Positions 1 through 38,718 of a stretch of 38,718 nucleotides of DNA are shown here, in pieces. Each line of letters begins with the position of its first letter. Positions within the stretch are counted from its first letter, which is position 1. The DNA is taken from positions 1 to 38,718 of the forward strand of contig CANGUP010000008.1 in the NCBI GenBank assembly GCA_947457105.1, given 5' to 3'. The notes beneath the pieces are model-generated. The model was not told the DNA's origin. It was given only the letters and a program-made list of their open reading frames with translations, and did no database searches. This DNA is from Flavobacteriaceae bacterium (GTDB lineage Bacteria > Bacteroidota > Bacteroidia > Flavobacteriales > Flavobacteriaceae). The position numbers and the translations under genes were made by a program.

Positions 1-357
1 AATTTTCAAACAACAATTGTACGTTTTGGTGGATTGATTGGTGAAGACAGACATCCAATAAAATTTTTGGCAGGAAGAAAAAATATCGAAAATCCGGAAG
101 GTCCAATAAACCTTATTCATCAAGTAGATTGCATTGGAATTATTGAGGCGATTTATGAAACCAATTCTTGGCAAGAAACTTATAATGCTGTAACACCTTA
201 TCATCCAATTCGAAAAGAATATTACACTCATAAAGCAATCGAACTTAATTTGCCTTTGCCTGAATTTGACGAAAGTAAAATTTCTATTGGGAAAACGATT
301 TTGAGTGATAAAGTTGCATCGGTTTTGAATTATGAATTTGAAAAGAAAACCTTATGA
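1..357 (+). CDS. SDR/epimerase-type NAD(P)-binding protein, 3' part only
   Basis: The reading frame is open from the first base of the window, so the 5' part, including the N-terminal Rossmann glycine motif, lies outside. The visible 118 codons read like the C-terminal third of an atypical extended SDR (YeeZ-like epimerase/dehydratase). They include VRFGGLIGEDRHP, then a substrate-loop segment and INLIHQVDCIGIIEAIYE, which resembles the conserved 'N..HVDD.a..i' region of this family. The ATG at 34 is internal and not a credible start. Its stop overlaps the next gene's start (ATGA at 354-357), suggesting translational coupling. Substrate cannot be told from this fragment. Confidence 0.7.
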   Translation, partial: NFQTTIVRFGGLIGEDRHPIKFLAGRKNIENPEGPINLIHQVDCIGIIEAIYETNSWQETYNAVTPYHPIRKEYYTHKAIELNLPLPEFDESKISIGKTILSDKVASVLNYEFEKKTL

Positions 358-596
358 ACTCCAATGATTTAATAGGAACAATTGGCGTTGGAATAATTCT
401 TCTCGCCTATTTTTTAAACATGTTTTCATTGATCCTAAACAATGGAAAGTTATTTTATTTACTTAATATTATTGGTGCAAGTATTGCTTGTTTTGCTTCT
501 TATCTTATTAAGTATATTCCGTTTATAATTCTTGAAGGAACTTGGGCTTTGGTTAGTGTTGTTGGCTTGGTTAAAAGTTGTAAATCTAATACTTAG
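354..596 (+). CDS. Small membrane protein, CBU_0592-like family
   Basis: An 80-residue protein that is mostly hydrophobic, with two to three predicted membrane helices (about residues 6-26, 31-50 and 53-73). The pattern of a short N-terminus, GxIGVGIILLAYFLN, then a YLLNIIGA segment and a terminal W-containing helix resembles the small conserved hypothetical family named after Coxiella CBU_0592. No function is established for that family to my knowledge. It overlaps the upstream SDR gene by 4 bases (ATGA), so the two are probably co-transcribed. Its last 11 bases overlap the stop of the convergent GLPGLI gene. Confidence 0.65.
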   Translation: MNSNDLIGTIGVGIILLAYFLNMFSLILNNGKLFYLLNIIGASIACFASYLIKYIPFIILEGTWALVSVVGLVKSCKSNT

Positions 597-1311
597 TTGT
601 AGGAAACCCTCTTTCCTCTGCCAATCTATTCATTTCAATTAAAAACTCTTCTTCTGTAACCACTTTTCCTTTTGTTGGCTTCTCTAAAATAAACATTGGC
701 ATTTTTTCTGGAGAAAGAATTTCGGTACAATAATATTTTCTTTTTTTATCGGTTAATTCTAAAATTAATCCATCTAATCCGCCAAAATCTTGTGGCCCAA
801 CTTGATATTTTAATTCTGGTGCATACCAAGCAATGGTATAAAATGTTTTGTCCTTGCCTTTAATTATTTTTACCTCTTTTGAAACTGCTTTATAACAAGT
901 GTAACCTAATATTTCTTTAGTTTCGTTTGATAATTCCCATTTAAAGTCTTTTTGTTTTTTATTGACAATAAAATAATTATCCAAAAATATCTTTTGCTCA
1001 ATATAGTTATTAGTTAAACCATCAAAAAAATAATTACTGTCGCCACCCAAAGCTTTTCCCATGTGAGCTTCAGAAAAGGACATCTTATCATGTAAAAACC
1101 ATAAAGATTCCTTTCCCTTAATTCTTAATGAATAAGTTAAATCTTCTAATTGTTGTTCCATTTTAAGAAGATATTCTTTAATTAATTTCGAATTTTCATC
1201 TGTTGGATCATACATAGATTCTGAACTTGTAACTTTGTAAACAAACTCCATTTTTTCTTGAGAAAACCCAAAAAAACTAAACAATAAAACCAATACTACT
1301 ATTTTTTTCAT
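586..1311 (-). CDS. GLPGLI family secreted protein
   Basis: A 241-residue protein with an N-terminal signal peptide (MKKIVVLVLLFSFFGFSQ). It belongs to the Bacteroidota GLPGLI family: the signature appears here as GGLDGLILEL at about residues 177-186, preceded by the usual 'YTIAWYAPELKYQVGP' type segment and an ILGYTCYKA motif. The family is exported, and its molecular role is unknown. Members often accompany peptidases or TonB receptors in Flavobacteriia. Here it lies downstream of an M13 peptidase on the same strand, but a good terminator between them (1338-1363) argues against one transcript. Confidence 0.88.
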   Translation of the reverse strand: MKKIVVLVLLFSFFGFSQEKMEFVYKVTSSESMYDPTDENSKLIKEYLLKMEQQLEDLTYSLRIKGKESLWFLHDKMSFSEAHMGKALGGDSNYFFDGLTNNYIEQKIFLDNYFIVNKKQKDFKWELSNETKEILGYTCYKAVSKEVKIIKGKDKTFYTIAWYAPELKYQVGPQDFGGLDGLILELTDKKRKYYCTEILSPEKMPMFILEKPTKGKVVTEEEFLIEMNRLAEERGFPTTKY

Positions 1312-1337
1312 TTTAAAAACCTTTGTGGTTAAACGAA

Positions 1338-1363
1338 AAAAGGCACAATTTCTTGTGCCTTTT
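1338..1363 (-). terminator. Rho-independent terminator of the M13 peptidase gene
   Basis: An 11-bp perfect stem (AAAAGGCACAA / TTGTGCCTTTT) with a 4-nt loop, followed on the minus strand by a T-run. It begins 12 bases past the M13 stop codon and lies ahead of the GLPGLI start, so it separates the two genes. Confidence 0.85.
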
Positions 1364-1375
1364 AATGATTTTATT

Positions 1376-3424
1376 TTACCAAATCTTTACGCGATTTTCT
1401 GGTTTTACAAATAACTTATCTGTTTCTTTAATATCAAATGCTTTGTAAAATTCATCAACATTTACTAAAGGAACATAAGCTCGATATTGTCCTGGCGAAT
1501 GTGGATCGGTTTTAACTTGATTTTTAATGGCTTCATCACGCATTTTACTTCTCCAAATGGTTGCCCATGAAATGAATAAACGTTGTTCTGGTGTGTATCC
1601 GTCAATTAATCCTGGATTTCCATTTTGTTTCAAATGTATTTGTAAACCATCATAAGCTGCATTAATTCCTCCTAAATCACCAATGTTTTCTCCTAATGTG
1701 AATTTACCATCTACAAATGTTCCAGGTAATGGTTCTAATACGCTATATTGAGCTGCCAATGCACCACCAAGTCCTGTAAATTGTTTTAAATCGTCTTCTG
1801 TCCACCAATTAATAAGATTTCCATCAGCGTTGTATCTTGAACCTGAATCATCAAATCCATGAGAAATTTCGTGTCCAATTACGGCTCCAATTCCACCATA
1901 ATTTACAGCTTCATCAGCTTTATAATCATAAAATGGTGGTTGCAAAATTGCTGCAGGGAAAACAATTTCATTGTATGAAGGATTGTAATAAGCGTTTACC
2001 GTTTGTGGTGACATTCCCCAACGAGTTTTATCCACTGGTTTTTGCAAATCATCTATATTGTTTTGGAAACCCCATTTAGATAAACTTTTCATGTTATCAT
2101 AGTAGTTTCCGCCTTCTTCAATACTCTTAATCTCTAATTTAGAATAATCTTTCCATTTGTCTGGATAACCAATTTTTACAACTGATTTTCTTAATTTTTC
2201 AATTGCGCCTTTTCTTGTTGCAGGTGTCATCCATGGTAAATTATTAATTCTGTTTTCAAAAGCTAAAAAGATATTATCTATCATTTTTCTTGCTTTTTCT
2301 TTAGCTTCTGCTGGAAATTTTTGTTCTACATACAATTTTCCTAAAGCCTCACCAACAGTTCCGTTTACAACTTGCAAAGCTCTTTCTTCTCTTGGACGTT
2401 GTGCTTTTGCTCCTTGTAATGTTTTGCTATAAAAATCCCAATTTGCTTTTTCTAAATCGGTAGTTAAAACATCTGAAGATTTATTAAGTAATGACCAACG
2501 TAAATAGGCTTTCCAATCGTCAATTTTATTTTCTTTAAAAATAGTTTCTAGAGCCGTCATGTATTTTGGTTGCGATACAATAACTGAATCCAATTTTGAA
2601 ATTCCAACACCTTTAATGTAACTATCCCAATTTACTGATGGCGTTAATTTTTGCAAATCTGCAACTGACATTGGATTGTAAGTCTTTCTTCTATCTCTTC
2701 GTTCTACCCTATCCAAACGTGGAGTTGCCATTGCAATTTCTATAGATAGGACTTTTTTAGCGTTAGCTAAAGCAACTTCTGGTTTATCGCCAATAAATTG
2801 AAGCATTCTTGCAACATGAGCAACATATTTTTCACGTTTTTCTTTAGAATCAGCATCTTCAGAAACATAGTAATCTCTGTCTGGTAAACCCAAACTTCCT
2901 AGTCCGATATTTACAACATTTCTGTTACTGTTTTTTGCATCTGGACTAACTCCAATTCCATAAAAACCTAATCCTCCTTGAGGTTGCATTTCAATAATTA
3001 ATTTGTTTAAATCGGCAATGGATTTTACAGCATCAATTTTAGCTAAAGTTGATTTTATTGGTTTTATTCCAAGTTTATTTCTTGAAATAGTATCCATATA
3101 AGTTTTATAAACATTAACCGCTTTTGCTTGATCTGATTTTGGATCTAACTTTTTTGAAGCAGCATCTTTTAGAATTGCCAAAGCATCTTTATCAGTATTT
3201 TGACGCAATTCATCAAAGCTTCCCCAACGCGTTCTATCGGCAGGAATATCTGTTTTATCAAACCATGCACCATTTACATATCTAAAAAAATCGTCGCCAG
3301 GTTTTACTGACTTATCCATTAAATCAAGATTAATTCCTGGATTTTTTTTCTGAGCATCAACTTGGTGAATAGTCAAAAGACTTGCCGCCAAGAAACCCAA
3401 CTTAATTGTAGTTTGAATTTTCAT
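1376..3424 (-). CDS. M13 family zinc metallopeptidase (neprilysin/PepO-like)
   Basis: A 682-residue exported endopeptidase, full length for M13. A signal peptide (residues 1-24, ending VDAQ) precedes the M13 N-terminal domain, which begins GINLDLMDKSVKPGDDFFRYVNGAW. The zinc site is intact: HEISH at 518-522 supplies two His and the catalytic Glu519, and ENIGD at 579-583 supplies the third ligand Glu579. The substrate-binding NAYYNP motif is present just upstream. The C-terminus ends in the usual short hydrophobic/charged tail (VKIW). Probably periplasmic; no lipobox is seen. Transcribed alone from its own promoter and ended by a hairpin. Family members cut oligopeptides; the actual substrate is unknown. 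Confidence 0.95.
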   Translation of the reverse strand: MKIQTTIKLGFLAASLLTIHQVDAQKKNPGINLDLMDKSVKPGDDFFRYVNGAWFDKTDIPADRTRWGSFDELRQNTDKDALAILKDAASKKLDPKSDQAKAVNVYKTYMDTISRNKLGIKPIKSTLAKIDAVKSIADLNKLIIEMQPQGGLGFYGIGVSPDAKNSNRNVVNIGLGSLGLPDRDYYVSEDADSKEKREKYVAHVARMLQFIGDKPEVALANAKKVLSIEIAMATPRLDRVERRDRRKTYNPMSVADLQKLTPSVNWDSYIKGVGISKLDSVIVSQPKYMTALETIFKENKIDDWKAYLRWSLLNKSSDVLTTDLEKANWDFYSKTLQGAKAQRPREERALQVVNGTVGEALGKLYVEQKFPAEAKEKARKMIDNIFLAFENRINNLPWMTPATRKGAIEKLRKSVVKIGYPDKWKDYSKLEIKSIEEGGNYYDNMKSLSKWGFQNNIDDLQKPVDKTRWGMSPQTVNAYYNPSYNEIVFPAAILQPPFYDYKADEAVNYGGIGAVIGHEISHGFDDSGSRYNADGNLINWWTEDDLKQFTGLGGALAAQYSVLEPLPGTFVDGKFTLGENIGDLGGINAAYDGLQIHLKQNGNPGLIDGYTPEQRLFISWATIWRSKMRDEAIKNQVKTDPHSPGQYRAYVPLVNVDEFYKAFDIKETDKLFVKPENRVKIW

Positions 3425-3446
3425 GTTGTTTTTTTGATTGTTTCCA

Positions 3447-3475
3447 CAAATCTATTCATTTTTTCATTAATCAAA
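3447..3475 (-). promoter_or_regulatory. Bacteroidota-type promoter of the M13 gene
   Basis: On the minus strand a TTTG (3472-3475) is followed after 17 bases by TAGATTTG (3447-3454), a match to the flavobacterial -33/-7 consensus TTTG-N17-23-TAnnTTTG. It lies 22 bases ahead of the M13 start codon. Confidence 0.7.
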
Positions 3476-3541
3476 TGTTAAAAATCACTTAATCAACATC
3501 ACAATAATTAAGGATAAACTATGTAAACAAAAGTTGTTTCG

Positions 3542-3549
3542 TAGTTTTG
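3542..3549 (+). promoter_or_regulatory. -7 element (TAGTTTTG) of the SCO-family gene
   Basis: Matches TAnnTTTG. The expected transcription start (about 3555) is only a few bases before the ATG at 3562. That makes the upstream in-frame TTG at 3547 part of the promoter rather than a start codon and implies a very short leader. Confidence 0.55.
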
Positions 3550-3561
3550 CAAAAAAAACAT

Positions 3562-4257
3562 ATGCTTTCCAAATTAAAACAATATAGAATTTTCATTGGT
3601 TTTTTTGTCATTTTTTCGATTGTCACCATTAGTGCTTTTTACTCTGTTTTAAAACCAAAACCAAGACTTCCCATATTCAACCCAAGTGATGTAAATCCAG
3701 AATTGGTAGATTCTACAATACAATATGTTGCCATAGATCACGAAATTGCTGATTTTAAATTTACCAATCAAAACGGTAAAGTTGTTACCCAAAAAGATTA
3801 CGATGGAAAGATTTATGTGGCCGATTTTTTCTTTACAACTTGTCCAACAATTTGCCCGAAAATGACAAGTAATATGGTTTGGTTACAAAATCAAATCAAA
3901 AATAATCCTAAAGTAATGCTCTTGTCACATTCAGTTACACCGGATATTGATAGTGTTCCTATTTTGAAAAAATATGCTTTAGAAAAAGGTGTGATTGATA
4001 GCAAATGGAACTTAGTTACTGGAGATAAAAAAGACATCTATTACATTGCAAGAAAATCGTATTTAGCTGTAAAAACTGGAAAGCCCGAGGAAATGTATGA
4101 TATGGTTCATACAGAAAATTTTGTTTTAGTTGATTCAAAAAGAAGAGTGCGCGGTTTTTATGACGGAACCAATCTTGACGAGCCAACAGAACCCGGAATT
4201 AAAAATGTAAAACAACTTTTGGAAGACATCAACATACTTTTTGAAGAAGAAAAGTAG
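3562..4257 (+). CDS. SCO1/SenC family protein (copper chaperone-like thioredoxin fold)
   Basis: About 231 residues. One N-terminal membrane anchor (about residues 7-29) is followed by a periplasmic thioredoxin-fold domain. The copper-binding/redox motif CPTIC is at Cys94-Cys98, and the conserved distal ligand His183 lies in the VHTENFVLVD segment. The family delivers copper to the CuA site of cytochrome c oxidase, or acts as a thiol reductase on it. The start is set at ATG 3562 because the upstream TTG (3547) falls in the -7 promoter element. It stands alone, next to the feo genes rather than in a cytochrome oxidase operon, so the client is uncertain. Confidence 0.92.
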   Translation: MLSKLKQYRIFIGFFVIFSIVTISAFYSVLKPKPRLPIFNPSDVNPELVDSTIQYVAIDHEIADFKFTNQNGKVVTQKDYDGKIYVADFFFTTCPTICPKMTSNMVWLQNQIKNNPKVMLLSHSVTPDIDSVPILKKYALEKGVIDSKWNLVTGDKKDIYYIARKSYLAVKTGKPEEMYDMVHTENFVLVDSKRRVRGFYDGTNLDEPTEPGIKNVKQLLEDINILFEEEK

Positions 4258-4351
4258 TTAAATCTGAAACTTAACTCATAATTACATCGTAAATAAGGTT
4301 AAATAAAATCTTAAACTTGTCAATAATCATGTATTTTATATTTCAAATTCT

Positions 4352-4359
4352 TACTTTTG
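4352..4359 (+). promoter_or_regulatory. -7 element (TACTTTTG) of feoAB
   Basis: Matches the flavobacterial -7 consensus TAnnTTTG and lies 27 bases before the feoA start. A putative metal-regulator box starts 3 bases downstream, over the expected transcription start. Confidence 0.6.
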
Positions 4360-4362
4360 TAT

Positions 4363-4378
4363 TTTAATTCAATCTAAA
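4363..4378 (+). promoter_or_regulatory. Putative iron-regulator operator at feoAB
   Basis: The imperfect palindrome TTTAATTCAATCTAAA is centred just after the -7 element. Similar TCTAAA-ending boxes occur at the TonB receptor promoter (6812 and 6844) and in the dtxR/receptor intergenic region (10781). The position is suitable for repression. A DtxR-family protein encoded nearby is the natural candidate binder; Fur is the alternative. Confidence 0.45.
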
Positions 4379-4386
4379 TAAATCTT

Positions 4387-4623
4387 TTGGAAACCACTAT
4401 TGCTTATCTTAAAATTGGTCAAAAAGGAATCATATCCGATTTTAATATCGATGAAATTCCTTTGAAACTCCTAGAAATGGGATGTCTTCCTGGCAATACC
4501 GTTGAGTTAATTCAAATCGCACCTTTTGGTTGTCCTCTATATTTCAATGTAAATGACTCTCATGTGGCTATTAGATTGGAAACTGCTAAAGAAATTAATG
4601 TGGTCATTGAATCTAAAAATTAA
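4387..4623 (+). CDS. feoA: FeoA, ferrous iron transport accessory protein
   Basis: A 78-residue cytoplasmic SH3-like protein: LKIGQKGIISDF, LLEMGCLPGNTVELIQIAPFGCPLYFNVN and VAIRLETAKEINV follow the FeoA pattern. FeoA acts with FeoB in Fe(II) import. No in-frame ATG exists before the first conserved segment, so translation must begin at a rare start; TTG at 4387 is the only sensible choice. Its stop overlaps the feoB start by one base (TAATG at 4621-4625), so the pair is translationally coupled. Low initiation from TTG may keep FeoA below FeoB, but that is inference. Confidence 0.92.
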   Translation: METTIAYLKIGQKGIISDFNIDEIPLKLLEMGCLPGNTVELIQIAPFGCPLYFNVNDSHVAIRLETAKEINVVIESKN

Positions 4624-6725
4624 TGGCACAAGAAAATATCAAAGTAGCGCTAATTGGTAATCCAAACACTGGTAAAACATCTATTTTTAATCAGCTAACA
4701 GGCTTACATCAACAAGTTGGAAATTATCCAGGAATAACCGTTGAAAAAAAGATTGGTTTCTGTAAACTTAATGCAACTGTAAAAGCCACCATTTCAGATT
4801 TACCAGGAACTTATAGTTTAAATGCCAGTTCAATTGACGAAAATGTCGTGATTGAATTGCTTATGAACAAAAAAGATGAAAATTTTCCTGATGTAGTTGT
4901 GGTAGTTACCGAGGTTGAAAATCTTAAAAGAAATTTACTTCTTTTCACTCAAATAAAAGATTTAGAAATTCCAACGATTTTAGTCATTAACATGTGTGAT
5001 CGAATGAAATTGAAAGGAATCGAATTGGATATTCCTCATTTAGAACAAGAATTAAAAACTAAAATTGCTCTAGTTAGTTCTAGGAAAAACATTGGTATCG
5101 ATTCGATTAAAAATTTGATTTTAAATTATGATTTGCTTTCAACCGAACCTTGCTTAAATGCCTCTATTATTGATGTTGATTATTTTAGTAAATTAAAAAA
5201 TACTTTTCCTAACCAATTATTGTACAAATTATGGTTAGTAATTACGCAAGATGTAAATTTTTTAGATTTAGATAGAAATCAATTACCATCTGATTTCACC
5301 AAATCTAAGCAAGACATAAAACGTTTACAACAAAAAGAAACCGTAAAAAGATACCAATTTATTAACGATACCTTAAAAATTGGTCAGAAAATTGACCTTG
5401 CCAAAGCAACCGATTTTCGTGCCAAATTAGACCGAGTTCTCACCCACAAAATTTTTGGTTATGTAATCTTCTTTTGTGTTTTGATGCTAATTTTTCAATC
5501 GATTTTTAATTGGTCGAGCGTTCCAATGGATTTTATAGACGAAAGTTTTACAAATTTGGCATCGTATGCAAAAAAACATTTGCCTACAGGAGAATTCACT
5601 AATTTAATAGCAGAAGGAATAATTCCAGGTATTGGCGGAATTGTAATTTTCATTCCACAAATTGCATTTTTATTTTTCTTTATTTCCTTATTAGAAGAAA
5701 GTGGCTACATGAGTCGTGTAGTTTTTTTAATGGATAAAATAATGCGCCGTTACGGACTTTCTGGAAAAAGTGTTGTGCCTTTAATTTCGGGAACTGCTTG
5801 TGCGATTCCTGCAATAATGAGCGCCAGAAATATTGAAAACTGGAAAGAACGACTTATCACCATTTTGGTTACTCCTTTTACCACTTGCTCTGCTAGACTT
5901 CCGGTATATGCCATTTTAATCTCGTTAATAATTCCAAATAAAAAAATACTAGGATTCTTTTCATTACAAGGATTAACATTAATGGTTTTGTACCTTTTAG
6001 GGTTTATAATGGCAATCGTATCGGCAATAATTTTAAATAAAATTCTAAAATTTAAAAGCAAATCTTATTTTGTTGTTGAAATGCCAAGTTACAAAATTCC
6101 GTTACTACAAAACGTGGGAATCAACGTTTTAGAAAAAACCAAAGCTTTCGTTTACGGTGCGGGTAAAATAATATTGGCAATTTCTATTGTGCTGTGGTTT
6201 TTAGGGTCACACGGGCCTCAAGATACCTTCGGTAACGCAGAAAAAATTTTAAATCAGCAAGTAAATTCGACTATACCAAAAGTAACCCCATCTCAAATAG
6301 AAAACCAAGTTGCAGCTTACAAACTAGAAAACTCCTATATCGGTATTATTGGTAGAAGTATCGAACCCGTAATAAAACCTTTGGGTTATGATTGGAAAAT
6401 TGGAATAGCTATAGTAACGTCGTTTGCAGCTAGAGAAGTATTTGTAGGAACCCTTTCCACCATTTATAGCGTAGGAAATAGCGAAGAAGAAGCTACAATT
6501 AAAAAAAGAATGGAAGCCGAAATCAAACCTGACGGAACAAAAATTTTCAACTTTGCTACAGGAATTTCATTACTACTTTTTTATGCTTTTGCAATGCAAT
6601 GTGTGAGTACTTTAGCAATTGTAAAAAAAGAAACTAACTCTTGGAAATGGCCAATAATTCAATTGGTTTTCATGAGTGGATTTGCATATGTAACAGCTTT
6701 AATTGCATATCAATTTTTGAAGTAG
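4623..6725 (+). CDS. feoB: FeoB, ferrous iron transporter
   Basis: A 700-residue inner-membrane Fe(II) permease. The N-terminal G domain has G1 GNPNTGKT (12-19), G3 DLPG (59-62) and G4 NMCD (123-126). The helical linker follows. The C-terminal polytopic domain has the two Gate segments, including GGIVIFIPQIAFLFFFISLLEESGYMSR-type and SGTACAIPAIMSARNI-type sequences with the conserved Cys residues. Length and domain order are normal, without a FeoC tail. The matching small Cys-rich partner is encoded separately at 9123 beyond a TonB receptor. Induction under iron limitation is expected from the operator ahead of feoA. Confidence 0.97.
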   Translation: MAQENIKVALIGNPNTGKTSIFNQLTGLHQQVGNYPGITVEKKIGFCKLNATVKATISDLPGTYSLNASSIDENVVIELLMNKKDENFPDVVVVVTEVENLKRNLLLFTQIKDLEIPTILVINMCDRMKLKGIELDIPHLEQELKTKIALVSSRKNIGIDSIKNLILNYDLLSTEPCLNASIIDVDYFSKLKNTFPNQLLYKLWLVITQDVNFLDLDRNQLPSDFTKSKQDIKRLQQKETVKRYQFINDTLKIGQKIDLAKATDFRAKLDRVLTHKIFGYVIFFCVLMLIFQSIFNWSSVPMDFIDESFTNLASYAKKHLPTGEFTNLIAEGIIPGIGGIVIFIPQIAFLFFFISLLEESGYMSRVVFLMDKIMRRYGLSGKSVVPLISGTACAIPAIMSARNIENWKERLITILVTPFTTCSARLPVYAILISLIIPNKKILGFFSLQGLTLMVLYLLGFIMAIVSAIILNKILKFKSKSYFVVEMPSYKIPLLQNVGINVLEKTKAFVYGAGKIILAISIVLWFLGSHGPQDTFGNAEKILNQQVNSTIPKVTPSQIENQVAAYKLENSYIGIIGRSIEPVIKPLGYDWKIGIAIVTSFAAREVFVGTLSTIYSVGNSEEEATIKKRMEAEIKPDGTKIFNFATGISLLLFYAFAMQCVSTLAIVKKETNSWKWPIIQLVFMSGFAYVTALIAYQFLK

Positions 6726-6811
6726 AAAAAACAAATGTTAAAGTTTTTACGTAAATGACTGAAAACAAAACATAAAGAAATTCTCATTTTATTTTTATTA
6801 TTTTTAATTTG

Positions 6812-6827
6812 TCTAAATAAGAATTAA
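6812..6827 (+). promoter_or_regulatory. Putative iron-regulator box, upstream copy at the FecA-like receptor
   Basis: TTTTAATTTGTCTAAA, closely similar to the feoA box (4363-4378) and to the box at 10781-10796. It sits just upstream of the -7 element at 6832, in the -33 region, so binding would be expected to block polymerase. Confidence 0.4.
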
Positions 6828-6831
6828 TTAA

Positions 6832-6859
6832 TAGTTTTGTTGTATAGAATTAATCTAAA
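6832..6859 (+). promoter_or_regulatory. Promoter -7 element plus second box ahead of the FecA-like receptor
   Basis: TAGTTTTG (6832-6839) fits TAnnTTTG. Four bases further on is ATAGAATTAATCTAAA (6844-6859), whose core TAGA-N5-TCTA is an inverted repeat. The -7/box spacing is almost the same as at feoA (4 versus 3 bases), which supports a shared regulator. The start codon follows at 6865. Confidence 0.5.
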
Positions 6860-6864
6860 TAAAA

Positions 6865-9111
6865 ATGAAAACCTATTTTTCTGTAATTTTCTCATTATTT
6901 GCTATAACTAGTCAAGCCCAAGAAAATGATTTGGCATTAAATGACACAATAAAAAGACTGCAACCAGTTATAATTACTATTAAACAACAAAGTCCAGAAA
7001 GAATGCCTGAAATTAAAGATAATGTTCTTTTTTCGGGCAAAAAGAATGAAGTTTTAAAGTTGTCTAACATTAATGGAAACTTTACTACTAACAATGCTAG
7101 AGAAATATTTTCAAGAGTACCAGGGGTTACCATCTGGGAAAACGAAGGTTCAGGTATTCAAATAAATGTTGGTGTGCGAGGTTTAAGTCCGAACAGAAGT
7201 TGGGAATTAAATACTAGACAAAACGGATACGACATTTCATCTGATGTATTTGGTTATCCAGAAGCCTACTATAATCCACCTTTAGAAGCTGTTGAAACAC
7301 TAGAATTAATTCGTGGTGGTTCTTCTTTACAATTCGGACCTCAATTTGGTGGAATGTTAAACTATGTTTTAAAAAGAGAAAACAAAAAGAAATTTTCTTT
7401 CGAAACCCAAAACACAGTTGGAAGTTACGGATTAATGAGTAGTTACAACGCTATTGGAGGAAACTTTAAAAAGTTCTCCTATTATATTTACAATCATTCC
7501 CGTAGTGCAGATGGTTGGAGAGAAAACAGTGAATATACGGTTCGAAACACACACGCATTTGTAGAATATCGCTTCACAGAAAATACCAAATTATCAGCAG
7601 AATACACCAATATGGACTATAAAATGCAACAAGCTGGCGGTTTAACCGATGACCAATTTAATTCAAATTCTCAACAATCATCAAGAGAACGCAACTGGTT
7701 TGGAACACCATGGAACGTTTTTTCATTAAATTTTGACACTAAACTAAGTGATAATTTTACATCAAACACAAAGTTATTCGGACTTATTGGTGAACGCAAC
7801 AGTGTAGGATTTACAGCTTCTCCAAACACTGCAGATATAATTAACCCTTTAACAAATGATTATGCAAATCGTAGAGTTGATAGAGATTTTTATGAAAATT
7901 TTGGATTAGAAAATAGAAACATTTACAAATATAAAATAGGAAAAATTAACAATAATCTCGCTTTTGGAGTACGTTTATATAAAGCTAACACGCAACGAGT
8001 ACAAGACGGAAAAGGAACAACACGTTCCGACTTTGACCTGTCAATAGATGGACGTTATTCAAGAGACTTAAGTTTTACAACAGAGAACGTTGCTGTATTT
8101 GCAGAAAATCAATTCAAAGTAACTGAAAAACTTAGTGTTACACCAGGAATTCGTTATGAGTACATTAAAAATACTGGCGAAGGTAGATTTGGTGTTAACA
8201 GCGGAAATGATATAGCTTTTCCAAATAAAACCATCTCACGAAGCAAACCATTATTTGGGTTGGGAATTGAACATAAATTTTTATCAACCAATTTATATGC
8301 AAATATTACACAAGCCTACAGACCTGTTTTGTTCTCAGACCTAACTCCGCCTGCAGTAACCGATGTAATCGATACAAATTTAAAAGATGCCAGCGGATTT
8401 AATGCTGATTTAGGCTTTAGAGGTACTTATAAAAAATTCTTAAACTTTGATGTAAGTTTGTTCTATTTAAGTTACAACAACAGAATTGGGGGAGTGCGAC
8501 AATTTATTAACAATGATAATCCCAGTCAAGGTACTTTTATATTTAGAACAAATTTAGGTGAAACAGTTAATAAAGGAATTGAAGGTTTTGCAAACATAAA
8601 TGTTACAAAATTATTCAATGTAGATAAGCCTTATGGAAACTTAGATGTTTTTGCAACGGTTAGTTTTATTGATAGTCGTTATACTGATTTTAAAATTTTT
8701 ACCGTAGTTCCAATACCAGGCAGTATTCCCCCAAATGCTACCATTAAAGAAACAAATTTAAATGGAAACAGAGTAGAAAATGCACCAAGATATATTCATA
8801 ACTTTGGGGTTTCTTGGAGTAACAATAACATATCTGCAACAGCACAATATAGAATGTCTGGAAGAATTTTTACTGATGCAAATAACACTACAACAGCATC
8901 GGCTAACGGATTGACTGGATTGTTAGATAAATATAATGTTTTAGATTTATCTGCAGAATATAAATTTTTAGAAAATTACAATATTCGTGGCGGAATTAAT
9001 AATCTATTTAATGAAAACTACGCTACAAGAAGAGCTGGTGGTTATCCTGGTCCTGGTATTTTACCAGGCGAAGGAAGAACCTTTTACCTATCAATTGGCG
9101 CTAAACTTTAA
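6865..9111 (+). CDS. TonB-dependent outer-membrane receptor, FecA-like
   Basis: A 748-residue receptor. The signal peptide (MKTYFSVIFSLFAITSQAQ) is followed directly by the plug domain: NAREIFSRVPGVTIWENEG, VGVRGLSPNRSWELNTRQNG, ETLELIRGGSSLQFGPQFGG and LNYVLKR, about residues 80-205. A 22-strand-type barrel ends GRTFYLSIGAKL, with a proper terminal aromatic/hydrophobic strand. There is no N-terminal carboxypeptidase-like or TonB-box-rich signalling extension. The plug resembles FecA (ferric citrate) receptors. The iron context (feoAB upstream, FeoB-associated peptide 11 bases downstream, two regulator-like boxes at the promoter) supports an iron-chelate substrate, but the chelate is not proven. 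Confidence 0.9.
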   Translation: MKTYFSVIFSLFAITSQAQENDLALNDTIKRLQPVIITIKQQSPERMPEIKDNVLFSGKKNEVLKLSNINGNFTTNNAREIFSRVPGVTIWENEGSGIQINVGVRGLSPNRSWELNTRQNGYDISSDVFGYPEAYYNPPLEAVETLELIRGGSSLQFGPQFGGMLNYVLKRENKKKFSFETQNTVGSYGLMSSYNAIGGNFKKFSYYIYNHSRSADGWRENSEYTVRNTHAFVEYRFTENTKLSAEYTNMDYKMQQAGGLTDDQFNSNSQQSSRERNWFGTPWNVFSLNFDTKLSDNFTSNTKLFGLIGERNSVGFTASPNTADIINPLTNDYANRRVDRDFYENFGLENRNIYKYKIGKINNNLAFGVRLYKANTQRVQDGKGTTRSDFDLSIDGRYSRDLSFTTENVAVFAENQFKVTEKLSVTPGIRYEYIKNTGEGRFGVNSGNDIAFPNKTISRSKPLFGLGIEHKFLSTNLYANITQAYRPVLFSDLTPPAVTDVIDTNLKDASGFNADLGFRGTYKKFLNFDVSLFYLSYNNRIGGVRQFINNDNPSQGTFIFRTNLGETVNKGIEGFANINVTKLFNVDKPYGNLDVFATVSFIDSRYTDFKIFTVVPIPGSIPPNATIKETNLNGNRVENAPRYIHNFGVSWSNNNISATAQYRMSGRIFTDANNTTTASANGLTGLLDKYNVLDLSAEYKFLENYNIRGGINNLFNENYATRRAGGYPGPGILPGEGRTFYLSIGAKL

Positions 9112-9122
9112 TAATAAATATA

Positions 9123-9245
9123 ATGATACAAACGGTTTTAGTATATATAGCACTTGCAATAGCGGTATTTTTTATACTAAAACCGTTATTTTCTAAAAAG
9201 AAAAACGAAAAAAATTGCGATAATAACAATTGTGGTTGTAAATAA
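9123..9245 (+). CDS. FeoB-associated Cys-rich membrane protein (40 aa)
   Basis: A very short gene starting 11 bases after the receptor stop. The protein begins MIQTVLVYIALAIAVFFILK, a single membrane helix. A lysine-rich stretch follows (SKKKNEKN), then a terminal Cys motif CDNNNCGCK with three Cys. This is the layout of the FeoB-associated Cys-rich membrane protein family (FeoC-like small partners of FeoB in Bacteroidota and Firmicutes). It would sit in the inner membrane with its Cys cluster near FeoB. Its stop is only 9 bases from the convergent ZIP gene. The function of the family is inferred from linkage to feo genes. Confidence 0.82.
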   Translation: MIQTVLVYIALAIAVFFILKPLFSKKKNEKNCDNNNCGCK

Positions 9246-9254
9246 ATGCAGACA

Positions 9255-10073
9255 TCATCCCAAAGCAACATCCAAGACCATCATCACAATAAATCCGCCA
9301 ATTAATCCGAGAGTTGCTATATCAGTATTTTTATCTTGTTGCGTTTCAGGAATTACTTCTTCTACAACAACAAATATCATTGCACCAGCAGCAAATGCCA
9401 AAGCATAAGGTAAAAGTGGTGTAAAAAAAGTTACAGCAACTGCACCCAAAACTCCTGCAATTGGTTCAACAATAGCCGATGATTGTCCGTACATAAAACT
9501 TTTCCAGCGGCTCATTCCCATTCTACGTAATGGCATTGAAACCGCGATTCCTTCTGGAAAATTTTGAATTCCAATACCAATGGCTAACGTTACTGCTCCA
9601 GCAATTGAAGCTTCTGGAATTCCAGCTGCAACTCCGCCAAATAAAACCCCAACGGCTAAACCTTCAGGAATGTTGTGCAAAGTAATTGCTAAAACTAACA
9701 AGGTTGTTCGTTGCCAAGGCGATTTTACACCTTCAGTTTCTTGAAAATTAATGTGTAAATGTGGAAGTAGTTTATCTAATCCAAAAATAAAAAGTGCTCC
9801 TAAAGCAAATCCTACCGCAGCAGGAATTACTTTGATAAAACCTTCGCCTTTACTCATTTCAATGGCTGGTGCAAGCAAACTCCAAAAACTTGCCGCTATC
9901 ATAACGCCTCCTGTAAAACCAAGCATTCCATCTAGAACTACTCGATTCATATTCTTAAAAAAGAATACGAATGAGGCTCCAAATGCTGTTAAAAACCAAG
10001 TAAATAATGTGGCATACAAAGCTGCTAAAATCGGGTCAATACTCTCGAAATAATCTAAAATTGTTTGAAACAT
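9255..10073 (-). CDS. ZIP family divalent metal transporter
   Basis: A 272-residue inner-membrane transporter with about eight helices. The two ZIP signature helices are present: HNIPEGLAVG (His133, Glu137) and GIGIQNFPEGIAVS, with the metal-binding His/Asn/Glu residues. A His-containing loop, LLPHLHINFQETEG, precedes them, and a late EEVIPE motif supplies acidic ligands. It resembles the GufA/ZIP11-like bacterial ZIPs that import Zn(II) and other divalent metals. It starts one base after the dtxR stop, so it is the second gene of a regulator-transporter operon and is probably controlled by that regulator. The exact metal (Zn, Mn or Fe) is not determinable. Confidence 0.93.
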   Translation of the reverse strand: MFQTILDYFESIDPILAALYATLFTWFLTAFGASFVFFFKNMNRVVLDGMLGFTGGVMIAASFWSLLAPAIEMSKGEGFIKVIPAAVGFALGALFIFGLDKLLPHLHINFQETEGVKSPWQRTTLLVLAITLHNIPEGLAVGVLFGGVAAGIPEASIAGAVTLAIGIGIQNFPEGIAVSMPLRRMGMSRWKSFMYGQSSAIVEPIAGVLGAVAVTFFTPLLPYALAFAAGAMIFVVVEEVIPETQQDKNTDIATLGLIGGFIVMMVLDVALG

Positions 10074-10074
10074 A

Positions 10075-10722
10075 TTATTTTACATATAAATTATTAGCAA
10101 TTTTATTTGATATCGTTAATTGTCTTGAATCAATCTGAATCTGTAAAGTATCGTCAAAACTTTCTTTTTCTTTAACAGTAATTTTTGAACCTAATGCAAT
10201 TTTTTGTTTGTCTAAATACTTTAAAAATTCCGACGATGAATCTTTAACTCCAACACATTGATATTCTTTGTTTAATTCAGTTTCTGATAATAACAATTTG
10301 TTAATTTTTTTAATCTCACCATCAGCATTCGGAATTGGATCTCCATGTGGATCAAAAGATGGAAAATCTAAAAATGCATCTAATTTATTTATCAAATTTT
10401 CCGATTTTATATGTTCTAATTCTTCTGCAATTTCATGAACTTCATCCCAAGAAAAATTAAGTTTATCTACCAAAAAAACTTCCCACAAACGATGCTTCCT
10501 TACAATCATTTTAGCAGAATAAAAGCCTTTTTCGGTCAAAGTAACACCTTGGTATTTTTGATAAGCAACCAATTCTTTTTCAGATAATTTCTTCAACATA
10601 TCGGTTACAGATGATGCTTTGGTATCCAACATTCCTGCAATGGCATTAGTATTTACTCCTTTTGGAGAAACTAATGATAAATGGTAAATTACTTTAATAT
10701 AGTTTTCTTCAGAAATTGTCAT
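10075..10722 (-). CDS. DtxR/MntR-family metal-dependent transcriptional regulator
   Basis: A 215-residue protein. The N-terminal winged helix (about 1-65) has the family sequence SEENYIKVIYHLS...TNAIAGMLDTKASSVTDMLKKLSEKELV. The dimerisation/metal-binding domain (66-140) contains the RKHRLWEVFLVDKL, HEIAEELEHIKS and FPSFDPHGDPIP motifs with His/Glu ligands. A C-terminal FeoA/SH3-like domain follows (about 150-215). It is transcribed divergently from a TonB receptor and lies upstream of a ZIP transporter gene with a one-base gap. It most likely senses Mn(II) or Fe(II) and represses uptake genes, plausibly including itself and the receptors nearby. Confidence 0.93.
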   Translation of the reverse strand: MTISEENYIKVIYHLSLVSPKGVNTNAIAGMLDTKASSVTDMLKKLSEKELVAYQKYQGVTLTEKGFYSAKMIVRKHRLWEVFLVDKLNFSWDEVHEIAEELEHIKSENLINKLDAFLDFPSFDPHGDPIPNADGEIKKINKLLLSETELNKEYQCVGVKDSSSEFLKYLDKQKIALGSKITVKEKESFDDTLQIQIDSRQLTISNKIANNLYVK

Positions 10723-10741
10723 TGTGAAAATTTATTTAAAA

Positions 10742-10760
10742 CAAATATAGAATTATATTT
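10742..10760 (-). promoter_or_regulatory. dtxR promoter -7 element within a short inverted repeat
   Basis: On the minus strand TATATTTG (10742-10749) fits TAnnTTTG, 19 bases before the dtxR start at 10722. The same bases form half of the inverted repeat AAATATA-GAAT-TATATTT (10743-10760). It could be an autoregulatory operator, but the sequence is all A/T apart from one base and may be chance. Confidence 0.4.
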
Positions 10761-10780
10761 TTGTTTTGCTAAATATTATT

Positions 10781-10796
10781 TTTAGTTTTGTCTAAA
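10781..10796 (+). promoter_or_regulatory. Receptor promoter -7 element overlapped by a putative metal-regulator box
   Basis: TAGTTTTG (10783-10790) is a -7 match for the TonB receptor at 10811. It is embedded in the box TTTAGTTTTGTCTAAA, with half-sites TTTAG and CTAAA, which resembles the boxes at 4363, 6812 and 6844. Binding here would directly mask the promoter. Confidence 0.5.
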
Positions 10797-10810
10797 TTTT
10801 TATTTTATAA

Positions 10811-12853
10811 ATGAAAAAACTTTTAACAGCTTTATTACTTTTACCATTTATAGTCTTTTCACAAAAAAACGACACAATAACAAAAGAGATTCCAAATCAA
10901 CTTGATGAAGTAGTTATTTCTGGTACTTTAAAAGCGGTAAAACGATTAGAAAATCCAGTTCCTGTTGAAGTCATCACGACTACATTTTTAAAACAAAATC
11001 CAACAAGTAATGTTTTAGACGCTTTACAAAACGTAAACGGTCTACGCCCACAAAACAATTGCAATGTATGTGGCACTGGCGACATAAGAATCAATGGCTT
11101 AGATGGCCCATACACCATGGTAACTATAGACGGAATGCCTATTGTAAGTGCGCTTGGAACGGTGTATGGATTGTCTGGAATTCCCAATTCCATGATTGAA
11201 AGAATTGAAGTAGTTAAAGGCGCAGCATCCACACTATATGGCAGTGAAGCTGTTGGTGGCTTAATCAACATTATTACAAAAAAAGCGAGAACTGTTCCTC
11301 TTTTTACTGCTGATGTATTTTCAACTTCATGGCTCGAAAACAATGTTGACATGGGTTACAAGGCAACTATTGGAAAAAAAGTAGATGCGCTTTTTGGGGT
11401 CAATCATTTCACTTATAAGAACCCTATAGACAATAACAATGATAATTTCACAGACATTGCCCTACAAGACCGTGTTTCCTTTTTTAGTAAATGGACTATC
11501 AATCGAAAATCTGGAAAGGAATTTAACATCGTTTCGCGTTATTTGTATGAAGATCGTTGGGGTGGCGAAATGCAATGGATTAAGAGTTTTCGCGGTGGAA
11601 GCGAAATTTATGGTGAAAGTATTTACACTTCTCGTTATGAACTTATAGGCAAGTATCAACTGCCGATAGCAGAAAAGATGTATCTACAGTTTTCATTAAT
11701 TAGTCATAATCAAAATTCGGTTTACGGTAATTCGGTTTATCTTGCCAATCAAAAAATTGGATTTGGACAATTCCTTTGGGATAAAAACATAAAAAATCAC
11801 TCACTTCTTTTTGGAAGTGCATTCCGATATCAATATTATAACGATAATACACCAGCAACTACTAATTCTGAACATTCAAAAATTTATAGTCTTTTTGTGC
11901 AAGATGATATAAAGTTTTCTGAAAAAACTGGGCTTCTTTTAGGTTCGCGTTACGATTATAACTCGGCTCATGGTTCCATTTTTACTCCAAGAGTCGCTCT
12001 TAAATGGAAACCAACAAATAATGATATTTTGCGATTAAATTTTGGAACGGGTTTTAGAGTTATCAATTTATTTACCGAAGACCATCAAGCACTTTCAGGT
12101 GCAAGAGAAGTAGTTTTAGTTGACAATTTAGAACCAGAAACATCCTATAATGTCAACTTAAATTATTTGAAAAAATATAAATTGGAGAATTTAGGAGTTT
12201 TAAATTTAGAAATGTCATCATGGTATACCTATTTTACCAATCGGATATTTGCTAATTATGACCTCAACCCTAATCAAATTGTTTACGATAATTTAAATGG
12301 ATATTCCAAGATATTTGGATTGAGTACCAATATCGATTGGATTACGCCATTTGGTATAAAAGCAACTGTTGGAGCAAGCTATTTTGATCCAATTACGCAA
12401 CAGGATGGTATTAGTTTTGTGCCTTTATTTACTGAAAAATATTCCTTGAATTGGGCAATTAATTATGAGATTCCAAAATGGAATCTTTCCTTTGATTATA
12501 CAGGAAATCTAACTGGTTCGATGCGATTACCATTGCTAAGCGAACTTGACCCAAGACGTGAATATTCGCAACCATTTAGTATTCAAAACATACAATTTAC
12601 CTATAAAAAGTTTCATAATTTAGAAATCTATTCGGGTATAAAAAACCTTTTTAATTGGACACCCAACCGCGGAAATCCTTTTTTAATTGCGAGAGCCAAT
12701 GACCCATTTGACCAAAATGTACAATTTAATAGTAATGGAAACGCAATTCCAACACCAGATAATCCTTATGGTTTAACATTTGACCCAACCTATGCTTATG
12801 GACCAAATCAAGGAATTCGTTTTTTTCTGGGCTTGCGATATCATATTGATTAA
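10811..12853 (+). CDS. TonB-dependent outer-membrane receptor
   Basis: A 680-residue receptor. The signal peptide (MKKLLTALLLLPFIVFSQ) is followed by a TonB-box-like LDEVVISGT segment at about residues 30-38. The plug domain (about 45-165) contains NVLDALQNVNGLRPQ, DIRINGLDGPYTMVTIDGMPI and VVKGAASTLYGSEAVGGLINIITKK. The barrel ends in GIRFFLGLRYHID. A CNVC pair in the plug (NNCNVCGTGD) may form a disulfide. It is divergent from the dtxR gene, and its promoter overlaps a putative metal box, so it is likely a metal or metallophore receptor. Plug sequences of this type also occur in receptors of unknown ligand, so the substrate is left open. Confidence 0.9.
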   Translation: MKKLLTALLLLPFIVFSQKNDTITKEIPNQLDEVVISGTLKAVKRLENPVPVEVITTTFLKQNPTSNVLDALQNVNGLRPQNNCNVCGTGDIRINGLDGPYTMVTIDGMPIVSALGTVYGLSGIPNSMIERIEVVKGAASTLYGSEAVGGLINIITKKARTVPLFTADVFSTSWLENNVDMGYKATIGKKVDALFGVNHFTYKNPIDNNNDNFTDIALQDRVSFFSKWTINRKSGKEFNIVSRYLYEDRWGGEMQWIKSFRGGSEIYGESIYTSRYELIGKYQLPIAEKMYLQFSLISHNQNSVYGNSVYLANQKIGFGQFLWDKNIKNHSLLFGSAFRYQYYNDNTPATTNSEHSKIYSLFVQDDIKFSEKTGLLLGSRYDYNSAHGSIFTPRVALKWKPTNNDILRLNFGTGFRVINLFTEDHQALSGAREVVLVDNLEPETSYNVNLNYLKKYKLENLGVLNLEMSSWYTYFTNRIFANYDLNPNQIVYDNLNGYSKIFGLSTNIDWITPFGIKATVGASYFDPITQQDGISFVPLFTEKYSLNWAINYEIPKWNLSFDYTGNLTGSMRLPLLSELDPRREYSQPFSIQNIQFTYKKFHNLEIYSGIKNLFNWTPNRGNPFLIARANDPFDQNVQFNSNGNAIPTPDNPYGLTFDPTYAYGPNQGIRFFLGLRYHID

Positions 12854-12887
12854 CATTTGTTTTGGATAAAAGTAATTTAATATTTTT

Positions 12888-12895
12888 TACTTTTG
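12888..12895 (+). promoter_or_regulatory. -7 element (TACTTTTG) of the lycopene cyclase gene
   Basis: Matches TAnnTTTG, with a TTTG at 12861-12864 placed 23 bases upstream. It ends only 4 bases before the ATG at 12900, so the transcript would be leaderless or nearly so. Confidence 0.55.
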
Positions 12896-12899
12896 AGGC

Positions 12900-14036
12900 A
12901 TGCAACACTATCACTACATTTTCACTGGGTCAGGATTGTCGGCTTTAATGACCGTTTATGAAATGATTTTATCTGGGAAATTTAAAGATAAAAACATTTT
13001 GTTATTGGATGAAAATCCTAAAAAGTCTAATGATAGAACTTGGTGTTTTTGGGATAATTCAACTCAATTTGATGAAATTATATCCAAAAAATGGAATGTT
13101 GCACTTTTTGCGAATGAAAACTTTCAAAGAAATTTAGATTTGAATCCGTATCAATATAAAATGGTTCGTGGATTGGATTTTTACAATTTAATTTTCGATT
13201 TAATTTCTAAACAAGAAAATATTCATTTTGTAAATCAAAAAGTAACCGATTTTGAAGAATTAGGAAGTCATTGCATCGTAAAAACAGAAAGTCAAAATTA
13301 TACTTGCAATAAAATTTTTAATTCTATTTATAATCCAAATTTTGTAAAAAGTCAGTCTAAGTATCCATTATTACAACAACATTTTATTGGTTGGTTTATA
13401 AAATCGAAAGAAGCTGTTTTCAATCCTGATGTTGCAACTTTCATGGATTTTTCTGTCGAACAAAGAGAAAATACAAGATTTATGTACGTTCTTCCAACGT
13501 CTTCAACAGAAGCTTTATTAGAATATACTTTGTTTTCAAAAGATTTGTTATCTAAGGAAGAGTACGAAAATGAAATTCAAAAATACACTCAAAAGTTAGG
13601 AATTATCGATTACGAAATCATCGAAAAAGAACAAGGAAACATTCCTATGACGAGCTATAAATTTTGGAAACACAACACCAAAAACATCATAAATATTGGT
13701 TCGGTTGGCGGATGGACAAAAGCAAGTACAGGCTATACATTTAAAAATACCACTATAAAATCTAAAGAATTAATTCAGTTTTTATCCAAAGAAATCGATT
13801 TTAGAAAATTTCATAAAATGGATAAATTTTGGTTCTATGACTTATTATTTTTAGATGTTTTGTATCGAAGAAATGATTTGGGTTCAAAAGTATTTTCGTC
13901 ATTATTCAAAAAAGGAAATCCAACACTAATTTTCAAATTTCTAGACGAAGAAACTACGTTTTGGGAAGATTTACAAGTGATTTGGAAATGCCCAAAAGGA
14001 CTTTTCATAAGAGCATTATTTAAAAGGATTTTATAG
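12900..14036 (+). CDS. crtY: Lycopene cyclase (CrtY-type)
   Basis: A 378-residue FAD/NAD-binding flavoprotein. The N-terminus YHYIFTGSGLSALMTVYEM is the dinucleotide-binding fold. The family hallmark NDRTWCFWD follows at about residues 43-51. Further conserved stretches are FMDFSVEQRENTRFMYVLP and IPMTSYKFW...NIGSVGGWTKASTGYTF. CrtY cyclises both ends of lycopene to beta-carotene at the membrane, the step leading to zeaxanthin and the yellow pigmentation common in Flavobacterium. No other crt gene is visible here, so it is separated from the core cluster, and its neighbours (TonB receptor, bacilliredoxin) do not suggest a joint operon. Confidence 0.93.
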   Translation: MQHYHYIFTGSGLSALMTVYEMILSGKFKDKNILLLDENPKKSNDRTWCFWDNSTQFDEIISKKWNVALFANENFQRNLDLNPYQYKMVRGLDFYNLIFDLISKQENIHFVNQKVTDFEELGSHCIVKTESQNYTCNKIFNSIYNPNFVKSQSKYPLLQQHFIGWFIKSKEAVFNPDVATFMDFSVEQRENTRFMYVLPTSSTEALLEYTLFSKDLLSKEEYENEIQKYTQKLGIIDYEIIEKEQGNIPMTSYKFWKHNTKNIINIGSVGGWTKASTGYTFKNTTIKSKELIQFLSKEIDFRKFHKMDKFWFYDLLFLDVLYRRNDLGSKVFSSLFKKGNPTLIFKFLDEETTFWEDLQVIWKCPKGLFIRALFKRIL

Positions 14037-14073
14037 TTTAAATTCTCTATCAAACGATAACAAATCTTTATGA

Positions 14074-14088
14074 TTAGAATCATTCTAA
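14074..14088 (+). promoter_or_regulatory. 7-1-7 palindrome (PerR/Fur-type box) upstream of bacilliredoxin
   Basis: TTAGAAT-C-ATTCTAA is a perfect 7-1-7 inverted repeat, the architecture of Fur-family operators (the PerR consensus is TTATAATnATTATAA). A further AGAATTCT palindrome follows at 14094-14101. Both lie in the -33 region of the -7 element at 14105. Confidence 0.55.
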
Positions 14089-14104
14089 AAATGAGAATTC
14101 TATT

Positions 14105-14112
14105 TATCTTTG
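14105..14112 (+). promoter_or_regulatory. -7 element (TATCTTTG) of the bacilliredoxin gene
   Basis: Matches TAnnTTTG. There is no TTG at the normal -33 distance; the palindrome at 14074-14088 occupies that stretch. The start codon is 56 bases downstream. Confidence 0.55.
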
Positions 14113-14168
14113 CATATGATTTTAAATATCATAATTCAAAAATCGTTAATCTTAAATCATAAATAATT

Positions 14169-14579
14169 ATGTATCCAGAAGAAATGGTAAAACCAATGCG
14201 AGCAGAACTTTCTGAAGCAGGTTTTCAAGATTTATACAGCGCTGAAGAAGTGAAAAATGCAATTAAAACGGAAGGAACAACACTAGTAGTTGTTAACTCT
14301 GTTTGTGGTTGCGCTGCTAGAAATGCTCGTCCAGGAGCAAAAATGAGTTTGGACGGAGCAAAAAAACCAGATCATTTAGTAACAGTTTTCGCAGGTGTAG
14401 ATAAAGAAGCTGTTGATGCTGCAAGAGAAGAAATGTTTCCTTTTCCTCCATCGTCACCAAGTATGGCGTTGTTCAAAAATGGTGAATTAGTTCACATGTT
14501 AGAACGTCACCACATTGAAGGTCGTCCTGCAGAAATGATTGCTGAAAACTTAAAAGACGCTTATGCAGAATTCTGTTAA
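14169..14579 (+). CDS. BrxA/BrxB family bacilliredoxin (YphP/YqiW)
   Basis: A 136-residue thioredoxin-fold protein with the diagnostic CGC active site (Cys46-Gly47-Cys48) in [14 protein letters not shown], plus [30 protein letters not shown]. Bacilliredoxins remove bacillithiol from protein thiols (de-bacillithiolation) in the cytoplasm. Bacillithiol is also made by Bacteroidota. The sequence does not distinguish BrxA from BrxB. Monocistronic: it is preceded by its own promoter with a Fur-family-like palindrome and closed by a terminator (14582). That suggests peroxide or metal-responsive expression. Confidence 0.93.
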
Positions 14580-14581
14580 AA

Positions 14582-14619
14582 AATAAAATCCTTTCCAACG
14601 AGAGGATTTTATTATTTTA
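14582..14619 (+). terminator. Terminator after the bacilliredoxin gene
   Basis: An 11-bp perfect stem (AATAAAATCCT / AGGATTTTATT) with a 10-nt loop, followed by ATTTT. It begins 2 bases after the stop codon. Confidence 0.8.
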
Positions 14620-14685
14620 GACGCAACCTTTTTGAAGTTTTAATATCTATTAATTGAAATTGTTTAACCTAACCCATATAGACCA

Positions 14686-15060
14686 ATGAAAACTCTTTTT
14701 AAAATATTCGTGCTTTTAGTAGCATTTTTGTCTTTTCAATGTTCTGGTTCGAATGATGAAGTAATTACGCAACCAATGTTGGATGCAAAAAAAGCTGAAA
14801 TAATTAATTATATTAACAGTTTTGATTGTTTAGGAAGTTGTAACTATATTGCTTTTGGCAGCAAACCTTGTGGTGGACCAAAAGAATATTTGCCTTTTCC
14901 AAGTTCGGTAAATCTTACTCAATTACAACAAATGGTTGCAGAATATAATGAAATGGATCATCAATACAACATCCAAACTAATGCCATTTCAGATTGCGCT
15001 GTTGTATTGCCTCCAACTACTGTAGAATGCGTAAACGGAGATTGTGTGGTGGTATATTAA
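14686..15060 (+). CDS. Small Cys-containing lipoprotein of unknown function
   Basis: A 124-residue protein with a lipoprotein signal peptide: hydrophobic stretch KIFVLLVAFLSF, then lipobox LSFQC with the lipidated Cys at 19. The mature part holds six further Cys, arranged as CLGSC, PCGG, DCAV, EC and DC, so it probably carries disulfides. I recognise the pattern (..C..IAFGSKPCGGPKEYL...LQQMVAEYNEMD.QYN) from uncharacterised Flavobacteriaceae lipoproteins but know of no assigned function. It is followed by its own terminator at 15082, and no promoter match stands out upstream. Confidence 0.82.
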   Translation: MKTLFKIFVLLVAFLSFQCSGSNDEVITQPMLDAKKAEIINYINSFDCLGSCNYIAFGSKPCGGPKEYLPFPSSVNLTQLQQMVAEYNEMDHQYNIQTNAISDCAVVLPPTTVECVNGDCVVVY

Positions 15061-15081
15061 AATTATGAATTGCTATAAAAG

Positions 15082-15117
15082 AAAACCTTTCAATTGAAAA
15101 ATTGTTAGGGTTTTTTT
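15082..15117 (+). terminator. Terminator after the lipoprotein gene
   Basis: A two-part hairpin with outer arms AAAACC / GGTTTT and inner arms CAATT / AATTG, ending in a run of seven T. Confidence 0.75.
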
Positions 15118-15132
15118 ATTCGAAAAAAGATG

Positions 15133-15140
15133 TAAATTTG
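15133..15140 (+). promoter_or_regulatory. -7 element (TAAATTTG) of trhO
   Basis: Matches TAnnTTTG and lies about 90 bases before the chosen ATG, giving a leader of roughly 75-80 bases that contains the palindrome at 15183-15202. Confidence 0.5.
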
Positions 15141-15182
15141 CCTCGAATTCTTCCATTTAGAATTCAATTCATATTTCTGTGC

Positions 15183-15202
15183 AGACGCGATTAATCGTGT
15201 CT
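15183..15202. repeat. 20-bp near-palindrome in the trhO leader
   Basis: AGACGCGATTAATCGTGTCT is a 20-base inverted repeat with one mismatched pair, centred on ATTAAT. I recall very similar GACGCGATTAATCGCGTC sequences scattered between genes of Flavobacteriaceae. Only one copy is seen in this window. Confidence 0.5.
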
Positions 15203-15223
15203 CTAACCTTAAACGTTTATAGC

Positions 15224-16582
15224 ATGCAACTGTATAACACCTTAAGCGCAGAAGAAAGAGCTCAATTAATTGATGAAGCCGGAAAACAACGTCTTACATT
15301 ATCTTTCTATGCGTATGCCAAAATTGAAGATCCAAAAAAATTTCGCGACGATTTATTTATCGAATGGAACCAACTCGATGCTCTTGGTCGAACCTATGTA
15401 GCCAAGGAAGGAATTAATGCTCAAATGAGTGTTCCAGCCGAAAATTTTGAAGCTTTTAGAGAAACTTTAGAAGCATATGAATTCATGAGAGGTATTCGTT
15501 TGAATGTAGCAGTAGAACACGACGATCATTCATTTTTAAAACTAACCGTAAAAGTTCGTGATAAAATTGTAGCAGATGGATTGAACGACGAAACGTTTGA
15601 CGTAACCAATATCGGTGTGCATTTAAAAGCCAAAGAATTCAACCAAATATTAGAAGATCCAAATACTATTGTAGTTGATTTTAGAAATCATTACGAAAGT
15701 GAAATTGGACATTTTAAAGGTGCTATTACTCCTGATGTTGAGACTTTTAGAGAAAGTTTACCTATTATCAACGAGCAATTAAAAGACTTTAAAGAAGATA
15801 AAAATTTGGTTATGTATTGCACCGGAGGAATTCGTTGCGAAAAAGCATCAGCCTATTTTAAGCACCAAGGTTTTAAAAATGTATTTCAGTTAGAAGGCGG
15901 AATTATCAATTATGCCAAACAAATAAAGGAAGAAAACATCGAAAGTAAATTCATAGGAAAGAACTTTGTTTTTGACCACAGATTAGGTGAAAGAATTACC
16001 GATGATATAGTTTCCCAATGCCATCAATGCGGAAAACCTTGCGATAATCACACCAATTGTGAAAATGATGGTTGTCATTTATTATTCATTCAATGTGATG
16101 ATTGTAAAACTGCAATGGAAAACTGTTGTTCAAAAGAATGTTTAGACACCATTCATTTGCCCTTGTTAGAACAAGTGAAATTAAGAAGAGGAAAACAAGT
16201 TGGAAATAAAGTCTTCCGCAAAGGAAAATCAGAAAATCTATTATTTAAACATTCAGGTGAACTATCTGATAAATCCTTAGCGATTGCTCAAAAATCAAAA
16301 GACATTCGTCTGAAAATAAAAGTAAAAAAAGTGCTTGTTGGTAAAGCCGAACATTATTATCCAAAACCACAAGTTGGATTATTTATTATCGAAAATAACG
16401 AATTAAATGTAGGTGATAAAATCTTAATTTCAGGTCCAACAACAGGAAACGAAGAAGTAATTTTAGATAAAATGATGGTAAACGGAAATGAAAATTCGGT
16501 TGCTAAAATAGGTGATAAAGTCACTTTTATTTTACCATTTAGAGTAAGATTGTCTGATAAATTATTTAAGATTTTAGAGTAA
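15224..16582 (+). CDS. trhO: TrhO, oxygen-dependent tRNA uridine(34) hydroxylase
   Basis: A 452-residue rhodanese-family enzyme that hydroxylates U34 of tRNAs (5-hydroxyuridine, a precursor of xo5U-type modifications) using O2. An N-terminal acylphosphatase-like domain (about 8-110, with YVAKEGINAQMSVPAE) is followed by the rhodanese domain with active loop CTGGIRCEKA (catalytic Cys199). A Cys-rich element comes next (CHQCGKPC, C...C, CDDC, CC), as in long TrhO proteins. It has roughly 100 residues more than the E. coli protein. I chose ATG 15224 (MQLYNTLSAEE) because the upstream in-frame GTG (15179) would translate through the palindrome. Confidence 0.92.
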   Translation: MQLYNTLSAEERAQLIDEAGKQRLTLSFYAYAKIEDPKKFRDDLFIEWNQLDALGRTYVAKEGINAQMSVPAENFEAFRETLEAYEFMRGIRLNVAVEHDDHSFLKLTVKVRDKIVADGLNDETFDVTNIGVHLKAKEFNQILEDPNTIVVDFRNHYESEIGHFKGAITPDVETFRESLPIINEQLKDFKEDKNLVMYCTGGIRCEKASAYFKHQGFKNVFQLEGGIINYAKQIKEENIESKFIGKNFVFDHRLGERITDDIVSQCHQCGKPCDNHTNCENDGCHLLFIQCDDCKTAMENCCSKECLDTIHLPLLEQVKLRRGKQVGNKVFRKGKSENLLFKHSGELSDKSLAIAQKSKDIRLKIKVKKVLVGKAEHYYPKPQVGLFIIENNELNVGDKILISGPTTGNEEVILDKMMVNGNENSVAKIGDKVTFILPFRVRLSDKLFKILE

Positions 16583-16604
16583 CTATTTTAAAAATCAACC
16601 ATTT

Positions 16605-16657
16605 AAAATCCCAAATTTCAACTGTTTTTTCAAACTTGGAATTTGGGATTTTTTTAT
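16605..16657 (+). terminator. Terminator after trhO
   Basis: A long hairpin: 17-base arms starting AAAATCCCAAATT (16605-16621) and ending AATTTGGGATTTT (16636-16652), with one or two mismatches near the loop, followed by more T. Confidence 0.85.
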
Positions 16658-16744
16658 TGGAATTTATTTTTTAAAAATACTATCTTTACAAATTAATCGT
16701 TTTATGAACTTAAATTGCTTTTTGGCAATACTACATATATAATT

Positions 16745-18043
16745 ATGGCATGTACAAGTTGTTCAACTTCTGATGGTGGCGCACCTAAGGGTTGTAAAAA
16801 TAATGGGACTTGCGGCACCGATAGCTGCAATAAATTAACCGTTTTTGATTGGTTGGGAAATATGAATTTACCAACTGGAGAAGCGCCTTTTGATTGTGTA
16901 GAAGTACGCTTTAAAAATGGTCGTAAAGAATTTTACAGAAATACTGAAAAACTTACCTTAAGTATTGGTGATATCGTTGCAACTGAAGCTTCGCCTGGTC
17001 ATGATATAGGAATTGTTACTCTTACAGGAGAATTGGTTAAAGTACAAATGAAGAAAAAAGGTGTTGACCATAAAAGTGTTGACATTACAAAAGTATACAG
17101 AAAAGCTTCTCAAAAAGATATCGATATTTGGAGTGAGGCTCGTGATAAAGAAGAACCTATGAAAGTGAAGGCAAGAGAAATTGCTATTGCTTTAAAATTG
17201 GAAATGAAGATTTCTGATATCGAATTTCAAGGTGATGGTTCAAAAGCTATTTTCTATTACACGGCAAATGATCGAGTAGATTTTCGTCAGTTGATTAAGG
17301 AGTTTGCACAAGTATTCAAAACGCGTATTGAAATGAAACAAGTTGGTTTTCGTCAAGAAGCATCGCGTCTTGGCGGAATTGGTTCTTGTGGTAGAGAGTT
17401 GTGTTGTTCAACTTGGTTAACTGATTTTAGAAGTGTGAATACATCGGCAGCACGATATCAACAATTGTCATTAAATCCTCAAAAATTAGCAGGACAATGT
17501 GGTAAATTAAAATGTTGTTTGAATTATGAATTGGACACTTATCTTGATGCATTAAAAGATTTTCCTGATTTTGAAACCAAATTATACACTGAAAAAGGTG
17601 ATGCTATTTGTCAAAAACAAGATATTTTTAAAGGATTGATGTGGTTTGCATACACCGATAATTTTGCCAATTGGCATGTTTTAAAAATTGATCAGGTTAA
17701 AGAAATAGTAGCTCAAAATAAAGAAAAAATACGTGTTTCTTCTCTTGAAGATTTTGCAATAGAAATTGTTGTTGAACAAGAAGCTAACTTCAATAATGCA
17801 ATGGGACAAGAAAGTTTAACTCGATTTGACCAACCAAAAAAGAGCAAGAATAAAAATAAAAACAGAAATAAAAATAAAGCTCAAAATCCAAACGGAAATC
17901 AAGGAGAAAAAACTGCTTCAAACCCTAACCCAAGACCAAATCAAGGGCAAAATACAAACGAGCGAAAGAGAAATGACGAAGGAAATCAAAAACCACAGAA
18001 TAAAAGACCTATAATCATTAAAAAGAATGAAGATAAAAAATAG
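16745..18043 (+). CDS. PSP1 domain protein, RicT (YaaT)-like
   Basis: About 432 residues. A Cys-rich N-terminus (MACTSCSTSDGG...CKNNGTCGTDSCNK) precedes the PSP1 domain (about 30-260). The C-terminal PSP1 signature is clear: IEMKQVGFRQEASRLGGIGSCGRELCC, CSTWL and LAGQCGKLKCCLNYE, the Cys residues that in Bacillus RicT help hold Fe-S clusters in the RicA/F/T complex affecting RNase Y. The last 70 residues are low-complexity and basic (Lys/Asn/Gln-rich), perhaps RNA-binding. ATG 16745 is chosen over TTG 16715. Its 3' end overlaps gldH by 17 bases, so the genes are coupled. Confidence 0.9.
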   Translation: MACTSCSTSDGGAPKGCKNNGTCGTDSCNKLTVFDWLGNMNLPTGEAPFDCVEVRFKNGRKEFYRNTEKLTLSIGDIVATEASPGHDIGIVTLTGELVKVQMKKKGVDHKSVDITKVYRKASQKDIDIWSEARDKEEPMKVKAREIAIALKLEMKISDIEFQGDGSKAIFYYTANDRVDFRQLIKEFAQVFKTRIEMKQVGFRQEASRLGGIGSCGRELCCSTWLTDFRSVNTSAARYQQLSLNPQKLAGQCGKLKCCLNYELDTYLDALKDFPDFETKLYTEKGDAICQKQDIFKGLMWFAYTDNFANWHVLKIDQVKEIVAQNKEKIRVSSLEDFAIEIVVEQEANFNNAMGQESLTRFDQPKKSKNKNKNRNKNKAQNPNGNQGEKTASNPNPRPNQGQNTNERKRNDEGNQKPQNKRPIIIKKNEDKK

Positions 18044-18512
18044 CATACTGTTTATTTTAGTAGCGTTTTTAGTTATTTCGTGCGATAAAAAACGTGTTTT
18101 CGACGAGTATAAATCTGTTGGAAACTCTTGGCATAAAGACAGCGTTGTGACATTCAAGTTACCTCAATTTGATAGTTCAAAAAAATACAACTTGTTTGTA
18201 AATGTTAGAGATAATAATGATTATCCGTTCAACAATTTGTTTTTAATTGTCGCATTAGAACAGCCTAATAAGAAAACATTAGTTGATACATTAGAATATC
18301 AGATGGCGAATCCGGATGGAACGCTTATGGGAGAAGGGTTTTCTGATGTAAAAGAAAGTAAACTTTTTTATAAAGACAAAGAAGAATTCAAGTTAAAAGG
18401 AGAATATAAAGTTCATATCAAGCAAGCGGTAAGGCAAACTGGAAAAGTAGCCGGAGTTGAAAACTTAAAAGGAATTACTGAAATAGGTTTTAGAGTAGAA
18501 TCTTTAGACTAG
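18027..18512 (+). CDS. gldH: Gliding motility lipoprotein GldH
   Basis: A 161-residue lipoprotein: signal sequence with lipobox VISC (lipidated Cys19), then DKKRVFDEYKSVGNSWHKDSVVTFKLP and the central YPFNNLFLIVALEQPN region typical of GldH. GldH is required for gliding and chitin use in F. johnsoniae and is thought to work with the T9SS/gliding apparatus. It starts inside the ricT-like gene (17-base overlap) and is followed 5 bases later by the penicillin-binding protein gene. This ricT-gldH-PBP order is one I associate with Flavobacteriia. Confidence 0.94.
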   Translation: MKIKNSILFILVAFLVISCDKKRVFDEYKSVGNSWHKDSVVTFKLPQFDSSKKYNLFVNVRDNNDYPFNNLFLIVALEQPNKKTLVDTLEYQMANPDGTLMGEGFSDVKESKLFYKDKEEFKLKGEYKVHIKQAVRQTGKVAGVENLKGITEIGFRVESLD

Positions 18513-18517
18513 AAATT

Positions 18518-20836
18518 ATGGCACAAAAAACTAATACTCAAAATAAAGGTCAAGTAAAAGACATAAAATATTATTCAAAAAAGTTTTGGAAATTATTTTT
18601 TTACACTCTTGGCGGACTTTTTCTTTTCTTTCTATTTGCTTCATGGGGCCTTTTTGGAAAGATGCCGTCATTTGAAGACTTAGAAAATCCAGATTCTAAC
18701 TTAGCTACCGAAATCATTTCTTCTGATGGAGTTACTTTAGGGAAATTTTACAACGAAAATAGAACCGCTATCAAGTACAAGGATTTGCCAAAATCATTAG
18801 TAGATGCACTGGTTTCAACTGAAGACGAACGTTTCTATGAACACTCTGGAATTGATGCAAGAAGGACTTTTGGTGCCGCATTAAAACTAGGAAAAGATGG
18901 TGGTGCGAGTACTATTACTCAACAATTAGCAAAAAATTTATTCCATGGTGAAGGTTCTAAATTTCTTCCTTTTAGAATCGTACAAAAAGCTAAAGAATGG
19001 ATTATTGCAATTCGTTTGGAAAGACAATATACTAAACAAGAAATTATTGCTTTATACTTAAATCAAGTTGATTTTGTTAATGGAGCTGTTGGAATTCGCT
19101 CGGCATCTAAAGTATATTTCAGTAAAGAACCTCGTGATTTAACTGTCGAAGAAAGTGCTTTATTGGTTGGGATGTTAACAAATCCATCAAGATTCAATCC
19201 AAATCGTTTTCCAGAAAGAGCTCTTAAAAGAAGAAATATTGTACTTGGTCAATTGGTTCGAAATAAACATCTAGAAGAATCTGCAAAGAAAATTTTAGAG
19301 AAAAAACCAATAAAATTAAATTTTCATCCTGAAAGTCATCTGGACGGAACAGCAACATATTTTAGAGAATATCTTCGTGATTACATGAAGAATTGGGTTA
19401 AAGAAAATAAGAAACCAGATGGAGAAGAATACGATATCTATGGTGACGGATTGAAGATTTACACTACTATTGATTCTAAAATTCAAGAACATGCAGAAGA
19501 AGCTGTATTGGCTCATATGAAGAATCTACAAGAAGAATTTTGGATTCAACAGAAAGGAAATAAAAATGCACCATTCGTCAATATTACCGATGCTGAAACA
19601 GATAAAATTATCAAACAAGCAATGAAAAACTCTGAAAGATGGAGAATTTTAAAAGCTGATGAAAAAACAGATGAGGAAATCATTGCCTCATTCAGTAAAA
19701 AAACCAAAATGACTGTATTTACATGGAAAGGTGAAAGAGATACCATTATGACTCCACTGGATTCTATTAGATATTACAAACACTTCTTGCAAGCTGGATT
19801 AATGTCTATGGAACCTCAAACAGGTCAAGTGAAAGCATGGGTTGGAGGAATAAATTATAAATATTTCCAATACGACCACGTTGGACAAGGAGCACGTCAA
19901 GTAGGTTCTACATTTAAACCATTCGTTTATGCAACAGCAATCGAACAATTAGGAATGTCTCCTTGCGACACTATAATTGACGGACCTTTTATGATAAGAA
20001 AAGGACGCCATCATGTAACCGAAGATTGGGAACCAAGAAATTCTGATCAAAAATACCGTGGAATGGTTACTTTGAAGAAAGCATTGGCAAATTCTATCAA
20101 CACTATTTCTGCTAAATTAATTGATAAAACCGGACCTGAAGCAGTTGTAGAATTAACCAAAAAATTGGGTGTTACAACAGAAATTCCTGTTCAACCAGCC
20201 ATTGCTCTTGGAGCAGTAGATATTACTGTTCAAGATATGGTTGCTGCTTATAGTACATTCGCAAATCAAGGGGTTTATATAAAACCTCAATTTATATCAA
20301 GAATTGAAGATAAAAATGGAGCTATCATTTACGAACCAGTTCCAGAGTCTCATGATGTTTTAAATAAAGATGTAGCTTTTGCAGTAATTAAACTTCTTGA
20401 AGGCGTTACTGAAGGTGGTTCTGGAGAACGACTTAGAACTGAAGGTGGCGGAAGTGGAGATAATCGTTGGACTGGTTATCCCTATATGTTTAAAAATCCA
20501 ATTGCTGGAAAAACAGGAACTACACAAAACCAATCTGATGGTTGGTTTATTGGAATGGTTCCAAACTTAGTAACTGGTGTTTGGGTTGGTTGTGAAGATC
20601 GTTCGGCTCGTTTCAAAAGCATCACTTATGGTCAAGGAGCTACAGCAGCTTTGCCTGTTTGGGGATACTTTATGGAAAAATGTTATGAAGATAAAGACCT
20701 CCAAATATCTACGGATGAATTTGAGCGACCTGATAATTTTGCTATAAAAGTAGATTGTTGGACAGCTCCAAAGCCTTCTGTAGCAATAGATTCAACAGAT
20801 ACAGAAGAACAAAACACTGACGAATTTGGTCTTTAA
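18518..20836 (+). CDS. Class A penicillin-binding protein (PBP1A-like)
   Basis: A 772-residue bifunctional peptidoglycan synthase. A short cytoplasmic tail and a membrane helix (about 24-48) precede the glycosyltransferase-51 domain, with catalytic EDERFYEHSGID (Glu102) and GGASTITQQLAKNLF. The transpeptidase domain has STFK (Ser464), SIN (526-528) and KTGT (665-668), all intact. The C-terminal tail is acidic and short. It polymerises and cross-links peptidoglycan in the periplasm. It lies 5 bases after gldH and shares its operon. scoA follows 31 bases downstream without a terminator. Confidence 0.96.
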   Translation: MAQKTNTQNKGQVKDIKYYSKKFWKLFFYTLGGLFLFFLFASWGLFGKMPSFEDLENPDSNLATEIISSDGVTLGKFYNENRTAIKYKDLPKSLVDALVSTEDERFYEHSGIDARRTFGAALKLGKDGGASTITQQLAKNLFHGEGSKFLPFRIVQKAKEWIIAIRLERQYTKQEIIALYLNQVDFVNGAVGIRSASKVYFSKEPRDLTVEESALLVGMLTNPSRFNPNRFPERALKRRNIVLGQLVRNKHLEESAKKILEKKPIKLNFHPESHLDGTATYFREYLRDYMKNWVKENKKPDGEEYDIYGDGLKIYTTIDSKIQEHAEEAVLAHMKNLQEEFWIQQKGNKNAPFVNITDAETDKIIKQAMKNSERWRILKADEKTDEEIIASFSKKTKMTVFTWKGERDTIMTPLDSIRYYKHFLQAGLMSMEPQTGQVKAWVGGINYKYFQYDHVGQGARQVGSTFKPFVYATAIEQLGMSPCDTIIDGPFMIRKGRHHVTEDWEPRNSDQKYRGMVTLKKALANSINTISAKLIDKTGPEAVVELTKKLGVTTEIPVQPAIALGAVDITVQDMVAAYSTFANQGVYIKPQFISRIEDKNGAIIYEPVPESHDVLNKDVAFAVIKLLEGVTEGGSGERLRTEGGGSGDNRWTGYPYMFKNPIAGKTGTTQNQSDGWFIGMVPNLVTGVWVGCEDRSARFKSITYGQGATAALPVWGYFMEKCYEDKDLQISTDEFERPDNFAIKVDCWTAPKPSVAIDSTDTEEQNTDEFGL

Positions 20837-20867
20837 AATTTAAAAAATAAAATTCATAGTTAAAATT

Positions 20868-21569
20868 ATGATTAATAAAAAAGTAAATTCAGTTCAAGAC
20901 GCACTTCAAGGCATTCAAGACAATATGACTATTATGTTAGGCGGTTTTGGATTATGTGGTATACCTGAAAATTCAATTGCAGAGTTGGTTAAAAAAGGAA
21001 CAAAAAATTTAACCTGTATTTCCAATAATGCTGGGGTGGACGATTTCGGTTTGGGATTATTATTACAACAAAAACAAATCAAAAAAATGATTTCGTCCTA
21101 TGTTGGAGAGAATGCTGAATTTGAACGTCAAATGCTTTCAGGTGAGTTAGAAGTTGAGTTAATTCCACAAGGAACTCTTGCCGAACGTTGTCGTGCAGCT
21201 CAAGCCGGAATTCCTGCTTTCTTTACTCCTGCAGGTTATGGAACCGAAGTTGCTATTGGTAAAGAAGTTCGTGAATTCAATGGAAAAATGCACGTAATGG
21301 AACACGCTTTCAAAGCCGATTTTTCTATTGTAAAAGCATGGAAAGGTGATGAAGCCGGAAACTTAATATTCAAAGGAACAGCAAGAAATTTCAATCCATC
21401 AATGTGTGGCGCAGGAAAAATAACCATTGCCGAAGTTGAAGAATTATTACCAGCAGGAAGCTTAAATCCTAATGAAATTCACATTCCAGGAATATTAATT
21501 CAAAGAATCTTCCAAGGCAAAAAATTTGAAAAAAGAATTGAGCAACGTACCACTCGAAGCAAAATGTAA
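20868..21569 (+). CDS. scoA: Succinyl-CoA:3-ketoacid CoA-transferase subunit A
   Basis: A 233-residue alpha subunit of a class I CoA-transferase: [22 protein letters not shown] (the glycine-rich CoA-binding segment), [49 protein letters not shown] and [17 protein letters not shown]. With subunit B it moves CoA from succinyl-CoA to acetoacetate, linking ketone/branched-chain amino acid breakdown to the TCA cycle. Subunit B (22046) is not adjacent as usual; a four-helix-bundle gene flanked by repeats separates them by 476 bases. Confidence 0.95.
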
Positions 21570-21599
21570 CAATTAATCAATTTTATAATGTAGCAATTA
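21568..21599 (+). repeat. Direct repeat, left copy, flanking the S23-type gene
   Basis: AACAATTAATCAAT, then 8 extra bases, then GTAGCAATTA. The right copy at 21947-21970 is the same two blocks (AACAATTAATCAAT, GCAGCAATTA) without the 8 bases. The left copy begins inside the scoA stop codon. Confidence 0.6.
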
Positions 21600-21943
21600 T
21601 GGAAGAAAATGTAATACTTAATAAATCTATTGATTTTAGCCTAGAAATTATAACTTTTTGTGAATTATTAGAAGAAAAAAGAAAATATGTAATTGCAAAT
21701 CAATTACTAAAGTCTGGCACAAGTATTGGAGCAAATATTCATGAAGCGCAAAATGCTGAAAGTAGAACTGACTTCATTCATAAAATGAAAATTGCTGCAA
21801 AAGAAATTGAGGAAACAAAGTATTGGCTTTTATTATGTGAAAGAGCTAAATCATATCCTTTTAATGAAGATTTAAAAGAACAATTAAGAGTAATTTCGTT
21901 AATTGTTTATAAGATTATTTCATCAAGTAAATCAAATAAATAA
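21599..21943 (+). CDS. Four-helix-bundle protein, S23 / 23S rRNA intervening-sequence family
   Basis: A 114-residue, wholly alpha-helical protein. The family's hallmark middle LLKSGTSIGANIHEAQNAES (about 39-58) is followed by DFIHKMKIAAKEIEETKYWLLL. Such proteins are encoded within intervening sequences of some 23S rRNAs and, in Bacteroidota, as solitary mobile-looking genes; they form pentameric bundles and have no firm function. Here it stands between two genes of one enzyme, bounded by direct repeats, which looks like insertion of a small cassette. It is in the same orientation as the operon, so it should be transcribed with it. Confidence 0.9.
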   Translation: MEENVILNKSIDFSLEIITFCELLEEKRKYVIANQLLKSGTSIGANIHEAQNAESRTDFIHKMKIAAKEIEETKYWLLLCERAKSYPFNEDLKEQLRVISLIVYKIISSSKSNK

Positions 21944-22045
21944 TATAACAATTAATCAATGCAGCAATTAAATAATTTACAGATTGATGCATTGGTAAAT
22001 TAATCAATTGTTACATTTTCACATTAATTAATTTTCACATTAACT
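21944..22045 (+). repeat. A/T-rich repeat tract after the S23-type gene, with right direct-repeat copy
   Basis: Holds the right copy of the flanking direct repeat (21947-21970), further TTAATCAATTGTTA-type blocks that are inverted versions of it, and two tandem copies of TTTTCACATTAA before the scoB ATG. No coding potential. Probably part of the inserted unit or its scar. Confidence 0.55.
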
Positions 22046-22702
22046 ATGTTAGATAAAAACGATATAGCAAAAAGAATAGCTAAAGAAGTAAAAGATGGCT
22101 ATTATGTAAACTTAGGAATTGGTATTCCAACATTGGTTGCGAATTATGTTCGCACTGATATTTCTGTAGAATTTCAAAGTGAAAATGGCGTTCTCGGAAT
22201 GGGACCATTTCCATTTGAAGGCGAAGAAGATGCCGATTTAATCAACGCTGGAAAACAAACAATCACAACATTACCTGGAGCAAGTTTCTTCGATTCAGCT
22301 TTTAGTTTCGGAATGATACGTGGTCAACATGTAGATTTAACTATACTTGGCGCCATGGAAGTTTCAGAAAATGGTGATATTGCGAACTGGAAAATCCCAG
22401 GAAAAATGGTAAAAGGAATGGGTGGCGCAATGGATTTAGTAGCTTCCGCAGATAATATTATCGTTGCTATGATGCACGTTAATAAAGCTGGCGAAAGTAA
22501 AATTTTAAAACGTTGTACTTTGCCTTTAACTGGTGTTGGCTGTGTAAAAAAAGTAGTTACTGAATTAGCCGTTTTAGAAATCACTCCAAAAGGTTTCAAA
22601 TTATTAGAACGCGCACCAGGAGTTTCTGTTGAACATATCATTGCATCAACCGAAGCTGATTTAATTATTGAAGGTGATATTCCTGAAATGGTTATTGATT
22701 AG
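22046..22702 (+). CDS. scoB: Succinyl-CoA:3-ketoacid CoA-transferase subunit B
   Basis: A 218-residue beta subunit: DGYYVNLGIGIPTLVANYV, then the active-site stretch FQSENGVLGMGPFP, where the Glu of SENG forms the enzyme-CoA thioester. GGAMDLVASADNIIVAMMHVNKAGESKIL and CTLPLTGVGCVKKVVTELAVLE follow. Length and motifs are intact, so the enzyme should still assemble despite the gene inserted between scoA and scoB. The gene ends just before a large palindromic repeat (22710-22776). Confidence 0.95.
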   Translation: MLDKNDIAKRIAKEVKDGYYVNLGIGIPTLVANYVRTDISVEFQSENGVLGMGPFPFEGEEDADLINAGKQTITTLPGASFFDSAFSFGMIRGQHVDLTILGAMEVSENGDIANWKIPGKMVKGMGGAMDLVASADNIIVAMMHVNKAGESKILKRCTLPLTGVGCVKKVVTELAVLEITPKGFKLLERAPGVSVEHIIASTEADLIIEGDIPEMVID

Positions 22703-22709
22703 TTATTTA

Positions 22710-22776
22710 TCATTCCGACAAAGGAGGAATCTTATCCAGTTAATCAGATTATGTGATTTCTCCTTCGTCGAAATGA
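22710..22776. repeat. Long imperfect palindromic repeat (REP-like)
   Basis: Two 22-base arms (22710-22731 and 22755-22776; ends TCATTCCGAC and GTCGAAATGA) pair with three non-Watson-Crick positions around a 23-base loop. The loop itself contains the small palindrome TAATCAGATTA. It fills the gap between the convergent scoB gene and the next minus-strand gene and may terminate both. I recall closely related 'TTTCGACGAAGGAG' repeats as very common in Flavobacterium genomes. Confidence 0.75.
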
Positions 22777-22785
22777 CATACTATA

Positions 22786-23181
22786 TTACTTCTTAGTAGC
22801 AAAATACTCTAATAAAACTTCGTTGGCATTTCCAAATGTTGGAAATTGTTCTACAACACTCACAGCTCGTTTTTTATTCAATTTATAAGTCAAATCAAAT
22901 TCTGTAGTGAACAAAATTGCGCTTAAGAAAGGATTATTTATAAATTCCAACAATCTATTAAACGTCTTATCAATGGAATGAATTTCAATAATTTCTTCCT
23001 GCTGAAATTTGAATTTCAATTCTAATAGTAAAACATTTTCATCAATTACTGGACGAACGTAAATATTCATCAATTCGGCATTTCCGATAGTTTTTGCTAA
23101 GGTTAATTTGGCAAAAGTTCCATCATCCAAACTTGATTTAACTTTGGTATAAAATTCTGAAAATGTTTCTTTAAAAGGCAT
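22786..23181 (-). CDS. Conserved hypothetical protein
   Basis: About 131 residues, mixed alpha/beta, with no signal peptide, membrane segment or Cys. It begins MPFKETFSEFYTKVKSSLDD and contains KLTLAKTIGNAELMNIYVRPV and a late FDLTYKLNKKRAV. I do not recognise a characterised family; similar small proteins occur in Flavobacteriaceae. An in-frame GTG at 23202 would extend it by 7 residues but lies inside the hairpin repeat at 23196-23244, so ATG 23181 is preferred. It lies downstream of fumarase on the same strand, separated by that repeat. Confidence 0.75.
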   Translation of the reverse strand: MPFKETFSEFYTKVKSSLDDGTFAKLTLAKTIGNAELMNIYVRPVIDENVLLLELKFKFQQEEIIEIHSIDKTFNRLLEFINNPFLSAILFTTEFDLTYKLNKKRAVSVVEQFPTFGNANEVLLEYFATKK

Positions 23182-23195
23182 CTGATTGATTTTGA

Positions 23196-23244
23196 TAGCC
23201 ACAGATTCACAGATTAATTATAGTAATCTGTGAATCTGTGGCTA
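23196..23244. repeat. Perfect 21-bp inverted repeat with 7-nt loop
   Basis: Arms at 23196-23216 and 23224-23244 are exact complements (starting TAGCCACAGATTCACAG) around ATTATAG. It is 7 bases beyond the fumarase stop codon and abuts the next gene, so it may end or stabilise the fumarase transcript. The AGCCACAGATT sequence is one I remember as a common dispersed repeat of Flavobacteria. Confidence 0.75.
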
Positions 23245-23251
23245 ATTATTT

Positions 23252-24853
23252 TTATAAGTTAGCAAAGAAATCATTTCCTTTATCATCAGTGATAATAAAA
23301 GCTGGGAAATCTTTTACTGTAATTTTTCTAACGGCTTCCATTCCGAGTTCTTCAAAGTCTACAACCTCAACTTTTAGGATATTATCTTGAGCTAAAATCG
23401 CCGCTGGTCCACCAATTGAGCCTAAATAAAATCCTCCATAAGTTTTACAAGCTTCCATTACTTCTTTAGTTCTATTTCCTTTAGCAAGCATAATCATACT
23501 TCCGCCAGCATTTTGGAACTCTTCTACATAAACATCCATTCGTCCTGCAGTTGTTGGTCCGAAACTTCCTGATGGCATTCCGTCTGGAGTTTTTGCTGGT
23601 CCAGCATAATATACAGGATGGTTTTTGAAATAGTCTGGCATTGGTTTTCCTGCATCCAATAATTCTTTAATTTTTGCATGAGCAATATCTCTAGCAACAA
23701 TTAAAGTTCCGTTTAATTTCAAACGTGTTTTAATTGGATATTTAGATAATTCAGCTAAAATTTCTGCCATTGGACGATTCAAATCAACTTCAACTGCTGC
23801 TTCTAAGTGAGGTGGAACAACTGGTAAAAATTGTTGCGGATTTACCTCTAATTGTTCTAAGAAAACTCCGTCTTTTGTAATCTTTCCTTTGATATTTCTA
23901 TCAGCAGAACATGAAACTCCTAATCCAACCGGACAAGAAGCAGCATGACGTGGCAAACGAATTACACGAACATCATGCGCAAAATATTTTCCTCCAAATT
24001 GTGCTCCAATGGCACTTTCTTGACAATATTGTAATACTTTTTGTTCCCATTCTAAATCACGAAAAGCTTGACCAGCCATGTTTCCGGTAGTTGGAAGATG
24101 GTCAAAATATCCTGCAGAAGCTTTTTTAACAGCTGCTAAATTTGCCTCGGCAGAAGTTCCACCAATGACTAAAGCTAAATGATATGGCGGACAAGCAGAA
24201 GTTCCTAAGTCTTTAATTTTTTCTCGAACAAACTCTTCCATTGATTTTTCGTTCAATAGTGATTTTGTTTTTTGATATAAGAATGTTTTGTTCGCAGAAC
24301 CACCACCTTTTGTTAAAAACAAAAACTCATACGAAGCTCCTTTTTTAGCATAAATATCAATTTGTGCTGGCAAATTCGAACCTGAATTTTTCTCCTCAAA
24401 CATCGAAATCGGAACAATTTGTGAGTAACGAAGGTTCTTGTTTTGAAACGTATTGAAAATTCCTCTCGATAACCATTCGGCATCATCAACTCCAGTGTAA
24501 ATATTTTCGCCTTTTTTAGCCATAACAATTGCAGTTCCGGTGTCTTGGCAAGATGGTAATTGACCTTCAACGGCTACAGATGCGTTTTGCAATAAATTAT
24601 AAGCTACAAATCGATCATTATCTGTTGCTTCTGGATCAGTTAAAATATTGTTTAGCTTTTGTAAATGCGCAGTTCGCAACATAAATGAAACATCGTTCAT
24701 GGCTTCTTGCGCCATCAATTCTAATGCTTTTGGATCAACAGTTAGAATTTCTCTGTCGCCAAATTGCTCAACTTTTACGTAGTCAGAAGTAAGTTTTTTG
24801 TATTGCGTATCGTCTTTTAATATCGGATACGGATCTTGATATATAAAGTCCAT
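23252..24853 (-). CDS. fumA: Class I (iron-sulfur) fumarate hydratase
   Basis: A 533-residue fumarase of the single-chain, O2-sensitive [4Fe-4S] type, interconverting fumarate and malate in the TCA cycle. Cluster cysteines are seen in [24 protein letters not shown] and [14 protein letters not shown]. The C-terminal beta domain has [16 protein letters not shown] and [11 protein letters not shown]. The frame is open for 25 more codons upstream, but ATG 24853 ([21 protein letters not shown]) matches the family's N-terminus. An Fe-S fumarase fits an iron-hungry organism. The gene name is by analogy with enterobacterial FumA/B. Confidence 0.93.
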
Positions 24854-24896
24854 TGTTAAATATTTTTGAAATGTAAAGTTACGGAATAATGACGAT

Positions 24897-25064
24897 TTAT
24901 TTAAAAGAATAAAAGAGAATAAATCCAAGAATTATTACAACTATCAATCCTAAAATTGAATTATCATTTTTTGCAACTTCATCAATTGATTTTTTTCCTC
25001 CATAATAAATCCACATGGAAATATTTCCCACAAAGTGATTTATTAATTTATTGAATAAATTCAT
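24897..25064 (-). CDS. 55-residue single-pass membrane protein
   Basis: A short open frame whose protein starts [23 protein letters not shown], continues with [14 protein letters not shown], and ends in a membrane helix (about 34-53, [19 protein letters not shown]). It fits tightly between its neighbours: 12 bases after the SpmA/B-like gene and 43 bases before fumarase, same strand. I recall similar WxxYGGKKS...KDN(S/Q)xLG small proteins in Bacteroidota, which supports a real gene, but no function is known. Confidence 0.68.
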
Positions 25065-25076
25065 TGGATACCTATT

Positions 25077-26516
25077 TTAAAAAAACCAACTGGCCACAAA
25101 AATTGCAGTAATCACACAAATTACATCTACTAAAAGCATTGTTCCTAGAGCATATCGAGTGTTTTTTATATTAACTGAACCGAAATAAACTGCAATAACA
25201 TAAAACGTACTTTCGGCACTACATTGAAAAATACTACTCAATCTTCCTGTCATTGAATCGGCTCCAAATGTATTCATAGAATCAATTAAAAAACCGCGTG
25301 AACCAGCCGAACTAAAAGGACGAAGCAATGCTACAGGTAAAGCGTCAGTAATTTCTTTTGCCACACCCAAATTAGAAAAAATAAAAGCAATCCAATTGCT
25401 GATAATTTCAAATAATCCACTATTTCTGAACAACGAAATAGCAACTAACATTCCTAAAACATAAGGGAAAATAGTAACTCCAGTTTTAACACCATTATTT
25501 GCTCCAACCACAAATGCTTCATAAACGGTGGTGTTTGCTTCTGTAAATTTTTTCTCTTTTACGAATGATAATATCAATGTGAATACAATTATAAAAACCA
25601 AAATCAGAGCAGAAAGATTAGAAGTAAAATAATTTTTACCAATTAAATCCAAATGATTTACATACATCAATAAACCAATAATTGCGCCTATCAATCCCAT
25701 TAACCCTGCAACCAAAGACGCACTTTTGAAGTTGATTTTTTGTTTAATTCCTACTATTAAAAAAGCAGCGATGGTTCCGATAAAAGAAGTAATTATACAA
25801 GGTAGCATTACATCGGCTGGATTTGCCGAACCAGCAGCAGCGCGATATCCAATAATTGACGTTGCAATTAATGTAAGTCCCGATGCATGTAAACACATAA
25901 ACATGATTTGAGCATCACTGGCTTTATCCTTTTCTGGATTTATTTCTTGCAAACTCTCCATAGCTTTTAATCCAAATGGTGTTGCTGCCGAATCTAATCC
26001 AAGAAAATTAGCAGCAAAATTTAGAGTCATATAAGAAATTGAAGGATGATTTTTTGGAATACTTGGAAATACTTTTACAAAAACTGGGCTTAATATTTTT
26101 GCCAATTTTTGTGATGCGCCAGATATAATTAAAAGTTCCATCAATCCACAGAAAAAGGCCAAATAAGCCATTAGTGGTAAAATTAAATCGAGTAAAGTGC
26201 TTTTGCAAGTCGGCAATAATCCATCTGATTTTTGTTTTCCACTATAAATTTTTACTACCTTATTAGAAAAAACATACATAGAATCAATGTTCAATGTATC
26301 ACGATTAATGACCATTGTTTTATCTGGAGCCTTTTCGATACTGTCTTTTATAAAAGCAGGTAAATCTTGAAGGTATTTTTCAGAAACTAAAATTGGATCG
26401 TCTTTTTTTCCGTTTAATACAAAGTCAATTGTGTAGTTATTTCCAGAGAATAAACTAAAAATCACAAAGATAATTGATGAAATAAAGATAACGAGCCAAA
26501 ATCTACTTAATACCAT
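25077..26516 (-). CDS. SpmA/SpmB-like nucleoside-recognition (Gate) domain membrane protein
   Basis: About 479 residues with roughly ten membrane helices. The N-terminal helix (MVLSRFWLVIFISSIIFVIF) is followed by a soluble stretch (about 35-110). Two Gate domains come next: the first resembles SpmA (NFAANFLGLDSAATPFGLKAMESLQ), the second SpmB (FRNSGLFEIISNWIAFIFSNLG...LPVALLRPFSSAGSRGFLIDSM, with FGADSMTGRLSSIFQCSAESTFYVIAVYFGSV). Fused SpmAB proteins are frequent in Bacteroidota; their transport or sensing role is unproven. ATG 26516 is preferred to the upstream start 33 bases away because it immediately precedes the conserved helix. Confidence 0.88.
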   Translation of the reverse strand: MVLSRFWLVIFISSIIFVIFSLFSGNNYTIDFVLNGKKDDPILVSEKYLQDLPAFIKDSIEKAPDKTMVINRDTLNIDSMYVFSNKVVKIYSGKQKSDGLLPTCKSTLLDLILPLMAYLAFFCGLMELLIISGASQKLAKILSPVFVKVFPSIPKNHPSISYMTLNFAANFLGLDSAATPFGLKAMESLQEINPEKDKASDAQIMFMCLHASGLTLIATSIIGYRAAAGSANPADVMLPCIITSFIGTIAAFLIVGIKQKINFKSASLVAGLMGLIGAIIGLLMYVNHLDLIGKNYFTSNLSALILVFIIVFTLILSFVKEKKFTEANTTVYEAFVVGANNGVKTGVTIFPYVLGMLVAISLFRNSGLFEIISNWIAFIFSNLGVAKEITDALPVALLRPFSSAGSRGFLIDSMNTFGADSMTGRLSSIFQCSAESTFYVIAVYFGSVNIKNTRYALGTMLLVDVICVITAIFVASWFF

Positions 26517-26623
26517 ATTTTTTTTCGTAAATGTATATATTATATACAAAAAAATTCTTTTTTTTGATTTAAAAATAGTAAATAATTAAACAAAACTTAA
26601 ATTTCATCTATTTTTTGTAAATA

Positions 26624-26656
26624 TTTGGTAAATATTACAATAGATTATTATATTTG
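26624..26656 (+). promoter_or_regulatory. Promoter of the T9SS subtilase gene
   Basis: TTTG (26624-26627), a 21-base spacer and TATATTTG (26649-26656) match the flavobacterial consensus. The start codon is 34 bases downstream. Confidence 0.65.
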
Positions 26657-26690
26657 CTTTCATATATTAATTACACCAAAAAAATAAAAA

Positions 26691-29600
26691 ATGAAAAGAG
26701 TATTACTCCTTGTTATTGTCCTTTTTTCTTCAATATGTACTTTTGCACAAACACCAGCTGAAGTTAGAGAAATTGTATCTAATTATGATTTGCAAAAAAT
26801 TAAAGAAAAAGAAGAATACTACAGAAATAAACAACGTAGTGATAAAAATAGAGCTGAAGCAGTTGCTCGTATTAATAACTGGCCAATAATTATAGAAAAT
26901 CCAGATGGAAGTAAATCAGAATTGATGAAACTTACCCCAGATGGTTATCCTATGTATTATCAAACTGACAACATTAATGCCGCAAGAACCACAAGAACCA
27001 ACTTTTTACATTCTGGTGGTGCAATGGGTCTAAACTTAAATGGTCAAGGAATGACTCTAAGAGTATGGGATGGAGGAACAGTTAGAGCTACACACAATGC
27101 TTTTGGCGGTAGAGTTACTGTTGTAGATAACCCTACTGGTACACTAAGTCAACATGCCACTCACGTAACAGGAACAATGATTTCAAGTTTAGCATCAATT
27201 AAAGGTATGGCACCTCAAGCATTAGGTAGAACTTTTGATTGGACAGATGATGAAAGTGAAGCTTTGTCTGAAGTACAACAAGGAATGTTAATTTCTAATC
27301 ATTCTTATGGAGTTCCTGTTTCAGCTACTCTTCCTGCATGGATTATTGGTGCTTATGTTTCTGATTCGTATGCTTGGGATGAAATTGCATATTTGTCCCC
27401 ATATTACTTAGCTGTAGTTTCTGCTGGTAATAATGGTGGTGATTTAAATTCTGATCCATTATCTGCTGGATATGACAAACTAACAACCAATAAAACTTGT
27501 AAAAATAATTTAGTGGTTGCTAACTGTCAAGATGTTACTACTAATGCAGATGGAACTGTGAGTGGAGTTATCAACATTAATTCTAGTAGTAGTCAAGGCC
27601 CAACCGATGATTTTAGAATAAAACCAGATATTACTGGTAATGGTACCAATGTAACTTCTGCAAATAGCTCTGGTAATTCAGCTACTGTAGCATTGTCTGG
27701 TACATCAATGTCTTCTCCAAATGTTGCTGGTTCGCTTATATTATTACAACAACATCATAATAATTTATACAACAGCTTCATGCGTTCAGCAACTCTAAAA
27801 GGAATTGCTTGTCATACTGCTGATGATGCAGGAGATGAAGGTCCTGACCCTATCTATGGTTGGGGTTTATTAAACATGAAAAAAGCAGCAGAGACACTTA
27901 CCAACAATGGTTTAAGCTCATGGGTTTCTGAGCAAACATTAGGAAATGAGGGAGTTTTTACAATGCAGGTTAATTCAAATGGTTCAACACCATTGATAGC
28001 TTCTATCTCTTGGACTGATTTGCCAGGAAATATGAATATGAACGGAGTTGCTAATGAAAATATAAGAGCTTTAATAAATGATTTAGATATTAGAATTACC
28101 AAAGACGGGACTACATATTTCCCATGGAGATTATCTCAATCTTCATTAATTGCAGAACGAACTGGTGATAATAATGTAGATAATATAGAGCAAGTAAAAA
28201 TCGATTCGCCTCCAGCAGGAAATTATACAATTAGAGTAACTCACAAAGGAGTTTTAGTTAATAATTCACAAAAATATTCGTTAGTAATTACAGGAATAAA
28301 TTCAACTTTTGCTTTAAATTCAACAAGTTCAGATCTAGAACTATGCGCTAATCAAAATGCAAATTATACCTTTAATTATACTCAAACTGGTTCAGGAACT
28401 ACTACTTTCTCAGCAGCAGGATTACCCGCTGGTGCAAACGCAAGTTTTTCTCCAAGTTCATTAAGCGCAAATGGAACTGTAACAATGTCAATAACCGGTT
28501 TGCAAAATATTATTCCTGGTGAATATTCAATAGGAATAACAGGAACTCGTGGAACTGAAACTGAAACAAGAACAAAAATTTTAAAAATTTACAGTTCATC
28601 ATTTCAAAATGTAACTTTAAATTCTCCTGCAAACTCTTCAAACGGAACTTCAACCTCTATAAATTTAAAATGGGCAGCTATGCCAAATGCTGAAAATTAC
28701 TCTGTTCAAGTTTCAACATCCTCAAATTTTTCAACTATTACCGCAAGTTTGTTAACAACAAGCACTCAGTTTTTTGTTAGTAATTTAGCTCAAGAAACTA
28801 CATATTACTGGAGAGTTACACCTTCTAACAGATGTGGAGCTGGAACTTCATCAAACTCAACTGTATATTCTTTCACTACAGGAGTTATTACTTGTGACCA
28901 GTTATTTCAAGCAACTGATTACTCTAATGCAACTATTGCTTCAGTTGCAAATTCTTCTGCAAGTGTTCCGGTTACTATTACTGGTGGAAACACAATTGCT
29001 AATTTAAAAGTTAATTTAAACATTACTCATACATATGTTCAAGATATGACTATTACTCTTGAAGGTCCAAGTTCAATTGGAAGCCCAGTAATTAGACTTA
29101 CTCAAGAGGCATGTGGCGATAATGACAATATAGATTGTCAATTTAATGATGATGGATTTGCACCTCAATGCTCTGGAATACCATCTATTTCTGGATTAAT
29201 TGCACCTGTTGATAGTTTAAGTGATTTAAATTCATTACCAGCAGATGGAGTATGGACACTTAGAGTAAATGATCCTTGGAATGGAGATGGTGGAACTATA
29301 AATTCATTTAGTATTCAATTTTGTAGATTAACTCCATCTCTGGGTATTAATGAAAACTCTCTACAAAATGTAGCTATTTATCCAAATCCAGCAAAAGAAG
29401 ATTTTATTGTTTATATTCCTGAAAATAATCTTGAAACAAAAATTTCAGTTATAGATTTACAAGGAAGACAAATTCAATCAGTACAATCAAATTCAATTTC
29501 AACAACAATTACTACTTCATCGTTACAAGATGGATTGTATCTAGTTACTATTGAAAACGAAAATGGTGTTACAACTAAAAAGATTACAATTAAAAAGTAA
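26691..29600 (+). CDS. Secreted S8 (subtilisin-like) serine protease with P domain and T9SS sorting signal
   Basis: A 969-residue secreted protease. The signal peptide (MKRVLLLVIVLFSSICTFAQ) and a short charged pro-segment precede the S8 domain with the complete triad: Asp127 (LRVWDGGTV), His155 (QHATHVTGT) and Ser339 (SGTSMSSPN). Then come a beta-rich region, a fibronectin III-like segment (about 645-730, 'LKWAAMPNAENYSVQVS...YYWRVTPSN') and a proprotein-convertase P domain (about 735-880, ending DGVWTLRVNDPWNGDGG). A C-terminal T9SS type A sorting domain follows (IYPNPAKEDFIVYIP to VTTKKITIKK). It is exported across the outer membrane and probably anchored or released there, digesting proteins. 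Single gene with its own promoter and terminator. Confidence 0.95.
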   Translation: MKRVLLLVIVLFSSICTFAQTPAEVREIVSNYDLQKIKEKEEYYRNKQRSDKNRAEAVARINNWPIIIENPDGSKSELMKLTPDGYPMYYQTDNINAARTTRTNFLHSGGAMGLNLNGQGMTLRVWDGGTVRATHNAFGGRVTVVDNPTGTLSQHATHVTGTMISSLASIKGMAPQALGRTFDWTDDESEALSEVQQGMLISNHSYGVPVSATLPAWIIGAYVSDSYAWDEIAYLSPYYLAVVSAGNNGGDLNSDPLSAGYDKLTTNKTCKNNLVVANCQDVTTNADGTVSGVININSSSSQGPTDDFRIKPDITGNGTNVTSANSSGNSATVALSGTSMSSPNVAGSLILLQQHHNNLYNSFMRSATLKGIACHTADDAGDEGPDPIYGWGLLNMKKAAETLTNNGLSSWVSEQTLGNEGVFTMQVNSNGSTPLIASISWTDLPGNMNMNGVANENIRALINDLDIRITKDGTTYFPWRLSQSSLIAERTGDNNVDNIEQVKIDSPPAGNYTIRVTHKGVLVNNSQKYSLVITGINSTFALNSTSSDLELCANQNANYTFNYTQTGSGTTTFSAAGLPAGANASFSPSSLSANGTVTMSITGLQNIIPGEYSIGITGTRGTETETRTKILKIYSSSFQNVTLNSPANSSNGTSTSINLKWAAMPNAENYSVQVSTSSNFSTITASLLTTSTQFFVSNLAQETTYYWRVTPSNRCGAGTSSNSTVYSFTTGVITCDQLFQATDYSNATIASVANSSASVPVTITGGNTIANLKVNLNITHTYVQDMTITLEGPSSIGSPVIRLTQEACGDNDNIDCQFNDDGFAPQCSGIPSISGLIAPVDSLSDLNSLPADGVWTLRVNDPWNGDGGTINSFSIQFCRLTPSLGINENSLQNVAIYPNPAKEDFIVYIPENNLETKISVIDLQGRQIQSVQSNSISTTITTSSLQDGLYLVTIENENGVTTKKITIKK

Positions 29601-29623
29601 TCATACTTAACTTTTTTTCCATA

Positions 29624-29662
29624 AAAATGCCCCAATTAGTGTCTAACTTTTTGGGGCATTTT
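29624..29662. terminator. Bidirectional terminator between convergent genes
   Basis: An 11-bp perfect stem (AAAATGCCCCA / TGGGGCATTTT), 17-nt loop, with A/T runs on both sides. It serves the subtilase gene on plus and the exonuclease gene on minus. Confidence 0.85.
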
Positions 29663-29680
29663 CATTTATTAGATATTTAA

Positions 29681-30394
29681 TTATATATGAATTATCTCCT
29701 CTTCAACCAATAAATCTTCTTTTCTGAAACGAAGGAAAACTTGTGCTACAGCAATAACATCCTTTTCACAATAAGTCACAATTCTATCGATGTCTTTCTC
29801 GAAATAATAAACATGACCCACTTGACTTCCGTCGATGTCTCCTTTTGGGGAAGGAATTCCGAGGATTTTGGTTAGTAATTTTAAAGATGTAAAATGCTTG
29901 TAATCACCAAATTTCCATAACTCTAAAGTATCCAAATGTTGAATTTCCCATGGTTTTTTCCCAAATAAATTAAGCTTATTTGGAATGGAAACATTGTTGA
30001 TAATCATTCGACGTGCAATAAATGGAAAATCAAATTCTTTGGCATTATGGCCACATAGAATATTTTGAGAACCATCGAAATGATTATTTAGTAGATTATT
30101 GAAATCTAATAAAATCTTTTTCTCTTCTCCAAAAAAGGAAGTTACTCTAAAGTTTCGAATATCGCCTTTGGTTGTAAAATAACCAACAGAAATACAGACT
30201 ATTTTTCCGAATTCGGCCCAAATTCCTGCTCTGTCATAAAATTCTTCGGCAGTGAATTCGTCTTTGCGTTGGTATTGTGTTTTTTGTTCCCACAGTTGTT
30301 TCATTTCATCGTCAAGCGAGTTGAAATTTTCTTCTAATGGAACAGTTTCTATGTCAAGAAACAAAATGTTGTCTAAGCGGATTTTTTCAATCAT
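29681..30394 (-). CDS. Predicted 3'-5' exonuclease, PolB-exonuclease-like (DEDDy)
   Basis: A 237-residue ribonuclease-H-fold nuclease. ExoI is FLDIETVPL (Asp14, Glu16), ExoII is CGHNAKEFDFPFIARR and ExoIII is YCEKDVIAVAQVFLRF (Tyr-x3-Asp), so all four acidic ligands are visible. It belongs to the stand-alone family related to the proofreading domain of DNA polymerase B (PF10108-like). Such proteins probably trim single-stranded DNA or RNA, but no pathway is established. It ends at the shared bidirectional terminator. The next gene on its strand, upstream, is a broken alkyltransferase. Confidence 0.9.
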   Translation of the reverse strand: MIEKIRLDNILFLDIETVPLEENFNSLDDEMKQLWEQKTQYQRKDEFTAEEFYDRAGIWAEFGKIVCISVGYFTTKGDIRNFRVTSFFGEEKKILLDFNNLLNNHFDGSQNILCGHNAKEFDFPFIARRMIINNVSIPNKLNLFGKKPWEIQHLDTLELWKFGDYKHFTSLKLLTKILGIPSPKGDIDGSQVGHVYYFEKDIDRIVTYCEKDVIAVAQVFLRFRKEDLLVEEEIIHI

Positions 30395-30448
30395 AATAAG
30401 AATTTATATGGCGTTTATATTTATTAAATTACCCTGATTAACACGTAA

Positions 30449-30988
30449 TTAGGTTGCGAATATAATTAAAATGACTTTAAATTTCCAAATTAAAATAAAA
30501 AAACTCCTCGAATAAGTTAAAAATAAACTTTGTTGATAGCTATGTGTTTCGTGTTCAAGAAGCCATTTTTTGCGCCATAAACCTCCTACATAACCTGTTA
30601 ATGAACCATCTGTTCCAGTAACTCTGTGGCATGTAACTACAAATCCAAAGTGGGTTTTTACCATCAATTGATGCTACTGCTCGAATAGCTTTGACATCGA
30701 CTAATTTTTTAGATATATCGAGATAAGATATGGTTTTTCCAAAAGGAATATTGAGTAACTCTTGCCATACTTTTTGTTGAAAATCGGTTCCTTTTGGATT
30801 TAATTTGAAATTAAAATCTTGACGTTTTCCTACAAAATATTCTTGAAGTTGTAAAACTGCTTCTTGGAGTTCGTTTGGAATTTTGTGGAAAGTTCACCTT
30901 TTGATAAAACAGAAATTATAGAGACTCCATTTTTGTCACCTCGAATTTTAGTGATTCCAAGTGGCGAATTTATGAAAGCAGTTTTCAT
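30449..30988 (-). pseudogene. ogt: Frameshifted O6-alkylguanine-DNA alkyltransferase (Ogt/MGMT)
   Basis: Three pieces of one alkyltransferase appear in order on the minus strand. The N-terminus MKTAFINSPLGITKIRGDKNG starts at 30988. The middle IPNELQEAVLQLQEYFVGKR and FQQKVWQELLNIPFGKTISY...NPLWI lies in a shifted frame. The active-site end [20 protein letters not shown] (Cys codon 30629-30631) is back in the first frame. The breaks are at a short poly-A (about 30881-30884, one base lost) and near 30638-30644 (compensating shift). The active-site Pro of PCHRV is replaced by Thr, and the usual stop after QQSLF is gone. The gene is therefore dead, unless the two shifts are sequencing errors; every other gene in the window is intact. 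Start is 1 base after the upstream gene. Confidence 0.85.
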
Positions 30989-30989
30989 T

Positions 30990-31361
30990 TTAAGGATATG
31001 AAATACTTTTTAAATTAAGATTTTGAATCGCCTCTGAGTGACTATCTATAAGGAAATCACGACCACAAAAATCTTGTTGCCTGATGTTTAAAGCCATAAT
31101 TTTGTGGCTCTCTATCCTACGAATATCTGAATACCAACTGTATTGTTTTGGAGAAATATTAATATTATTGATGTCTAAGATGTCTTTTTGAGCCATCTTA
31201 CCTAACATTTCAATACTAATTACTTTTATTTTGTCATTACTATGATTGTCAAATAATGTTGAAGGTATAATATTAAACCTAGCACTAAAAGATATAGGTT
31301 TATATTGGCTTAAACCATAGAAAGAAAACATGAATAAAATGAAAGCAAAATAAGGTTTCAT
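30990..31361 (-). CDS. Small secreted hypothetical protein
   Basis: 123 residues with a signal peptide (MKPYFAFILFMFSFYGLSQ). The mature part has no motif I recognise: polar and basic, one Cys, segments such as DNHSNDKIKVISIEMLGKMAQKD and SWYSDIRRIESHKIMALNIRQQ. Its stop is adjacent to the ogt pseudogene start (1-base gap), so the two may be co-transcribed. Codon use matches the neighbours. The signal peptide makes a real gene likely. Function unknown. Confidence 0.7.
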   Translation of the reverse strand: MKPYFAFILFMFSFYGLSQYKPISFSARFNIIPSTLFDNHSNDKIKVISIEMLGKMAQKDILDINNINISPKQYSWYSDIRRIESHKIMALNIRQQDFCGRDFLIDSHSEAIQNLNLKSISYP

Positions 31362-31414
31362 AGATTAATTGATATTTAGTAAAGCTACTAATTTTTTAAA
31401 ATAAATCCAAATTT

Positions 31415-31840
31415 TTATTTTACTTGACTGTACATGTATTGTTCTAAAGATTGTAATTCTTCTTCGGAAAACGTTTTTGTTAAAGCAAAATTGGCTTTCA
31501 TGACTTCGTATTGCGATGGATCGACAATTGGTTCGCCTTTACCTTTTAGAAATGAAACCATATTTGCATTTTTCTCTTTGTAGATTTTTACAATATCGAT
31601 TATGCTTGGTCCAACTAGTTTAATATCGTGTTTGTGGCAAGTTGCGCATGTACCTTTTCCTTCAAAAATATCCTTCCCTTTTTCGGCTAATGGAAATTTT
31701 GATACTTCAGGTTTGGCAGCTTCTACATTTTCTTTTTCGTCTGAAACTGGATTTCCGAATTTGTCTGCTTTATTATCTCCGCCACAACTCACTAGGAATA
31801 GTGCTAGTAATAAAGTTAGTGGTTTTAAAATTGTTTTCAT
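31415..31840 (-). CDS. Class I c-type cytochrome, lipoprotein-anchored
   Basis: 141 residues. Lipoprotein signal with lipobox FLVSC (lipidated Cys19) and an acidic/Lys-rich linker (20-50) precede a single haem-c domain with CATCH (Cys65, Cys68, His69), the GPSIIDIVKIY segment and a distal Met, probably in EVMKANFA. It would sit in the periplasm tethered to a membrane and pass electrons in respiration. It lies downstream of the haem-biosynthesis genes on the same strand, but a 183-base repeat-bearing gap follows hemB, so co-transcription is uncertain. Confidence 0.9.
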   Translation of the reverse strand: MKTILKPLTLLLALFLVSCGGDNKADKFGNPVSDEKENVEAAKPEVSKFPLAEKGKDIFEGKGTCATCHKHDIKLVGPSIIDIVKIYKEKNANMVSFLKGKGEPIVDPSQYEVMKANFALTKTFSEEELQSLEQYMYSQVK

Positions 31841-31932
31841 TTTCTTTTTATTTAATATGATTAAAGGTACATCTGATTATTTAAATTAAATATGATTTTA
31901 TCAGAGAATAAAAATTCAATACAAATACTATT

Positions 31933-32023
31933 TAGCCCTGATGCAAGGGAATCTCGTATTTTGGGACGAGAAGGAAAGGCAGCAGGAATAAGGTTTGCTG
32001 ATAAATCCCGAGCCATTCGCTCC
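31933..32023. repeat. Probable dispersed intergenic repeat next to hemB
   Basis: Non-coding stretch of higher G+C than its surroundings, starting TAGCCCTGATGCAAGGGA. It contains a hairpin TCTCGT-8 nt-ACGAGA (31952-31971), then GAAGGAAAGGCAGCAGGAATA, and runs up to the hemB stop. From memory, a TAGCCCTGAT...hairpin...GCAGGA unit is a frequent intergenic repeat in Flavobacterium. Only one copy is present here. Confidence 0.55.
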
Positions 32024-33034
32024 CTATCTATTCAAAATAATCGCTGCTTCTTTGGCAAAATAAGTTGAAATTAAACTTGCTCCGGCACGTTTTATGCACA
32101 TTAATTGTTCCATCATAATTTTGTCGTGGTCTAACCAACCTCTTTCAGAAGCGGCTTTAATCATGGCATATTCGCCCGAAACGTGAAAAACGGTAACTGG
32201 AACGTTCACTGCATTTTTGACTTCGCGAACGATATCAAGATAGGCAATTCCTGGTTTTACCATAACCATATCGGCGCCTTCTTCAACATCCATTAGTGCT
32301 TCTTTGATGGCTTCGATGCGGTTCGCGTAATCCATTTGGTAGGTTTTTTTGTCTTTTGGTACTTCGACAGGCTCAGCATCCAAAGTAGTGCCTTTTGGCG
32401 CAGAATCTAAAGCATCACGAAAAGGTCCGTAAAATGCAGATGCATATTTAGCAGAATAACTCATAATTCCAACATTTGAAAATCCTGCAGCGTCTAATCC
32501 TTGTCTTAAACGTAAAACGCGACCGTCCATCATATCGCTTGGCGCAACGAAATCGGCTCCTGCTTTTGCATGAGAAACCGCCATTTTTACTAAAGCATCA
32601 TTGGTTGCATCGTTTGCAACATCACCATTTTCTATAATTCCGTCGTGACCGTAAATGGAGTATGGATCTAAGGCAACATCTGGCATAACAATCATTTCTG
32701 GACAAGCCGATTTAATAGATTTGATGGCTCTTTGCATCAATCCGTCAGGATTCCAAGCTTCTTTTCCGGTGTTGTCTTTTAGTGATTCGTCAACTTTCAC
32801 ATAGATGTTTACAGCGCGAATTCCTAATGCAAAAAGTTCTTTTACTTCTTCAACAGTCAAATCGATTGAACGACGGTAAATACCAACCATTGAAGGAATT
32901 TCAACTTTTACGTTTTCGCCTTCTGCAATGAACATAGGAAACATAAAATCGCTTGGACTTAATGTGGTTTCGCGAACTAAACTTCTAATCGATTCGTTAA
33001 CGCGTAATCTTCTGCCTCTTTGTAATGGGAACAT
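32024..33034 (-). CDS. hemB: Delta-aminolevulinic acid dehydratase (porphobilinogen synthase)
   Basis: A 336-residue TIM-barrel enzyme condensing two 5-aminolevulinates to porphobilinogen. Visible are RRLRVNESIRSLVRET (N-terminus), DVALDPYSIYGHDG, VAPSDMMDGRV, SYSAKYASAFYGPFRDA, and MVKPGIAYLD with the Schiff-base Lys. DVALDP lacks the Cys triad of zinc enzymes, so this is the Asp-type, Mg-dependent class. Odd point: between FRDALDSAP and KKTYQMDYANR there is an extra GTTLDAEPVEVPKD-like loop, most of it encoded by a repeat element on the opposite strand (32358-32392). The frame is kept and all catalytic residues remain. Confidence 0.96.
   Translation of the reverse strand: MFPLQRGRRLRVNESIRSLVRETTLSPSDFMFPMFIAEGENVKVEIPSMVGIYRRSIDLTVEEVKELFALGIRAVNIYVKVDESLKDNTGKEAWNPDGLMQRAIKSIKSACPEMIVMPDVALDPYSIYGHDGIIENGDVANDATNDALVKMAVSHAKAGADFVAPSDMMDGRVLRLRQGLDAAGFSNVGIMSYSAKYASAFYGPFRDALDSAPKGTTLDAEPVEVPKDKKTYQMDYANRIEAIKEALMDVEEGADMVMVKPGIAYLDIVREVKNAVNVPVTVFHVSGEYAMIKAASERGWLDHDKIMMEQLMCIKRAGASLISTYFAKEAAIILNR
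32358..32392 (+). repeat. Repeat element inside hemB
   Basis: Begins GGTACTTCGACAGGCTCAGC, then ATCCAAAGTAGTGCC. The ends TACTT and AAGTA are inverted repeats. Read on the hemB strand it encodes GTTLDAEPVEV. The same unit, in the other orientation relative to its host gene, lies in hemF at 33643-33679. Confidence 0.7.
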
Positions 33035-33042
33035 ACTATTTT

Positions 33043-33075
33043 GTTTAAATTGTTTAAAAGTTTAAGGTTTAAAGT
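33043..33075. repeat. GTTTAAA-type direct repeats upstream of hemB
   Basis: Four imperfect copies of a TTTAAA-G/T unit (e.g. TGTTTAAAAGTTTAAGG) fill the hemF-hemB gap. A similar tract precedes hemE (35642-35677). Confidence 0.5.
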
Positions 33076-33090
33076 TATTTCACTTTTCGC

Positions 33091-34014
33091 TTAAACCCAA
33101 TCAATTGGTGATTCTAATACTTTAATTAATTTTTCTTCTTCGCTTCCAACTTCAGGATGATGGTCATAATGCCATTGCACGTGTGGTGGTAATGACATCA
33201 AAATGGATTCAATTCTACCATTGGTTTTTAATCCAAATAACGTTCCTTTGTCGTGTACTAAATTGAATTCTACATAACGACCACGACGGATTTCTTGCCA
33301 AGTTCGTTGTGCTTCTTTATAAGTTAAGTCTTTTCTTTTTTCTACAATTGGAACGTAAGCTTCTAGAAAACTGTTTCCGACTTCGGTTACAAAATTGTAC
33401 CAATCTTCCATTTTCATTTCCTCGGTTTCTTTGCAGTAATCGAAGAATAATCCGCCAAGTCCACGAGCTTCATTTCTGTGAGCATTCCAAAAATAAGCAT
33501 CGCATTGTTTTTTATATTTTGGATAAAATTCTGGATTATGTTTGTCGCAAGCAGTTTTGCAAGTTTGATGAAAGTGTTTTCCGTCTTCTTCAAATAAATA
33601 ATAAGGAGTTAAATCTTGTCCGCCACCAAACCAACTATTGATTACTTTCCGTGAGCCTGTGCTGAGCTCTGTCGAAGTATCGTACATTTCAAAATATCTC
33701 CAATTGGCATGAACCGTTGGAACCATAGGACTTTTTGGATGAATTACTAAACTCAATCCGCAAGCAAAGAAATCGGCTTCTCCAACGTTGAATAATTTCT
33801 GCATAGAATCAGGTAATTTTCCGTGAACTGCCGAAATATTTACGCCACCTTTTTCAAAAACTTTTCCGTTTTCAATAACTCGTGTTTGTCCGCCGCCTCC
33901 TTCTGGTCGTTCCCAAATATCTTCACGGAATTTGGCAACACCATCCACTTCTTCTAATTTGGAAGTGATTTGGTTTTGAAGGTTTTGGATGTACTGGTAG
34001 AATTTATTTTTCAT
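33091..34014 (-). CDS. hemF: Oxygen-dependent coproporphyrinogen III oxidase
   Basis: 307 residues. It oxidatively decarboxylates coproporphyrinogen III to protoporphyrinogen IX with O2, in the cytoplasm. Motifs: FREDIWERPEGGGGQTRV, GVNISAVHG, SLVIHPKSPMVPTVHANWRYFEMY, WFGGGQDLTPYY, RNEARGLGGLFFDY, and RRGRYVEFNLVHDKGTLFGL near the C-terminus. ATG 34014 (MKNKFYQYIQNLQ) is chosen; 13 upstream codons are non-conserved and run into the preceding gene's tail. Odd point: DTSTELSTGSRKVI between EMYD and NSWFGGG is about 8 residues longer than in E. coli HemF and is encoded by a repeat shared with hemB. Confidence 0.95.
   Translation of the reverse strand: MKNKFYQYIQNLQNQITSKLEEVDGVAKFREDIWERPEGGGGQTRVIENGKVFEKGGVNISAVHGKLPDSMQKLFNVGEADFFACGLSLVIHPKSPMVPTVHANWRYFEMYDTSTELSTGSRKVINSWFGGGQDLTPYYLFEEDGKHFHQTCKTACDKHNPEFYPKYKKQCDAYFWNAHRNEARGLGGLFFDYCKETEEMKMEDWYNFVTEVGNSFLEAYVPIVEKRKDLTYKEAQRTWQEIRRGRYVEFNLVHDKGTLFGLKTNGRIESILMSLPPHVQWHYDHHPEVGSEEEKLIKVLESPIDWV
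33643..33679 (-). repeat. Repeat element inside hemF
   Basis: On the hemF coding strand it reads TACTTCGACAGAGCTCAGCA, then CAGGCTCACGGAAAGTA. The ends TACTT and AAGTA are again inverted. It matches the hemB element (32358-32392) except for a one-base addition and a longer central part. It encodes the loop TSTELSTGSRKV. Confidence 0.7.
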
Positions 34015-34030
34015 TTTTTTAAGCTTAAAG

Positions 34031-34501
34031 CTAATAGTGTTCTGACACTTCACGACAGTTGTGCGTAGTTCTTGTTATTTTTTTCTTACAATATATCTTA
34101 CTGTCTTTAAGTTTAAACCCAACGCTTGAATATAAATTTATTGCAGCTAATCTATGGTCTTCAGTAAAAAGAAGTATTTCAGAAAGTTCTTTTTCTTCAC
34201 CTACTTCAACTAATAAGTTTATCAATTTTCTTCCTATTCCTTTTCCACGAGAAGCTGAGTCTACAACTACATCTTCAATCCAACCCTTGTTTCCAGAAAT
34301 AACTTTGTATGTACACATTAATGCAATTCCAATTATTTTATTATTATCCTCACAATATGCAACTGTAATTTGGTTTTTTTCATTCAATATTTCTTCAAGA
34401 TCCAACTGAATTTTGTTTGGACTTAATTGACGAAATAATTCAGAAACTTGTTTTTTAATGTCTATGTTTAAATCATTTTTGTTTAAAATAGCTGCTTTCA
34501 T
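34031..34501 (-). CDS. GNAT family N-acetyltransferase
   Basis: 156 residues with the GNAT fold: IIGIALMCTYKVISGNKGWIEDVVVDSASRGKGIGRKLI, with the acetyl-CoA pyrophosphate loop RGKGIGRKL at about 89-97, then LLFTEDHRLAAINLYSSVGF. It probably acetylates a small amine or peptide N-terminus; the substrate is unknown. It splits hemE from hemF and is preceded by 113 non-coding bases. The last ~14 residues (TRTTHNCREVSEHY) look unrelated to the GNAT fold and are encoded by G+C-richer DNA with a hairpin (AGTGT-TCTG-ACACT, 34036-34049). That suggests the 3' end is repeat- or cassette-derived. Confidence 0.88.
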   Translation of the reverse strand: MKAAILNKNDLNIDIKKQVSELFRQLSPNKIQLDLEEILNEKNQITVAYCEDNNKIIGIALMCTYKVISGNKGWIEDVVVDSASRGKGIGRKLINLLVEVGEEKELSEILLFTEDHRLAAINLYSSVGFKLKDSKIYCKKKITRTTHNCREVSEHY

Positions 34502-34614
34502 TTCTTTTTAAGTGTTTTAAACAATACAATCTTATTGGGTTATAATTTTATTTCAAATTAAAGTTATAATTTTCTGGGAACACGATAGAATTACTCAAAA
34601 CTATCTGCTGGCAA

Positions 34615-35640
34615 CTATTTTTTATACTCCTTAACCGCTTCAATAAAAGCTTTCGCGTGATCTACAGGAATATTTGGCAAAATTCCGTGACCAAGGTTTA
34701 CGATGTAATTGTCTTTTCCGAATTCGTCTATCATTTCGTGTACCATTTTCTTGATGGTTGGAATTGGAGACAATAATCTTGAAGGATCAAAATTTCCTTG
34801 TAATGTGATTTTTCCGCCTGTTAAATAACGTGCGTTTCTTGCCGAGCAAGTCCAATCTACACCAAGTGCTGATGCTTTACTTTTAGCCATATCGTTCAAT
34901 GCAAACCAACATCCTTTTCCGAAAACAATAACTTTAGTGTCTTCAGCTAAAGCTTCCACGATTTGATTGATATATTTCCAAGAGAATTCTTGATAATCTA
35001 CTGGTGATAACATTCCGCCCCAAGAATCGAAAATTTGAACTGCGTTTACTCCTGATTTTACTTTTTCTTTTAAATATAAAATCGTTGTGTCGGTGATTTT
35101 TTGCAATAATGTATGAGCTGCAACTGGATTTGAAAAACAAAATCCTTTAGCTGTATCAAAGCTTTTTGAGCCTTTTCCTTCTACGCAATAGCAAAAAATG
35201 GTCCAAGGTGAACCTGCAAAACCGATAAGTGGAACTTCATCGTTCAACATTTCTTTAGTTAATTTGATAGCATCAAAAACATAACCCAATGTTTCATTTA
35301 CATCTGGTACAATAACTTGATTCACTTGTTCCATTGTTCGAATTGGATTTGGAATTATTGGTCCCAAATTGTCTTTCAATTCAACGTGAATTCCCATTGC
35401 GCGTGGCACAACCAAAATATCAGAAAATAAAATCGCTGCATCTGGCTTTACAATTCTAATTGGTTGAACTGTAATTTCTGCTGCTAATTCTGGAGTTTCG
35501 CAACGTGTGAAAAAATCATATTTGTCACGCAAAGCTCTGAATTCTGGTAAATATCTTCCTGCTTGACGCATCATCCAAACTGGTGGACGTTCTAAGGTTT
35601 CGTTGTTTAAAGCTCTTAAAAATAGGTCGTTTTTAATCAT
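34615..35640 (-). CDS. hemE: Uroporphyrinogen decarboxylase
   Basis: A 341-residue cytoplasmic TIM-barrel enzyme taking uroporphyrinogen III to coproporphyrinogen III. The N-terminal signature [21 protein letters not shown] carries the substrate-binding Arg residues. Catalytic Asp is in [50 protein letters not shown] and [14 protein letters not shown] are all present. Normal length. It follows hemD in the same direction across a short A/T-rich repeated spacer. Between its stop and the GNAT start are 113 bases with a weak GATAG/CTATC hairpin and no gene. Confidence 0.97.
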
Positions 35641-35641
35641 T

Positions 35642-35677
35642 AGTTTAAAAGTTTATGAGTTTAAAAGTTTAAAAGTT
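35642..35677. repeat. AGTTTAAAA direct repeats upstream of hemE
   Basis: Four imperfect tandem copies of an AGTTTAAAAG-type unit in the hemD-hemE spacer, like the tract at 33043-33075 upstream of hemB. Confidence 0.5.
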
Positions 35678-35696
35678 GTTGCCTTTGAAACTTAAA

Positions 35697-36368
35697 CTAA
35701 TTTTTATAATATTCAATAACTTCATTAATCACATTTTCTACCGTTGGTTTGTCTGCAATTATGATGTTTTTAATTTTCTTGTTTTCTAATGCTTCTGCTG
35801 TGGTTTCTCCTATGCAAAAGCACATTTCTTCTTTTATCGTATTCAATCTGAAATAACTTTCAACTGCTGATGGACTGAAAAATAGTATACCATCTGTCTT
35901 TTCTTTGATTTTTTTTGAAGTGATGTTGGTTTCATAAACTTCAATTTCGTTAAATGCTATTCCGTTTTCTTTTAAGGTGTTTGGTAATACATCTCTACTT
36001 AAATTTCCGCTGAAAAAGGTGTAACTTTCTTTTCCATAAATTAACGAGATGATTTCTGCTAAATCAGCAGCATAACCTGTGTAAGCAATTACATTAAATC
36101 CGTTTTCTGTTAATAAATCTTTGGTTTTCATTCCAACAGAAAAAACATTTTTGTTTTTCAATTCATCACATTTTTGATGTTGTAAAACACTTTGAACGGC
36201 ATTTTGGCTTGTAAAAATTAGATTGTCATTTACTTTTGAAAGGTCGAAATTCTTGATTTTTGTTTCAATGAAATCTTCATCAATTAAGGCAAAATTGGCG
36301 TCTAATAAAACTTGCTTTTGATTTGGTAAAAGCTTTTTGGTAGATAGTATGTTGATTTGTTTTGTCAT
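35697..36368 (-). CDS. hemD: Uroporphyrinogen-III synthase
   Basis: About 223 residues. HemD is poorly conserved, but the two-lobe pattern is visible: DLSKVNDNLIFTSQNAVQSVLQH, then NVFSVGMKTKDLLTENGFNVIAY in lobe 1, EVYETNITSKKIKEKTDGILFFSPSAVESYF in lobe 2, and CFCIGETTAEALENKKIKNIIIADKPTVENVINEVIEYY at the end. It closes hydroxymethylbilane with ring-D inversion. Position between hemC and hemE supports the call. ATG 36368 is preferred over the upstream in-frame start at 36383. Confidence 0.92.
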   Translation of the reverse strand: MTKQINILSTKKLLPNQKQVLLDANFALIDEDFIETKIKNFDLSKVNDNLIFTSQNAVQSVLQHQKCDELKNKNVFSVGMKTKDLLTENGFNVIAYTGYAADLAEIISLIYGKESYTFFSGNLSRDVLPNTLKENGIAFNEIEVYETNITSKKIKEKTDGILFFSPSAVESYFRLNTIKEEMCFCIGETTAEALENKKIKNIIIADKPTVENVINEVIEYYKN

Positions 36369-36405
36369 TGTTTTTTGGAACACAGATTTAAGAAATTAGA
36401 GGAAT

Positions 36406-37329
36406 TTACTTTTTTAATGTCTTTTTAATTTCCGCCATTAATTCTGTTCCACCATTGTTTAAAATTTCTTGTGCTGCATTGAAACCTAATTTTTTCCATT
36501 CAGAAATGTCCACTGCTTTTTCTATTTGTAGTTTTTGCTTTCCATCGATAGATAATAAAACTCCTTTGAAATCTATGGTGTCTTCTTTCTCATTATAGGT
36601 TGCAATTGCTCCGATTGGTGCTGTACATCCACCTTCTAATGTTTTTAGAAATTGTCTTTCTATATAAGTGCAAATTTCAGTTTCGATGTGATTTAGTTGT
36701 GAAAGCGCGTCTAAAGTAAATTCATCTTCAGCCATTGCAACTACAACCATCGCTCCTTGAGCTGGCGCTGGAATCATCCAATCTAAATTGATGTAATTAT
36801 CTGGTTTTAAATTGATTCTTTCTAAACCTGCTGCTGCAAAAACGGCTCCACTCCAATAATTTTCATTGAGTTTTTGCATTCTGGTATTCACATTTCCTCG
36901 TAAATCAACCACTTTGTGATTTGGATATTTATTCCACCATTGTGCTTGACGACGCAAACTTCCTGTGGCGATTGTTCCATTAGATTCTAAAAAATCTAGG
37001 TTTCCTTTATGAACTAAAATGTCTAAAATGTTGGCTCTTTCCAAAACTGCTGCTTGAACGATTCCAATTGGTAAAGCAGTTGGAACGTCTTTCATAGAAT
37101 GCACGGCAATATCGACTTGACCGTTAATCATTGCAATGTCTAATGTTTTTGTGAAAATTCCGGTGATTCCTAGTTCGTAAAGCGGTTTGTCGAGGATAAT
37201 ATCGCCTTGTGATTTTACAGCAACAATTTCGGTTTTGTAACCTAAATCGTTTAATTGTTTTTGAACCGTGTGTGCTTGCCAAAGTGCTAATTCGCTATCA
37301 CGAGTTCCTATACGTATTGTTTTTTCCAT
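36406..37329 (-). CDS. hemC: Hydroxymethylbilane synthase (porphobilinogen deaminase)
   Basis: 307 residues. The N-terminus is MEKTIRIGTRDSELALWQAHTVQKQL. The substrate-binding segments are HSMKDVPTALP (catalytic Asp region) and IATGSLRRQAQ...DLRGNVNTRMQKL. The dipyrromethane cofactor is carried by the Cys of LEGGCTAPIGA, which is present. It polymerises four porphobilinogens. ATG 37329 matches the family start; the in-frame ATG 15 bases upstream lies in the short repeat tract. Confidence 0.96.
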   Translation of the reverse strand: MEKTIRIGTRDSELALWQAHTVQKQLNDLGYKTEIVAVKSQGDIILDKPLYELGITGIFTKTLDIAMINGQVDIAVHSMKDVPTALPIGIVQAAVLERANILDILVHKGNLDFLESNGTIATGSLRRQAQWWNKYPNHKVVDLRGNVNTRMQKLNENYWSGAVFAAAGLERINLKPDNYINLDWMIPAPAQGAMVVVAMAEDEFTLDALSQLNHIETEICTYIERQFLKTLEGGCTAPIGAIATYNEKEDTIDFKGVLLSIDGKQKLQIEKAVDISEWKKLGFNAAQEILNNGGTELMAEIKKTLKK

Positions 37330-37330
37330 T

Positions 37331-37360
37331 TGACACAAAGACACAAAGTCTCAAAGTATT
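37331..37360. repeat. ACACAAAG short tandem repeats between hemA and hemC
   Basis: Three imperfect 8-base units (GACACAAAG, ACACAAAG, TCTCAAAG) directly upstream of hemC. Sequences of this type are commonly scattered between Flavobacterium genes, from memory. Confidence 0.5.
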
Positions 37361-37373
37361 TTTTAAAATGATT

Positions 37374-38636
37374 TTAATTAAAAAATGATTTCTCTTGTTC
37401 TAGTTGAAAAACTTTTTCAATCCATTCAATCCCTTCTTCCATTGATTCACCGTCTTTTAAATGGTTTACAAAATGATTCGTGATTTTTTGAATGATTCTA
37501 TTACTAATTAATTCAGCTTGTTCTTCGTCAAAATTAGATAATTTTTTACGTTGAAAATTCAGCTCGCCGTCTTTGATAGAATTTAATTTTTCTTTTAGAG
37601 CATGAATAGTCGGCGCAAACTTTCTGTTTTTGGTCCAAGCTATAAATTCTTCTTTGATTTCCTCTATTATTGCTTCGGCTTGAGGAATATGTAGTTTTCT
37701 GTTTTCTAAAGTTTCATCTGTCATTTGTGACAAATGATCCATGTGAATTAAAGTAACGCCTTCAATATCTTTTACATTTTCGTTTACATTCTTCGGAATA
37801 GATAAATCTAAAATCAACAACGGTTTTTTAAGATTTAATATTGCTTTGTCAACTGTGGGATTTTGAGCGCCTGTTGCCACTACAACTACATCTGCTTTTT
37901 GTAATTCCAATTGTAAATCGGCGTAATCTTTAACAATAACATTTAACTTTTGAGCTAGTTTTTCTGCTGTATCTTTGGTTCGATTGATTAAAGTAATTTG
38001 CTCGTGTTTGGTATGTTTTACAAGATTTTCACATGTATTTCTTCCGATTTTACCCGTTCCAAAAAGTAAGATATTTTTATTAGAAATATCATCAACATTT
38101 TTGAAAATATATTGTACTGACGCAAAAGAAACTGATGTTGCACCCGAAGAAATTTCAGTTTGTGTTTTAATTTTTTTACTCGCTTGAATAACCGAATTAA
38201 CCAATCTTTCTAGAAATGAATTAATCATTCCGTTTGATTTACTTTCATTAAAAGCGGTTTTAATTTGACTAATAATTTCAAAATCCCCAAGAATTTGACT
38301 GTCTAAACCTGTTCCAACGCGAAACATGTGATTAATAGCTTCTTGATTTTTATAAATATAAGCAACTTCTTGAAATTCTTCTACAGAACCTTGACTATTA
38401 GCACATAAAAGTTTGATTAATTGATATGGATGTTGTGCAAAACCATAAATTTCAGTTCGATTGCAAGTAGAAGTAACGATTAAAGAATCTATTCCTTCGG
38501 CTTCGGCTTGTATAAGTAAAGTTGCTTTGGCTTGAGCATCTAAACTGAATTTTCCTCTTATTGCTGCATCGGCTTTTTTGTAGCTAAGTCCTAATGCATA
38601 AAAAGTGGCGTGTTTCGACATGTTAAAATTTTCCAT
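37374..38636 (-). CDS. hemA: Glutamyl-tRNA reductase
   Basis: A 420-residue NADPH-dependent enzyme reducing glutamyl-tRNA to glutamate-1-semialdehyde, the committed step of the C5 haem pathway. Catalytic Cys58 is in TSTCNRTEIYG. Other motifs are RVGTGLDSQILGDFEIISQIK, the dinucleotide-binding GTGKIGRNTCENL, ADVVVVATGAQNPTV and LLILDLSIPKNVN. The C-terminal dimerisation helix runs to the end. The first ATG (38636) is taken; a second at 38621 (MSKHATFYALGLSYKKADAAIRG) is an equally possible start. First gene of the visible haem run, with its own promoter. Confidence 0.96.
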   Translation of the reverse strand: MENFNMSKHATFYALGLSYKKADAAIRGKFSLDAQAKATLLIQAEAEGIDSLIVTSTCNRTEIYGFAQHPYQLIKLLCANSQGSVEEFQEVAYIYKNQEAINHMFRVGTGLDSQILGDFEIISQIKTAFNESKSNGMINSFLERLVNSVIQASKKIKTQTEISSGATSVSFASVQYIFKNVDDISNKNILLFGTGKIGRNTCENLVKHTKHEQITLINRTKDTAEKLAQKLNVIVKDYADLQLELQKADVVVVATGAQNPTVDKAILNLKKPLLILDLSIPKNVNENVKDIEGVTLIHMDHLSQMTDETLENRKLHIPQAEAIIEEIKEEFIAWTKNRKFAPTIHALKEKLNSIKDGELNFQRKKLSNFDEEQAELISNRIIQKITNHFVNHLKDGESMEEGIEWIEKVFQLEQEKSFFN

Positions 38637-38661
38637 ATTTGTACTTTACCTAAAAGTTCAA

Positions 38662-38669
38662 CAAAAATA
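38662..38669 (-). promoter_or_regulatory. -7 element (TATTTTTG) of hemA / haem gene run
   Basis: On the minus strand TATTTTTG fits TAnnTTTG, 25 bases before the hemA start. No well-spaced -33 TTG is seen; the nearest upstream TTTG is 28 bases away. No other promoter this good is visible down to hemB. Confidence 0.5.
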
Positions 38670-38718
38670 TTACTATACTATTTATAAAAGTAACGCTCAA
38701 AGTACTTTTTGTGTCGCT

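Follow-up and report, generated by a model that had tools for sequence, protein, structure and literature searches.

A REP-like repeat recurs in haem biosynthesis genes of Flavobacterium and may be spread by a GIY-YIG nuclease

Repetitive extragenic palindromic sequences (REPs) of the GTAG and CGTC superfamilies are short, many-copy palindromes, mostly intergenic and in some cases in frame within genes (PMC3733652). In the part of that paper available to us, the CGTC tag often reads TGTC, CGTC-type REPs have no known mobiliser, and REPs lie at about the same site of recB in two Xanthomonas species. The accessible text on RAYT genes describes in-frame REPs inside members of subclass 2.4, which is found in Bacteroidetes among others (PMC6006769). 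Rickettsia palindromic elements (RPEs) measure about 150 bp and reside in Rickettsia genes (PMC10969869, excerpted text). A 2025 survey of REPs covers two Flavobacterium species, and the terms nuclease and transposase are absent from its available portion (PMC12306157). A Moraxella gene table includes GIY-YIG, with no link to repeats made in the accessible part of the paper (PMC9465073).

We analysed a 38,718-nt stretch of a Flavobacteriaceae genome (contig CANGUP010000008.1, hereafter the window). Its hemF gene (33091..34014, minus strand) encodes a 307-residue oxygen-dependent coproporphyrinogen oxidase, as indicated by its translation and a match to NCBIfam NF003727 (413.5 bits, cut-off 297); the closest named HemF loci are for the most part from Flavobacterium. 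A first-pass annotation had proposed that a repeat element with inverted ends TACTT...AAAGTA is inserted in frame at 33643..33679 (minus strand, TACTTCGACAGAGCTCAGCACAGGCTCACGGAAAGTA; plus strand, TACTTTCCGTGAGCCTGTGCTGAGCTCTGTCGAAGTA), in a loop longer than that of E. coli HemF. The loop is indeed longer, by eight residues than in two PDB relatives (the two listed among nine matches) and by seven than in most named relatives. The gene strand here codes for D-TSTELSTGSRK-VI, flanked by FEMY and NSWFGGG; ACTTCGACAGAGCTCAGCACAGGCTCACGGAAA specifies TSTELSTGSRK, after FEMYD and before VINSWFGGG. Residues 113–123 are predicted to lie between two strands in an AlphaFold2 model (mean pLDDT 62).

Comparison of empty and filled alleles showed that the inserted part approximates ACTTCGAC-NNN-GCTCAGNACAGG plus a few bases. 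The proposed inverted ends are not the ends of an element: AAAGTA is host coding sequence, namely the K-V codons of hemF, and is found in empty alleles too (e.g., L182). The repeat unit that stands in frame is ACTTCGACAGAGCTCAGCACAGG (33656..33678, minus strand), whose hairpin partners covary among hemF copies, and its 21-nt form is TTCGACAGAGCTCAGCACAGG (33656–33676). The core, CTTCGACAGAGCTCAGCA, occurs once in the window at up to three mismatches (0 expected from 100 shuffles) and is followed by ACAGG. R-K-V recurs after hemF inserts, with differing codons.

The suggestion of a near-identical core in hemB held as well. The hemB gene (32024..33034, minus strand) encodes a porphobilinogen synthase of 336 residues (translation; NCBIfam NF006762, 476.6 bits, cut-off 297), and contains a repeat copy at 32360..32387 on the plus strand; this copy is antisense to hemB, in whose frame it is read as LDAEPVEV. 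Its core CTTCGACAGGCTCAGC (32362–32377) is one base short of the hemF core. The HemB loop is 10–11 residues longer than in two PDB relatives, and just 5–6 longer than in most congeners.

Both copies belong to a dispersed family. The pattern TTCGACN{1,3}GCTCAG matched 46 copies in the 3.02-Mb genome of the window, and the reversed pattern, used as a control, matched none. Since the AGA-loop version seen in hemF occurs only there in this genome, no local donor for the hemF copy is visible. Across the genus, 229 of 299 genomes (the window's own counted) hold the family, with a maximum of 161 copies per genome. The typical copy is NCTTCGACAAGCTCAGN'NTGACA, in which N is complementary to N'. Of 177 unique copies, 161 have a base next to the core that is complementary to its partner, where shuffling gives a mean of 48; in the window's genome taken by itself the figures are 33 of 41 and 17. 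TGACA follows the core in most copies of that genome, reading TGTCA on the other strand. By calculation the core hairpin is weak (−1.1 to −1.3 kcal/mol, shuffles folding as well), and it lacks the stable stem of about 8–9 bp of CGTC-type REPs. Units span 21–44 nt. A longer nested form, approximately CGATACTTCGACTNNGCTCAGNACAGGCNNGCTCAGTNTGACA, occurs in several genomes (L186, L187, L191, L200) at places outside sense ORFs; like the hemF copy, it starts with GATAC and has an ACAGG tail.

ACAGG-tailed units number 35 in the 299 genomes, with 14 in hemF. Sixteen of the 21 outside hemF were read: 11 lie in no ORF of at least 100 codons, four overlap putative antisense ORFs and one is in frame, preceded by a GAT codon, in L204. 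The host gene is a putative dapD, to judge by a motif. Separately, locus L116 of the window's genome (C95:7141-7524) holds a tandem array of seven same-direction copies, spaced 57–71 bp apart in a GAAGAAAG-rich tract. A variant copy, CTCGACTGCGCTCGG, lies at L126:4045 (contig C166, same genome) in a protein that by eye resembles D-2-hydroxyacid dehydrogenase; it is outside the 46.

As the first-pass annotation had surmised, the core is repeated genome-wide and mostly outside genes: of the 46, 30 are outside any ORF of at least 100 codons, six are in ORFs judged spurious and one is in a 189-residue ORF without a family match. The other nine stand in frame in recognised families, namely hemF, hemB, aroA, gltX, prmC, a BioF-like enzyme, an esterase, a GSCFA protein and a GNAT protein. 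Net additions relative to the best PDB relative amount to 12 residues in aroA, eight in prmC, five in the esterase and four in gltX. The core can be read through without a stop in five of six frames, four of which are used by genes of this genome, so an insertion of the right length can be tolerated in a permissive turn.

The family resembles the REPs of the partly available review (PMC3733652) in being short, palindromic, many-copy, mostly intergenic and occasionally in frame within genes. In one orientation it begins with TGTCA, which may correspond to the TGTC form of the CGTC tag; the hemF copy has ACAGG in place of TGACA. It differs from them in its weak, interrupted core hairpin in place of an 8–9-bp stem, and it carries no GTAG tag. 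The parallel with RPEs that had been drawn from the window also stands, in that repeats are inserted in frame in unrelated conserved genes (PMC10969869, as far as its accessible text goes). Unlike RPEs, of about 100–150 bp (about 150 bp as described there), the present units are about 21–44 nt long, use several reading frames rather than encoding one conserved peptide, and occur in a genus of free-living type. The notion of an RPE-like single copy in hemF stands as regards an in-frame repeat, but not as regards a single event: insertion there is recurrent, and elsewhere unrelated repeats occupy the same loop.

This recurrence was seen first in loop length. Among 80 hemF loci of named genomes, 68 lack the extra residues and their DNA, as the first-pass annotation had expected of relatives, their loops being seven residues shorter than that of the window; of the 12 longer loops, nine contain a TTCGAC-type core and three CCCCTTCGGGG-like DNA. 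These frequencies are not estimates, because relatives were ranked by similarity to an insert-bearing query and further loci were picked because their hemF length was unusual or their hemB held a repeat. When the loop was cut out of the hemF DNA and a tree built of 116 loci, the empty or filled state had to switch at least 26 times, with starred branches forcing 16 of these changes. Filled rows cluster no more than chance would have it (shuffled labels need a mean of 27.5 changes, and 138 of 500 shuffles were as low), and the rows nearest to the window, L006 and L143, are empty. In grouping the rows by insert type, L066 was counted as TTCGAC despite having GGGG-type DNA; the presence/absence counts are unaffected. 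To judge from the tree, inheritance of the hemF insert does not follow clades.

The inserts also vary. Units in hemF are single, double (L166, L167) or triple (L168) across the genus; as the 21-nt ACAGG-tailed unit equals seven codons, such doubling or tripling, seen at three loci, is frame-neutral. In 22 insert-bearing rows the inner hairpin pair is T-A in 19 and C-G in three, and the outer pair is A-T in ten, C-G in five, G-C in three and unpaired in four. All TTCGAC-type inserts seen in hemF share one orientation and one frame. This speaks against independent entry, since insertion free of constraint would not produce such uniformity; either their ends are set by microhomology or the rest are filtered out by the protein. 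In some species the same loop is occupied by unrelated CCCC-GGGG (CCCCTTCGGGG-type) repeats. These number 23, 25, 7, 7 and 5 copies in five carrier or neighbour genomes and just one or two in three genomes (the control also giving one in two of these); they are absent from the window's genome, and a GIY-YIG profile found no match near them at 20 loci.

HemF also has extra residues at four other sites in relatives: after RPxGGGG (L172, P0073), at ENG-PEGSG-V (L171, L173, L175), at CKATDD-SSDSEQAKQ (L177, P0036, P0052) and at CDKH-SRSFGT-D (L170). Metagenome-assembled genomes titled Lentimicrobium, Chitinophaga and Chryseobacterium (L007, L032, L033, L035) hold hemF genes 85–88% identical to that of the window, from either mis-binned or mislabelled contigs or gene transfer.

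In hemB, the repeat fills the loop at 15 of 96 loci, some of which were chosen because they held it, with at least 11 changes on the tree, eight of them forced. Here filling is somewhat clustered (shuffled mean, 14.2 changes; 4 of 500 shuffles as low). Filled alleles of the EADV type are set apart from empty GATGTCGAAGT alleles by some 15 nt, which turn a pre-existing single arm into a full repeat; this looks like templated extension rather than the movement of a fixed unit. We treat this as a lead, since the corresponding microhomology match was seen in just seven of 81 empty alleles, exact in three. Taken over both genes, it is likely that the repeat has inserted at these hemF and hemB positions over and over, in many independent events within the genus. 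The hemB genes beside hemF (L006–L085) are themselves of two sorts, about 63–77% or 86–97% identical to HemB of the window, and this pattern suggests gene replacement.

We then related the repeat to candidate nuclease genes. A GIY-YIG protein of the window's genome (L376:467-781) matched PF01541 with 69.5 bits (cut-off 22.6), and contig C166 of that genome holds a repeat cluster around the gene of a 104-residue GIY-YIG nuclease. Among 79 of the GIY-YIG loci in 20 copy-rich genomes, 12 that share a sequence type had 2–10 copies each, and the other 67 had six strict copies in 210.6 kb; at 11 GIY-YIG loci of copy-free genomes no repeat copy was found. A profile (A2) built solely from GIY-YIG proteins seen to be repeat-flanked had matches in 71 genomes at E<1e-43. 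Every one of the 30 top-scoring A2 loci (one per genome, 20 of the genomes having had no part in defining the type) had copies within 1.5 kb, 27 of them on both sides, a number that an ORF-based rule reproduced. Strict copies reached 1.46 per kb at these loci, against 0.0117 per kb genome-wide in the same genomes. In the 40 loci that rank next, one or more copies were seen at 30, two or more at 25 and copies on both sides at 19; two more (L266, L270) had none within 1.5 kb. Overall, copies lie within 1.5 kb at 60 of the 72 loci of this subfamily, and 12 have none nearby.

When 149 GIY-YIG proteins were placed on a tree, one branch of 80 rows (support 93, just below the star level) took in every one of the 57 loci with at least two copies, and none of the 69 rows outside it had two or more. 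The flanking trait needs 12 changes on this tree versus a shuffled mean of 45.8. Genomes with the subfamily hold more of the repeat (median 22 copies, n=71, versus 3 without, n=228; p=4e-11), and the subfamily is present in 13 of 21 genomes with a hemF insert versus 31 of 126 without (p=0.0013). Among the hemF matches listed, genomes with an insert have a median of 31 copies (n=21) versus 9 without (n=126; p=6e-6). These p values are uncorrected for kinship and genome size; in most of the 126 genomes the absence of an insert was deduced from the length of hemF, and four GGGG-type genomes were left out. Paired tests on the hemF tree point in the same direction, with no significance, the 5–7 supported pairs being too few for that. 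The match between repeat and nuclease is incomplete: 31 of 60 genomes with at least 30 copies have no GIY-YIG match at E<1e-43, and four of 70 copy-free genomes have one.

Such loci are like REPtrons, as far as the available parts of the two sources describe these (PMC6006769, PMC3733652), in that a nuclease-type gene has repeats on both sides and in both orientations, with further copies elsewhere. They are unlike them in that the flanked gene encodes a GIY-YIG protein and not a Y1 HUH enzyme, RAYT loci here being without the repeat. CGTC-type REPs being without a known mobiliser, a repeat-wrapped nuclease gene in dozens of genomes is a concrete candidate. GIY-YIG homing endonucleases have a GIY-YIG catalytic domain, and the nuclease gene is tightly linked to the spreading sequence. 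The present system is like them in its catalytic domain and in the close tie between a nuclease gene and a spreading sequence; it is unlike them in that a tiny, many-site repeat spreads, not the nuclease gene or an intron at one site.

The reading that we prefer, to which we assign about an even chance, is that the HemF loop derives from a REP-like repeat that recurs at hemF and hemB and is spread by GIY-YIG-driven copying of the homing type. The GIY-YIG nuclease would nick or cut DNA, and repair would copy the repeat in from another copy, joined through short microhomology. Candidate microhomologies are a GAT codon just ahead of the insert, shared by hemF and the dapD-like gene, and, in a subset of empty hemB alleles, GTCGAAGT. 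Which insertions survive would then depend on permissive turns and open frames. Dispersal of the repeat is, we predict, probably of this GIY-YIG homing type. The broader claim, that Flavobacterium has a second REP system in which GIY-YIG copies palindromes by homing-like repair and haem genes are recurrently hit, we put a shade below even. If it is true, surface turns of haem enzymes keep being rewritten by this system. The hemF and hemB loops probably record a selfish palindrome repeatedly entering the same places in essential enzymes, and with them the question raised by RPEs, how protein-resident palindromes spread and survive, becomes testable in a free-living, cultivable genus.

Replication errors alone might instead have spread the repeat, through hairpin-prone template switching at short matches, with the GIY-YIG gene a passenger or repair factor. 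The gain of about 15 nt that completes the half-present repeat of hemB GATGTCGAAGT alleles would fit such errors, as would the slippage-like look of the tandem hemF units and the lack of the GIY-YIG subfamily in about half of the copy-rich genomes. They leave unexplained why copies crowd at one GIY-YIG branch and not at other GIY-YIG or RAYT genes, and we regard this explanation as unlikely. It is still less probable that one or a few old hemF insertions were exchanged as alleles by recombination and often lost. The TSTELSTG reading, orientation and frame common to many inserts would suit such exchange, and so would the AGA loop in 10 far-apart hemF rows. However, the test of flank similarity gave no support: within 60 nt of the loop it was 0.048 for the 10 AGA-type rows and 0.061 for the 22 insert-bearing rows (23 of 100 draws as high), against 0.056 at random. 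Hairpin subtypes, moreover, differ with their partners matched, and unrelated repeats fill the same loop.

RAYT was the mobiliser that we favoured first, for the Y1 genes beside hemF, and movement by RAYT or another Y1 transposase would follow classical REPs. The window's genome has a RAYT (93 bits, cut-off 80), and at 12 of 80 named loci hemF is followed downstream, on its own strand, by a Y1/IS200-like gene; by coordinates this arrangement holds in at least 16 genomes of the genus (e.g., L167:1743-2201, L168, L161, L010, L015). Yet the regions around 30 RAYT-model matches in 20 genomes (97.7 kb; 12 matches above cut-off, seven in copy-free genomes) contained one repeat copy, which led us to reject RAYT. 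The copy-free genome G112 holds RAYTs above the cut-off, and a Y1 gene beside hemF coincides with a TTCGAC insert at just two of nine named loci; transposition of this kind is thus very improbable. We give hardly any credence to retention of the insert for a benefit of the longer loop or hairpin to HemF or its mRNA. The share of ACAGG-tailed units found in hemF (14/35) and the recurrence of R-K-V through different codons speak for a benefit, but the insert is missing from most relatives, including the nearest L006 and L143, and loop length, sequence and unit number vary.

The first-pass annotation had held protein-resident copies in Flavobacterium haem genes to be undescribed. Within the open-licence literature of PubMed Central this is supported, and we found no description there of the GIY-YIG link or the recurrent hemF site; intragenic palindromes as such are known. 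Six core strings of the repeat were not found in open-licence PubMed Central papers, nor was any such paper found that has GIY-YIG together with "repetitive extragenic palindromic". Among the papers listed, GIY-YIG is also mentioned in a fungal mitogenome study and a restriction-enzyme model.

At L372, L379 and other GIY-YIG loci, the surrounding copies point in alternate directions and are regularly spaced (by about 38 and 67 bp in L372), resembling BIME arrays. A more distant GIY-YIG type also lies near copies, at G282:C14:9084-10018 (match C14:9510-9791) and in L279 (G186 C45), where MKGYMYIL is found. Because this type also has copies nearby, the link between the repeat and GIY-YIG proteins may be wider than the main subfamily.
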